Below, in pieces: positions 1-48,643 of a stretch of 48,643 nucleotides of DNA. The position numbers were made by a program, and so were the translations under genes. The DNA lies in NCBI GenBank assembly GCA_027315455.1, contig DAHUXZ010000018.1, forward strand, positions 1 to 48,643, given 5' to 3'. The notes beneath the pieces were generated by a model. The model was not told the origin of the DNA. It saw nothing but the letters and a program-made list of their open reading frames with translations, and did not search any database. The stretch's first letter is position 1, and each line of letters begins with the position of its first letter. Origin of the DNA: Thermoplasmata archaeon. GTDB lineage: Archaea; Thermoplasmatota; Thermoplasmata; Lutacidiplasmatales; UBA184.

Positions 1-2
1 TG

Positions 3-176
3 CGCCGGCGCGCCGAACTGTGCGCGTGCGAGCTCCAGGCCGCCCTGGGTCTGACGCACGCTACCGTGAGTCACCACATGCACCTCCTCGACGACGCGGG
101 ACTCGTCACCTCGACCCGGAAGGGAAAATGGGTCTACTATCGACTGCGCGACCGAGAAGGGGTACGGATCCCATAG
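3..176 (+). CDS. ArsR-family winged-helix regulator (C-terminal part)
   Basis: The reading frame is open from the window edge, so the N-terminus is missing; 57 residues remain. It starts in the ELCACEL segment, which matches the ELCVCDL metal or metalloid-sensing motif of ArsR/SmtB proteins, where the two cysteines bind As(III), Sb(III) or soft metals. The recognition helix (THATVSHHMHLLDDAGLV) and the beta-wing (RKGKWVYYRL) follow, as in the family. Such regulators repress their own operon until the metal binds. The next gene, a small protein full of cysteine pairs, starts 31 bases on in the same direction, which fits a metal-response operon. The family call is firm; the ligand is inferred. 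Confidence 0.88.
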   Translation, partial: RRRAELCACELQAALGLTHATVSHHMHLLDDAGLVTSTRKGKWVYYRLRDREGVRIP

Positions 177-207
177 TACCGCTGGGGAGGAGTCGGTGGG
201 AGGAACC

Positions 208-471
208 ATGACGAAAGGGAAGGCCGCGAGCGGGAAGCGGGGCAGCACGGCAAAGGGGAGCGGCGGAGGCAGGGTCGGGGGGTTCCTCGACGGACCCCCG
301 ACGCCCGCTCCCGTGGGCCCGCCGGCGGAGGGGTGCTGCGGGGAAGGCTCCGGCTCCTGCTGCGGGAGTGCTTCGGCCGGCGCGAAGAGCGGCGGGTGCT
401 GCGGCACCGGGACCCCGGACGAGGGGTGCTGCGGCCGCGAGGGCGTGGACGTCTGCTGCGGACCGGGCTAG
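208..471 (+). CDS. small cysteine-pair (CCG-repeat) protein
   Basis: This 87-residue protein has no family I recognise. The first 40 residues are Gly/Lys/Pro-rich and look disordered. The rest carries five Cys-Cys-Gly units at about residues 43, 51, 64, 74 and 83, separated by Gly/Ser/Glu-rich spacers. Vicinal cysteines suit binding of As(III) or other soft metals, so a metallothionein-like buffer or metallochaperone is the best guess from the ArsR gene just upstream. The ATG at 208 is chosen because GGAGG lies five bases before it; an in-frame GTG at 196 would add four residues. The M28 peptidase follows 20 bases after the stop. Confidence 0.72.
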   Translation: MTKGKAASGKRGSTAKGSGGGRVGGFLDGPPTPAPVGPPAEGCCGEGSGSCCGSASAGAKSGGCCGTGTPDEGCCGREGVDVCCGPG

Positions 472-491
472 GCTCGACCGGGCCGACGACG

Positions 492-1715
492 ATGCGGGAC
501 CCGACCCCCACCGGGGCCGGGTGGGTCTTCGACGCCCGGAGCGCGCTGCGCATCACCCAAGCACTGAGCCGACCGGCGTTCGCGGGCCGACGGGTGGGCA
601 CGGCCGGGCACGACCTCGCGGCGAGGTGGATCGAGGGCCGGTGGGCGGAATGGGGCTACCGGTCCCAACGTCATTCCTTCACCTACCCGCTGTCGATCGC
701 CGACGTGGCGGAACGGCCGGGCGCCCGCGTCTGGTACCGGGGCCGAGGAACGGCGCAGGGTCTTCCCTACCGGCGTGACTTCGCCGAGCATCCCGCCTCG
801 GCTGCGGCGGAGGGCCGCATCCGGGGCGCGATCGCCGAATGGGCTCCCACTCGCCCGTTCCGCGGTCGCTGGGCGCTGGCGAGAACGGTGGCGGGAGCCC
901 CTTCGCTCCGGGAGCAGGCGCTCGTTACCGCCCGGAACGGGGGAGTGGGCCTCATCGTTCCCTTCCGCGTGGGCCCGGGGGCCGTCATCTTCAAGCAGCC
1001 TCTGGCCGGCAGTCCGCTGGCCCTGCCGACCCTGTTCCTAAGGCGCGAGCGGCTGATCCCGTCCCTGCCGTCCCGGCTGGAAGTGGACCTCGAACTCAAG
1101 CGGCGGCCGCTCCGGGGCGCCAACCTGGTCGTCGAACGGCCGGGCTCGGACCCTTCCTTGGCCCATCATCCGCTCCTCGTCGGGGCCCATTACGACGCGG
1201 TGGGCGACGACCCGGGAGGACCCCGATTTCCCGGTGCTTCCGACAACGCCTCGGGCCTTGCGGTCGTCCTCGAGGTCGCCCGAGCCCTGGCGCGTACCCG
1301 ATGGAGGCCGAACCGCCCGGTATGGTTCGCGGCCTTCGATGCCGAGGAGGTGGGCGCGCTCGGATCCCGGGCCCTCGCCGGTGAGCTCGCGCACTCCGGG
1401 ATCGTGCCGTTCGTCATCAACGTCGACCTCGCTGCCCGGACGGAGAGCCCCGTCGTCGTCGAAGCCAGTCCCAACTCGCCGGCGCTCCTGACCGCCCTGG
1501 ACGCCGTCGGGCGTCGGCACGCCATTCCCATGCGCCAGGGCCCGGTCCAATCCGACAACCGTCCGTTCGCGGCCCGTGGTTTCCCGAGCGTGGGGATCGG
1601 CTCCGGCGGCCTCGGCTACCACACTCCCCTCGATACCGCGGATCGGGTGGAGCCAGGTGCCTTGCGTCGGGTGGGCGAGCTTCTGCTTGGGGCCATACGT
1701 ACCATTGCCGGGTAA
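492..1715 (+). CDS. M28-family zinc aminopeptidase
   Basis: A 407-residue di-zinc peptidase. The ligand set of the M28 fold is complete: His233 and Asp235 in GAHYDAV, Asp251 in GASDNASG, the EE pair at 285-286 (catalytic Glu then ligand) in FDAEEVG, Asp312 in NVDL and His377 in GYHTPLDT. Between the N-terminal cap and the catalytic part lies a segment (about residues 100-195) that looks like a protease-associated (PA) insertion. I see no signal peptide or membrane segment. It probably releases N-terminal amino acids from peptides. It follows the cysteine-pair protein by 20 bases and may share its transcript. The exact substrate cannot be told. Confidence 0.88.
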   Translation: MRDPTPTGAGWVFDARSALRITQALSRPAFAGRRVGTAGHDLAARWIEGRWAEWGYRSQRHSFTYPLSIADVAERPGARVWYRGRGTAQGLPYRRDFAEHPASAAAEGRIRGAIAEWAPTRPFRGRWALARTVAGAPSLREQALVTARNGGVGLIVPFRVGPGAVIFKQPLAGSPLALPTLFLRRERLIPSLPSRLEVDLELKRRPLRGANLVVERPGSDPSLAHHPLLVGAHYDAVGDDPGGPRFPGASDNASGLAVVLEVARALARTRWRPNRPVWFAAFDAEEVGALGSRALAGELAHSGIVPFVINVDLAARTESPVVVEASPNSPALLTALDAVGRRHAIPMRQGPVQSDNRPFAARGFPSVGIGSGGLGYHTPLDTADRVEPGALRRVGELLLGAIRTIAG

Positions 1716-1791
1716 GCGGGGTTCGACGGACCGCGGGCCGATGGGCCCTGCCGATGACCGCCAGGATGTTCCCCGCTCTGGGGATCGGGAC

Positions 1792-1844
1792 GGGGGGATC
1801 GGGCAGCGTGTCCCTCCGGGTACCGGTCGGCACCCGATCCCCCC
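1792..1844. repeat. 12-bp perfect inverted repeat in the 1716-1959 gap
   Basis: GGGGGGATCGGG (1792-1803) and its exact complement (1833-1844) enclose 29 bases that hold a smaller CCGG/CCGG stem. It lies 76 bases after the M28 stop and 115 before the next start. It may act as a transcript-end hairpin, though no T-run follows. The rest of the 244-base gap shows only a TATA-like GATAAG at 1931-1936. Confidence 0.5.
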
Positions 1845-1959
1845 GGGTCCGTCCCTGGGTCCGGACGGTTCCCCCGCCCCGACCGCGAGGGCCGGGAACC
1901 CGCCCCCCGCTGGCGTCCGGGGCGCTCAAGGATAAGGCGAGCGAGGCGGTTCGTCGGAC

Positions 1960-2403
1960 ATGGTCTTCCTCCGTGACGAGGGCAGCCTCTTCGACGCGCC
2001 GCTCGAGGCCGTATGGGAGTTCGTCGGCTCCGGCGACACGCACTCGAGCGCGCACCGGCACGTTGACTCCCACCGGGAGCGGCACTCCGAGCTTTCCGGA
2101 ACCTACTCCTGGGCGCAGGAGTTCGACGGACGGCGGACCCCGTTCCGGATGCGTTGGACGTCGTTCTGGCCGCTCGGGATCGCCTACGAGGTCCTCGTCG
2201 GGCCGTTCACCGGTTCGAAGTTCTTCATCTACTACGAGGGGCGCGGCGAGAAGACCGCGGTGGGCCTCGTCGGGGAGTTCGTCTCGCCGGAGATCCCCGA
2301 CGCGGCCCTTCCCGCCGCGGTGGACCGCTTCTTCACCCGGGAGTACGAGCAGGACAACACGGCCCTCCGCGACCGGCACCGGCCGCCGCCTCCGGCCCGC
2401 TGA
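1960..2403 (+). CDS. SRPBCC/START-like domain protein
   Basis: A 147-residue protein with the look of the helix-grip (SRPBCC, polyketide-cyclase/START) fold: it opens with a first strand and the typical FDAPLEAVWEFV helix, runs through alternating strands, and ends in a long helix (residues 110-135). The fold binds hydrophobic ligands or serves as an aromatase/cyclase scaffold, and no ligand can be named. His-rich residues 28-43 (HSSAHRHVDSHRERH) are unusual and could bind metal. A TATA-like GATAAG at 1931-1936 sits about 26 bases before the ATG, which fits a leaderless transcript. Confidence 0.7.
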   Translation: MVFLRDEGSLFDAPLEAVWEFVGSGDTHSSAHRHVDSHRERHSELSGTYSWAQEFDGRRTPFRMRWTSFWPLGIAYEVLVGPFTGSKFFIYYEGRGEKTAVGLVGEFVSPEIPDAALPAAVDRFFTREYEQDNTALRDRHRPPPPAR

Positions 2404-2441
2404 CCGGGCGGCGCACGGGGCCGGTCCCCCCCGCTCCCGCG

Positions 2442-3194
2442 CTAGTCGGCCGGCTCGCTTCCCAGCGTCGCCGACCCCCCGTCCACGACGAGCGCCGTAC
2501 CCGTCACCCAGCGCCCCTCGTCCGAGAGGAGGTACCGGACCGCCCGCGCCACCTCCCAGGGAGCGTTCGGGGTCGCGTTGCGGGGGCGCACGCCGCCGGT
2601 CGGGGGCGGGTCGAGCGGAGCGTCGTGGCCCATGCTCCCGGGAAGGACCGCGTTGACCCGGATCCCGAACGGGCGGTAGTCGCTCGCGAGCTTCCGTGCG
2701 AGCTCTCCGATCCCGGCCTTGGCCGCGGCGTAGGCCGCGCTTCCCGTCCGGCGGATCGGTTCGGAGGCGCCGACGAGCACGAGGGCCCCCTCGCGCTGCC
2801 GCATCATCGGGGGGAGCACCGCACGGCCGACCCGGAAGATGGGGTCGAGGTTGTCCCGAAAGAGACCGCTAAAGTCGGCATCCGGTGTCTCGTGCAGGAG
2901 CGGTGCGGCTCCCGCCCAGCGACCGGCCGTGACGCACGCGGCGTCGAGGCGACCGAACTCCGAGACGGTCTCGGCTACGACCGCGTCGATCGGACCGCGG
3001 GCCGCGAGGTCCGCCGTCCGCACTCGGAGACGCCACCCCCGGCTTCGGCCCCCGGCCTCGAGCGCGTCGAGCGCCCGACGGCTCCGGGCGACGGCCACGA
3101 CCGCCGCGCCGCTCCCCGCGAGCGCGCTCACCACGGCCGTCCCGAGCCCGCCCCCGACGCCGGCCACCAATACCACCTTCTCGTCCCAGCTCAT
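2442..3194 (-). CDS. short-chain dehydrogenase/reductase (SDR)
   Basis: A 250-residue classical SDR. It has the cofactor loop G12-x3-G16-x-G18 after the first strand and the catalytic triad Ser144, Tyr155 and Lys159 (YAAAK). The C-terminal VTGTALVVDGG is typical of FabG-like enzymes. Such proteins oxidise or reduce alcohol/carbonyl groups with NAD(P); the substrate is unknown. Arg at 38, 39 and 40 just after the second strand suggests NADP preference. The gene is divergent from the exported thermopsin-like gene, with about 85 bases between starts. Confidence 0.87.
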   Translation of the reverse strand: MSWDEKVVLVAGVGGGLGTAVVSALAGSGAAVVAVARSRRALDALEAGGRSRGWRLRVRTADLAARGPIDAVVAETVSEFGRLDAACVTAGRWAGAAPLLHETPDADFSGLFRDNLDPIFRVGRAVLPPMMRQREGALVLVGASEPIRRTGSAAYAAAKAGIGELARKLASDYRPFGIRVNAVLPGSMGHDAPLDPPPTGGVRPRNATPNAPWEVARAVRYLLSDEGRWVTGTALVVDGGSATLGSEPAD

Positions 3195-3279
3195 CGTAGC
3201 CCGCTCACCCGAACGCCGACCCGGGATTTGCCCGTATCGCCGGGGGAGGAGTAATTAGCCCGGGGGGTTGGGTTGCTCC

Positions 3280-5442
3280 GTGACGCGCACGCGCGCTGGC
3301 CCGCCGACCACCGCCCACCGTGCCGGGACCCGCCGAAGCCGGTCCGTTCTGGGGTCGGGGGCTCTCCTTCTCCTGCTCGTGGCGATGGTCGTCGTCGCTC
3401 CGCTGCTGGCCCGGCCGACCGGACCCGCCCCACCATCGCCCGTGCCCACGGCCGCGTCGGTGGGTCGGGTGCCGGTCGGCGCCGACGCGCCCCGGACCGC
3501 GACGCCGCATCCCGCGAGCGGGCACGTCAACCCGTTCGCGCTGATCTCGAGCGAGCCCGCCCCGATGGGGATCGCCGACTTCGGCGTCACGGGGACCACG
3601 GGGGTCGTCCATGCCTACAGCTACGGCACGCCGGAGTTCGAGGGGAACGTCACGGTCGATTCGATGCTGACGAGCATTCCGGGGTCGTCGCAGACGTACA
3701 TGACGTTCCAGCTCAACGTGGTCGTGGTCTACACGCTGGGGGGGACGAACTACTCCTACTGGATCCAGGACATCGCCTCGATCGAGTCGTCGACGGGCTA
3801 CACCGGCTGGATCGACAACATCTGGAACCTCTCCGCCTCCGGCTCGGGCGTCGGGTTCGCCTCCTCCGGGGAGATCTCGGGCAACGGCACCGTCAACAAC
3901 TACAACGGCCTCGTCTGGTACGCCGATTCCCCGGGGAGCAGCTACCCGGGGAGCCTGGTCACCCTCACCTACCCGACGAGCGTCACGATCCGCACGGTCT
4001 CGAGCACCCTCAACGGCTATCCCCATGTCGGATTCGAGTACAACGACGGCTACGGCTGGGTGACGTTCGACAACGTCACCTTCGAGCACATGCGCTACGC
4101 GGTCAACCACGGGTTCGTGGTCGACGGCTACCAGTACACCCCGGCCGGCATCTTCTACGATGCGGAATGGGACTATGCGGGTTCGGGCTCGGGCCAGCAC
4201 AATGTCCGCTCGGAGCTGAACATGTCGCTCCGCTACTGGAACGGCCACAACCTCGAGTCGGTGCCCAGCGCCTACAACTTCGGCAGCGACACGGCAGAGA
4301 GCCTCAACAACGTGATCGCCGGACTTCCCCCCGCGCCGGCGGACGGGAGCCTCTACTCGCACCTCACGAACGGCTCCGGGACCCTCGGTCTCCTCTACAA
4401 CCAGAGCTCGGTCGCCGTCGTCAACGTCTCGACGCCGACATTCGCCGCCGGGTCGATCGCCATCAACGGCTCGCCGACGGCCTTCACGGGCAACGGCGCG
4501 AACCTCACCCTCGCGCCGGGCGCCTACTCCGTCGCGCTCCTCAACGGCTCGACCCTGGTCGACCGGCAGAACTTCACGTTCGCGGCCGGGTCGTACACCC
4601 ATCTCACGATCCCCTTCCCGCACTATCCCGTGACCTTCCACGAGTCGGGGCTTCCCCCCGGGACCGCCTGGTCGGTCGCGCTGGGCGGCTCCGTCGTCGG
4701 TGCGAGTGCGACGGCGCTCAACCTTTCCGTCGAGAACGGGAGCTACGCGTTCCACGTGCTGCCGGTCGCGGGCTACGTGGCGAACGTCACCGGCGGTGCC
4801 CTCTCGGTCGCCGGGTCCCCGGTCGTGGTCGCGGTCGGCTTCACCGAGTTCAACTTCACGGCATACTTCACCGAGACCGGCCTCCCCGCGGGCACCCCCT
4901 GGTCCGTCACGCTCGGAGGGAACGCGACCGCCTTCCTCGCGGCGACGGGGTCGCTCGCGCTCCCGAACGGAACGTACGCCTACGCGCTCGCCACGGTGAA
5001 CACCTACGTCGCGAGCCCACCGACCGGCACGTTCTCCGTCAACGGCACGGACGTCGGGCTCGACGTGAGCTTCGTCCTCCACCTCGGCGCGATCGCCGGT
5101 TCGCTGGCCCCGGCGAACGCCACGCTCGAGATCGACGGCGGGCCGGAAGCGGTCACCCACGGTGCGTTCAACATCTCCGAGGCCCCCGGCACCTACACGA
5201 TCGAGGCGCTGGCGAGGGGCTTCGCGCCGGCCTGGCTGAACGTCACGGTGACCCCTGGCAACGTCTCGTGGGCGAACTTCACGTTGAGCGCGCTTCCGCC
5301 CTCGGCGCCGGTCTCCCCCGCCGGTGGCACGGGCGCCGGTGACGGGCTGCTCCTCTACGGTTCGGTCGGGGCGGTCGTCGCGGCGGCCGCGATCGGCGGC
5401 ATCTGGGTGCTGCGGCGGCGCTCCGCCCCGCCGGCGCCGTAG
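3280..5442 (+). CDS. exported thermopsin-like (peptidase A5) protein with membrane anchor
   Basis: A 720-residue surface protein. After a basic N-terminus comes a hydrophobic signal segment (LLLLLVAMVVVAPLL). The block starting PAPMGIADFGV and the following 280 residues, rich in Asn/Ser/Tyr with many NxS/T sites, match the thermopsin family of acid proteases. Behind it are two related ~80-residue modules (ESGLPPGTAWSV and ETGLPAGTPWSV) like those on other Thermoplasmata surface proteins. A PEGA-like stretch, a transmembrane helix (residues 685-710) and an RRR stop-transfer follow. The GTG at 3280 is preferred over TTG 3268 because a TATA-like TAATTAG (3252-3258) is about 25 bases upstream. 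Proteolytic activity is inferred from family. Confidence 0.8.
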   Translation: MTRTRAGPPTTAHRAGTRRSRSVLGSGALLLLLVAMVVVAPLLARPTGPAPPSPVPTAASVGRVPVGADAPRTATPHPASGHVNPFALISSEPAPMGIADFGVTGTTGVVHAYSYGTPEFEGNVTVDSMLTSIPGSSQTYMTFQLNVVVVYTLGGTNYSYWIQDIASIESSTGYTGWIDNIWNLSASGSGVGFASSGEISGNGTVNNYNGLVWYADSPGSSYPGSLVTLTYPTSVTIRTVSSTLNGYPHVGFEYNDGYGWVTFDNVTFEHMRYAVNHGFVVDGYQYTPAGIFYDAEWDYAGSGSGQHNVRSELNMSLRYWNGHNLESVPSAYNFGSDTAESLNNVIAGLPPAPADGSLYSHLTNGSGTLGLLYNQSSVAVVNVSTPTFAAGSIAINGSPTAFTGNGANLTLAPGAYSVALLNGSTLVDRQNFTFAAGSYTHLTIPFPHYPVTFHESGLPPGTAWSVALGGSVVGASATALNLSVENGSYAFHVLPVAGYVANVTGGALSVAGSPVVVAVGFTEFNFTAYFTETGLPAGTPWSVTLGGNATAFLAATGSLALPNGTYAYALATVNTYVASPPTGTFSVNGTDVGLDVSFVLHLGAIAGSLAPANATLEIDGGPEAVTHGAFNISEAPGTYTIEALARGFAPAWLNVTVTPGNVSWANFTLSALPPSAPVSPAGGTGAGDGLLLYGSVGAVVAAAAIGGIWVLRRRSAPPAP

Positions 5443-5449
5443 GCCGGTA

Positions 5450-5465
5450 CGGAAAGCGGTTTCCG
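5450..5465. repeat. small inverted repeat before the glycosyltransferase
   Basis: CGGAAA and TTTCCG flank GCGG, a perfect 6-bp inverted repeat 7 bases after the thermopsin-like stop and 22 before the next ATG. It could be an operator over the downstream promoter or an mRNA-end hairpin. Confidence 0.35.
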
Positions 5466-5487
5466 CGACCGGCCGCTCCCGGGCCGG

Positions 5488-6693
5488 ATGCGGATCGTCT
5501 TTTTCACGGACAGCTTCGCTCCGACCCACGACGGGGTCGCCCGCGAGACCGACGCCCTCACGCGCGCGCTGCGGCGGCTCGGCCACGCCGTGCACGTCGT
5601 CACCGTGGGCCGCCGCGGACTGCCCGGGTGGGAGCGGAGGGACGACGGCGTGACCATCCGCCGGGTCCGGTCGATCCCGGCGCCGGGCTACGCGCAGTAC
5701 CGCATCGCGCTCTCCCCGGGCGGGCTCGGCACGCTCCTCGCGGTCCGCCGCTCGGACGTCGTCCACGTGCACACCCCCGGGTTCGTCGGCCTCGCCGGCC
5801 TTATCTTCGCCCGCCTGACCCGGACGCCGCTCCTCTCCACCTACCACACCGACCTCGCCGGCATCCTGGGCGACCGCCCGGCCGGGCGCGGGCGCGCCCG
5901 CTTCTACCGTCGCTGGGCGACGTTCGCGATCGACCTGTGCCGGACGAGCGACGCGGCGGCGGCACCGAGTGCCCGGGCCGCCCGCGCCCTTGCGGCGCCG
6001 GGGGCCCGCGCCGGCGCCGCCGAGGTCGTCCCGAACGGGGTCGAGCTCGACCGCTTCCGCCCCGGTGCGGCCGGCCCCGACTGGCCCTCCCGGCTCGGCA
6101 GCGGCCGGCGGCCGCTGGTGACGTACGTGGGCCGGCTGACCCTCGACAAGGGCGTGCTGACCCTCCTCGACGCGCTCGAGCGCCTCGCCCCCGAGCCGGC
6201 GTTCCTCACCGTGATCGCCGGCGAGGGTCCGCAGGCCGCGGCGGTCCGGGAGCGGGTGGACGGTTCGCCGGCCCTGAAGGACCGCGTGTGCCTGCCCGGG
6301 CCGATCTCCGAGGCGGAGAAGCCGGCGCTCCTCGCGCAGAGCGCGGTGTTCGTGCTACCGTCCACGGCCGATACCTCCTCGGTCGCCCTGCTCGAGGCGA
6401 TGGCGAGCGGGGTCGCGGTCGTCGCGTCCCGGGTAGGAGGGCCCGGCGAGCTCGTCGCGGACGGGGTCACCGGGCTGAGCGTCGACCCGCGCGACCCCGC
6501 GGCGATCGCCGGGGCGATCGCGCGCCTTCTCGGCGACCCCGCGCTTCGGCCGACCCTGGGCCGGGCGGCCCGGGACTGGGCCGTCCGGCACGCCTCCGTC
6601 GACGCTACGGCCGGTCGCTACCTGGAGATCTACAGCCGTATCGTCGGTGGCCGCCCGCGGGCCGACTCCCCGGTCACGGCGCCCGCCCGGTAG
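5488..6693 (+). CDS. GT4-family glycosyltransferase
   Basis: A 401-residue GT-B glycosyltransferase. The N-terminal half starts MRIVFFTDSFAPTHDGVARE, the glycine-rich acceptor loop of GT4 enzymes. The C-terminal half has the nucleotide-sugar site: VTYVGRLTLDKG, then the donor-binding E-x7-E region around ALLEAMASGVAVVASRVGGPGEL. The closest functional class is mannosyl/glucosyl transfer to lipids or surface glycans, with donor and acceptor unknown. No membrane helix is seen, so it should act on the inner face of the membrane. The last 20 bases overlap the 3' end of the convergent gene. Confidence 0.9.
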   Translation: MRIVFFTDSFAPTHDGVARETDALTRALRRLGHAVHVVTVGRRGLPGWERRDDGVTIRRVRSIPAPGYAQYRIALSPGGLGTLLAVRRSDVVHVHTPGFVGLAGLIFARLTRTPLLSTYHTDLAGILGDRPAGRGRARFYRRWATFAIDLCRTSDAAAAPSARAARALAAPGARAGAAEVVPNGVELDRFRPGAAGPDWPSRLGSGRRPLVTYVGRLTLDKGVLTLLDALERLAPEPAFLTVIAGEGPQAAAVRERVDGSPALKDRVCLPGPISEAEKPALLAQSAVFVLPSTADTSSVALLEAMASGVAVVASRVGGPGELVADGVTGLSVDPRDPAAIAGAIARLLGDPALRPTLGRAARDWAVRHASVDATAGRYLEIYSRIVGGRPRADSPVTAPAR

Positions 6694-7522
6694 GCCCGGG
6701 GCCCGCGGGCATACCCGACGGGCGGGGGGGCCGGCGGCGTCGCCACCACAGGAATCCGACCGACAGCGCGACCGCCGCCGCGATTACCGCAACGACCCCC
6801 AGGAGATCGGTCGTGTTCCAGAAGGACGCCGGCGGAGGGACGGGTGCCGGCTCCACCGCGATGGTCACGTTCGCCTGAGCGCTCCCGCCCGCCCCGTCGC
6901 GGACGGTGACGCCGACCGCGTACGTCCCGCTCCCGGTCGGGGTGCAGTTGAACCCGGCCCGGTTGACGGAGATGCACCCGGGCGGAAGGCCCGTGTACGC
7001 GAAGCTGAACCGCGGGGTCCCGCCGGAGACCGTGGTCCACACCTCGAGGTTGCTCCCCACGACGGCGGGGGACGGCGACGAGGCGACGACGGTGATCGCG
7101 AGGGCGGGTACGATCGTCACGACGGCCGCGGTCTGGGCCGACGACCCGCCGGCCGAGGTGGCCACCACGGTCACGACGTAGCCTCCCACGGCCGTCGGTG
7201 TGCAGGTGACGGTCGACGCGTTGACGCTAGGACACCCCGGAGGTAGTCCCGAGTAGTTGAACCGGACCCACCCCGTCGCGCCGTGGAGCACGACGATGCC
7301 GCTGACCGCCATCCCGAGGTCGATCTGCGACGGTACGAAGCGGAACGACGCGACGGTGAGGACCATCGGGACCACCTGGCCGCCCGGGCCGCCGGCGGTC
7401 CAGGGCGAAGGGGACGAGGGCCCGCCGGCACGGGTGGGGCCGGACCCCGCGGCCACCGTCACGAGGACGATGACCAGGGCGACCGACGCCACCGGGCGTC
7501 CGAACGCGGCCCGCCGCGGCAT
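6674..7522 (-). CDS. exported two-repeat Ig-like protein with C-terminal anchor
   Basis: A 282-residue protein: signal segment (VASVALVIVLVTVAAGSG), two copies of an ~85-residue beta-sandwich-like repeat, and a transmembrane helix (VVAVIAAAVALSVGFLWW) followed by RRRR. Each repeat holds a GLPPGC-SVN ... C-TPT signature, so a disulfide across each module is likely, then a G-x-Y-x-V strand typical of PKD/Ig-like surface domains. ATG 7522 is chosen as the first start before the signal peptide. It probably belongs to the cell surface or S-layer-associated set. No enzymatic function is visible. Confidence 0.75.
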   Translation of the reverse strand: MPRRAAFGRPVASVALVIVLVTVAAGSGPTRAGGPSSPSPWTAGGPGGQVVPMVLTVASFRFVPSQIDLGMAVSGIVVLHGATGWVRFNYSGLPPGCPSVNASTVTCTPTAVGGYVVTVVATSAGGSSAQTAAVVTIVPALAITVVASSPSPAVVGSNLEVWTTVSGGTPRFSFAYTGLPPGCISVNRAGFNCTPTGSGTYAVGVTVRDGAGGSAQANVTIAVEPAPVPPPASFWNTTDLLGVVAVIAAAVALSVGFLWWRRRRPPRPSGMPAGPGPTGRAP

Positions 7523-7635
7523 CCGGCCCCCAGCGGGCGTACGGGCAGAAAAGGCTGACGAACGACCGCGGCTCGGGCCGCAGCCTACCGTCCGGCGGGG
7601 CGACGGCGACGCCGTGCCGAACCACGGCGCGAGGG

Positions 7636-8397
7636 TCAGGCGGACGGAGGCGACGGCTCGGTGGCGGAGCGCTCGATCTCCTCGGTGACCACCTTGCGCT
7701 CCGCGCGGCGCAGCAGCTCGGCCACGGCCGACCGACCGATCCCGAGCGAACGGGCCACCTCCGCGAGCCCCGCGCGGCGGGGATAGCCGTAGTAGCCGAG
7801 GCGGTGGGCGACGGTCAGGGCGTCGAGCTGGCGGCCCGTGAGCCCCTTGGAGGGGACGAACGGGCGGATCCCGGCGGGTCGACCGGCCCCCTCCGCTCGG
7901 GAGAGGGTGCGGACGGCCGCCGCCCCGGGGACCGCGATCGCCCAGTCGCGGCGCTCTCCCGGTCCGGGATGGACCAAGCGGCACGACAGGCAGTAGCCGC
8001 CGACGTCGAAGAGGCGGCCGCACGCCGGCGGCATCGGCCCGACCGCGCGGACGAACAGCCGGTTCGGGGCGACGGCGGCGATGTAGAGGTCGCTGATGCC
8101 GGCGGCGCCCCTCAGGTAGCGTTGGATCGCTCCGCTCTCTTCCGGCCGCGTCGCGATCTCGAGCACCTGGAGGAGACGGCCGCTTTCGGGACCGACGGGG
8201 CGGCAGGCGCGCATCCGAAGGCGGACCTCCCAGCGGTCGGTCAGCTCCCGCAGCCAGTGGTCCTCCGCCTGCGGCGGGTAGCGCACCTCCACGAGGCCGG
8301 GGCCGTCGCCGACCTGCGGATCGGCCGGGTGACCTCCCGAAGGTACGGGGCCCCGTTGCGGGGCGCGCGAGCGACGTCGGTGCTCGGATTCGGCCAC
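7636..8397 (-). CDS. HTH_10 (bacterio-opsin activator-like) regulator
   Basis: A 253-residue regulator. The C-terminal 65 residues (LTGRQLDALTVAHRLGYYGY, then GLAEVARSLGIGRSAVAELL) are the Bat-type HTH_10 domain found almost only in archaea. The preceding ~170 residues form a sensor-like region, with a C-x2-C (YCLSCRLVH) that could hold metal or respond to redox. The start is GTG 8397. The family is known for bacteriorhodopsin and DMSO-reductase regulation in haloarchaea; the target here is unknown. It stands alone, 113 bases from the surface protein start. Confidence 0.82.
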   Translation of the reverse strand: MAESEHRRRSRAPQRGPVPSGGHPADPQVGDGPGLVEVRYPPQAEDHWLRELTDRWEVRLRMRACRPVGPESGRLLQVLEIATRPEESGAIQRYLRGAAGISDLYIAAVAPNRLFVRAVGPMPPACGRLFDVGGYCLSCRLVHPGPGERRDWAIAVPGAAAVRTLSRAEGAGRPAGIRPFVPSKGLTGRQLDALTVAHRLGYYGYPRRAGLAEVARSLGIGRSAVAELLRRAERKVVTEEIERSATEPSPPSA

Positions 8398-8480
8398 GAT
8401 CTCCCCCCCGTGGGGCGCAACCGGAGGCCCGTGCGGGGCTTAACGGAACGGGGCGTCCGACCCCGTCGCGCGGGAGCCGC

Positions 8481-8888
8481 TCACCGCAGCGTTCGCGCGC
8501 GCGGCAGGACCTCGGGCAGCACCGGGGGCGGGGGCAGCGGCCCCTCCTCGGGGTCCGCTTCCGGTCCCGTCGGGAACCGGGTGGCCTCCCACCGACCACC
8601 GCTCGGCATCTCGAAGCGCCGCGTGAACGAGTCCTTCCCGGCCTCGATGGCCGCCCCGATCGTCGCCTCGGCGAGGTCGGGCGATCCCCCGTAGCGGCCG
8701 GCCCAGTTGCGGGCCCGACGGCGGACGACGGCCTCCTGCGCCGGGTCGAACAGCGTCAACCCGAGGGCGGCCTTGGCCCGGAGGATCCGGTGCTGGAGCC
8801 TCTCGCGCAGGCTGAGCATGAGGACCAGGGAGCGGTCGACGGCGGCCAGCTCGAAACGCAGGCGCGCGACCTCCAGCTCGTCGGTCAC
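8481..8888 (-). CDS. chorismate mutase-like helical protein
   Basis: A 135-residue protein whose first 65 residues follow the AroQ chorismate mutase pattern: LRFELAAVDRSLVLMLSLRERL, then the K in RAKAALG and the FDPAQEAVV segment. The first Arg, second Arg and Lys of the active site are in place. At the usual Arg-Glu pair the Arg appears replaced (QE), so activity is uncertain. The C-terminal 70 residues are an extra acidic/Pro-rich tail. The start is GTG 8888. The natural role would be chorismate to prephenate, but no other aromatic-pathway gene is near. Confidence 0.62.
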   Translation of the reverse strand: MTDELEVARLRFELAAVDRSLVLMLSLRERLQHRILRAKAALGLTLFDPAQEAVVRRRARNWAGRYGGSPDLAEATIGAAIEAGKDSFTRRFEMPSGGRWEATRFPTGPEADPEEGPLPPPPVLPEVLPRARTLR

Positions 8889-8931
8889 CGGGACACCGGC
8901 GCCCCAACGCCGAGCCGGGGAAGGCGCCTTA

Positions 8932-8947
8932 CCCGCACCGGTGCGGG
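8932..8947. promoter_or_regulatory. 16-bp perfect palindrome between divergent genes
   Basis: CCCGCACCGGTGCGGG lies between the chorismate-mutase-like gene (start 8888, minus) and the U32-type gene (start 8984, plus), 37 bases from the latter and at promoter distance from both. A perfect dyad here is a good candidate operator for a dimeric regulator. Confidence 0.45.
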
Positions 8948-8983
8948 AGCCCCGTTAGCCCCCCGGCCGGCTCCGGCGGCTCG

Positions 8984-10210
8984 ATGGAGATCGTCCTCGC
9001 CTCGAACTTCGACGACCGTCTCGTCGCGGAGACCCGGGATCTTCCCGTCTCCACGTTCTTCGGCAACTACCCTCGGACCCTGACGGGCGGAGGACGTCCC
9101 CCGACGATCCTCCCGCCGGTCGACGCCGAGCGGTTCCGTCGCCACCTCGAGGCCGTCCACGCCGCCCACCGTGTCTTCTACGCGACGATCAACAGCGCCG
9201 ACCTCGGGCTGCACGAGTACCGTCCCGGCTTCGCCGAGGCGTTCCTTCGGGAGGTCGGAGACCTCCTGGACCTCGGCGTCGACGGTTTCGTGGTCGCCCT
9301 GCCGCTCCTCATCGAGCTCCTCCACCGCGAGCATCCGTCGGTGCCGATCTCGGTCTCGACGTTCGCGCGCGTGCGGACCCTCAACCAGGCGGAGTACTTC
9401 CGCGGCCTCGGCGCCGAGACGATCGTCCTCGAGGAGGCGAACCGCGACTTCGCCCTTCTCCGCGGCCTCGTCCGCCACGGCCACCGGGTGGAGGTCCTCG
9501 TCAACCAGACCTGCCTGTCCGGCTGCCCGTTCCGTGCCCACCATCTCACGACGAGCTCCCTCGCGGCCCAGCCCGAGACCCCCTGTCCCGCGTTCGAGTA
9601 CCCGATCCTCGAGTGCGGCGTCGAGTACCTGCGCGACCCCGCGCGCCTTCTCTCTTCGATCCTCGTCCGCCCCGAGGACCTCGAGGTCTACGAGGAGGTG
9701 GGGGTCTCGCGCTTCAAGATCTCCGGCCGCAACAAGCCGACGGACTGGCTGGTCCGGTCCGCGCGGGCCTACGCCTCCCGATCCTACCCGGGCAACCTGC
9801 TCGACATCCTGAGCTTCGTCCAGGTCCGGGGGCCTCGCGGGTTCCTCGCCTCCCGCGCCGGCGCCTCACCCGAGGTGGCGGCGTTCGCCGAGGCGTTCGA
9901 CGCGCTGTCGGGGCTATCCATCGACAACTCGCGGATCCCGAAGGGATTCCTGCGCCGGATCGCGGCGACGGACTGCGAGCACGTCTCCTGCGCGGAGTGC
10001 GGTTACTGCGGCGGGGTCGCGGCGCGCGCGATGCAGGTCCGGGGCCAGCCGCTGAGCCACTACGTCCCGCCGCCCGGACTCCGCGCGCCCGCCGGGCTCC
10101 TCGCGGCGATCGGCACGGCGGCGGAAGTGCCGGCGGCGACCGGCACGGCGCCCGCGGGTTCGGTCCCGGCGGCGGAGCGGAGCGCGGCGGTGGCGGGCGT
10201 TCCCCCGTAG
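8984..10210 (+). CDS. U32-family (collagenase-like/UbiV-like) protein
   Basis: A 408-residue TIM-barrel-type protein of the U32 group. Features are the NSADLGL segment, a central GVDGFVVA strand, VSTFARVRTLNQAEYFRGLGAETIVLEE as in U32 proteins, and three cysteine groups: NQTCLSGCPF (about residue 180), CPAF/ECG (about 200-213) and the C-x4-C-x2-C-x2-C cluster CEHVSCAECGYC (about 330). Some U32 relatives (UbiU/V, RlhA, TrhP) carry a 4Fe-4S cluster and act in RNA or quinone hydroxylation, and the cysteine number supports a cluster here. The last 50 residues are Ala/Pro-rich and look disordered. Confidence 0.72.
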   Translation: MEIVLASNFDDRLVAETRDLPVSTFFGNYPRTLTGGGRPPTILPPVDAERFRRHLEAVHAAHRVFYATINSADLGLHEYRPGFAEAFLREVGDLLDLGVDGFVVALPLLIELLHREHPSVPISVSTFARVRTLNQAEYFRGLGAETIVLEEANRDFALLRGLVRHGHRVEVLVNQTCLSGCPFRAHHLTTSSLAAQPETPCPAFEYPILECGVEYLRDPARLLSSILVRPEDLEVYEEVGVSRFKISGRNKPTDWLVRSARAYASRSYPGNLLDILSFVQVRGPRGFLASRAGASPEVAAFAEAFDALSGLSIDNSRIPKGFLRRIAATDCEHVSCAECGYCGGVAARAMQVRGQPLSHYVPPPGLRAPAGLLAAIGTAAEVPAATGTAPAGSVPAAERSAAVAGVPP

Positions 10211-10244
10211 CCTCCGTGGGCGGCCGGGCCGCCCAGCCCCGGCC

Positions 10245-10730
10245 CTAGCGGAGGGGCTTGCTCATCTTTAGGTGCGTCGACCGGTATCCGATCCGCTCGT
10301 AGAGGGCGATCGCGCCCCGGTTGCCCCCGAAGACGTGAAGCGAGACCTGGAGGGCTCCCGCGTCCCGGGCCTCGGCCTCGAGGGCGGCGAGCGCCGCCGA
10401 CGCGTAGCCCCGGCGGCGGAACGCCGGGTCGATCGCGATGTCCCAGATGAAGCACTCCGTCTCCGCCGCCGCCGGCCGGTAGCTCCACCACAGCAGGCCG
10501 ACGACGGCGGCATCCTCCGCCCGCCGTATCGTACGAACGTGGTGACCGGGCGTCGCGCGGCCCTCCGGGAGGAGGCGCTCGAACTCCGCCTGCGCCCGGG
10601 CCGGAGCCTCGGCGGCGCTCCACTCCCCCGCGGCGGCCATCTCGGCCCCATACCCCGCGGGCTCGGTCTCGCAGAAACGGGCGTACTCCGCCTCGTTCAT
10701 CGGTCGGAGCTCGACCCTCGGGCCTTCCAT
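10245..10730 (-). CDS. GNAT-family N-acetyltransferase
   Basis: A 161-residue acetyltransferase. Motif A is clear: FIWDIAIDPAFRRRGYASAAL, with the R-x-x-G-x-A pyrophosphate loop for acetyl-CoA, and the C-terminal GNRGAIALYERIGY is the usual motif B. The substrate (amine of a small molecule, antibiotic or protein) is unknown. A TATA-like GTATAC at 10758-10763 lies about 30 bases before ATG 10730. It is convergent with the U32-type gene, 34 bases between stops. Confidence 0.88.
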   Translation of the reverse strand: MEGPRVELRPMNEAEYARFCETEPAGYGAEMAAAGEWSAAEAPARAQAEFERLLPEGRATPGHHVRTIRRAEDAAVVGLLWWSYRPAAAETECFIWDIAIDPAFRRRGYASAALAALEAEARDAGALQVSLHVFGGNRGAIALYERIGYRSTHLKMSKPLR

Positions 10731-10798
10731 GGCTCCGGCGGAGCAGGGCCGGGGCCCGTATACCTACGGCGCCGGCGCGGCGACCGCGACCCGGCCGG

Positions 10799-11032
10799 CT
10801 ACGCGTGCGCGGCGGCGGCGAGCGCGGCGGCGAGCTCCGTCCACCCGCGGCGCCGGGCATAGTGCAGGAGATGGCCGCGATGGAAGACGAGGCCGCGGAG
10901 CTCGGCGCGGGCCCCCTCCGGGACGAGGTCCGAGTCGTACTGGACGGCGATGGGGTTGCCGGCGAAGCTCTGGTTGCAGCCGAAGCACATCGCCCCGGGG
11001 GGGGCCATGACCTCGCGCGAGGTGACCGTCAC
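10799..11032 (-). CDS. small CxxC/HxxxxxH protein, unknown
   Basis: A 77-residue protein without a family I recognise. It has one C-x2-C (CFGC) near residue 16 and, 33 residues later, a His-rich HRGHLLHYARRRGW segment, so a single zinc site built from two Cys and two His is possible. GTG 11032 lies about 25 bases after a TATA-like sequence (11055-11062, minus strand), which supports a leaderless start; ATG 11008 is the alternative. Position between a GNAT gene and an ABC exporter gives no hint of role. Confidence 0.6.
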   Translation of the reverse strand: MTVTSREVMAPPGAMCFGCNQSFAGNPIAVQYDSDLVPEGARAELRGLVFHRGHLLHYARRRGWTELAAALAAAAHA

Positions 11033-11114
11033 GGCCGGTCAAAGGTCGGCGCGGGTACAAGACCGTTCGGCTGGACCGGCGGCCGGTCCGCGACCGGCCC
11101 GGTCCCCCGCCGGC

Positions 11115-12200
11115 TCAGGCGCCCTTCCAGGAGACGAGGCGGGCCGCAAGGAAGAAGACGACGACGGCGAGGATCGAGACGATGCCGAGGTCCGTGAGCG
11201 CGAGGTTCGTGTTGCCGTAGATCATCGCGTTCCTGAGGCCGTCGTTGAGGTAGGTGAGCGGGAGGACCTTCGCGACGCTCTGGAGGTAGCTCGGCATCGC
11301 CTCGATCTGGAAGAACGACCCGGAGAGGAACATCATCGGGAAGCCGATGGCGTTCGCGATCGCGATGCCGGAGGACGGGTCCTTCACCACCGAGCCGATG
11401 AGCATCCCGAGGCTCGTGAACAGGACGACGCCGGCGGCGATGAGCGCGAAGGGCACCACGGTCAACGTCGCGTGCATCTGCCACACCGCGACCCCGACGG
11501 CGAGGGTCACGAGGAGCGAGGCGACCATGAGCAGGAAGTAGAACGCGATCTTCGCGGAGAGCCACCCGCCCTTGCTGAGCGGGGTCGTCGCGAGGAGCTT
11601 GAAGTAGCGCCGGGTCCGGTACTCGGACGCGACGCCCGTCATGCTGTAGAGCGACGAGGTCATGACCGTCATGCCGACGATCCCGGGAAGGAAGTAGTCC
11701 ATGTAGGTGAACTGGGCCGAGGCGATCGGCTCCGAGGTCATGCCGAGGACCGGCTGCGCCTGGTTGAGGACGAAGTTCGTCTGGACGAGGGCAGCGCCCA
11801 CGACGCTCGCCGCCTGGGTGTACGTCGATCGGGACGGGTCGCCGAAGAGGGTCAGGTTGAACGGGTGCTTCGTCGCGGTAGCCTGACCGAACCCCGCGGG
11901 GATCTCGAGGGCGACGTCGAGCGAGTTCGCCCGGATGAAGTCGGCGAGGTTCTCCCCCGCGGGCACGATCGTGACGGCCACGTACGGTGACCGGTTCAGG
12001 AGGTCGATGAACGCCCGGCTCGACGGGCTCGCGTCCTGGTCCTGGACCGGGAGCGAGACCTTCGAGGTCCCGACCCCGCTGAAGATCGCCCCGAACAGGA
12101 GGATGAGGAGGACGGGGAAGATGAACGCGAAGAACGCACCGATCGGCGAGCGGAGGTACTGCCGACCGAACGCGACCATGTCGGCGAGGATCTCCCTCAT
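11115..12200 (-). CDS. ABC-2 type exporter, membrane subunit
   Basis: A 361-residue permease. One N-terminal helix (IGAFFAFIFPVLLILLFGAIF) is followed by a ~150-residue extracellular domain (residues 45-165) and five further helices, the standard ABC-2/DrrB-NatB layout. The conserved MTSSLYSMTGVASEYRTRRY segment leads into the second helix. Its ATG overlaps the stop of the ATPase gene by four bases (ATGA), so the two are translationally coupled and form one exporter. Substrate candidates are drugs, lipids or glycans. None can be chosen from the sequence. Confidence 0.9.
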   Translation of the reverse strand: MREILADMVAFGRQYLRSPIGAFFAFIFPVLLILLFGAIFSGVGTSKVSLPVQDQDASPSSRAFIDLLNRSPYVAVTIVPAGENLADFIRANSLDVALEIPAGFGQATATKHPFNLTLFGDPSRSTYTQAASVVGAALVQTNFVLNQAQPVLGMTSEPIASAQFTYMDYFLPGIVGMTVMTSSLYSMTGVASEYRTRRYFKLLATTPLSKGGWLSAKIAFYFLLMVASLLVTLAVGVAVWQMHATLTVVPFALIAAGVVLFTSLGMLIGSVVKDPSSGIAIANAIGFPMMFLSGSFFQIEAMPSYLQSVAKVLPLTYLNDGLRNAMIYGNTNLALTDLGIVSILAVVVFFLAARLVSWKGA

Positions 12201-13126
12201 GCCTGGAGCACCCCCTCCTCCATCCGCGATCCGACCATCTGGAGGAAGACGTCCTCGAGCGAGCTGCGGCGGGTGTACATGTCCGTGAACGGGGTCCGCA
12301 GGGCCGCGAGGCGGCCGAGGACCGGCTTCATCTCGGTCGGGTCCGACACGGGAACGAGGACGTCGTCCCGCTCGAGGCGGGCCGGTATCCCCTCGGATTC
12401 GACCTCGCGCAGGCCGGCCTCGCCGGCTCCGCCGAGAACGATGAGGGTCCGACCGGCGTTCCGCGCGATGAGGTCCTCGGGGGGACCCTTCGCGACGAGC
12501 CGCCCGCGGTAAAGGATCCCCACGTCGTCGGCGAGCTGCTCCGCCTCGTCCAGGTAGTGCGTCGTCAGGAGGACGGTGCGGCCCTCCCGGCGGACCCCGC
12601 GGACGAGCTGCCAGACGTCCCGACGGGCCGCCGGGTCGAGCCCCGTCGTCGGCTCGTCCAGGAACACTAGCTCCGGCTCCGGCACGAGGGCGATCGCCAT
12701 CCCGAGCTTGCGCTTCTCGCCGCCCGAAAGGCGCAGGGCCGAGAGCCCCATCCGCTCCTTGAGCCCGACCGCGTCGAGGAGCCGGACGGCGTCGGTGCGC
12801 GTGAGTCGTCGGTCGAAGAGCCGGGACCAGTAGAGGACCGTCTCGAGGGGGGACAGCCGGTCGAACGGCTCGAAGTCCTGCGGGAGGACGCCGATGCGCG
12901 AGCGGACGCGGCCGTAGTCGTTCGCGACGTCCTGACCGAGGACGCGGGCGGTCCCTCCGGTCAGCGTCCGGATCCCCTCGAGGATCTCGACGGCGGTCGT
13001 CTTGCCGGCCCCGTTCGGCCCGAGGAGGGCGTAGATCGACCCTGCGGCGATGGTGAGGTCGAGGTGGTCGACGGCGTTCAGGGGGCCGTAGGACTTGACG
13101 AGGCCCCGGGTCTCGATCGCGAGCAC
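12197..13126 (-). CDS. ABC exporter ATP-binding subunit (DrrA/CcmA type)
   Basis: A 309-residue ATPase with every ABC motif: Walker A GPNGAGKT, Q-loop LPQDFEPF, signature LSGGEKRKLG, Walker B LVFLDEP, D-loop TTGLDP and the switch His in LTTHYLDEAEQ. The C-terminal 80 residues are the regulatory tail usual in DrrA-like exporters. The start is GTG 13126 (VLAIETRGLVKSYG), placed just before the first strand. It energises the coupled ABC-2 permease, exporting its substrate from the cytoplasm. Confidence 0.93.
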   Translation of the reverse strand: MLAIETRGLVKSYGPLNAVDHLDLTIAAGSIYALLGPNGAGKTTAVEILEGIRTLTGGTARVLGQDVANDYGRVRSRIGVLPQDFEPFDRLSPLETVLYWSRLFDRRLTRTDAVRLLDAVGLKERMGLSALRLSGGEKRKLGMAIALVPEPELVFLDEPTTGLDPAARRDVWQLVRGVRREGRTVLLTTHYLDEAEQLADDVGILYRGRLVAKGPPEDLIARNAGRTLIVLGGAGEAGLREVESEGIPARLERDDVLVPVSDPTEMKPVLGRLAALRTPFTDMYTRRSSLEDVFLQMVGSRMEEGVLQA

Positions 13127-13184
13127 CCTCCCACCGCCGCGTGAAACCGGGTCGAGGGCGGATAATCCGGCCGTCGAACGGGGT

Positions 13185-14252
13185 TCACGGACCCGGGCGC
13201 CCGCCCGCGGCGTCGGCGCGCGGGCGGGCGATGAGGAGGCTCGGCGCCAGCGGCGTCGGCTCGATCCGGACGAGGTCGAACCCCGCCCCCGCCAGAAGCT
13301 CCCGCCATTCGACGGCCGTCCGCTCCCGCCCCCCGGAGGCGTAGAGCATCCGTACGTCGAGCTGCTTTGCAGGGGACGGACCGCTGCCCGGCGGAACGAC
13401 GAGCTCGGCGAGGAGGAGCGTCCCGCCCGCCGGGATCGCGCGGCGCAGGTGCCCCAGCGCACGGGTCACGACCGGATCGGGGAAGAGGTGGAGGACCCCC
13501 ACCTCGAGGTAGAGGTCGGCCCCGGGGGGTACGGCGTCGAGCAGGGAGCCGGCCTCGAAGCGGACCCGGTCCGCCAGGCCCTGCGCGCGGAGGTAGTCGG
13601 TGGCGCCCGCGAGGACGTGAGGAAGGTCGAAGAGGACCCCGCGGAGGCCGGGCGTCGCGCGGAGGAGGGCGGCGAGGACGGCGCCGTGCCCCCCGCCGAC
13701 GTCGACCAGGGTGCGATGGGCATGGAAGTCGTACGCCTCCGTCAGCGCCACCCAGTTCGTCTCGCGGGCGACCATCGCCGCCTGGAACGCCGCGTTCGCC
13801 GCCGGATGGGCGCCCAGGTAGTCCATCCACCCCGCCCCGAAGACGTGGGAGAAGGCGGTCTCCCCGGTCCGGACCGTGTGGAGGAGGTCTCCCGCCGCCC
13901 GGTAGAGCTCCTCGTTCAGGAAGATCGCCCGGGGCGCGAGGGAGCCCTCCCGCCCGGTGACGAGGAGCTCCCCGAGGGTCGTGAGGCCGAAGCGGTCCTC
14001 CGGGTCCTGGGAAAGGACGCCGACGCCGGCGAGCAACCGGAGGACACGAAAGAGCGGGCCCGGCCGGGCCCCGACCTCGGGTGCGAGGTCCTCGGCGCGC
14101 CGGGGGGCGGCGACGAGGCGGTCGGGGACGCCGAGCTTCACCGCGACGTAGATCGCCTGCCCGACCTCGAACGCGTCGAGCATCGCGTGGAGGCGGCCCG
14201 GCGGCGTATCGGGCCAGCGCTCCTCCTCGAGGTCCGACTCCGGTTCGGGCAT
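13185..14252 (-). CDS. SAM-dependent O-methyltransferase (acetylserotonin-OMT type)
   Basis: A 355-residue class I methyltransferase with the N-terminal winged-helix dimerisation domain (residues 20-100; AMLDAFEVGQAIYVAVKLGVPD) and the C-terminal Rossmann domain (LVDVGGGHGAVLAALL at about 180 binds SAM). The place of the catalytic His in plant and bacterial family members (HDW) reads HLFPD here, so the base His is kept. Such enzymes methylate hydroxyls on aromatic or polyketide-like molecules. Its neighbour is the ABC exporter on the same strand, so a modified small molecule could be its export cargo, but that is speculation. Confidence 0.85.
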   Translation of the reverse strand: MPEPESDLEEERWPDTPPGRLHAMLDAFEVGQAIYVAVKLGVPDRLVAAPRRAEDLAPEVGARPGPLFRVLRLLAGVGVLSQDPEDRFGLTTLGELLVTGREGSLAPRAIFLNEELYRAAGDLLHTVRTGETAFSHVFGAGWMDYLGAHPAANAAFQAAMVARETNWVALTEAYDFHAHRTLVDVGGGHGAVLAALLRATPGLRGVLFDLPHVLAGATDYLRAQGLADRVRFEAGSLLDAVPPGADLYLEVGVLHLFPDPVVTRALGHLRRAIPAGGTLLLAELVVPPGSGPSPAKQLDVRMLYASGGRERTAVEWRELLAGAGFDLVRIEPTPLAPSLLIARPRADAAGGRPGP

Positions 14253-14319
14253 CGCGCGAGCTCGGGTCCGCCGCCCTCGGGCTACCGGGACCGGGCCGCG
14301 GCCCGGCGCGTCGTCGTCC

Positions 14320-14769
14320 TCACCGTACGACGACCTGGACCTCGGTGCGGGCCCAGGCCTTCTGGTCCTTCCAGGGATCGGCCCGGTACACCTCGCGGTA
14401 CATCCCGACGCTTCGGATCGACCGGTCCTTGCGCCGCCACCTCAGCCAGTCGGTCAGCCCGTGGTAGATGACGCGCGGTGAGACCGCGTCGGGGTCGAAC
14501 TCGACGCTCGCCACCCGCGTGGCGGGAAGCGTCCGGAGCCGGAGCCCCGCGCCCCGAGGCACCGTGCCGCGGACCTCGATCCCCGCGATGTAGGACCCCA
14601 TGCTCGGCTCGAGGAGCACCCAGCGCCCCGGGCGAAGCCCTGCGGCGCGCACCGACCGCTCCAGGCGCCCGAACTCGGCGCGGACGCGGGCGTCCTTCCA
14701 GGGCCCGCTCCAGCGGTGCCAGGCGATCCGCAGCGCGGGCATTCGGCGGAACCGGAAATCCACGGTCAT
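14320..14769 (-). CDS. GyrI/effector-binding-like domain protein
   Basis: A 149-residue protein. Repeated strands and the MPALRIAWHRWSGPWKDA start resemble the GyrI-like (AraC-type effector binding, SHS2) fold, whose members bind small hydrophobic ligands. The central segment VLLEPSMGSYIAGIEVRGTV and the Trp-rich C-terminal part fit a sandwich with a ligand pocket. No DNA-binding domain is present. The start is ATG 14769. The homology is by impression and not certain. Confidence 0.55.
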   Translation of the reverse strand: MTVDFRFRRMPALRIAWHRWSGPWKDARVRAEFGRLERSVRAAGLRPGRWVLLEPSMGSYIAGIEVRGTVPRGAGLRLRTLPATRVASVEFDPDAVSPRVIYHGLTDWLRWRRKDRSIRSVGMYREVYRADPWKDQKAWARTEVQVVVR

Positions 14770-14882
14770 CGGGTTGGCCCCCCGTCGGGGGAAGGGCGGA
14801 CGGCTACATGCCGCTTGCGCGGCGCGGCGTTTCAGCACCTCCCCGCGGTCCTTCTTACGCTGGAGGCAAGCTGCTCCGGGCC

Positions 14883-15131
14883 ATGACCTATCAGTTCGAG
14901 GCGCTCGTCTTCCGTGAGAAGGGCGGCTACCGCATCGTGATCCCGTCGATCGGCGAGCTCCTCGCCCGGGACCGGCGCGAGGTCGAGGCGCGGACCCGCG
15001 AGTTCCTCCTGCGCCACGTGCGGGCCGCCTTCCCCGAGCGCGTCCCGACCGAGACACCGTGGGCCAGCGACACCCTGCGCTTCTCGCTCGAGCTGCGCCG
15101 GTCGCCGCCGGCCGAGCGGGGACGGCGCTAG
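14883..15131 (+). CDS. small HicB-like hypothetical protein
   Basis: An 82-residue protein. The opening TYQFEALVFREKGGYRIVIP and the following helix (DRREVEARTREFLLRHV) resemble the partial RNase-H fold of HicB antitoxins and related UPF0150 proteins. No HicA toxin gene is adjacent, so it may be an orphan. ATG 14883 has GGAGG about 20 bases upstream, too far to be a normal Shine-Dalgarno site. The last four bases overlap the stop of the convergent gene. Confidence 0.55.
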   Translation: MTYQFEALVFREKGGYRIVIPSIGELLARDRREVEARTREFLLRHVRAAFPERVPTETPWASDTLRFSLELRRSPPAERGRR

Positions 15132-15442
15132 CCCGGGCGCTCGAGCCGTTCGGCGAGCGACTTGAGGGTGAGCATCCGCTCCTGGTTCGTCGTGGCGTGG
15201 GCGTTCCATCCCGACGGGTTCGTCGAACGGAGCGTGACGAGCTCGCGATACTCTTCGCGGACCCGTGCCCGGGCGCACTCGATGCGGTCGAACCGGTACG
15301 CCCCGAACGTCCCCTGGAGGATCGTGGGGAGCCGGCTCAGGCCGAGGGCGGGCGCCCCCGGGGGGATCCGTTGGCCGCAGCCGGCGCAGACCGCCCCCGC
15401 TCCCTCGACCCGCACGTGGTCGACCTGGGGCTCCATCGCCAC
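15128..15442 (-). CDS. small CxxC protein, unknown
   Basis: A 104-residue protein I do not recognise. A C-x2-C pair (CAGC) at residues 19-22 is followed by PPGAPALGLSRLPT and, later, YRFDRIECARARVREEY, where a third cysteine sits. This suggests a treble-clef-like zinc site as in PARP-type or HNH-like small domains, but a fourth ligand is not obvious. GTG 15442 or ATG 15436 can start it. Confidence 0.55.
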   Translation of the reverse strand: MAMEPQVDHVRVEGAGAVCAGCGQRIPPGAPALGLSRLPTILQGTFGAYRFDRIECARARVREEYRELVTLRSTNPSGWNAHATTNQERMLTLKSLAERLERPG

Positions 15443-15520
15443 CGGGTCGGACCGGCCATGGGGGCTTAGAGGTGCCGCTCCAGGCGCAGTGCGGGACGGC
15501 GTGCGCTCCCGCCCCGCCGG

Positions 15521-17491
15521 CTACGGATCTCCGGCGACCCAGCCCTCGAACGCGGCGAAGGTGAACTCCCGACCGAGGTAGTCGCGGACGAGGTCGCGGG
15601 CGGGCCTGGAGCTTCCCGGCGCGAGGATCGCCCGCGCGTAGCGCTCCGCCGTCTCGCGGTCGAGGATCGTCCCGCGGTCGGCGAAAGGGCTCAGCAGGTC
15701 GCGGGCGATCACCAGCGACCAGGCGTAGGTGTAGTAGAGGGCCGAGTAGCCGGCCAGGTGGCCCCACGCGCATTCGAAGTGGGCGCCGTCGGCGAGCGGG
15801 ACCGCGCTGAACCGGTCGAAGATGCCTCGGAAGGCGTCCGTCAAGTCGACGCCGGTGGGGTCCCGGTCGTAAAGGTCGAGCGAGACGGCGGCCGCCGCCG
15901 TCTGGGTCAGCCAGCGCATCGCGCGGCCCACGGTCCCGGCCCGACGCAGGCGCGCGACCAGCGCGGGGGGGATCGGCGCGCCGGTACCGACATGACCGGC
16001 GAACGTGGCGACGCTCTCGGGGTCCGTGGCCCACTCCTCGAACAGCTGGCTCGGCGCCTCGATGAAGTCCCACTCGATCTGGGACGGAAGGTGGTAGATC
16101 CGCCGTCCGTGGCCGGCGAGGAGGGCGTGGAGGAGGTGGCCGAACTCGTGGAAGAAGACGACGACGTCGGAGTGGCGCATCCGCGTCTCCTGCGGGCGGT
16201 CGGGCTCGAGGAAGTTGGCGACGAGCGCGGCCTGGGGCCGCTGGACGCCGGCGAGCCCCGAGCGCACGTCGAACTGGGCCGCGTGCTCGTACTTTCCGTC
16301 CCTCGGGGCGAGGTCAAGGTAGAATCGGCCGATGGGCTGCCCCTCGCGCTCGACATCGAACGCCTCGACCGCCGGATGCCAGGACGACGCCCCCTCGGCG
16401 GGCGTGATCGTGAGCCCGAAGAGCCGACGGCAGAGCGCGAACAGCCCGTCGCGCACCCGCGGGTAGGGGAAGTAGTCGCGGAGCGCCTGGGAGTCGACCC
16501 CGAACTCCTCGCGGCGCACGAGCTGGTCGTAGTAGCCCTCCGACGACCAGAGCCCGACGTCCCACGGCTCCAGCCGCTCGGCGCCGGGGACGTCGGCGCG
16601 CTTGCGCTCGAGGAAGCGCGCGAGGTCCGCCCGGGCGCGCGGGCCGAGCCGCCCGGCCATCTGGTGGAAGAACGCGCGGGCGTTCTGCGTCGACCCCATC
16701 ATCTTGTCCTCGATGGCGTACGCCGCCCAGCTGGGGTAGCCGAGGAGGCGGGCCAGCTCGTGGCGCCGGGCGAGCAGTCGGGCGAGGACCGGCTGGTTCT
16801 GCGGGTACGCCCGGTTCTGGAAGGCGAGGAGGGTCTCCCGCCGCACCTCGGCCTTCCGCGCGAAGGCGAGGACCGGCAGCACGTCGGTATAGGCCGTCGT
16901 CAGCACCACCTGTCCGTCCGGCCCGGGCGGATGCGCGGCGCAAAAGTCCTCGGGAAGGCCGAGGAGGTCCTCCGCCGAGGCGAGGCGGATCGTCCGGCCG
17001 TGCCGCACGATGTTCGCCTGGAACTCGTTCGTCAGCGCATCGATCTCGTTCGACAACGCCTCGGCGCGCGCACGGCCGGGGGCGTCGAGCTCGACGCCCG
17101 CCCGCCGCATCTCCCGCAGCATCTTCTCGCGCGCGAACCGGGTCGTCGTGTCGTCGCCACGGCCGTCGCTCCCCAGCAGCAGCGCGTAGACCCCCCGGTC
17201 GAGACGGAAGGCGTTGAACCACCGGTCCGCGGCCTCCGAGGCGGACCGGCCGGCCTCGCGTACCGCGGGGTCCGGATGGACGGCGAAGAGGAGGCGACCG
17301 TGGCTCGCGAGGTCGAAGACCCCGAGGAGGATCCGGTCGAGGAGGTCCAGGGTCGCCGTCAGGGGCCGTCCGCCACCCGAGGCGACCGCCTCCGCGAGCC
17401 GCCGGGAGGCGGCCGCCGGGATATCGTCGGCGGCCCGCGCCAGCGCGGCCGGCGACATCGAGAAGTCGGGCGTTTCGAGGGTGGGTCCCAC
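15521..17491 (-). CDS. M3-family oligoendopeptidase
   Basis: A 656-residue zinc metallopeptidase of the thimet oligopeptidase/PepF group. The HEFGH motif (VVFFHEFGHLLHALL) supplies two zinc ligands and the catalytic Glu. The C-terminal YYTYAWSLVIARDLLSPF strand and helix are also typical of M3. It cleaves peptides up to about 20 residues inside a closed cavity in the cytosol. The N-terminus could be GTG 17491 (VGPTLETPDFS) or ATG 17458. I keep the longer because PDFS-type starts are common in relatives. It is 41 bases after the thioredoxin-like gene on the same strand. Confidence 0.87.
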   Translation of the reverse strand: MGPTLETPDFSMSPAALARAADDIPAAASRRLAEAVASGGGRPLTATLDLLDRILLGVFDLASHGRLLFAVHPDPAVREAGRSASEAADRWFNAFRLDRGVYALLLGSDGRGDDTTTRFAREKMLREMRRAGVELDAPGRARAEALSNEIDALTNEFQANIVRHGRTIRLASAEDLLGLPEDFCAAHPPGPDGQVVLTTAYTDVLPVLAFARKAEVRRETLLAFQNRAYPQNQPVLARLLARRHELARLLGYPSWAAYAIEDKMMGSTQNARAFFHQMAGRLGPRARADLARFLERKRADVPGAERLEPWDVGLWSSEGYYDQLVRREEFGVDSQALRDYFPYPRVRDGLFALCRRLFGLTITPAEGASSWHPAVEAFDVEREGQPIGRFYLDLAPRDGKYEHAAQFDVRSGLAGVQRPQAALVANFLEPDRPQETRMRHSDVVVFFHEFGHLLHALLAGHGRRIYHLPSQIEWDFIEAPSQLFEEWATDPESVATFAGHVGTGAPIPPALVARLRRAGTVGRAMRWLTQTAAAAVSLDLYDRDPTGVDLTDAFRGIFDRFSAVPLADGAHFECAWGHLAGYSALYYTYAWSLVIARDLLSPFADRGTILDRETAERYARAILAPGSSRPARDLVRDYLGREFTFAAFEGWVAGDP

Positions 17492-17532
17492 CCCGGTCGC
17501 TGGATCGGCGGCGTCCGGGCCGGTGGGGCCGT

Positions 17533-17904
17533 TCAGGGAGGCGCCCCTCCGTTCGTCCGGTCCGGCCCGCGCTTTCCGAGCGACGCGGCTTTCTCGAGCA
17601 GGAGGTCCCAGGCCCGGGCCGTTCCGGCCGTCGCGCCCGGCACCCCCGTGAGCAGGTGGGACACCCGGCCGTCCGACCATTCGAGAAAGACCTGGGGGAT
17701 GAGATAGTCGGCCGACCAATCCCCGTGGTCCCGGACGAGGGCGTCGGCGACGCGCTCCTCCTCCGGCCGGTCGATGTCGAGGACCCTCAGCGGGACGCCG
17801 AGGCGACGGGAAAGCCTCTGCGCCCGGTCGCGGGAGAGGGGCTCGCAGTGCGGGCACCACGTGGCCATCACCAGGTCGAGACGCGAAGGGCGGGGGTCGG
17901 ACAT
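17533..17904 (-). CDS. thioredoxin-fold protein with CPHC active site
   Basis: A 123-residue protein. WCPHC (Cys17, Cys20) is the DsbA-type redox pair; the cis-proline loop is LIPQVF near residue 70. No signal peptide is visible, so it is probably a cytosolic glutaredoxin- or thioredoxin-like oxidoreductase. A TATA box (GTCTATAG on the minus strand, 17933-17940) lies about 30 bases before the ATG. It shares a promoter region with the divergent Fur-like gene, and the M3 peptidase follows. Confidence 0.75.
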   Translation of the reverse strand: MSDPRPSRLDLVMATWCPHCEPLSRDRAQRLSRRLGVPLRVLDIDRPEEERVADALVRDHGDWSADYLIPQVFLEWSDGRVSHLLTGVPGATAGTARAWDLLLEKAASLGKRGPDRTNGGAPP

Positions 17905-17932
17905 GCGCTCGGTGGCGCGCAGGCGGCGGCCG

Positions 17933-17968
17933 CTATAGACGGTTTGCTCCCGCGGGACCCCTCAAATA
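17933..17968. promoter_or_regulatory. paired divergent TATA boxes
   Basis: GTCTATAG (17933-17940, minus) serves the thioredoxin-like gene. CTCAAATA (17961-17968, plus) lies 24 bases before the Fur-like ATG at 17992, consistent with a leaderless transcript. Confidence 0.55.
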
Positions 17969-17991
17969 GCACCACGCGGTCCCCGCGCTTG

Positions 17992-18327
17992 ATGGCTCGA
18001 CGCGCGGTGGCGCTCCGCCGGAACGGTCCATCCCGGCCGGCACGGCGCCGGACCGGGCGCCGTCGTCCGGCGCGATCGGCGCCGGCCGCGCGGCCGTCGC
18101 CCGCGCCCCCGTCGCCTCCGGTGCGTCGCGCCCTTCTCGCCGAGCCGCCGCACGCCCACATCGTCTGCCGCGTCTGCGGCCGCATCGCCGGCGTCGCTCT
18201 CGAGACCGAGGACCAGCTCCTGCTCGAGCGGCTCGCGGACCGGCGCGGACCCGGCTGGAGCGTCGACCTCATCACCTTCTCCCTCACGGGTGCCTGCGCG
18301 CGCTGCCGCGAGGGACCGTCGGCGTAG
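17992..18327 (+). CDS. Fur-type dimerisation/metal domain without DNA-binding domain
   Basis: A 111-residue protein. Residues 54-107 match the C-terminal half of Fur/Zur/PerR regulators: HAHIVCRVCGRI (His54, His56, Cys59, Cys62), GWSVDLITFSLTGACARC (Cys102, Cys105), giving the two-CxxC structural zinc site. The N-terminal ~50 residues are Arg/Pro/Ala-rich and cannot form the winged helix, so the DNA-binding part is missing. A GTG at 18121 would give a bare domain. The Fe-alcohol dehydrogenase starts 28 bases later. It could be a metal sensor acting by protein contact or a decayed regulator. Confidence 0.72.
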   Translation: MARRAVALRRNGPSRPARRRTGRRRPARSAPAARPSPAPPSPPVRRALLAEPPHAHIVCRVCGRIAGVALETEDQLLLERLADRRGPGWSVDLITFSLTGACARCREGPSA

Positions 18328-18355
18328 CGTTGCCGCAGGGCGGGCCGGGGGAGCG

Positions 18356-19510
18356 GTGCAGGGATTCTTCACCGCCCCGTCGATCGTATGGGGGCCCGGC
18401 GCGATCGAGCAGCTGAGCGCCCTCGGGGCGAAGGAGGTCCTGCTGCTCGTCGACCGCGAGGTCCACCGCCACGGCGGCGAACGCCGCACGGAGGAGGAGC
18501 TCGCGAAGACCGGCACCCACGTCGTCCGCTACACGGAGATCGACGCCGAGCCGACGCTCGCCTCGGTCGAGCGGGCCCGGGCGGCGATCGGGTCGCTGGC
18601 CCCGGATTGGATCGTCGCGGTCGGCGGCGGGAGCACCATCGACACGGCGAAGGCGCTGTGGATCCGCCTCGCGCGGCCGGACCTCTCCCTCACCGACGTC
18701 ACCCCGCTCCTCGAGCTCGGGCTCCGCTCCCGCATCCGGTGCGCGGCGCTTCCGACGACCGGAGGGAGCGGGAGCGAGGCGACGTGGTCCATCCACCTGA
18801 CCGATGACGCCGGCCGTCCGGTCGAGATCGCCTCCCGCGAGCTCGTGCCGGACTGGGCGGTCCTCGACCCGGCCCCGACGCTCACGCTCTCGGCCCGTCG
18901 GACGGCCGAGACCGGGGCCGACGCCATCGCCCACGCCCTCGAGGCGATCGCCTCGGAGTGGGCGAACCCCTTCGCGGACGCTGCCGCCCGGCAGGCGCTC
19001 GCCATCCTCGTTCCCGTCCTCCCGAAGGTCGTTCGTCGCGGCGACGACGTCGGCCTCCGGGGCGAGGTGCAGATCGCCGCGACCCTGGCGGGCCTCGCGG
19101 TGTCGAACGCGCAGTACGGGGTCGCGCACGCCCTCGCCCGGGCCCTCGGCTCGGCCCTCCGCCGGCCGCACGGATCGCTCGTCGCGGCCCTTCTCCCCTA
19201 CGTGCTGGAGTTCAACTTCCCCGTCGCCCGCGACCGCTACCAGCCGCTCGGGAGCCTCCTCGGGGCCGCGAGCGTGCAGAGCCGGGGGGCGCTCGCCGAG
19301 CGGATCCGCCAGCTCTGGCGGAGCGTGGACCTTCCCCTCACGCTCGGCGCCGCCGGGGTGGACGCCGCGTCGCTCGCACCGGTCCGGGAAGGCGTCATCG
19401 CCGCGGCCCACCGCTCCCCGGGGGCCGTCGCGAACCCCCGGGTCCCGTCGCCGGAGGAGCTCGGACGGCTCCTCGACGCCGCCGTCGCCGGGTCCGTCGT
19501 GGACCTGTGA
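18356..19510 (+). CDS. iron-containing alcohol dehydrogenase
   Basis: A 384-residue group III dehydrogenase. The NAD loop is GGGS at residues 90-93, followed by TTGGSGSEAT. All iron ligands are in place: Asp189, His193, His258 and His272, with the spacing seen in FucO. The enzyme reduces aldehydes or oxidises alcohols with NAD(P); the substrate is not clear. GTG 18356 is chosen for its preceding GGGGGAG. It follows the Fur-like gene by 28 bases, so the two may be regulated together by iron. It is not the glycerol-1-phosphate dehydrogenase of archaeal lipid synthesis as far as I can see. Confidence 0.9.
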   Translation: MQGFFTAPSIVWGPGAIEQLSALGAKEVLLLVDREVHRHGGERRTEEELAKTGTHVVRYTEIDAEPTLASVERARAAIGSLAPDWIVAVGGGSTIDTAKALWIRLARPDLSLTDVTPLLELGLRSRIRCAALPTTGGSGSEATWSIHLTDDAGRPVEIASRELVPDWAVLDPAPTLTLSARRTAETGADAIAHALEAIASEWANPFADAAARQALAILVPVLPKVVRRGDDVGLRGEVQIAATLAGLAVSNAQYGVAHALARALGSALRRPHGSLVAALLPYVLEFNFPVARDRYQPLGSLLGAASVQSRGALAERIRQLWRSVDLPLTLGAAGVDAASLAPVREGVIAAAHRSPGAVANPRVPSPEELGRLLDAAVAGSVVDL

Positions 19511-19538
19511 GGAGCGTGCCGTGCGTCGGCGTGTCGCC

Positions 19539-19569
19539 ATAGTGTCTATAGTGTCTATATTCCTATACA
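19539..19569. promoter_or_regulatory. AT-rich promoter with tandem ATAGTGTCT repeats
   Basis: Two adjacent copies of ATAGTGTCT (19539-19547, 19548-19556), a third partial copy, then TATATTCCTATACAC stand out in a G+C-rich genome. TATA-like TCTATATT at 19555-19562 is placed for the symporter gene (ATG 19607). The repeats overlap the TATA/BRE region and could be the binding site of a phosphate regulator. Confidence 0.6.
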
Positions 19570-19606
19570 CAACACGACCATATTGCGGGGCGGGTTCGCG
19601 GGTACG

Positions 19607-21685
19607 ATGCTGACCCCTTCCCCGCCGGTCGGGGAGCCCGCGTCCCCCAGCACCGCAGCCACCCGCCAGCTGCTCACCGAGCTCGACCAGGCGAAGACCC
19701 AGCGCTTCCACTTCCGCACGATCGTGATCGCGGGGATGGGGTTCTTCACCGACGCCTACGACCTCTTCGTCATCTCCCTCGTCATCCCGATCCTGGGCGG
19801 GCTCTACGCGGGCGGCAGCCTCGACCCGACCTCGAAGGGCCTGCTCGGGGCCGCGGCGCTCATCGGGGCCGCCGTCGGCCAGCTGCTGTTCGGGTACCTC
19901 GGCGACCGTCTCGGGAGAAAACGCGTCTACACGATCACGCTGACCGTGATGGCGATCGGCGCCATCGGGAGCGCGCTGTCGGTCCCCTTCGCCGGACTGT
20001 CGATGATCGACGTCCTGATGCTCTGGCGGTTCGCGCTCGGGGTCGGGGTCGGCGGGGACTACCCGCTCAGCGCCACGATCATGAGCGAGTACTCCAACGT
20101 CCGCAGCCGGGGCCGCCTGGTCGCGAGCGTCTTCGCGATGCAGGGGTTCGGCCTCCTCCTCGGGGCGGTGGTGACCCTCGGCGCGGTCTTCCTGCTGCCG
20201 ACCCTCGACCTCTCCTGGCGGGTCGTCCTCGCCTTCGGCGCCGTGCCGGCCCTGCTCACCGTCTACTTCCGCACGCGGATGCCCGAGACCCCGCGCTTCA
20301 GCATCGCGACCGGCCAGGTCGGGGCGGCGGCGAAGGCCGTCGAGTCGCTGACGGGCGCGCGGGTCGCGGCCCCCCACTCCGCCGCGGTCGCGCGCCCGCC
20401 GTTCGCGCGCCTGATGCGGATCTACGGCGCGCTCCTCCTCGGGACCGCGGCGAGCTGGTTCCTCCTCGACATCGCCTTCTACTCGACGAACATCTTCAAC
20501 CCGACGGTCCTTTCCGAGATCGGGTTCGGGAACGCGGGCGCCCTCCCGCTCCTCGACCAGATCCGCACCCTCGCGCTCGGCAACGTCGTCGTGGCGCTCT
20601 TCGCCTCGGTTCCCGGCTACTGGGCGGCCGTCGCCCTGATCGACCGGGTCGGGCGTCGGCCGCTGCAGTACATCGGATTCGCCGTGATGACCGTCGCCTT
20701 CCTCGCCCTCTCCTTCGCCTACGCGCCCCTCAAGTCGGTGATCCCCGCCTTCCTCGCGATCTACGGCGCCACGTTCTTCTTCGCCAACTTCGGGCCGAAC
20801 ACGACCACGTTCGTCTACCCGAGCGAGGTGTTCCCGACGACGTTCCGGACGACGGGTCACGGCATCGCGGCCGCCGCCGGCAAGACCGGCGCGGTGATCG
20901 CGGTGTTCCTGTTCCCGGCGCTCATCATCGCCTACGGCCCCTCGTTCATCTTCGAGCTGCTGGCGGGCGTCTGCTTCCTCGGCTTCGTGGCGACCCTCGC
21001 CCTCCTCCCCGAGACCTCGCAACGCTCGCTCGAGGACGTCTCCGGCGAGGACGAGCTCGCCGTCCTCGTCCGCCGTTTCTCCACCTACCTGCGCGCGCTC
21101 TCCCTCACCCTCGCCCAGGGCGCCTCGGCGCTCCGGGAGCTCCTCACGGACCCCAGCACCCGTCGCCCGGAGAAGGTCGCAGCGATCCGGGCGATCGAGC
21201 ACCGCGCCGACGAGGAGGTCCATCGCATCTTCGTCGAGCTCAACAACCGCCGGCTCTCCGCCGACGTCCGGGCCGACGTGGGCCACCTCGCGAGCGCGCT
21301 CGACGACATCATGGACGGCATCGAGTCGGTGAGCGCCCGGGTCGAGACCTACCGGCTCGACGCGACCAGCCTTGAGCTCACGCGGTTCGCCGATATCGTG
21401 CGCGAGTCCGTCGACCTCGTCGGGGAAGGGATCCTGGCGCTCGACGAGCTCTACCGGGGGAGCACCTCCGGTCTCGAGCGGTCGATCGTGGAGGTCAACC
21501 GTCTCGAGAACGAGGCCGACGAGCTCCTCCGGGGCCTCCTCGGACGGCTGTTCGAGGGGAACGACCCGATCGAGATCCTGAAGTGGAAGGACTTCTACGA
21601 GCGGCTCGAGCTCATCACCGACCGGTGCGAGGACGTCACCGACGTCTTCCAGGACCTCAAGGTCCGCTACGCGCCGGGACCCTGA
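19607..21685 (+). CDS. PHS-type MFS phosphate:H+ symporter fused to DUF47/PhoU-like domain
   Basis: A 692-residue fusion. Residues 35-455 are a 12-helix MFS transporter. GVGVGGDYPLSATIMSEY and NFGPNTTTFVYPSEVFPTTF are the PHS (Pho84-like) signatures, and LGDRLGRKRVY is the loop 2-3 motif. After the last helix, residues 465-692 form a helical domain (IEHRADEEVHRIFVELN, then EVNRLENEADELL and ITDRCEDVTDVFQDL) matching DUF47/PhoU-like proteins that accompany PitA transporters. Phosphate uptake with a built-in regulatory domain at the inner membrane face is inferred. ATG 19607 is preferred to TTG 19583. The 3' end overlaps the convergent phoU-like gene by 19 bases. Confidence 0.88.
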   Translation: MLTPSPPVGEPASPSTAATRQLLTELDQAKTQRFHFRTIVIAGMGFFTDAYDLFVISLVIPILGGLYAGGSLDPTSKGLLGAAALIGAAVGQLLFGYLGDRLGRKRVYTITLTVMAIGAIGSALSVPFAGLSMIDVLMLWRFALGVGVGGDYPLSATIMSEYSNVRSRGRLVASVFAMQGFGLLLGAVVTLGAVFLLPTLDLSWRVVLAFGAVPALLTVYFRTRMPETPRFSIATGQVGAAAKAVESLTGARVAAPHSAAVARPPFARLMRIYGALLLGTAASWFLLDIAFYSTNIFNPTVLSEIGFGNAGALPLLDQIRTLALGNVVVALFASVPGYWAAVALIDRVGRRPLQYIGFAVMTVAFLALSFAYAPLKSVIPAFLAIYGATFFFANFGPNTTTFVYPSEVFPTTFRTTGHGIAAAAGKTGAVIAVFLFPALIIAYGPSFIFELLAGVCFLGFVATLALLPETSQRSLEDVSGEDELAVLVRRFSTYLRALSLTLAQGASALRELLTDPSTRRPEKVAAIRAIEHRADEEVHRIFVELNNRRLSADVRADVGHLASALDDIMDGIESVSARVETYRLDATSLELTRFADIVRESVDLVGEGILALDELYRGSTSGLERSIVEVNRLENEADELLRGLLGRLFEGNDPIEILKWKDFYERLELITDRCEDVTDVFQDLKVRYAPGP

Positions 21686-22761
21686 GCGGCCGGGCGCGCC
21701 TCGCCCCGCCGCGGCGCCGCGGCCGCCGGCTCGGCCTCGCGGTTCGCGACGGCGTGGTTGATCGCGATCTCGGCGAGGTCGCTCGCGTAGAAGGCGCTCC
21801 GCTCGAGGCTCTCGAGGACATAGGCGAGCCCGACGGCCAGCCGTCCCCGCTTCGTCGAGAGCTCCCGCAGGATCTTCTGCCGCTCCCGCTCGACGCGCTT
21901 CGCGTCGTCGACGACGGCGTTCGCCGCGGACGGGTCCTTCGCCTCGAGGCTGTCGACGGCCTGGCTGAGCACCCGCGCGGCCGACTCGGCCACCGCGTCG
22001 AGCTCCCCGACGATCGCCTCGGGGGGCTTCTCCCGCTCGAGCATCTGCACCGTCTCCGCGATGCGGACCGCGTGGTCCGCGATCCGCTCGAGGACGCGCG
22101 ACGCGAGCAGGTACGTCGCGCACTCGGGGAGGGTGAGGCCGAGCGAGGAGAGGGTCCGCGCGTCGCGCAGTGCGGTCGTCACCTGCTTCTGGACGAACCA
22201 GTGCAGGCGGTCGACCTCCCAGTCGCGCTCGATGACGTCGCGGGCGATCGCCTCGTCCTGGGACCGGAACGCCGTCATCGCGTCGGCCTGCATGGCGCGG
22301 ACCATCTGGTGCATCCGACGGATCACCGACGGGATCGGCAGCGGGTTCGCGCCGACGACGTCCTGCAGCACCACCGACTCGCTCGTCTCCTCGAGGATCT
22401 CCGGTCCGATCATCCGCTGGGCGAACCCCCGGACGACCTCGCGGGTCCGCGCATGCATCCGCCCGCCCGACGCCCGGATCTCGAGGAGCGGCGCGCCGGC
22501 GATGTACTCGGCGACGAGGATGCGGAAGAGATGGTCCGGGGCCATGTCGTTCGAGACGACGACCGTCCGTCGCACCTCCTCGGTCCGCTGGCCCTCCTCG
22601 GGGAACACCGTGAGCGAGCCGTCGGAGCGCGGCGTGAAGAACAGCACGTCGCCGGCCCGGAGGCCCCGGCCGGTGACCCAGCTCTTCGGGAGCGAGACGA
22701 TGAAGGTCGAGCCCCCGGTCTTCTGGATGCGGCGGCCGTGGAACCCCGAGGAAGAACCCAT
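21667..22761 (-). CDS. AbrB-PhoU phosphate-type regulator
   Basis: A 364-residue protein. Residues 8-45 are a SpoVT/AbrB swapped-hairpin DNA-binding domain (RRIQKTGGSTFIVSLPKSWV). Two PhoU three-helix bundles follow (about 105-215 and 220-335), with the DWEVDRLHWFVQKQV and VLERIADHAVRIAE metal-binding segments of PhoU. Such archaeal fusions are thought to regulate phosphate genes directly. The TATA box CTATATAG (22792-22799) is 31 bases from the ATG. It converges on the phosphate symporter fusion, supporting a shared function. Confidence 0.9.
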   Translation of the reverse strand: MGSSSGFHGRRIQKTGGSTFIVSLPKSWVTGRGLRAGDVLFFTPRSDGSLTVFPEEGQRTEEVRRTVVVSNDMAPDHLFRILVAEYIAGAPLLEIRASGGRMHARTREVVRGFAQRMIGPEILEETSESVVLQDVVGANPLPIPSVIRRMHQMVRAMQADAMTAFRSQDEAIARDVIERDWEVDRLHWFVQKQVTTALRDARTLSSLGLTLPECATYLLASRVLERIADHAVRIAETVQMLEREKPPEAIVGELDAVAESAARVLSQAVDSLEAKDPSAANAVVDDAKRVERERQKILRELSTKRGRLAVGLAYVLESLERSAFYASDLAEIAINHAVANREAEPAAAAPRRGEARPAAQGPGA

Positions 22762-22791
22762 GGCGACGGGCGGGGCCCACCCCTCCGGATA

Positions 22792-22799
22792 CTATATAG
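22792..22799 (-). promoter_or_regulatory. TATA box of phoU-like gene
   Basis: Palindromic CTATATAG 31 bases before ATG 22761; leader of about ten bases expected. Confidence 0.65.
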
Positions 22800-22903
22800 G
22801 TAACCTCACGAAGCCGGAGCGACGGCGTGCCGGGGCGGCGCCGGCGGGGTCCAGCCCGCGCGCCGGCACCACCGGAGCCCGGGGGCCGGGCGGTGCGCCG
22901 CCC

Positions 22904-22911
22904 CTAAATAC
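22904..22911 (+). promoter_or_regulatory. TATA box of flavoenzyme operon
   Basis: CTAAATAC lies 32 bases before ATG 22943 of the alpha-like subunit gene; the next gene is coupled to it, so one promoter can serve both. Confidence 0.55.
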
Positions 22912-22942
22912 CGCAGCGCCCGGTGCCGTCCTGTTCCCCACG

Positions 22943-24598
22943 ATGGGCGACGCTCCCAGGTCGACGGTGCGGTTCCGGGGACGGCCGCTGTCGCTCCCCC
23001 GGGGAGCGACCCTCGTCCAGGCGCTCGTCCGCGGTCGCCTCCCCATCCTCCAGCGGTCGATCCGCTACCACCGGCCGCGGGCGCCGTCCTGCGGCACCGG
23101 CGCCTGCTCCCAGTGTCTCGTCCGCGTCAACGGCCGGCCCAACGTCCGCGCCTGCCTCTACCGCCCCGCGACGGACGACGTGATCCGCACCGAGAACGCC
23201 TGGCCTTCGCCCGAGTTCGACCTATTCGGCGCGCTGGACGCCGTCTTCCCGCGGGGCCTCGATACCGTCCACGGCTTCCGCCGCCCCGCCGTGTTCGCCC
23301 CGCTCTACCACCGGGTGATCCGGCGCCTCGCCGGCTTCGGCCGGATGGCCGATACCCCCGGCCCGACACCGCCGCCGGGACGGACGGTCCCGACCGATGC
23401 CCTCGTGGTCGGCGCGGGACCGAGCGGCCGCGCGGCGGCTCAGCACCTCGCCTCGGCCGGCCGGTCGACCGTCCTCGTCGATCGCGGGTCGACCGGCGAT
23501 CCGCTCCCCGGCGTCACGGCCTACGACACGACGACGGTCGTGTTCCTTCCCCCGCCCCTTTCGGGCGGGGAGCGGCCGTTCCGCGCGATCGCCGTGCGCG
23601 ACGGCGGCGAGGCGCTCCGCCTCGCGGCCCGCACCGTGGTCGTGGCGACGGGCGGCTACGACGGCCCGCTCCTCTTCCCGGGGAACGACCGCCCCGGCGT
23701 GATGACGGCGGAGGGGGCGCTCGCGTTCACGCCTCCCGGCGGCGACCCTCCGTTCCGCCGCGCGCTCCTCGTCGGCGGGGGCCCCCGGGCCGCGGAGCTC
23801 CTCGATGCGGCCGGGGCCCACATCGAGGCCGTCGTCGCCCCCACCCAGATCGCCCCGACCGTGGTCGGTCGTGCCTCGGCGCTCGGCATCCCCCTCTATC
23901 CGCGAACCCTGCTGCTCGCCGCGAAGGGCCGCCATCGCCTCCGCTCCGTCCTGCTCCGACGGCGCGGCGAGGGCGCACCGTTCTCCCTGGAGGTCGATGC
24001 GGTGGTCCTGGCCCACCGGCGCCTGCCGCAGCCGCAGCTGTTCTTCCAGGCCGGGGCCCGCATGGCGTGGCGGTCGGCCGGGGGGGCCTACTTCCCCGTG
24101 CTCACCGACGGGGCGACGAGCGTCCCCGGCCTGTTCGCCTGCGGCACGGCGGTCGGCCACCCCGACCGCGCCGACGCCGCCGCGAGCGGTGTCGCGGCCG
24201 CGGACGCCGCCCTCGGGCGCACCGGCGCCCCGGCCGGGGGCCCGACGCTCGTTCCGGACGGGCCTCCCCACGAGCTCGAGGGCTACTACCGGGAGCTCCT
24301 CGACGGGGCGCGCCGCCGGGGAAAGTGGGTCCTCTGCCCGTGCGAGGACGTCCTCCTCCGCGAGGTCGAGACGGCGTCGCGCGGCGGCTACCGGGGCATC
24401 GAGGTGATCAAACGGTTCACGGGGATCGGCACGGGTCTCTGCCAGGGCCGCTACTGCCTTCCCGACGCCCTTCTGCTCCTCGCGATCCTCGAGGGGCGCC
24501 CGCCGTCGGACGTGGGGTACATCACCCAGCGCCCGCCGGTCGTTCCCGTGCCGCTCGGGGCCCTCGCCGAGCTGCCCGATGCGCCGGAGGCGGCATGA
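22943..24598 (+). CDS. sarcosine oxidase/proline dehydrogenase-like alpha subunit
   Basis: A 551-residue subunit with three parts. Residues 1-80 are a ferredoxin-like [2Fe-2S] domain (C50, C55, C58, C71). Residues 150-430 are an FAD/NAD-binding oxidoreductase (VVGAGPSGRAAAQHLASAG). The last ~100 residues hold a BFD-type [2Fe-2S] site (CPCEDV ... GTGLCQGRYC). This matches SoxA/HcnAB/proline dehydrogenase alpha subunits, which carry electrons from the amino-acid-oxidising beta subunit. Its stop overlaps the beta gene start (ATGA). Substrate (sarcosine, proline, an opine) is unknown. Confidence 0.85.
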   Translation: MGDAPRSTVRFRGRPLSLPRGATLVQALVRGRLPILQRSIRYHRPRAPSCGTGACSQCLVRVNGRPNVRACLYRPATDDVIRTENAWPSPEFDLFGALDAVFPRGLDTVHGFRRPAVFAPLYHRVIRRLAGFGRMADTPGPTPPPGRTVPTDALVVGAGPSGRAAAQHLASAGRSTVLVDRGSTGDPLPGVTAYDTTTVVFLPPPLSGGERPFRAIAVRDGGEALRLAARTVVVATGGYDGPLLFPGNDRPGVMTAEGALAFTPPGGDPPFRRALLVGGGPRAAELLDAAGAHIEAVVAPTQIAPTVVGRASALGIPLYPRTLLLAAKGRHRLRSVLLRRRGEGAPFSLEVDAVVLAHRRLPQPQLFFQAGARMAWRSAGGAYFPVLTDGATSVPGLFACGTAVGHPDRADAAASGVAAADAALGRTGAPAGGPTLVPDGPPHELEGYYRELLDGARRRGKWVLCPCEDVLLREVETASRGGYRGIEVIKRFTGIGTGLCQGRYCLPDALLLLAILEGRPPSDVGYITQRPPVVPVPLGALAELPDAPEAA

Positions 24599-25761
24599 AC
24601 CGCCCGGCGCGCGGGCGCTACCGCGTCGCGATCGTCGGCGGAGGGGTGGTGGGCCTGTTCACGGCGTACCACCTCGCGCGCGCCGGTGCGGGGCCGATCG
24701 TCGTCGTCGACCGCGGCTTCCTCTCCTCGGGGGCCTCGGGCCGGAACGGCGGCGGGGTCCGGCAGCAGTGGGAGACCGCCGCGACGGTCCGCCTTGCCCG
24801 CGAGTCCGTCGCGGCCTGGCGGCGCTTCGGCCGGGAGTTCGGGTTCAACATCTGGTTCCGCCCGGGCGGCTACCTCTTCCTTGCCGGGACGCGCGACGAG
24901 CTCGGCCGCCTGGCCGAGGTCCACCGCGTCGTCGCCGGAGAGGGGCTGCCGGCCGAGCTCCTCGACCGGGACGGGGTCGCCCGCCACGCCGACGGCCTCT
25001 CGCTCGACGGAGTCGTCGGCGGCACCTTCCTCCGGAGCGACGGGACCCTCTATCCGTTCCCCGTCCTCTGGGGGCTATCCGAGACGCTCCGCTCGCTCGG
25101 GGTCGAGCTGCTCTACGGGGTCGAAGCGACGGGGCTCCGTCTCGAGGACGGGCGCGTCACGGGGCTCGCGACGGCCGCCGGGCCTATCGAGGCGGCGGCG
25201 GTCGTGAACGCCGCGGGCGGCTGGTCCGCCGAGTTCACCCGCCGCGCCGGCCTGGTCGCCTTCAACGAGGCCCGCCGCCACGAGATCCTCGCGACGGAGC
25301 CGCTCAAGCCGTTCCTCGACCCCATGGTCGTCCGCCTCTCGGACGGCCTCTACTTCAGCCAGACGATGCGCGGCGAGATCGTCGGGGGGCTCACGGTGCC
25401 CCACCCTCCCGGCACCGCCGGGGGGATGTCGAGTTCGCCGGAGTTCCTCGTCCGGATGGCGCGGGCGCTCACCGGCCTCCTCCCGCGCGTCCGCGGCCTG
25501 GGGATCCTGCGCGCCTGGTCGGGGTACTACGACGAGAACCCGGACGGGCTCCCGTCGATCGGCGAGGACCCGCGGCGGCCGGGACTGTTCCACGCGAACG
25601 GTTTCGGCGGCCACGGGTTCATGCTCGCCCCCGCCTCGACGCGCCGCGTCGCGCAGGCGGTCCTCGGGGAACCGACCGACCTTGACCCGGCGCAGTTCCA
25701 CCCCGGACGCTTCCTGGACGCCCACCGCGCCGCCCCGGCCGAGGGCCTGACCCTCGGGTAG
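24595..25761 (+). CDS. DAO-family FAD amino-acid dehydrogenase (beta subunit)
   Basis: A 388-residue flavoprotein of the D-amino-acid oxidase/sarcosine oxidase beta fold. It starts with the FAD loop GGGVVGLFTAYHLARAG, followed by SGASGRNGGGVRQQW, which resembles the SoxB region that contacts flavin. Later motifs are VVNAAGGWSAEF and the C-terminal NGFGGHGFMLAP. It should oxidise the C-N bond of an amino acid and pass electrons to the [2Fe-2S] subunit encoded just upstream with a 4-base overlap. The substrate cannot be fixed from sequence. Confidence 0.88.
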   Translation: MNRPARGRYRVAIVGGGVVGLFTAYHLARAGAGPIVVVDRGFLSSGASGRNGGGVRQQWETAATVRLARESVAAWRRFGREFGFNIWFRPGGYLFLAGTRDELGRLAEVHRVVAGEGLPAELLDRDGVARHADGLSLDGVVGGTFLRSDGTLYPFPVLWGLSETLRSLGVELLYGVEATGLRLEDGRVTGLATAAGPIEAAAVVNAAGGWSAEFTRRAGLVAFNEARRHEILATEPLKPFLDPMVVRLSDGLYFSQTMRGEIVGGLTVPHPPGTAGGMSSSPEFLVRMARALTGLLPRVRGLGILRAWSGYYDENPDGLPSIGEDPRRPGLFHANGFGGHGFMLAPASTRRVAQAVLGEPTDLDPAQFHPGRFLDAHRAAPAEGLTLG

Positions 25762-25803
25762 TCCGCCGCCAACCTTAGAGCGGGCCGGCCGTCTCCCGCG
25801 GCC

Positions 25804-27129
25804 GTGGGGTGGCGATTCCCGTTCGAGCCGTTCCGGCCCGAGCTCGAGCCGGACGCGCCCGCCGGGGCGGACCCGGTCCCCGAGACCGCCCTCCGGGCGG
25901 CGGTGACGGGGGCGGACGCCTATCGCGCGACCCGCGCCGCCCTCCGGCGCGACGGACCGACCCTGCGCGTCGGGAACCGGTTCGTTCCCCTCGAGCGCTA
26001 CCGCGAGGTCGCCTTCCTGGCCCTCGGGCGCGCCGCGGCGTCGCAGGCGATGGCGGTCCACGCGGCGCTCGGGGACGCGGTCACCCAGGGCTTCGTGGCC
26101 GGCCCGGACCCGCTGCCCGCCCAGGTCCCGTTCCGCTCCCTGTGCGCCGCGACCGGCCTCCCCGGCGATCCCGCGGCGCTCGCCGCGGCGGAGGCGGCGC
26201 GCGAGCTCGCCGAGGGTCTCGGAGAGCGGGACCTCCTCCTCGTCCTCCTTTCGCCGGGCGCGCTGTCGTACCTCGCCGTCCCGCCGGCCGGCTGGGATGC
26301 GCCGGCGTGGAACCGCTGGCTCGCGGCGCTCGCTTCCGCCGGTGCGCCGGGCTCGGACGTCGACGCTGTCGCGCGGCTCCTCTCCGACGGACCCGTCGCC
26401 GGCGGCCTCGGCCGGGCCGGCGCGAGCGAGGTCGACACCCTGCTCGTCGACCGCGGAGACGGACCGGTGCGCCTGGGCGGCGGACCGACGATCGCGGCGA
26501 CGGCCGAGGAGCGCGTGGCGGCCCGGTCGCTCCTCGGGCGTCTCGGCCGGCTCGAGGCGCTCCCCGCGGCCCTGCGCGACCGACTCGCCCCCGGCTCCGA
26601 GCCCCCCGCGCTCGCGGGCCGGGTCCACCGTCCCGTCGTCGTGGCGGCACCGGCCGACGCGCTGCGCGAGGCCGGCGACGCGCTCGGCGAGAAGCGCTGG
26701 CTGCCCCGGCTCGCCGACCGCCTCCCGGTCGGAGGACCCGCGGCCACGGCCGACGCGTTCCTCGCCCGCGCCGAGGAGCGGCTCGCGGAGGCGACGGCGG
26801 ACGGCACGCTCGCCGGTCGCCGGGGGGTCGTCGCCCTCGCCCCGACGACGTTCGACCTTCCCGAGGGGGTCGACGAGCGCCCCGCGATCGCCGCGTTCCT
26901 CGCCCGGGCGGCGGCGACGCTGCGCCGTCGGGAGATGAGCGTCGCGGCGGTCCGCACGAGCGGCTCGGAACCGGACGGGCCGGCTCCGGGTGGGGTCGTC
27001 GGCCGCTCGACCGCCCGCCCGGCCCTTCCTTCCTCCGTCCCGCGTCCGTTGCGGATGCGCGCCGGCATCACCGACGTCGGCTGCCTCCTCGTGGGCGTCG
27101 TGCCGGCGCCGGCCGACGGGGCCGGCTAG
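25804..27129 (+). CDS. degenerate glycerate 2-kinase (GckA/MOFRL-type) homologue
   Basis: A 441-residue protein with the layout of archaeal glycerate 2-kinases: the VLALGRAAASQAMAVHAALGD helix, the loop at LLSPGALSYLAVP, then SDVDAVARLLSDGPVAGGL and VRLGGGPT. Each expected catalytic motif is altered: GKA reads GRA, SGGGSALL reads LSPGALSYL and SGPT reads GGPT. The protein therefore probably lacks glycerate kinase activity, though the fold is kept. True GckA works in the non-phosphorylating Entner-Doudoroff route. It starts at GTG 25804, 42 bases after the flavoenzyme beta gene. A regulatory or new function is possible. Confidence 0.68.
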   Translation: MGWRFPFEPFRPELEPDAPAGADPVPETALRAAVTGADAYRATRAALRRDGPTLRVGNRFVPLERYREVAFLALGRAAASQAMAVHAALGDAVTQGFVAGPDPLPAQVPFRSLCAATGLPGDPAALAAAEAARELAEGLGERDLLLVLLSPGALSYLAVPPAGWDAPAWNRWLAALASAGAPGSDVDAVARLLSDGPVAGGLGRAGASEVDTLLVDRGDGPVRLGGGPTIAATAEERVAARSLLGRLGRLEALPAALRDRLAPGSEPPALAGRVHRPVVVAAPADALREAGDALGEKRWLPRLADRLPVGGPAATADAFLARAEERLAEATADGTLAGRRGVVALAPTTFDLPEGVDERPAIAAFLARAAATLRRREMSVAAVRTSGSEPDGPAPGGVVGRSTARPALPSSVPRPLRMRAGITDVGCLLVGVVPAPADGAG

Positions 27130-27163
27130 CGACGGGCTTTTCGTCCGGAGCCGGTGCCGGTTC

Positions 27164-28387
27164 GTGCCGGTCGCCGCGGCGTACCGTCGGCTGCTGGGCA
27201 ACCGTCGCTTCCTCGCGTTCTTCCTCGCGTCGGCGGCCGGCGACGCCGGCTACGCGGTCTACGCGATCGCGATCCTGTGGCTGTCGCTCGAGGTCTCGGG
27301 AAGCCTCGTCATCGCCGGGGTCGTGCTGTTCGTCGAGTTCGGGGTCTACGCGCTCTCCTTCGTCGTCGGCCCCCTCGTCGACCGCGTCCGCGACCTGCGG
27401 AGCGTCCTCCTCGCCGGCTACCCCGCCCAGGCGGCCCTCGCCGTCACCCTGGGCCTCCTCGCGCGCGCCGGCACGCTGACGGTCCCGATCCTCCTCGCCC
27501 TCGTCCTCGCGATCTCCCTCCTCTGGGACTTCACCTACGCCGCGACCCTCGCGGTCCTTCCGCGGCTCGTCTCCGCGGACGACCTCTTCGCGGCGAACGG
27601 CCTCGCGAGCGCGGTCTCCGGCGGGCAGCAGATCGGCGGCTACGCCGTCGGCGCGGTCCTGCTCGTCGTCGTGGGACCGGGCGATGCCGCCGTCCTCTAC
27701 GGGGCCCTCAACGCCGTCGCGGCCGCGTTCGTCCTGGGCGTCTCGGCCCCGGCCGCGCCGCCGGCCCGGGCGGGCTTCGTGGCCGAGCTGCGCGAGGGGT
27801 TCCGTCACCTCCGGGCGACGCGGGACCCGCCGCTCGCCTCCCTCGCCGGCCTCAACGGGGTCCTCGGGTTCGTGGGCGGCGGACCGGCGGTGCTCATCGC
27901 GTTCGTCGCCGCGCACGAGCTCTCTGGCTCGACGGCCGCCTACGGCGGACTGTTCTGTGCGTTCGCCGTCGGCGGCGTCGTGACCGGCCTCGCGCTCGGC
28001 GCCCTCAGCCCGCGCGCGCACGTCGGGTGGGTCCTCCTCGTCGCCCCGGCCCTCGAGGGCGCGGTCCTCCTCTTCGCCGTCGCGACCGGGCCGCACCTCC
28101 TCCTCGGGGCGGTGGCGTGGTTCGCGGTCGGGGCGCTGGATGTCGTCTTCTTCGCCACGCTCGTGACGGTCCTCCAGGCAACGACCCCCCGGCCGCTGCT
28201 CGCGAGGACCGTGACCGACGTCTACCTCCCCCGGGGGGCGGCGCGGGCGTTCGGCGCGCTCGCGATCGCCGCGCTCACCGTCGTCCTCTCCCCCCTGGCC
28301 CTCGCGGCCGTGATCGCGAGCGTGCTCGTCGCGGCGGGCGCGGGGGGAGGCGTGGCGTTTCCGAAGGTCCGCCGGCTGCGGTTCTAG
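27164..28387 (+). CDS. MFS transporter (EntS/drug-export-like)
   Basis: A 407-residue, 12-helix transporter. It begins with YRRLLGNRRFLAFFLASAAGDAGYAVYAIAI, the usual first helix of MFS_1/MFS_3 exporters, and has a central ~35-residue loop (AELREGFRHLRATRDPP). The second half continues with further paired helices. This subgroup exports drugs, siderophores or sugars; no substrate signature is seen. GTG 27164 is the only plausible start after the upstream stop. The 3' end overlaps the convergent gene by four bases. Confidence 0.8.
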   Translation: MPVAAAYRRLLGNRRFLAFFLASAAGDAGYAVYAIAILWLSLEVSGSLVIAGVVLFVEFGVYALSFVVGPLVDRVRDLRSVLLAGYPAQAALAVTLGLLARAGTLTVPILLALVLAISLLWDFTYAATLAVLPRLVSADDLFAANGLASAVSGGQQIGGYAVGAVLLVVVGPGDAAVLYGALNAVAAAFVLGVSAPAAPPARAGFVAELREGFRHLRATRDPPLASLAGLNGVLGFVGGGPAVLIAFVAAHELSGSTAAYGGLFCAFAVGGVVTGLALGALSPRAHVGWVLLVAPALEGAVLLFAVATGPHLLLGAVAWFAVGALDVVFFATLVTVLQATTPRPLLARTVTDVYLPRGAARAFGALAIAALTVVLSPLALAAVIASVLVAAGAGGGVAFPKVRRLRF

Positions 28388-28992
28388 CTCGGGCCGGCCG
28401 GGGTACCTGCGGCCCCCGCGGCCTCCGGCTCGGCGAAGTGGCGCTTGAGCGCCATGTACTCCTCGTAGGAGATCTGCCGCCGGGCGCGCACCGCCCCGGC
28501 CTGCTTGAGCGACTCGATGCGGTACAACGTCAGCAGCTCGCGCACCGGTCGGGCGACCTCGGGCGAGCGGTCGCCGGCCAGCGGCGCGGCCGCGATCGGC
28601 CGCTCGACCACCGGCACGCCCCCCACGAACGGGGCGGGCGGCAACGGGGCCCGCTCGGCGAGGAACCGCTCCAGCACAACCGACTCGCCGGCCGTGATCT
28701 CGCCCTCCTCCCGCAACAGCTCGATCAGCTCGGCCTGGCGCGGGTGGTAGGCCTCGACGAGCTCGGCGAGCGAGCGCTCCGGCCGGCCCTCCTTCGCCCC
28801 CGCGATCGGTCCGAGGGCCAGGTCGAGCTCGGCGGAGAGGGCCGCGAGGGCCGCGCGGACCTCCTCGGGCGCCAGGGGTGCGTCCGGCCGGTCGGGCTCG
28901 AGGCGTGCCTCGAGCCGCGCGCGCCGGGCGCCGTCGGACCCCGGGAGGTCACGCTCGACGCTCAGGCGGATCTCGGTGCGCCGCAGGGTCAC
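28384..28992 (-). CDS. conserved-looking protein of unknown function
   Basis: A 202-residue protein I do not recognise. Residues 1-60 are Arg/Glu-rich with beta-type alternation (MTLRRTEIRLSVERD), 60-120 are helical (LVEAYHPRQAELIELL), and the C-terminal third ends with a helix, ISYEEYMALKRHF. There is no signal peptide or membrane helix, so it is probably cytosolic. The start is GTG 28992. A perfect 8-bp inverted repeat begins right before it (28993-29013). Confidence 0.6.
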   Translation of the reverse strand: MTLRRTEIRLSVERDLPGSDGARRARLEARLEPDRPDAPLAPEEVRAALAALSAELDLALGPIAGAKEGRPERSLAELVEAYHPRQAELIELLREEGEITAGESVVLERFLAERAPLPPAPFVGGVPVVERPIAAAPLAGDRSPEVARPVRELLTLYRIESLKQAGAVRARRQISYEEYMALKRHFAEPEAAGAAGTPAGPS

Positions 28993-29013
28993 GCCGGGGG
29001 ATGGGCCCCCGGC
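28993..29013. repeat. perfect 8-bp inverted repeat touching a start codon
   Basis: GCCGGGGG and CCCCCGGC flank five bases and end exactly at the GTG (28992) of the minus-strand gene. If transcribed, the hairpin would sit directly in front of the start codon. Confidence 0.4.
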
Positions 29014-29108
29014 AGAAAACCTCTCGCCGACGCACGCGCCGTCGGAGGGCGATGACGATGGGCCGGGGATACCCAGTGTACCAGAGTAAGCAGATGGAGG
29101 CGCGTAAC

Positions 29109-29116
29109 GCTATATA
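29109..29116 (+). promoter_or_regulatory. TATA box of HxlR gene
   Basis: GCTATATA lies 24 bases before ATG 29140, the geometry of a leaderless archaeal transcript. The less G+C-rich stretch 29060-29105 just upstream may hold an operator. Confidence 0.7.
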
Positions 29117-29139
29117 CCCGCCCCCGCCTCGGGTCGAGC

Positions 29140-29634
29140 ATGGAAGCTCGGAGCCTGCCGGTTACCTCCTCCCGCCGCCCGACGACGATCGGGGTCCACG
29201 GGACCGACGAGCCGTGCGAGGGACGCGGGAGGGCGCTCTGCCCCGTCCTGGCGGCCGTCGGGGTGATCGGCACGGAATGGCGCCTCGCGATCATTCACCG
29301 CCTCCTCGAGGGTCCGCAGCGGTTCAGCGAGATCCTCAAGTCGAACGCGCGGCTGAACGCGAAGACGCTCAGCGCGACGCTCAAGTTCCTCGAGGGGACG
29401 GGCGTCGTCCAGCGCAACGTCGTGAGCACGCGGCCGTTCGTCGTCGTCTACTCCCTGACGGAGATGGGGCTCGGCCTCGCTCCGGCCGCGCGCGAGCTGC
29501 GCGCGTGGGGGGAGCGGTGGCTCTCGCCGCGCCTGCAGGCCGTCCATGCGGAGCGGCCCGGCGGCCGAACTCCCGCGATCCAGGGCGAGCTGCCCCGGGT
29601 CGTCGTCCCCGACGCGAGCCGTCGCAACCACTGA
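29140..29634 (+). CDS. HxlR-family winged-helix regulator
   Basis: A 164-residue regulator. Residues 35-115 follow the HxlR pattern: CPVLAAVGVIGTEWRLAIIHRLLEG, then RFSEILKSNARLNAKTLSATLKFLEGTGVV and RPFVVVYSLTEMG. Cys23 and Cys34 lie before the fold; a cysteine there is the redox or thiol sensor of several relatives. The Ala/Arg-rich tail is extra. It is monocistronic, and a TATA box at -24 gives a leaderless message. Targets are unknown. The hairpin at 29732 lies about 100 bases after the stop. Confidence 0.88.
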   Translation: MEARSLPVTSSRRPTTIGVHGTDEPCEGRGRALCPVLAAVGVIGTEWRLAIIHRLLEGPQRFSEILKSNARLNAKTLSATLKFLEGTGVVQRNVVSTRPFVVVYSLTEMGLGLAPAARELRAWGERWLSPRLQAVHAERPGGRTPAIQGELPRVVVPDASRRNH

Positions 29635-29688
29635 TCGCGGGCCGCAACGCCCCCTCGGGGAGGGTGTTCCCTCCCCCCTCCGTCGGCG

Positions 29689-29696
29689 GTTGAAAT
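29689..29696 (+). promoter_or_regulatory. possible TATA box before the hairpin RNA
   Basis: TTGAAATA sits about 36-43 bases before the hairpin at 29732; initiation near 29717-29722 would begin a short RNA containing it. Confidence 0.4.
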
Positions 29697-29721
29697 ACCC
29701 CCGGCCGCCATCGATCACCTG

Positions 29722-29809
29722 CAACCACCCCGGAAGGCCCCCTCACATCGCCGAAGAGAGGCGGCACCGCGCCTCTGGCGTGCGGGGGGCCTTCCACCCC
29801 CTTTTTTCT
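29722..29809 (+). ncRNA. candidate small structured RNA or terminator
   Basis: An 11-bp perfect outer stem (29732-29742 with 29785-29795), an inner CGCC/GGCG stem and a further AGAGGC/GCCTCT stem with a 4-base bulge form one long rod of about 64 bases, followed by six T (29802-29807). With the TATA-like sequence before it, this can be an independent RNA of about 85 bases. The alternative is a very strong terminator for the HxlR gene. It resembles no RNA family I recognise. Confidence 0.5.
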
Positions 29810-29839
29810 GTCCTTTGGGCCATCGTTCATCGTTCGGCG

Positions 29840-30333
29840 CCCCCGCTCCTTAGGTAGCCTGCGCGACCGTTCGGCCGCCGACGATGCGACCGGGTCTTCC
29901 CCTCCGGGCTTACGACGCTCCGCTCGAGCTGAGCCGAGCCGTCCCGCCCCGAGCCGTGACGACCGGTCCGGACCGCCCGACGATCGCCCGCCCGTTGGCC
30001 GCTCCCCCAGGGAGCGACCGGCCGCCGGTCGAGCGCCGAACGCGCGGACGCGCCCACGGGTGACGGGAGGCGCTCGCTTCCCGCTCGCCGCCGAGCCCGT
30101 AGCGGAAGCAGGGACCGCCGTCCGCGGCCCCGTTCCGACCCGCCCCCGGCCCGCCCGCCCCCTTCCCCGTCCCTGACGGGTTCCGGTCGAACGGACGACC
30201 GCGGCGAGCGCCGCGGCGGTGGACCTCCGTACGGCCGGCGATCGCCGACGCTCCCCGGTGCCCAGTCTCCGGCGCCGGGCCGAACCCAAGGAGCGCCCGT
30301 CGGTCGCCGGTCCCGCGACCCGGGCCCGTAATC
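29840..30333. other. gene-free stretch
   Basis: About 490 bases without a convincing coding region; frames here give only Gly/Arg/Pro-rich translations. It contains a perfect GCTCCC/GGGAGC hairpin with a 3-base loop (30001-30015). I find no tRNA, RNase P or CRISPR pattern in it. Confidence 0.5.
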
Positions 30334-30648
30334 ATGAGCGAGATCCGCCGCGTGGTCGCGGCCCTGGAACCCCTTCGCTCGACGTGCGACGAACACGCCC
30401 CCCGGTCGGACCGCCCCCGCCGGGTGCGACGTATCGGGCGCGTACGGGTCCCCCTCGCGGGACCGTACCGCCCCTGGGCGACCCTCTACCGCCTCCCCGA
30501 CGGCCGGGCGGTCTGGGTGATCCGGCTCTGGGAGCTCGGCCGTCCGGTCCCCCGCGTCGTCGGGACGGCGGCCCTCCTCGCCTATGCGCGACGCAGCGGC
30601 CTTGCGGCGCTCGCCGACGAGGTCGAGGCGCTCGCCGCGCGGGAGTGA
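30334..30648 (+). CDS. small protein upstream of HerA-type ATPase
   Basis: A 104-residue protein without a recognised family. The Arg-rich N-terminal third (residues 26-40, RSDRPRRVRRIGRVR) looks able to bind nucleic acid. The middle is beta-like (WATLYRLPDGRAVWVIRLWEL) and the end helical. The ATPase gene starts only four bases after its stop (TGA then GCG ATG), so the two are one operon. It may be a partner of the ATPase. Confidence 0.65.
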   Translation: MSEIRRVVAALEPLRSTCDEHAPRSDRPRRVRRIGRVRVPLAGPYRPWATLYRLPDGRAVWVIRLWELGRPVPRVVGTAALLAYARRSGLAALADEVEALAARE

Positions 30649-30652
30649 GGCG

Positions 30653-33241
30653 ATGGGGCGACGCCACGCATGGGTGCCACGTACGCTGCGGCCCCGCGGG
30701 AGCGACCCGTCGCTCGGCACCCTCCTCCTCGGGGCGGTCGCCGAGGCCCTCGGCCGTTGCCCCCCGGGGGAGGCGCTCCTTCTCGAGGGGCGCTGGGGCG
30801 ATCCGTTCCCCGCGCTCACGCCGCTCGGGCGGTCGCTCGACGCGGCGGTGCGCGACCTGGCGCGCCGGCTCGGGGTCGCCGTCGGGCCCGGAGCGCCGCC
30901 CGACGCGCGCGGGCGGAGGGAGGGGGCGGCCACCCCGGCCGTCTTCGGCCTGGCGGTTCCGCGCCCCGCCGACGCGCCGGCGGCGTCGGACGCCGGCGGC
31001 CGGCGGGCGGTGGAGGCCCGGCCCCGGCCGTTCCCCGTCGTGCCGGCACGGGGCGCGCCGGCGGCCTGGGAGTACCAGGCGCACTGGTTCTCCCGGTCCC
31101 CCGGGCGGCTCGGGGTCTACCTGCGCTTCCGGCTCCCGGGAGGGACCCTCGGCCCGCACGCGGCGTTCGGCCGGGCCGCGATCGACCTCGGGGTCGCCGC
31201 CGACCGCGCCGGCTGCCCGCTCGAGCTCGCCGGGCCGCTCGCCCCGACGTGGCGGCGCCGGCGCGAGTGGGCCGAGGGCCGGCTCGGCCACTTCCGGGCC
31301 CCGGGCGCGCTCGAGGTGGCCGTCGCGTCGGCCGCGGCGCTCCTTCCGCCCCGGCGACCCGGGCCGTTCCCGTCGGAGCGGGAGCTTCTCCAGCACGTCA
31401 TCGTGCTCGGGGCGAGCGGAGGGGGCAAGACGTCGTTCCTCGCGGAGGCCGCGGCGCGCCGCATCGCCTCCGGAGGGGCGGTCGTCGGGGTCGATGTCCA
31501 CGGGGACCTCGCCCCGGCGATCGCCGGACGGCTCCCGCCCGAGGCGCGCCAGCGCCTCGTCGCCGTCGACGCGGTCGCCTCCGCGGTCGGGATCCCCGGC
31601 GTCGCCCTCCTCGGTGGGCCGGGGGAGACCGGGGCCGACCTGGTCGCCGCGCTCAAGCGCCTCAGCGCCGACGGCGGCGAGATCTACTGGGGATTCCGCA
31701 TCGAGCGGGTCCTCGAGTCGTTCGTCCGCCTCGCCGCCGAGGAGGGCGGCTCGCTCGCCGACGTCGCCGAGCTGTTGACCGACGCCCGCCGTCGCGAGGC
31801 GGCCCGCCGGACGACGGGCGACCCGGCCCTCGCGCGGTTCCTGGACGACCTCGGGCCGATCCTTCGGCGCAACCCGGAGTTCCTCTGGCCGGCGGCGGCG
31901 CGCGTCGCGAAGGTCCTCCTCTCGCCCCGGCTCCGGGCCCTTTTGTCGCCGGCCGGCCCGGGTCTCCCCCTCGCGTCGCTCCTCGGCGAGGGCCGTGCGG
32001 TCCTCTGGCGATTGCCGTCGGCCGAGCTCGGCCCCGAGGGCGCCGGGCTCGCCGCCACCCTTTTGCTGACGCGCAGCTACCTCACGCTCGCCCGCGCTCC
32101 CCCGGCGCCGGGCCGGCTCGGCTGCCTCGTGGTCGTGGACGAGGCGCAGGCGCTCTCCCCGCGCCTTCTGGTCGAGATCCTCGCCGAGGGGCGGAAGTTC
32201 GGCGTCGGCCTCGTCCTCGCGAGCCAGTATCCGGACCGGCTCCACCCCGAGCTGCGGGCGGCGGCCGCGGGCTCCGCCGGGGCCTACCTGTTCTTCCGGG
32301 TCCCGCCGGCGGCCGCCGCCGCGGCCGGGACGTGGATCGGCCTTTCCCCGGCGTCCGCGCAGGAGCTCCTCCCGTCGCTGCCGCGCGGGGTCGCCCTCCT
32401 CCAGGCCGCGGGAGGCGGCGGTCCGTGCCTGTACACCGTGCCCGCCCTCCCGGAGGCGGGGCGGGCGGCCTGGGACGCGGCGGTCGCGCGGACCGCGCGC
32501 GCGCACGGCGTCGAGCCGATCCCCCCGCCCGGTGCCGGGGACCGCCGATCGGAGGCGCTCCTCCTGGCCCTCTTCGCCGTCGGACCGGCCGACCTGCGCC
32601 TGACGCGGGCCGCCCTCCTCCGGCAGGCGCTCCGCGCCGCGCCGGAGGCGGAGCCCGCGGAGCTCCTCGCCGAGCTCGAGACGCTCGAGCGGCGAGGGTG
32701 GGTCCGGGCCGAGGGCGACGAGGTCGCGATCACCCCGGCGGGAGAGCGGGGGCTGGGGGTCGGCGGGGCGACCGGGGCCCCGAGCGAGAGCGCCGAGCAC
32801 CGCGCGCTCCTCCTCGAGTCCGTGCGGCTGCTCGCCCGCCGCGGCGAGCGCGCCGATATCCTCGCCCAGGGCCGGTTCGACACGCGGCTTCCCGACGCCC
32901 TGCTGCGCCTTCTGCCGCCGCTGACGCGCGGGCTGCCGCCCGGCGACCTCGCCGAGCGCCTCGCACGGCGGACCGGAACGTGGGCGTGGCGGTTCTTCGG
33001 GGGACGGGACGTCCACATCGAGGCGGAGGTCTCCGGCGCGCTGCGGCCCGAGCGGGTCCGCCATGGCCTCGACAAGGCCCGCCGGGCCGGCGCCTTCGCG
33101 CTGTTCGTCGTCGCCGACCCCCGACGGGCCCGGCGCGTCCGGTCGGTGCTGGCCGCGGAGGGCTGGGGGGTCGGCCGGGCCCAGGTCTGGACCCTGAAGC
33201 GCGCGCGGGCGGCCGTCGGGCCGACACCCGACAGCGCTTAG
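30653..33241 (+). CDS. HerA/VirB4-type ATPase with wHTH and possible nuclease C-terminus
   Basis: An 862-residue motor. Walker A is GASGGGKT (Lys259) and Walker B is LVVVDEAQ (Asp496, Glu497), with ASQYPDRL as sensor, as in HerA, VirB4 and TraG-type DNA pumps. After the motor, residues 640-700 form a winged helix (ALLRQALRA ... ELETLERRGWVRAEGDEVAITPAG). The last 140 residues (DTRLPDALLRLLPP ... VHIEAEVSG ... DKARRAGAFALFVVAD) resemble PD-(D/E)xK-type nuclease folds. It may move or process DNA for repair, conjugation or defence. The nuclease call is tentative. A small protein is encoded just before it. Confidence 0.75.
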   Translation: MGRRHAWVPRTLRPRGSDPSLGTLLLGAVAEALGRCPPGEALLLEGRWGDPFPALTPLGRSLDAAVRDLARRLGVAVGPGAPPDARGRREGAATPAVFGLAVPRPADAPAASDAGGRRAVEARPRPFPVVPARGAPAAWEYQAHWFSRSPGRLGVYLRFRLPGGTLGPHAAFGRAAIDLGVAADRAGCPLELAGPLAPTWRRRREWAEGRLGHFRAPGALEVAVASAAALLPPRRPGPFPSERELLQHVIVLGASGGGKTSFLAEAAARRIASGGAVVGVDVHGDLAPAIAGRLPPEARQRLVAVDAVASAVGIPGVALLGGPGETGADLVAALKRLSADGGEIYWGFRIERVLESFVRLAAEEGGSLADVAELLTDARRREAARRTTGDPALARFLDDLGPILRRNPEFLWPAAARVAKVLLSPRLRALLSPAGPGLPLASLLGEGRAVLWRLPSAELGPEGAGLAATLLLTRSYLTLARAPPAPGRLGCLVVVDEAQALSPRLLVEILAEGRKFGVGLVLASQYPDRLHPELRAAAAGSAGAYLFFRVPPAAAAAAGTWIGLSPASAQELLPSLPRGVALLQAAGGGGPCLYTVPALPEAGRAAWDAAVARTARAHGVEPIPPPGAGDRRSEALLLALFAVGPADLRLTRAALLRQALRAAPEAEPAELLAELETLERRGWVRAEGDEVAITPAGERGLGVGGATGAPSESAEHRALLLESVRLLARRGERADILAQGRFDTRLPDALLRLLPPLTRGLPPGDLAERLARRTGTWAWRFFGGRDVHIEAEVSGALRPERVRHGLDKARRAGAFALFVVADPRRARRVRSVLAAEGWGVGRAQVWTLKRARAAVGPTPDSA

Positions 33242-33265
33242 CCGCGCCGACGGCTGGGCGGGGGC

Positions 33266-33793
33266 GTGCGCGCGTTCCTCGCCGTCGATCTACCCCGCCC
33301 GGCGGTCCCGGGGATGAGCGCGCGCGACGAGGCCCCGCCCCACCTCACCCTCGCCTTCCTCGGCGAGATCGCGGAGGAACGGCTCGCGCCGCTGGTCGAG
33401 GGGCTGCGCCCCCGCCTCGGGGGGTTCGCCCCGTTCGAGGCGGTCCTCGAGGGGGTCGGGGCGTTCCCGGACGCGCGCCGTCCGAAGGTCGTCTGGGTCG
33501 GCTTCTCCCGGGGCGGGCCGGAGCTACAGGCGCTCGCGGAGGCGATCCGATCCGGGCTCGCCGCGCTCGGGCTACCGGTCGAGGCGCGGCCGTTCGTTCC
33601 GCACCTGACCTTGTTCCGGGTGCGCGGTCCCGGGGAGGCGCGGCGCGCCCGGGCGCTCCTCGCGTCCGCTCCCACCGGAGCTCTCGGCCGGACCGAAATC
33701 GGGGAGGTCCTCCTCAAGGCGAGCACCCTCGCGCCGGGCGGAGCGGTCCACCGGATCGTCGCGCGCTTCCCGCTCGGCCGCCCCCCGGGCTAG
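33266..33793 (+). CDS. thpR: RNA 2',3'-cyclic phosphodiesterase (ThpR/LigT)
   Basis: A 175-residue 2H phosphoesterase. The two catalytic H-x-T motifs are His26-Leu-Thr28 (PHLTLAFLG) and His113-Leu-Thr115 (PHLTLFRVR), and the N-terminal MRAFLAVDLP is typical. Only 25 residues precede the first motif where about 40 are usual, so the first helix region is shortened. The enzyme opens 2',3'-cyclic phosphates at RNA ends. GTG 33266 starts it, 24 bases after the ATPase gene. Its last four bases overlap the convergent glycosylase gene. Confidence 0.88.
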   Translation: MRAFLAVDLPRPAVPGMSARDEAPPHLTLAFLGEIAEERLAPLVEGLRPRLGGFAPFEAVLEGVGAFPDARRPKVVWVGFSRGGPELQALAEAIRSGLAALGLPVEARPFVPHLTLFRVRGPGEARRARALLASAPTGALGRTEIGEVLLKASTLAPGGAVHRIVARFPLGRPPG

Positions 33794-34746
33794 CCGGCGC
33801 CGGCCGCGGCGCGTCGGCTCGCGAGGTCGCGGACCCAGCGCCGCCACAGGTACAGCGTCGCGTAGCTCCCCCAGCCGGGGTAGCGGCGGTCGGCCCAGGC
33901 GCGCGCGGCCGCCTCCGGGTGCGCGCGGGGAACGACCCCGTAGGCGTCCAGCGCCGCGCGCAGGCCGAGGTCTCCGGCGAGGAAGACGTCGCGCCGGCCG
34001 AGCCCGCGCAAGAGCGCGTTCTCGGCGGTCCACCGCCCGACGCCGGGCTCGGCGTCCAGACGGGCGATCGCGGCGGGGAGCGACCGGCCGCGGAACCGAC
34101 GCGAGCCGAACGCCCCGGCCGCCTCCCGCTGCGCGAGCGCGAGAAGCGCCCGGGCCTTCGCGCCGCTCGCCCCGACGGCGCGCAGGCCGGCCTCTCCGAG
34201 ACGGGCGATCTCCCCGGGGGTCGGGACCCGGGGGACCTCGACCCCCTCCGCCTCGATGACCGCCCCGGTCCGCTCGAAGAGGCGGGCCTTGATCGTCGTC
34301 GCCGCGCGGACGGAGAGCTGCTGGCCGAGTACGGAGTGGACGAGCGCCTCGTACAGGCCGGCGTCGCGGGGGATGCGGAGGCCGCGGAAGTCCCGCGCCG
34401 CCTCGGCGAGCGTCGGGTCGCGCGCGGTCCACCGGTAGAAGCCGGCGAGGGGGTCCCGGAGCGAGAAGAGGGACCGGACCGCCGCGCGGGCGGCCGACGG
34501 TCCGGTGCCCCACGCACGGACCCGCCAGCGCGCCCCGTCCTCCTCGACACCGAGTACGACCGGCCGGTCGGTGGGCCCCCAGGCGCGCAGGAGGCCGTCC
34601 CCGTCGCGGGGGAAGACCAGGGAGCGGGAGGAGAACTCGAGCTGGTCCCGCTCGGCGGGCAGCGAGCTGAGCGACGGCGGGGTGAGGACGGTCTCGGTCC
34701 GTGCGGAGCGGCCGAACGCGCGCGCCGGGGCGTCCGCGGCCGCCAC
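33790..34746 (-). CDS. AlkA-like HhH-GPD DNA glycosylase
   Basis: A 318-residue repair enzyme. The helix-hairpin-helix is LDAEPGVGRWTAENALLRGLG, with the catalytic Asp in FLAGDLGLR. VHSVLGQQLSVRAATTI is the AlkA-type entry helix, and no Lys is present before the Asp, so it should be a monofunctional glycosylase for alkylated bases. The N-terminal 120 residues form the AlkA_N-like domain. GTG 34746 is chosen because GGAGGAGG lies directly before it. It removes damaged bases to start base excision repair. Confidence 0.85.
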   Translation of the reverse strand: MAAADAPARAFGRSARTETVLTPPSLSSLPAERDQLEFSSRSLVFPRDGDGLLRAWGPTDRPVVLGVEEDGARWRVRAWGTGPSAARAAVRSLFSLRDPLAGFYRWTARDPTLAEAARDFRGLRIPRDAGLYEALVHSVLGQQLSVRAATTIKARLFERTGAVIEAEGVEVPRVPTPGEIARLGEAGLRAVGASGAKARALLALAQREAAGAFGSRRFRGRSLPAAIARLDAEPGVGRWTAENALLRGLGRRDVFLAGDLGLRAALDAYGVVPRAHPEAAARAWADRRYPGWGSYATLYLWRRWVRDLASRRAAAGAG

Positions 34747-34911
34747 CCCTCCTCCGAGCCCCGCGACGCGTAGAGCGGCCCCGGCGGGCCGTCCCGCGGT
34801 CGTGCCGAATCTCAGTCTCGCATCGAGAGACTTAAGCGATGGCGCGCCGGTCCCGCCGGTCCCGCCGGAGCGGTCCGACCGCCCGGGCGCCGGGGGGAAA
34901 CGGGGGTCGGG

Positions 34912-37728
34912 GTGCGGGGCCGGGGCGCGATCGCGGTGGCCGCGATCCTCATCCTTCCGGCGCTTATCGCCCTCGCGCCAACGACGGCCGCGCTCGGCGT
35001 CCCGCCGGCCGTGGCCGCGGCCGGCGCCTGCACCCAAGCGTCGATCCCGGCGGCCTACACCGGGACCCTCGGGGTCGACACGACGGCCCGGCCCGTACCG
35101 TCCGTCGCGAACGTCACGGTCCTCATCGCCTACGACGTGGAGCTGAACTACACCCCGCGGCTCACCGGCCAGAGCCAGTTCTCCTGCGCGCGCAGCACCG
35201 CCTCTGCGATCACGAACGCGACCGGGGGGTTCGTCCTCAACGCGAGCGTGCCGTCCAGCTCGTGCACCGCGTACTCCTGCTCGGTCTACACCGGACCGTT
35301 CGGGAACGCCTCGTTCTCCGTCACCCCGGTTCCGGCCGGGTACTTCTCGACCGCCCGGGCGACCGGGGGCGCGGTCGCGGTCGCGCTGGTGGAAGCGCTC
35401 GCGTCGGCGACCACGGTGCCCGGGCTTCGGGTGACCCTCAGCACGAACGCGCCGACGCCCGTCACGGCCTTGGCGTGGGCGGGGGACGGCTCGCCGTCCC
35501 CGGCGACGCTCGGCTACGCCTGGAGCCTCTCCGGCACCGGCTGGACGATGCTCGGCGGGAACGCGAGCGCCTCGGTGACGATCGAGGCCGCTACCGGGGC
35601 GACCCCCGGCGTGCTCGATGTCAACGTGAGCGCCACCTTCAACGGCTCGGCGCTCCCCGTCGCCCCGGCCCGCCTCGACATCGCCGCGGCGACGACGGCC
35701 ACGACCTCCGGCTCGCTCAGCGCGACGTCGGTCGACGTGGGCTCGCCGCTCGCCTTCTCCGTCGCCGGCACCGGCGCGATCGGCTACAACTACACCGCCG
35801 TCCTGCGCCCCGGGCTCGGCGCGGCGAACGTCACGGCGCCGTGCGCGGCGACCCCGATCGCCGGCGGCCAGGTCGCCCTCGCCTGCGCGGGGAACGTCGT
35901 CTACGCCTCCCCGGGCACCGCCCAGCCGGTCGTGACGCTGACGAACGGCTACTCCTTCGCGACGTGGCCGTACCCCGACGTCAGCGTCGCGCCGTCGCTC
36001 GGCCTCTCCGTGACGCCCGACCCGCTCGTCGTCTACGCGGCGACGCCGGCCTCCCTCGAGGTCCGGGCCACGGCCGGCAGCGGGACCGCGCCCCTCGGAC
36101 CCGCGTGCCTGTGGTCCGGTGCCGGCGGCCCGGTCTGCGTCTGGGGAAGCTCGGGGTCCTCTAACGGCGCGGCGACGTTCGCCTTCTCGCTCACCTATCC
36201 CGCGCTCGGGACCTACGCCGGCCGCGCGAGCCTCGCCGACGGCGGCGGCGGGAACGTCTCGACGCCCTTCACCTCCGACGTCTTCGCACGCCCCGCGCTC
36301 AGCCCGATCGTCGCGAGCCGCAACACGGTCGTCGCCGGGACCAACGTCACGCTGTCGGCCGTCGTCACCGGCGGGGCGCTCCCGCTCGCGTACTGGTGGA
36401 ACACCTCGACCCCGGGGGCGACCCTCTACTCCGGTTCGCTCGCCCGGGACGGGTCGATCGTCCTCGTCTACCGCCCGACGCTCGCCGGCGCGACGCGCAT
36501 CACGCTCACCGTCGTGGACGCCCTCGGCACCATCGTCGCGAGCCCGACGCCGCTCGTCGTCACCGCCGGACCGGCCGTCGCGATCGGGCCGGAGGGGCCG
36601 CCCGCGGGATGGACGACATTCGCCGGCACGCCGTACCCCGTGAGCTGGGCCGCCCTCGACCCGTTCGGCGAGGTCGTCGGCAACTTCTCCGGGCCGGTGA
36701 CGATCGCGATCTCGGGCGGCGCCGGAGGCGGACCCGCGGGGATCTGGGTCAATTCGACGCTCGCCGGCGCCGTCCCGGCCGGGCCGAACGGCTCCTTCGC
36801 CTTCCCCGCCTCCGACTGGCGGGCCGGGTTCCTCAACTTCTCGATCGACCTCGCACGGGCCGGCACGGTCCGGCTCGCGGTCAGCGCGCCGCTCCCGCTC
36901 GTCGGGACCACCGGCGGATGGCCCACCCTCACGGTCACTCCCGACCTCTGGCACCTGCGCCTGTCCGCGCCGGTCGTCGAAAGCGCGGGCAGCCGGGCGA
37001 ACGCGACGCTCTATACGATCGCCGACCGGTTCGGCAATCCGCTTCCCGGGGGCTTCGTCCTCGTCCGGGCCGTCTTCGGGCCGGTGACCGCCCTCTGGCA
37101 GTCCCCGATCCTCGCGAACGGGAGCGCGAGCCGCGTCTGGGTCAACTTCTCCGCCCCCGCGGCAACGGCGGGGACGATCTTCGTCATCTCGGAGTGGAAC
37201 CAGTCGCTCCTCGGCCCGATCGACGTCCCCGCGCTCGCCGCCGCCCCGACGCCGTTCGGCTGGGTCCTCGCGGCGTTCGCGGCGAGCGCCCTCGGCGCGG
37301 TCGCGTTCACGCTGCTGCGCTACCGCCGGCGGGGCCGCCCGGGCCCCGGCGAGGGGCGGGTCGGGCCCGCGGACACGGGATCGGGGGTCGACGACGAGCT
37401 GCGTCGCCTGGCCGACGGGCGGGACCACGTGCTCGCCCGCGCCGACCCCGTCTCGCCCCGGACCCTCGACGAGCTCGCCGACGGCTTTGTCGGAGCGCCG
37501 CCGACCCCCGAGGAGCTCACCGAGTGGGTGAGCTCGCTCGTCGCCGAGGGCCGCCTCACGGCGCGCGTCGGCGCCGACGGCCGGCCCCGCTTCCTCCGGG
37601 TCGAGGGGACCGCCGCGCCGCCGACCGTGCGCGTGGAGCTCGATGACCGGGCGCTCGACGAGGCGCTGCGCCGCCAGGCCGAGGGCGACGGGGAGCCGCC
37701 CTCCGACGACGGGCTGCCCCCCGGGTAG
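34912..37728 (+). CDS. large exported Ig-like protein with membrane helix and cytoplasmic wHTH-like tail
   Basis: A 938-residue protein. It has a signal segment (residues 5-30), about 740 extracellular residues in repeated Ig/PKD-like beta modules with many NxS/T sites, and a transmembrane helix (about 783-806; VLAAFAASALGAVAFTLL) with an RYRRRGR stop. A ~130-residue cytoplasmic tail follows. Residues 830-905 (HVLARADPVSPRTLDELADG, then TEWVSSLVAEGRLTARV) read like a winged helix. An outside receptor with an inner DNA- or protein-binding tail is suggested, unlike the short tails of the other surface proteins here. Extracellular ligand unknown. Confidence 0.68.
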   Translation: MRGRGAIAVAAILILPALIALAPTTAALGVPPAVAAAGACTQASIPAAYTGTLGVDTTARPVPSVANVTVLIAYDVELNYTPRLTGQSQFSCARSTASAITNATGGFVLNASVPSSSCTAYSCSVYTGPFGNASFSVTPVPAGYFSTARATGGAVAVALVEALASATTVPGLRVTLSTNAPTPVTALAWAGDGSPSPATLGYAWSLSGTGWTMLGGNASASVTIEAATGATPGVLDVNVSATFNGSALPVAPARLDIAAATTATTSGSLSATSVDVGSPLAFSVAGTGAIGYNYTAVLRPGLGAANVTAPCAATPIAGGQVALACAGNVVYASPGTAQPVVTLTNGYSFATWPYPDVSVAPSLGLSVTPDPLVVYAATPASLEVRATAGSGTAPLGPACLWSGAGGPVCVWGSSGSSNGAATFAFSLTYPALGTYAGRASLADGGGGNVSTPFTSDVFARPALSPIVASRNTVVAGTNVTLSAVVTGGALPLAYWWNTSTPGATLYSGSLARDGSIVLVYRPTLAGATRITLTVVDALGTIVASPTPLVVTAGPAVAIGPEGPPAGWTTFAGTPYPVSWAALDPFGEVVGNFSGPVTIAISGGAGGGPAGIWVNSTLAGAVPAGPNGSFAFPASDWRAGFLNFSIDLARAGTVRLAVSAPLPLVGTTGGWPTLTVTPDLWHLRLSAPVVESAGSRANATLYTIADRFGNPLPGGFVLVRAVFGPVTALWQSPILANGSASRVWVNFSAPAATAGTIFVISEWNQSLLGPIDVPALAAAPTPFGWVLAAFAASALGAVAFTLLRYRRRGRPGPGEGRVGPADTGSGVDDELRRLADGRDHVLARADPVSPRTLDELADGFVGAPPTPEELTEWVSSLVAEGRLTARVGADGRPRFLRVEGTAAPPTVRVELDDRALDEALRRQAEGDGEPPSDDGLPPG

Positions 37729-37748
37729 CCCGGGACGCGGGTCGTCCC

Positions 37749-39068
37749 CTACGGGTCCCGCCCGACGAGGTCGTAGTAGCGGTAGGCCGCCTCGCCGGCG
37801 CCGAAGCAGTAGCGGAGGCCGGTGAACCCCTGCTTGAGCTCCGCGGCCGCGGCCCGGACCTCCTCGGCGGGGCGTCCCCGGTGGAGGAGGAGGTCGAAGA
37901 GCTCGGCGATGCGGACCATCTCGGGCTCGCGCATCCCGACGCGCGTCACCTCCGGGGTGCCGAGACGGACCCCCTGGGGGTGCTTCGGGCTCTTGTCCCC
38001 CGGCAGCAGGTTCTTGTTCGAGATGATCCCGGCGGCGCTCAAGCGTCGGGCGGCGTCCTCGCCGCCCCCCTCGCGCGTGACGCGCACGGCGATCGTGTGC
38101 GACCGCGTGAACCCGAGGTCGGGGGCGAGGACGTCGAACCCGCGCTCGTGGAGCGCCTGGGCGAGCGCCTGGGCGTTGCGGACCGTCTGTCGGGCGTACT
38201 CCGCGCCGAAGGCGAGATGCTCGGCGAGGGAGACCGCGAGCGCCGCCATCGTGTGGAGGTGGTGGTTGCTCGTGACCCCCGGGAACGCCGCCTGCTGCAG
38301 GCGCCGGAGGAGCTCGGGGTTGTCGGACTCGCCGAGGAGGATGCCGTGCTGCGGGCCGGGGAGCGTCTTGTGGGTCGAGGCCGACAGGACCGAGCAGCCC
38401 TCGTGGAGCGGGTCCTGGAAGATGCCGCCGGCGATGAGCCCGAGCACGTGCGCGCCATCGTACCAGCCGACGGCGCCGATCTCCTCGAGCGTCGGGCGGA
38501 GCTCCTCGACCGGGAGGGGGAAGAGGAACAGCGACAGGCCGAAGAGGCAGAGCTTCGGCCGGACGGCGCGCAGGATCTCGCGCGTCCGCGCGACATCGAT
38601 CGTCATCCGCTCCGGGTCCCAGGCGTAGTAGACCGGCCGAACGGCCCGGAGGCCGAAGGCGCCGAACGACGCGCTCGAGATGTGGGCGCCGTCGGCGAGA
38701 CGGGAGGTGCCGACCAGGTCCCCGGGCTCGGCGAGCGCCTTGAGGACGGCGAGGTTCGCCACGGTCCCGGAGATCGGACGGACATCGGCGAACCGGCAAC
38801 GGAAGAGGCGACGGGCCAGGTCGAGGCAGAGGGTCTCGACCTCGTCGACGTCCTCGTTGCCCTCGTAGTAGCGCTCCCCCGGCAGCCCCTCCGCGTAGCG
38901 GGAGTGGAGGTCGCTCACGAGGAGCTCCTTCGCGTACGGGGAGAGGAGGTTCTCGCTCGCGATGAGCGGGATCGCGGACTCGAACCGGCGCGAATGCCGA
39001 CGGACCGCCTCACGGATCCGCTGGACGTCCGCGGCGAGGCTCCGCTCGTCGGGTACAGGGTCGGTCAT
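37749..39068 (-). CDS. glyA: serine hydroxymethyltransferase
   Basis: A 439-residue PLP enzyme that converts serine to glycine and transfers the one-carbon unit to a pterin. The PLP Lys234 lies in SASTHKTLPGPQHG. The N-terminal SENLLSPYAKELLVSDLHSR, the GERYYEGNEDVDEVE segment and YDGAHVLGLIAGG complete the fold. ATG 39068 starts it with a GGGGGG-rich leader. Archaeal SHMT can use tetrahydromethanopterin, and which pterin is used here cannot be told. A TTTCCACTGGAAG element begins 21 bases upstream. Confidence 0.93.
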   Translation of the reverse strand: MTDPVPDERSLAADVQRIREAVRRHSRRFESAIPLIASENLLSPYAKELLVSDLHSRYAEGLPGERYYEGNEDVDEVETLCLDLARRLFRCRFADVRPISGTVANLAVLKALAEPGDLVGTSRLADGAHISSASFGAFGLRAVRPVYYAWDPERMTIDVARTREILRAVRPKLCLFGLSLFLFPLPVEELRPTLEEIGAVGWYDGAHVLGLIAGGIFQDPLHEGCSVLSASTHKTLPGPQHGILLGESDNPELLRRLQQAAFPGVTSNHHLHTMAALAVSLAEHLAFGAEYARQTVRNAQALAQALHERGFDVLAPDLGFTRSHTIAVRVTREGGGEDAARRLSAAGIISNKNLLPGDKSPKHPQGVRLGTPEVTRVGMREPEMVRIAELFDLLLHRGRPAEEVRAAAAELKQGFTGLRYCFGAGEAAYRYYDLVGRDP

Positions 39069-39074
39069 GCTACC

Positions 39075-39101
39075 CCCCCACCCCCCGGTTTCCACTGGAA
39101 G
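39075..39101 (+). repeat. left inverted-repeat copy with palindromic core
   Basis: A 27-base sequence, C-rich then TTTCCACTGGAAG, matches the reverse complement of 39686-39712 at 24 of 27 positions. The TTCCAcTGGAA core is itself a palindrome. It lies between the divergent SHMT and thioesterase starts. Confidence 0.6.
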
Positions 39102-39189
39102 TGAGTTCCGGAGCCGCCGTGCCGCACCCCGTCATCCCTCGAACCCATGCCCGAACGCCCCGAACGGGTCGGGCCAACCCCACCAGCCC

Positions 39190-39197
39190 CATATAGA
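39190..39197 (+). promoter_or_regulatory. TATA box of thioesterase gene
   Basis: CATATAGA lies 22-29 bases before ATG 39219 and supports that start over an earlier in-frame one at 39147. Confidence 0.65.
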
Positions 39198-39218
39198 CGG
39201 CCCCTTCCCCATCCCGGC

Positions 39219-39683
39219 ATGTCCGACGGACCCTCCGTCACCGTCCCCGCCTGGCCGGTCCGGCGCCGCTTCCCGGTCGAGTACCACGACATCGACGCCC
39301 TCCGCCACCTCAACCACGCCGCGTACTTCCGGATGATGGAGACCCTCCGTTGCGACTACTACCTCCCCCTCCTCGGCTCCGATGACCCCCGTACCCTCGA
39401 CATCATCGTCGCCGAGGCCACCTGCCGCTACCTCGCCCCGGCCCGGTACGGGCAGGAGCTCCTGGGAGAGGTCGCTCCGGCCCTTCCGCTCGGCCGGACC
39501 AGCTTCACCCTCCTCTACCGGTTCCGGGATCCCACCGGTCCGACCGTCTTCGCCCGCGGTCGCACCGTCATCGTCTGCTACGACTACGAACGGGCCTCGA
39601 AGAAGGAGATCCCCATGGAACGACGGGCCCGGCTCGAACGGGACGGCGTCGCCCCGTCCGCCGAAGGCTGGGGGGATCGGTAG
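39219..39683 (+). CDS. hotdog-fold acyl-CoA thioesterase (4HBT)
   Basis: A 154-residue hotdog protein. EYHDIDALRHLNHAAYFRMMETLR is the 4HBT catalytic segment, with the Asp (DID) and the HLNHAAY helix start that bind and activate the thioester. Such enzymes cleave fatty or aromatic acyl-CoA esters and usually work as tetramers. The TATA box at -25 points to ATG 39219 and a leaderless message. The gene is bracketed by near-identical inverted repeats ending two bases after its stop codon. Confidence 0.87.
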   Translation: MSDGPSVTVPAWPVRRRFPVEYHDIDALRHLNHAAYFRMMETLRCDYYLPLLGSDDPRTLDIIVAEATCRYLAPARYGQELLGEVAPALPLGRTSFTLLYRFRDPTGPTVFARGRTVIVCYDYERASKKEIPMERRARLERDGVAPSAEGWGDR

Positions 39684-39685
39684 GC

Positions 39686-39712
39686 CTTCCAGTGGAAAGG
39701 AGGGGGTGGGGG
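39686..39712 (-). repeat. right inverted-repeat copy
   Basis: Reverse complement of the element at 39075-39101 (24 of 27 bases), beginning two bases past the thioesterase stop. CTACC occurs just outside both copies (39070-39074, 39714-39718), so a target duplication of a 638-bp element is conceivable. Confidence 0.6.
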
Positions 39713-39749
39713 TCTACCGGGCAGAGACCCCGACCCGGCCCCGCGGCCC

Positions 39750-40070
39750 GGGGATCGGTACTAGGCCAGCGGGATGGCCGCCCGGAAGAAGGGTCCGTGG
39801 TTCCCGGGTGCTCCTCGGCCCCGTCGCCCCACCAGCGTCGACGGGTCACGGTAAGGCTGCTCCCGTCAGGACCTGACCCGGTGCCCGTGATGGATAACCG
39901 CTAGGGCGTCCCTCCGGACGCTCGTCGCGATGCCCGCGGCCCGATGGAACAGAGCGTCTACGGAGACGCCCGAGACGGACCCCTCCTCCGAACGTCGCTC
40001 CCGCCTGTCACCCCCGCTAAGGACGATTTCGGTGTAGAAGGGGACGCCCAACCCCCCGGTCTAGCCTAGC
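39750..40070 (-). ncRNA. ffs: signal recognition particle (7S/SRP) RNA
   Basis: The minus strand opens with GGCTAGACCGGGGGG and ...GTCCCC...CACCGAAATCG, the archaeal 5' domain (helices 3-4). The SRP54-binding helix 8 is at 39855-39877: GTCAGGTCC-TGAC-GGGAGCAGCC, with the usual AGCAG internal loop and a UGAC tetraloop in place of GGAA. Helix 6 with a GGAG tetraloop is at 39903-39923. Long pairing of 5' GGAGGAGGGGTCCGT with 3' ACGGACCCTTCTTCC forms helix 5. The RNA scaffolds SRP19 and SRP54 for protein targeting to the membrane. The 3' end is uncertain by about 40 bases. Confidence 0.93.
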
Positions 40071-40092
40071 GAGGCGTTGGACCCGTCGTGCG

Positions 40093-40100
40093 TATTTATA
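40093..40100 (-). promoter_or_regulatory. TATA box of SRP RNA
   Basis: TATAAATA on the minus strand lies about 25 bases before the RNA start (about 40070), an excellent archaeal promoter. Confidence 0.75.
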
Positions 40101-40163
40101 CCTAGGTCTGGGACGCGCCGGTCGCGGGTGATTGCCTAAAGTGCCGGGGCGCCTGCTTCGCCT

Positions 40164-43100
40164 ATGGCGCGCGAGGGCCGCCGCCACCGACGCGCGCGAG
40201 CCGGTGCCGGGGCGCTCGCGATCCTGGCCGCGGTCGTGCTCGTGGGCCTGCTCGGCGTCGCCCTCCCCGGGGGAACGCCGGTCGCGCGGGCCGCCGACCT
40301 AGGGTCGACGCCCCCGGGCGCCGCCGCCGCCCCGGCGCTCGGGTGGCCCACGTTCCACGGGTCCGAGAACCGCAGCGGGTTCACCCCCGTGAGCGGGCCC
40401 GCGACGGACCACCTTTTCCTTGACATCGACCCGACCGGCCAGCCGATCCGTGTGGGGCCGGTCGTGGCCGGGAACTTCGTCTACGCCGCCGACTCGCTCG
40501 CGACGGTCTTCGCCGTGAACCGGACGAACATGTCGGTCGCATGGGAGCGGTCCCTCGGGACGACCCCGACCAACCCGGACATCGCGGGGGGGCTCCTCGT
40601 CCTCGGCGGGAGCGACGGGTTCGTCACGGCGCTCTCACCGGCGAACGGCTCGCCCGTCTGGAGCGCCCGCCTCGACGGGCCGGTCGCCCCGGCCCTCGCG
40701 GTGGTCAACGGGACCGTGCTCGCCGCCTCGGCCGCCGGTAGCCTCTACGCGCTCCGCCTCAACGACGGAAGCGTCGCCTGGCGGATCTCCCTCGGCGCCC
40801 CCATCGAGGGCGGCGTCGCCGTCGAGGGGAACCTCGCGCTCGTGGCGACGAGCGGCGGGGAGCTCGTCGCCGTCACCCTCGCCGGGGCCACGGCCTGGAC
40901 GGTGCCCGTCGGCGCGCCGGTCAACGCGACCCCGGCGATCTACGACGGCCGCGTGATCGTCGGCGACCTCGTGGGCAACGTCTCCGCCTACGACCTCGGG
41001 AACGGGACCGAGGCCTGGCGGTTCGCGGGGCGCACGCTCGCGGCGGCCGACACGATCACCACGACCCCCGCCGTGGGCCTGGGCTCGGTGTTCGTCGTGT
41101 CGTCCCTCGGCGAGATCTACGCCCTCGACCTCGCGACCGGAGCGCTCGAGTGGAGCCGCACGACGGGCACCTCCGGCTACCCCGTCCTCGCGAGCCCGGC
41201 CCTCACCCCGACGGGCCTCTACGTCTCGGACGCCGTCCAGGAGATCGTCGACCTCGCCCCGACGAACGGCACGCTGCTGTGGCGCAGCTCGCTGAGCTTT
41301 ACGCCGTCGTACTCCTCCCCGGCCGTCGCGCAGGGGGGGCTGTTCCTCGGCGATGACCTCGGGGCGCTCTTCGAGTACGCGCCCCCGGGGGGACCCGCGA
41401 CGTACGCCGTGACCGGCCGGGTCGTGAACACGACCGGCGCCCCCATCGCCCAGGCCCTTGTCCGCACCTCCGGCGCCGGGGCGACCTCCGCCGCGGACGG
41501 GTCGTTCTCCCTCGCCCTCGGGAACGGCTCCTACCTCCTCAACGTCTCGGCCCCCGGCTACCTGGACCGGAACGTTCCGGTCGAGGTCGCGGGGGCGAAC
41601 GTCGCCCTTCCGACCATCGCGCTCGCGCCGGTCCCGACGGTCTGGGTCACCGGCCGCGTCGTGGACGCCCACGCGCTGACCGCCCTCGCGGGCGTCCGCG
41701 TGACGGCGATCGGCGGGTTCGGCGTCATCACGATGGCCACGACCGGGCCCCACGGCGATTTCGCCGTGCGCGCGCCGGTGGGCCGCGTCTACCTGACCGT
41801 CGACCCGCCGTCGGGCTACCGCGGCCTCGCCACGACGATCTCGGTCGGACCGAACGGCACGAGCGGTGTCGTCCTCGGCCTCGAGGCGACGGCCCTCGGC
41901 GCGCTCGCCGACCAGCATCCGTACGACGCCCTCGCCCCGCTGATCGCCGTCGCCGCCGGCGTGATCGCCCTCGGGGTGTGGAGCGCGAGCCGCGCGCGGG
42001 TCGCGGCCGGGCTCGGGCCCCGCCTCCTCTCGCGGTTCGGGCGGTACGTCCTGATGCGCTCGCTCCTGATCGTCGCGCAGATGGTGGGGGGGATGTTCAT
42101 CCTCTTCCTCTTCGGCTCGATCCTGCCCGCCGTCGCCTACGGCGCAAGCCCGTGCGTCTTCTACCCGGCGGGCGGGTGCGTCGCGTCCACGGCGTCCTGG
42201 GCGGACCCCATCGCCGTCGCCCGCGCCTTCCTCGAAGGGTTCGGGAGCTTCGTCTACAACCTCTTCACCCTCAACTGGGGGCTCGCGACGTACGGGAACC
42301 TCCGCGAGCCGGCGACGACGTTCCTCGCCTGGTGGTTCCCGTCCTCCCTCGAGCTCGCGCTGTTCGCCCTGCCGATCGCCGCCGGCCTCGCCTACGTCAT
42401 CGGCCTGCGGGCCGGGGCGCGTCCGGAGGGCGGCGTCGACCTCGGCGCCCGCCTCTCCTCGGTGGCGGCGCTCCTCGTCCCGAGCTTCCTGGTCGTCCTG
42501 CTGTTCGTCGGCTCGTTCTACGAAGGGTTCCTCGGGACGTTCGGCGACAATCCCTACGGGCTGCTCCCGTCCCCGGAGTGGTTCGTCACCCACGGGGGAC
42601 CGCCGCCCTGGATCGGGCTCGGGAGCAACACCTCACCGACCGGGCTCCCGCTCCTCGACGGGGCGCTCCATGGCGACTGGGGGTTCGTCGGGCTGGTCCT
42701 TTTCAAGACCCTGTGGCAGGCGCTCGCGATCGCCGTCGTCTACGTCGCGATCTTCCTTCGCTTCGTGCGCCACGCGGTCGTCGAGGCGCACACCGAGCCG
42801 CACGTCCGGGCCGAACGCGCCCGGGGGCTCGACGAAGGGACGATCCTCTGGTCGCATACCGGCCGCCGCGTGATCCCGCTGTTCCTCCTCGTCTTCGGCA
42901 TGACGCTGCCGGTGTACATCGGCACGCAGTCGCTCGTCGAGTCGATGGCGAACGACAGCGGCGTGGGTACCCTCCTCATCGCCGAGATGACCCACGTCTC
43001 GGGCATCGGGTTCGGCTACTCGGGGATCAACCCGACGCAGCACATCGGCAACTTCTACCAGGTCACGATATTCCTCCTCCTCGCCCTCGTCCTCATCGGG

Positions 43101-43166
43101 AACCTCGGCGCGGACCTCCTCGCCCACTACTTCGACCCGCGGCTCGACCGGGCGGAGGAGGTGTGA
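40164..43166 (+). CDS. PQQ-type beta-propeller fused to DppB-family ABC permease
   Basis: A 1000-residue fusion. After a signal/anchor helix (residues 17-33), residues 55-410 carry repeated W-x-blade signatures (GSVAWRISLG, GTEAWRFAG, GALEWSRTTG), a PQQ-like beta-propeller. Two carboxypeptidase-regulatory-like domains follow (412-585), then a helix (590-610). Residues 627-995 are a DppB/OppB membrane subunit (RYVLMRSLLIVAQMVGGMF at its start). The propeller would lie outside the cell. Dipeptide-type ABC importers normally use a separate binding protein; no such gene or ATPase is nearby. Its TGA overlaps the DppC start by four bases. Confidence 0.85.
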   Translation: MAREGRRHRRARAGAGALAILAAVVLVGLLGVALPGGTPVARAADLGSTPPGAAAAPALGWPTFHGSENRSGFTPVSGPATDHLFLDIDPTGQPIRVGPVVAGNFVYAADSLATVFAVNRTNMSVAWERSLGTTPTNPDIAGGLLVLGGSDGFVTALSPANGSPVWSARLDGPVAPALAVVNGTVLAASAAGSLYALRLNDGSVAWRISLGAPIEGGVAVEGNLALVATSGGELVAVTLAGATAWTVPVGAPVNATPAIYDGRVIVGDLVGNVSAYDLGNGTEAWRFAGRTLAAADTITTTPAVGLGSVFVVSSLGEIYALDLATGALEWSRTTGTSGYPVLASPALTPTGLYVSDAVQEIVDLAPTNGTLLWRSSLSFTPSYSSPAVAQGGLFLGDDLGALFEYAPPGGPATYAVTGRVVNTTGAPIAQALVRTSGAGATSAADGSFSLALGNGSYLLNVSAPGYLDRNVPVEVAGANVALPTIALAPVPTVWVTGRVVDAHALTALAGVRVTAIGGFGVITMATTGPHGDFAVRAPVGRVYLTVDPPSGYRGLATTISVGPNGTSGVVLGLEATALGALADQHPYDALAPLIAVAAGVIALGVWSASRARVAAGLGPRLLSRFGRYVLMRSLLIVAQMVGGMFILFLFGSILPAVAYGASPCVFYPAGGCVASTASWADPIAVARAFLEGFGSFVYNLFTLNWGLATYGNLREPATTFLAWWFPSSLELALFALPIAAGLAYVIGLRAGARPEGGVDLGARLSSVAALLVPSFLVVLLFVGSFYEGFLGTFGDNPYGLLPSPEWFVTHGGPPPWIGLGSNTSPTGLPLLDGALHGDWGFVGLVLFKTLWQALAIAVVYVAIFLRFVRHAVVEAHTEPHVRAERARGLDEGTILWSHTGRRVIPLFLLVFGMTLPVYIGTQSLVESMANDSGVGTLLIAEMTHVSGIGFGYSGINPTQHIGNFYQVTIFLLLALVLIGNLGADLLAHYFDPRLDRAEEV

Positions 43167-44167
43167 GCGACGTGCCCGCCGCCGCCCCGGCCTCTTTGGC
43201 GGAGCTCGACGAGGAGGACCTGCGCTGGCACGCCCCGTCCCGTCCCCTTTACCGCCTCGGGCTCAGCCTGCGCGCCAACCCGACGCTCGTCGCGGGGCTC
43301 ACCCTCCTCGGGATGTTCACGGCCGTGAGCCTCTCGGCCTGGCACGGCTACGGCGACGCCCTCGGCTCCCTCGTCACGAACAGCGCGCTCGCCCAGACGC
43401 TCGCCCCGCCGCCCCCGTCGGCGGCCCATCCGTTCGGGGTGATGAACGGCATCGGGATCGACATCCTGACCGCGCTGTACGAGTCGACCCCGACGGACCT
43501 CGTGCTCGTCGCGTCGATCCTCATCGCCGCGCTCAGCGTCGGGGTCGTCCTGGGCTCCGTGGCGGCGCTGCGCGGGGGCGGGGTCGACGGGCTCGTGACC
43601 GTCGTGAGCGATCTGCTGGTGGCCGTGCCGCCGTTCTTCTTCGTGATGGTCCTGTTCCTCGGGATCCAGCGGTTCGTCCCGCCCAACGGCTACCTTCCCG
43701 CGTTCGTGGGGCTGTTCGCGTTCGTCCTGTGGCCGTCGTACGCGCGGAGCACCCGCGCCCGCGCCGCCCAGGTCGCGCGGAGCGCCTACGTCGAGGCGGC
43801 GCGCTCCGCCGGCGCCTCGTTCCGTCGCCTGTTGCGCCGCCACGTGATCCCCAACAGCTTCTTTCCCGTCCTCGCCCAGGTCCCCGTCGACGTCTACAAC
43901 ATCTTCTTCGTCCTGACGGCGTTCCCGTTCCTCGCCTGCTTCAACCCGTTCTTCACCCTCCTCTCCCCGCTCCCGAACGGGCGCTACGCCGAGTGGGGCT
44001 ACCTCCTCGCCCAGGGGGCGTGCTACGGCTGGAGCCCGCTCGCGTCGATCAACCACTGGTGGATGTACACGTTCCCCGCGCTCACGATCCTCACCTTCGG
44101 CGTCGCGGTCGCGCTCACGTGCGACGGGCTCGAGCGCTACCTCCTCGGGCCCCGGGGCCAGACGTAG
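43163..44167 (+). CDS. DppC-family ABC transporter permease
   Basis: A 334-residue membrane subunit with about six helices and the ABC-importer coupling loop (YVEAARSAGASFRRLLRRHVIPN), which docks onto the ATPase. The N-terminal DEEDLRWHAPSRPLYR is typical of DppC proteins. It starts at GTG 43163 with GGAGGAGG just before and a 4-base overlap with the propeller-DppB gene, so the two make one translocation pore. The partner ATPases must be encoded elsewhere. Confidence 0.88.
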   Translation: MSDVPAAAPASLAELDEEDLRWHAPSRPLYRLGLSLRANPTLVAGLTLLGMFTAVSLSAWHGYGDALGSLVTNSALAQTLAPPPPSAAHPFGVMNGIGIDILTALYESTPTDLVLVASILIAALSVGVVLGSVAALRGGGVDGLVTVVSDLLVAVPPFFFVMVLFLGIQRFVPPNGYLPAFVGLFAFVLWPSYARSTRARAAQVARSAYVEAARSAGASFRRLLRRHVIPNSFFPVLAQVPVDVYNIFFVLTAFPFLACFNPFFTLLSPLPNGRYAEWGYLLAQGACYGWSPLASINHWWMYTFPALTILTFGVAVALTCDGLERYLLGPRGQT

Positions 44168-44188
44168 CGGCCGCGACCCGGGACGACC

Positions 44189-46465
44189 TCAGCGGATGTG
44201 GTCGAGGGAGAACGACCCCAGGCTGAAGGACTTCTTCGTGAACGTGAACCCGATCCACGCCCGGGACTGCGCGTCGGTGATCCCGCGGATCGACAGGAAC
44301 GTCTTGAGCTGCTCGACCTTGAGGTTGATCGACCCGTCGACCATGTGCTCGAGCGTCTGGAGGTCCGAGTCCGTGTGCATGCCGGTCTCGAGCAGGTAGT
44401 ACGCCGCGCCCCCCTCGAGCTTCCGATGCCCGATGAACGGCTGGAGGAAGCGGAAGGTGGTCGGGGTGTCGAGGTACGCCGTGAGCGTCGAGACCGACTC
44501 GAAGACGAGGCGGTAGCCCGGGGCCTTCTCCCGGAGCTCCGCGGCCGAGGCGTTCACGGCCGCGACCAGCTGGTCGAGGACCCCCTTGTCGTTCGAGGCG
44601 AGGAGGCGGACCGACGCGTCGGCCTCCGACACCCCGAGGCTCCGGGAGTAGAGGTCGACGTACCGGACCAGCCCCTTCTCCTCGAACTGCGGGTACGGCG
44701 GGAAGAGCGCCGTCATCTCCTCGCGGATCAGGGCGTAGGTCTTGTCCGTCACGACCCAGAGGGCGGGGACCCCCTGCTTGAGGCCCTCCGCGATGAACAA
44801 CCGGCTGAGGACGTCCTTCCCCGTGTGGGCCGGTCCGCTCAGCAGGATCTGGGAGCCCGTCGGGTAGCCGCCGAACAGCAGGTCGTCGAGCCGGCGGACG
44901 CCGCTCTTGACCCGCGTCTCCGTCGCCGAGGCGACGGCCTCGGCGTGCATCTGGTCCGCCTCCCACTCGGCCGCCTTGTGCTGGAGCGCCTCGAGCTCCT
45001 CCATCTTCTGGTGGAGGAACGTCTCGCGCGCCCGCACCTCCTCCTCGCGCCGGGTGACCTCGGTGCGCACATCCTCGAGCTGCTTGGCCTGCTGCGCGAG
45101 GACGGGCGCCGGGCTATCCTGCGACTGGACGCGGATCTGCTCGAGGCGACGTGCCTCGAGCTCGAGCGCCTGCTTGGTCATCTTCAGCTGCTGCTCCCAG
45201 CTGGCGAGCTCCTTTTCCTTGAAGCCGAGCGGGGCCCGGCGGCGCTCCACGTCCTCCGCCGCGAGGCGGATCTCCTCGAACTTCGACCGGAGCTCGTTCT
45301 CGCGCCGGACGAGCTCCTTCTCCCGGCCGTCGACGGTGCGGGCCCGCTCCTCCAGCGTGGCGGGCAGCGAGCCCGCATCGAGCGTCATGAGGTGCTCGCG
45401 CTGGCGCACGGCCTCGGCCTCGCCCCGGAGGTTGCGGATCTCCGTCTCGAGCTGGACGGTCCGCCGCCGCAGCTCGGCCTCCCGCTCGACGAGCTCGGAT
45501 TCGCGCGCGGCGAACTCCCCCCGCAGGCGCGTCTCGAGGTCCCGGCTCTCGGCCGACGAGGTCCAGCGCGGCCCCTCGCCCTCGGCGCCCGCGTCCCCGT
45601 CCGCGCCCCGGTGGCCCTCGAGGAGGCGGAGCTTGAGCTCCGCGAGCTCGGCGTCCTTGGTCTGGATCGCCTGCTCGCGGACCTTCGCCTCGCGGCTGCG
45701 GATGTACTTGATCACCGCGACGGAGCCGCGCTTGACGTGCTCGACCTCGTCCTCGAGCTGCTTGCGCCGGGCCCGCTCCTCGAAGAGCTGGCGCTGCGCC
45801 TCCTGGGACTCCTGGATGAGCGACTGCGGGTCGAACCCCTCGGACTTGACGCGGTCGAGAAGGTCGGTGAGCCAGCGGATGACGGTCTCCTCGCGCTCGA
45901 CGAGCTGGGCAGGGAGGCCCGCCGGCGCGCCCGGGGTCGCCGCACCGGGCGGCGGGGCGGCCGGGGCCGTCGCCCCTTCGGAGGGCGCGGGGGGCTTCGG
46001 GGCCGGCGCGGGCGGCCGCACGGCCTCGCTCGCCTGGATCCATGCCTCCATCGCCCGGTCGTCGCCCTCGACCCAGCGCTTGAGGACGGCCGTCGAGTCC
46101 TTCGCGGGGACGGCGACGTGGCGCCGTCGTGGCCGGTCGCCCTTGCGGACCGAGTCGAGCCAGCGTTCGACGATCTTCTCCCCGGAGACGGCGGTCCGGG
46201 CCGGGGCGGCCCCGGTGGCCGGCGGGGGCTCGGCCGCCTGGGCCTCCCGCACCATCTGGACGCGGGCGACCTCGGAATCGGTGAGCCCGATCTCCCGCAG
46301 GGCCTCGTCCGAGAGACGGCGCACCTCCTCGGATGAGCGGTGCCCGGCGTCCAGCAGGCGCTGGGCCGCGCCGGGCGCGAGCCCGAGGGCCCGTGCGATC
46401 TCCTCGACGGCCGGGTCGCGGTCCGCCCGGACCGTCTCGACCGACATCTCGGCCGGCTCGCTCAT
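44189..46465 (-). CDS. KaiC/RecA-like protein with HhH start and long coiled coil
   Basis: A 758-residue protein. Residues 15-60 form a helix-hairpin-helix-type domain. Residues 190-525 are a Glu/Arg/Leu-rich coiled coil with heptads (LEERARTVDGREKELVRREN). The C-terminal ~230 residues are KaiC-like: VRRLDDLLFGGYPTGSQILLSG, with Walker A GPAHTGKD (Lys550, then Asp where Thr/Ser is normal) and a Walker B-like LVFES. The altered motif makes ATP hydrolysis doubtful. It could be a nucleotide-sensing scaffold. A TATA-like ATATTATC (46499-46506) lies 34 bases before the ATG. Confidence 0.75.
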   Translation of the reverse strand: MSEPAEMSVETVRADRDPAVEEIARALGLAPGAAQRLLDAGHRSSEEVRRLSDEALREIGLTDSEVARVQMVREAQAAEPPPATGAAPARTAVSGEKIVERWLDSVRKGDRPRRRHVAVPAKDSTAVLKRWVEGDDRAMEAWIQASEAVRPPAPAPKPPAPSEGATAPAAPPPGAATPGAPAGLPAQLVEREETVIRWLTDLLDRVKSEGFDPQSLIQESQEAQRQLFEERARRKQLEDEVEHVKRGSVAVIKYIRSREAKVREQAIQTKDAELAELKLRLLEGHRGADGDAGAEGEGPRWTSSAESRDLETRLRGEFAARESELVEREAELRRRTVQLETEIRNLRGEAEAVRQREHLMTLDAGSLPATLEERARTVDGREKELVRRENELRSKFEEIRLAAEDVERRRAPLGFKEKELASWEQQLKMTKQALELEARRLEQIRVQSQDSPAPVLAQQAKQLEDVRTEVTRREEEVRARETFLHQKMEELEALQHKAAEWEADQMHAEAVASATETRVKSGVRRLDDLLFGGYPTGSQILLSGPAHTGKDVLSRLFIAEGLKQGVPALWVVTDKTYALIREEMTALFPPYPQFEEKGLVRYVDLYSRSLGVSEADASVRLLASNDKGVLDQLVAAVNASAAELREKAPGYRLVFESVSTLTAYLDTPTTFRFLQPFIGHRKLEGGAAYYLLETGMHTDSDLQTLEHMVDGSINLKVEQLKTFLSIRGITDAQSRAWIGFTFTKKSFSLGSFSLDHIR

Positions 46466-46498
46466 GCTCGGCGCATCGATTACAGCGCGCCGTGGGGA

Positions 46499-46506
46499 GA
46501 TAATAT
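46499..46506 (-). promoter_or_regulatory. TATA-like box of KaiC-like gene
   Basis: ATATTATC on the minus strand, 34 bases before ATG 46465; the region up to 46611 also holds the TyrRS promoter. Confidence 0.45.
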
Positions 46507-46580
46507 GTGTGGGAGCCGCCGAAACGCCGACCGGGGGCGCGCCACCCCCCGTCGTGGGCCGCGGAGCCCGTCGCCCGAGG

Positions 46581-46588
46581 GCTAAATA
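46581..46588 (+). promoter_or_regulatory. TATA box of TyrRS gene
   Basis: GCTAAATA lies 24-31 bases before ATG 46612, pointing to a leaderless or nearly leaderless message. Confidence 0.65.
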
Positions 46589-46611
46589 GCGCGAAGTCTC
46601 CGTCCCGCCCC

Positions 46612-47655
46612 ATGGACCTCGACGCCCGGGTCGCGGCCGTCCTTCGCGGCACGACGGAGGTCCTGACCCCCGGGGAAGTGCGGGGCCTCCTGGAGACGAA
46701 GGACCGGCCGCGCGCCTACATCGGGTTCGAGCCGTCGGGACGGCTCACCGTGGGCCACCTCGTCTGCGCGCGAAAGATGATCGACCTGCAGGAGGCCGGC
46801 TTCGACCTGACGGTCTTCCTCGCCGACTGGCACGCCTGGATCAACGACAAGCTCGGCGGCTCGCTCGAGCGGATCCGCGCCGCGGGTCAGTACATGGAGG
46901 CCGGGTTCACCGCCCTGGGCGTCGACCCCGCACGGGCCCGCTACCGCTGGGCCCACGAGCTCACCGGCTCCTCCGACTACTGGGCCCGGGTCGTCCGCAT
47001 CGCGAAGGCGACGAGCCTCGCCCGCACGAAGCGCGCGATGACGGTCCTCGGGCGGGGGGAGGAGGAGGCGAACCTCGATACCGCGAAGCTGTTCTACCCG
47101 TCGATGCAGGCGGCGGACATCTTCGAGCTGCCCGTCGACCTCGCCTACGCCGGGATCGACCAGCGTCGCGCCCATGTCCTCGCCCGCGAGGTCGCCCACC
47201 GCTACGGCTGGCCGGTGCCCGTCGCGGTCCACACCCCGCTCATCTCCTCGCTCAAGGGCGGGGGCCGGATGGATCCCGCGACCCAGACGGTCGAGCGGAA
47301 GATGTCGAAGTCCGACCCGTCCTCCGCGATCACCCTCCCCGCGCCCGCGGAGGAGATCGCGGCCCGGGTCAAGGGGGCGTTCTGCCCGGCGAAGGAGGTC
47401 GACGGCAACCCGATCGTCGAGCTCGTGCGGTTCGTCCTTTTCCCCTGGGAGGGCCGCTTCGAGCTCGAACGCTCTCCGGCGCACGGCGGGCCCCTCGCCT
47501 TCGCATCGGAGGCGGAGTTCCTCGCCGCGTGGACGTCGGGGAGCGTCCACCCGGCCGACCTCAAGGCCTCCGTCGTCCCCGCGCTCGACCGCGTCCTCGC
47601 CCCGTCCCGCCGCTACTTCGCCGACCGGCCGGACGCCGTCCCGGCGGGGCTGTAG
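46612..47655 (+). CDS. tyrS: tyrosyl-tRNA synthetase
   Basis: A 347-residue class I synthetase of the archaeal/eukaryotic type. YIGFEPSGRLTVGHLV is the HIGH region with Tyr-binding residues, and KMSKSDPSS (230-238) is the KMSKS loop. It charges tRNA-Tyr in the cytosol. The short length, with no S4 domain, is normal for archaea. The L7Ae gene starts 101 bases on with its own promoter. Confidence 0.95.
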   Translation: MDLDARVAAVLRGTTEVLTPGEVRGLLETKDRPRAYIGFEPSGRLTVGHLVCARKMIDLQEAGFDLTVFLADWHAWINDKLGGSLERIRAAGQYMEAGFTALGVDPARARYRWAHELTGSSDYWARVVRIAKATSLARTKRAMTVLGRGEEEANLDTAKLFYPSMQAADIFELPVDLAYAGIDQRRAHVLAREVAHRYGWPVPVAVHTPLISSLKGGGRMDPATQTVERKMSKSDPSSAITLPAPAEEIAARVKGAFCPAKEVDGNPIVELVRFVLFPWEGRFELERSPAHGGPLAFASEAEFLAAWTSGSVHPADLKASVVPALDRVLAPSRRYFADRPDAVPAGL

Positions 47656-47672
47656 CGGACCGCGCCCGCAGG

Positions 47673-47680
47673 GTTAAATA
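47673..47680 (+). promoter_or_regulatory. TATA box of ribosomal protein cluster
   Basis: GTTAAATA lies far enough upstream (77 bases before ATG 47757) to give a leader of about 50 bases, unlike the leaderless neighbours. Confidence 0.65.
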
Positions 47681-47719
47681 CCCCCCTCCCTAGGCGGGCA
47701 GCACCCGTGAGCCGAGGAC

Positions 47720-47739
47720 CCCCTGGAACGAGGGGTTCC
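47720..47739 (+). promoter_or_regulatory. alternative leader hairpins of L7Ae mRNA
   Basis: GGAAC (47725-47729) can pair with GTTCC (47735-47739), the same GTTCC needed for the kink-loop. CCCCT (47720-47724) can also pair with AGGGG (47731-47735). Either would leave the Shine-Dalgarno GAGGAA free. Confidence 0.55.
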
Positions 47740-47754
47740 GCTGACGCGAGGAAC
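47735..47754 (+). promoter_or_regulatory. kink-loop over the L7Ae ribosome binding site
   Basis: GTTCC-GCT-GA-CGC-GA-GGAAC: a 5-bp stem, a three-base bulge ending in U, tandem G-A pairs and a short loop, which is the kink-turn/K-loop shape bound by L7Ae. The 3' arm contains GAGGAA, the likely ribosome binding site, two bases before ATG 47757. Binding of L7Ae would block its own translation. Confidence 0.68.
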
Positions 47755-47756
47755 AG

Positions 47757-48128
47757 ATGGCGCGACCGATCTACGTGCGTTTCGAGACCCCGAGCGACCT
47801 CGCCGACAAGGCCCTCCAGCTCGTCCAGATCGCGGCCGAGACCGGCAAGGTGCGGGTCGGGACCAACGAGGTCACGAAGTCGAGCGAGCGGGCCGAGGCC
47901 AAGCTCGTCGTGATGGCCGAGGACGTCGACCCGGTCGAGATCCTCGTGCACATCCCGATGCTCTGCGAGGAGAAGCGCATCCCGTACCTCTACGTCCCGA
48001 AGAAGCAGCGCCTCGGCCAGAGCGCGGGCGTCTCGAAGTCGGCGGCGAGCGTTGCCGTCGTCGAGGCCGGCGAGGCGAAGGGGCTGCTCGATGAGCTCGC
48101 CCAGGCGTTCTCGACGATCAAGAAGTAG
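47757..48128 (+). CDS. rpl7ae: ribosomal protein L7Ae
   Basis: A 123-residue L7Ae. It starts ARPIYVRFETPSDLADKAL, has the kink-turn-binding helix RVGTNEVTKSSERAEAKLV, and VDPVEILVHIP followed by the loop around IPYLYVPKKQRLGQSAG. It is a component of the large subunit, C/D and H/ACA particles and RNase P. It is followed by S28e and L24e, the usual archaeal order. Its own leader contains a K-loop. Confidence 0.97.
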   Translation: MARPIYVRFETPSDLADKALQLVQIAAETGKVRVGTNEVTKSSERAEAKLVVMAEDVDPVEILVHIPMLCEEKRIPYLYVPKKQRLGQSAGVSKSAASVAVVEAGEAKGLLDELAQAFSTIKK

Positions 48129-48152
48129 GCCGACGGTCAAGAGGCGGTAGCG

Positions 48153-48365
48153 GTGGCGGAGGAGAAGGGCTCGCCGGCCGAGGTCGTCGAGCTGATCGGT
48201 CGCACGGGGATGGCGGGCGAGGCGACCCAGGTCAAGGTCCGCGTCCTCGCCGGACGCGACCGCGGCAAGATCATCACCCGCAACGTCGCCGGCCCGATCC
48301 GTCTCGGCGACGTCCTCATCCTGCGCGAGACGGCCCGCGAGGCCCGCAAGCTCTCGGTCCGGTAG
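48153..48365 (+). CDS. rps28e: ribosomal protein S28e
   Basis: A 70-residue protein of the small subunit. The OB-fold core [20 protein letters not shown] and C-terminal [14 protein letters not shown] are diagnostic. GTG 48153 starts it, 24 bases after L7Ae, with GAGGCGG as a likely Shine-Dalgarno site. Confidence 0.95.
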
Positions 48366-48382
48366 GGGGTCGGGGGTCGCTC

Positions 48383-48643
48383 ATGGTCGTCAAGCACCAG
48401 TGCTCGTTCTGCGCCGGGGAGATCGAACCGGGGACCGGCTCGATGTTCGTCAAGCGCGACGGGACCGTCTTCCACTTCTGCTCGTCCTCCTGCCGCAAGC
48501 AGCAGCTCAAGCTCGGCCGCGCCGGCCACCGCCTGAAGTGGACCCGCGCCCACCTGCTCAAGCGCGCCTCGGAGGCCGCGAGCTCCTCCGGCGGCCGGGC
48601 CCGGTCGAGGACCGGCCCGACCCGCGCGGCGGCGCCATCGGCC
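48383..48643 (+). CDS. rpl24e: ribosomal protein L24e (3' end beyond window)
   Basis: The frame opens at ATG 48383 and is still open at the window edge (87 codons). KHQCSFCAGEIEPGTGSMFV and VFHFCSSSCRKQQLKLGR carry the four zinc cysteines of L24e. It belongs to the large subunit and is normally the third gene of the L7Ae-S28e-L24e operon. A Ser/Arg/Ala-rich tail after residue 60 is longer than usual. Confidence 0.93.
   Translation, partial: MVVKHQCSFCAGEIEPGTGSMFVKRDGTVFHFCSSSCRKQQLKLGRAGHRLKWTRAHLLKRASEAASSSGGRARSRTGPTRAAAPSA

Follow-up and report, generated by a model that had tools for sequence, protein, structure and literature searches.

The window, the whole 48,643-nucleotide (nt) stretch analyzed here, is contig C9, one of the 87 in a 1.98-Mb genome from a 94% complete bin, most likely that of a Lutacidiplasmatales-type archaeon (order name, PMC9287336). 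The best named matches are "Thermoplasmata archaeon" bins, from 97% identity down, and Candidatus Lutacidiplasma silvani matches at 88% (L028). Toward the 3' end of the window, three ribosomal protein genes follow one another on one strand, in the order l7ae, S28e, and L24e, at these positions:

ending at 47655, 5' of the l7ae leader: class I tRNA synthetase gene (W/Y type)
47674-47680, + strand: TATA-like box TTAAATA, putative l7ae promoter, from its sequence
47757-48128, + strand: l7ae (ribosomal protein eL8/L7Ae, 123 amino acids)
48153-48365, + strand: S28e gene
48383-48643, + strand: L24e gene, running off the contig

The gene 3' of the leader is l7ae, as an earlier sequence-only reading of this DNA had it. 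Its product scores 149 bits with TIGR03677 (cut-off, 134.6), matches PF01248 as well, and finds solved L7Ae chains with a best E value of 3.4e-44. Read by eye, it contains N37, E38, K41, and R45, whose spacing equals that of the Archaeoglobus fulgidus recognition residues N33, E34, K37, and R41 (PMC6298567). S28e (PF01200, E 1.7e-29) is probably on the same transcript, because the gap between the two genes is just 24 nt; L24e (PF01246, E 8.2e-17) comes next. The TATA-like box lies 27 to 31 nt 5' of the conserved element described below in 61 of 71 leaders, and we infer that l7ae transcription starts near the 5' end of that element. A TA step (47691-47692 in the window) recurs by eye in many relatives at a similar distance past the TATA box, about ten nt before the element, and is possibly a proximal promoter element. 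No 16S gene was found in this genome bin, from which the anti-Shine-Dalgarno sequence is therefore unreadable; of 11 matches to GGATCACCTCC, the four inspected by eye all lay in unrelated sequence. Elsewhere in the window, the sole gathering-level Rfam match is an archaeal SRP RNA gene (39759-40071, - strand; RF01857, 135.7 bits); in Sulfolobus, SRP RNA is one of the RNAs listed as bound by L7Ae (PMC5539422).

The l7ae leader holds a conserved element at 47704-47751, which can be written CC-CGU-GA-GCC-GA-hairpin-GCU-GA-CGC-GA-GG. Its upstream half, CCCGUGAGCCGAGG, falls mostly 5' of 47720-47754, the stretch that the sequence-only reading had singled out; the GCUGA and GCGAGG noted there are the other half. 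All parts are on the + strand:

47704-47705: outer kink-turn, 5' strand of the C-helix (CC), facing GG at 47750-47751
47706-47710: outer kink-turn, bulged strand (box C-like), 3-nt bulge CGU plus GA, nearly invariant in the family alignment A1
47711-47713: central (NC) helix, 5' strand GCC, facing 47745-47747
47714-47715: inner kink-turn, GA of the non-bulged strand, conserved to 90% or more in A1
47716-47739: capping hairpin, which is the inner C-helix (GGACCCC / GGGG-U-UCC, variable loop), with covariation
47740-47744: inner kink-turn, bulged strand, bulge GCU plus GA, on the strand opposite to the outer turn's
47745-47747: central (NC) helix, 3' strand CGC, from A1 and the variant cores
47748-47751: Shine-Dalgarno GAGG, serving as outer non-bulged GA and C-helix GG

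From the outside in, the pairing order is CC/GG, the CGU bulge, G.A and A.G, GCC/CGC, A.G and G.A, the GCU bulge, and the hairpin. Read in this way, the element looks like two back-to-back kink-turns joined through a common central helix and capped by a hairpin. Both turns have a 3-nt bulge followed by GA, with a facing GA. The sequence-only reading had a kink-loop hide the Shine-Dalgarno site, and as a sequence pattern the leader does carry kink-turn motifs around it. The three positions of the central helix are G-C, C-G, and C.C, i.e., two Watson-Crick pairs and a C.C. The capping hairpin pairs GGACCCC with GGGGUUCC, leaving one bulged U. In cores outside the genus g24, the inner bulge is GCU, GGU, or UUU, ending in U each time. 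No Rfam family matched positions 47600-47900 up to an E value of 1. Folding energy does not set the leader clearly apart from shuffled sequence: the predicted fold of 47702-47761 (60 nt) has -21.8 kcal/mol and a z score of -1.58, and three longer stretches give z scores of -0.38, -0.64, and -0.95.

The case for the element comes from comparison with relatives, for which we used the best 80 of 106 leaders found. Among these, the window's family group (L002-L072 and L074) carries, apart from a few variants, CCCGUGAGCCGAGG, a hairpin of variable length, and CCGCUGACGCGAGG, which lies a few nt 5' of the start codon, while L073 and L075-L081 deviate from this shared pattern. The Shine-Dalgarno sequence sits 3 to 8 nt before the start codon (47757 in the window) in the 71 leaders counted. 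Of 81 leaders, the window included, a simple search for the two-turn core picked out 69, and in 63 the core letters were the same. Across 71 leaders, a count that leaves out the divergent L038 and L054, core strand identity is 98.8%, compared with 90.3% for l7ae codon positions 1 and 2, 68.6% for position 3, and 40.4% for the DNA just upstream. The element is a real, strongly conserved, and probably regulatory part of the leader. A short upstream reading frame of 68 codons does begin with a GTG at 47707, and its translation might have accounted for the conservation. However, we reject this reading frame as the cause, and regard it as hardly credible, because element lengths run from 40 to 51 nt and take every residue modulo 3, with the core letters unchanged.

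We scored the double pattern in a family set of 76 leaders (the window, L002-L072, L074, L131, L136, and L137, some identical in the element). The inverted pattern was found in 66 of the 76, versus 0.36 expected when the Shine-Dalgarno sequence was kept and the upstream part shuffled; a single family leader was called tandem. At GAGG sites on both strands of 80 loci, the inverted pattern occurred at 62 of 85 sites in the leader zone and 40 of 4,698 elsewhere (tandem pattern, 5 of 85 and 35 of 4,698). The double pattern by itself is not rare in GC-rich DNA, yet it is strongly enriched in the leader zone.

Alignment A1 contains 70 of the 76 family leaders: five identical ones were dropped, as was L065, whose element equals that of L064. 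The 3' end of L038 is visibly out of register in it. In A1, 95.0% of cells pair in the kink-turn structure. The capping hairpin covaries, with four of the six counted pairs changed on both sides and 19 such cells, compared with 5.8 after shuffling. The outer C-helix CC/GG is paired in 99.3% of cells and hardly varies. Because the outer and central pairs are so constant, covariation within the family cannot test them. In this family just 2 bp make up the outer C-helix; a third pair occurs at the level of chance (18 of 74 leaders, 18.3 expected).

Nine variant cores retain 33 of 36 pairs of the kink-turn structure, and three g24 leaders have changed a G-C pair of the central helix to A-U. In g24, inner non-bulged GA is replaced by AA, AC, or AG, and three of the four leaders retain only one or two of the four sheared pairs that belong to the two turns. 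L128 has lost the inner turn but not the outer one, L073 and L129 are imperfect in both, and in L073 and L128 the inner bulge is by eye longer than 3 nt. L128 fits a scheme in which a single kink-turn, the outer, binds L7Ae and the inner strands are a stabilizing helix or a remnant. Against that scheme, GCU-GA and its facing GA are as strongly conserved as the outer strands in the family outside g24, and the final U of the bulge and the GA persist where other bulge letters change (L038, L054, L061, and L127).

The sequence-only reading had drawn a different structure from the same letters. In its scheme a kink-loop (K-loop), which would hide the Shine-Dalgarno site and bind L7Ae, paired GUUCC (47735-47739) with GGAAC (47750-47754) around GCUGACGCGA, and a competing hairpin, GGAAC-GAGGG-GUUCC, paired the same GUUCC with GGAAC at 47725-47729 and would free the site. 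Nearest-neighbor energies are -6.0 and -7.0 kcal/mol. In the window both pairings are perfect to the letter, but each has a predicted ensemble probability of 0.00 (47702-47770), and the two hairpins alone give z scores of -1.07 and -1.57 against shuffled sequence. That reading had also proposed looking for the kink-loop in close relatives, and there neither pairing is generally kept: all 5 pairs of the K-loop stem are present in 19 of 76 family leaders, and all 5 of the competing hairpin, with a loop of 3 to 9 nt, in four of 76. The upstream GGAAC falls in a loop that is variable among relatives, and it is the upstream CCCGUGAGCCGAGG that the conserved strands with GA and bulge fit. The stem drawn for the K-loop varies in relatives. 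In the K-loop of box C'/D' RNAs, a terminal loop replaces the C-helix and the NC helix is kept. The l7ae leader shares with such a K-loop the placement of GA motifs near a terminal loop, but the earlier drawing keeps a C-like stem, which is unconserved, and has no NC helix. The earlier reading has the gene and the class of mechanism right and the structure wrong, and we consider its pair of alternating folds very improbable.

Its more general idea of a two-state switch loses its drawn hairpin but could still operate through another pairing. The strands CGUGAGC and GCUGACG can form an alternative helix of six pairs around a G.G, nearly invariant at 98.8% of cells in 70 leaders and there as constant as the kink-turn core. 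RNAalifold picks this helix, probably because sheared G.A pairs go unscored. Its predicted energy of -16.9 kcal/mol is lower than the -10.3 kcal/mol of the Watson-Crick pairs of the kink-turn form, a comparison in which sheared G.A is likewise unrewarded. In L054, moreover, a compensatory change preserves the alternative helix while one central kink-turn pair is broken. The helix may be a free-state fold that, together with the hairpin, would leave the Shine-Dalgarno sequence largely outside until L7Ae pulls the RNA into the kink-turn form, a sequence of events compatible with the two-turn reading. Three observations weigh the other way. Part of the helix follows simply from UGA facing UGA; the nine variant cores keep only 39 of its 54 pairs, against 33 of 36 for the kink-turn structure; and GAGG is only partly free in the predicted ensemble (unpaired probabilities of 0.23, 0.97, 0.47, and 0.34). 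We consider a switch between these two folds less likely than not.

A wider view comes from 86 further leaders, all from Thermoplasmatota: 40 taken from the matches listed, mostly one to a few per family, 22 new loci, and sets of 16, four, one, and three; families lower in that list, such as f36, are left out. The outer turn with a bulge ending in U was found in 70 of the 86, versus 16.4 expected. The scan had no match in leaders of f25, f32, f38-f43, f48, and f55, in three of four from f19, or in one of two from f34, but f25 does have the outer turn by eye and is too short for the scan used. In 50 of the 59 parsed leaders of this set, the third position of the outer C-helix forms a standard pair, compared with 42.4 in shuffles (none of 2,000 as high), with relatedness uncontrolled. 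The very short f25 leaders (L180, L181, L186, and L227) read GCC-UAU-GA-UAG-GA-GGC, which by eye is an outer kink-turn on its own, its NC helix replaced by a 3-nt loop and the Shine-Dalgarno sequence inside.

In 41 of these 86 leaders, versus 0.65 expected by shuffling, two kink-turns lie in tandem on the same strand, in the layout CC-NNN-GA-spacer-NNN-GA-stem-loop-GA-spacer-GA-GG. Seven were called inverted, most of which were also called tandem. The tandem form occurs in 23 of 51 family labels and was not found in the other 28. A second search, with U fixed at both bulge ends and 2-nt spacers, returned 40 distinct leaders from 24 labels, and the middle bulge base, left free in the search, was a purine in both bulges of all 40. 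This distribution bears in two ways on whether only one turn functions. The outer turn is the more widely shared, f15, f25, and f35 keep it alone by eye, and published accounts give each leader one kink-turn (PMC5539422; PMC6298567). On the other hand, nearly half of the additional leaders have a second turn in tandem, and together with the conservation of the inner strands this makes a single functional turn improbable in our judgment. Family f2, in the window's own order, has the tandem form, and so the inner turn seems, from these sequences, to have switched strand in the window's family.

We put at about three in four the probability that the l7ae leader, at 47704-47751, is an autoregulatory element of two kink-turns, with the Shine-Dalgarno sequence in the outer turn, through which L7Ae binding represses translation. 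The outer turn would be formed by the Shine-Dalgarno GAGG, as non-bulged strand and C-helix, facing the upstream CC-CGU-GA; in the inner turn, capped by a GC-rich hairpin, the 3-nt bulge would lie on the other strand (GCU-GA); and a central helix of about three positions would be common to both. L7Ae in excess of its rRNA and sRNA sites would bind the leader and fix the outer turn, burying the Shine-Dalgarno sequence. Translation of l7ae, and perhaps also of S28e and L24e, would then be repressed. The inner turn would be a second, or the first, L7Ae binding site.

Published sequence rules suggest that the two turns may behave differently. A Watson-Crick 3b:3n pair means poor or no folding in Mg2+; otherwise, C at 3b or G at 3n permits it (PMC8191799). 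With -1b:-1n C:G and 3b:3n C:C, the inner turn would be expected to fold when only Mg2+ is present, and the outer turn, whose 3b:3n is G:C, to depend on L7Ae. Some variants differ at these letters: in L003 the inner 3b:3n is a Watson-Crick pair. The inner turn resembles the bacterial intergenic Actinomyces-1 kink-turn, which folds in Mg2+ alone and has the same -1b:-1n C:G and 3b:3n C:C, but 4b:4n is C:G there and G:C here (PMC8191799). It is tempting to go further and see Thermoplasmatota leaders as two-site L7Ae sensors, with, in the window's family, an inner landing pad folded by Mg2+ alone, an outer turn closed by L7Ae, and a graded or cooperative OFF response, and with selection across the phylum that held two sites, and kept the Shine-Dalgarno turn, through the change of the inner turn from tandem to back-to-back. 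This we offer tentatively, at somewhat less than even odds.

Autoregulation of L7Ae through a kink-turn in its own leader, to which the sequence-only reading had appealed, is indeed published for Sulfolobus acidocaldarius and has support in other archaea (Daume et al. 2017, PMC5539422; Huang et al. 2019, PMC6298567). The first study also inspected 121 archaeal leaders. The second depicts the leaders of six species, each as a stem-loop with a single turn and a GAU bulge, and concludes that probably none of the six folds stably in ions alone. The window's leader is likewise upstream of l7ae, has bulged and non-bulged strands with the Shine-Dalgarno sequence inside or next to a turn, and would be expected to act as a translational OFF switch as those do. 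It differs in having two turns rather than one, the inner of them inverted, and in bulging CGU (outer) and GCU (inner) instead of GAU. The departure from a single GAU turn lowers the claim of identical architecture, but not that of the same working mode. The A. fulgidus leader is reported to be unstructured without protein, whereas the free RNA here is predicted to be structured, if not clearly more so than shuffled sequence.

Paired kink-turns have precedents outside l7ae leaders. As far as its title goes, the euryarchaeal RNase P RNA double kink-turn module (Lai et al. 2017) also places two kink-turns in one archaeal RNA; that RNA and its function are different, the window's element being in an l7ae leader without an Rfam match. 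An engineered head-to-head duplex (PMC5058347) has opposite-strand loops joined via their NC helices, as proposed here, but it is artificial and has ten base pairs between the loops, where the leader has seven positions (two GA, three central, and two GA). Among the papers listed on double or tandem kink-turns and on l7ae leaders, which included PMC6565675, no title or opening of an abstract outside the subscription papers described two turns in an l7ae leader, and the main text of a paper on archaeal ribosomal leaders (PMC7247131) does not mention L7Ae. L7Ae leader autoregulation is thus already known, and relative to the one-turn leaders described, a two-turn l7ae leader would be new. If the phylum uses two turns, the stoichiometry and sharpness of feedback would differ from those of one-turn leaders, and the leader, about 48 nt long, would be a naturally occurring double kink-turn for structural work, in which the rules above predict different Mg2+ behavior for the inner and outer turns. 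The change from tandem to inverted would show an RNA regulator rebuilding half of its fold with the protein and ribosome sites kept.

A covariance model built from A1 found one strong site in the window's own genome, the l7ae leader (68 bits). The next-best matches (21 and 19 bits), considered as further copies, lie inside long open reading frames and were rejected; three weaker matches were inspected as DNA only. A Nop-domain gene (contig C20, L254) was considered as another carrier of such a leader, but its start codon is 4 nt past the upstream stop codon, leaving no room for the element. In 250 genomes of the class, the model had no match in the four g24 genomes, in family genomes G030, G033, G074, G113, and G114, where l7ae was also not found, or, among those listed or counted, in genomes of other families. 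It did match in 37 genomes, 36 from the window's family and one marginal (G422, E 0.0097). In seven of the best 80 relatives (L005, L026, L031, L032, L043, L047, and L048) a contig edge lies about 110 to 300 nt upstream of l7ae, and in genomes G013 and G019 the element is present on two contigs, which may point to branching in the assembly or to DNA that varies immediately 5' of the leader.
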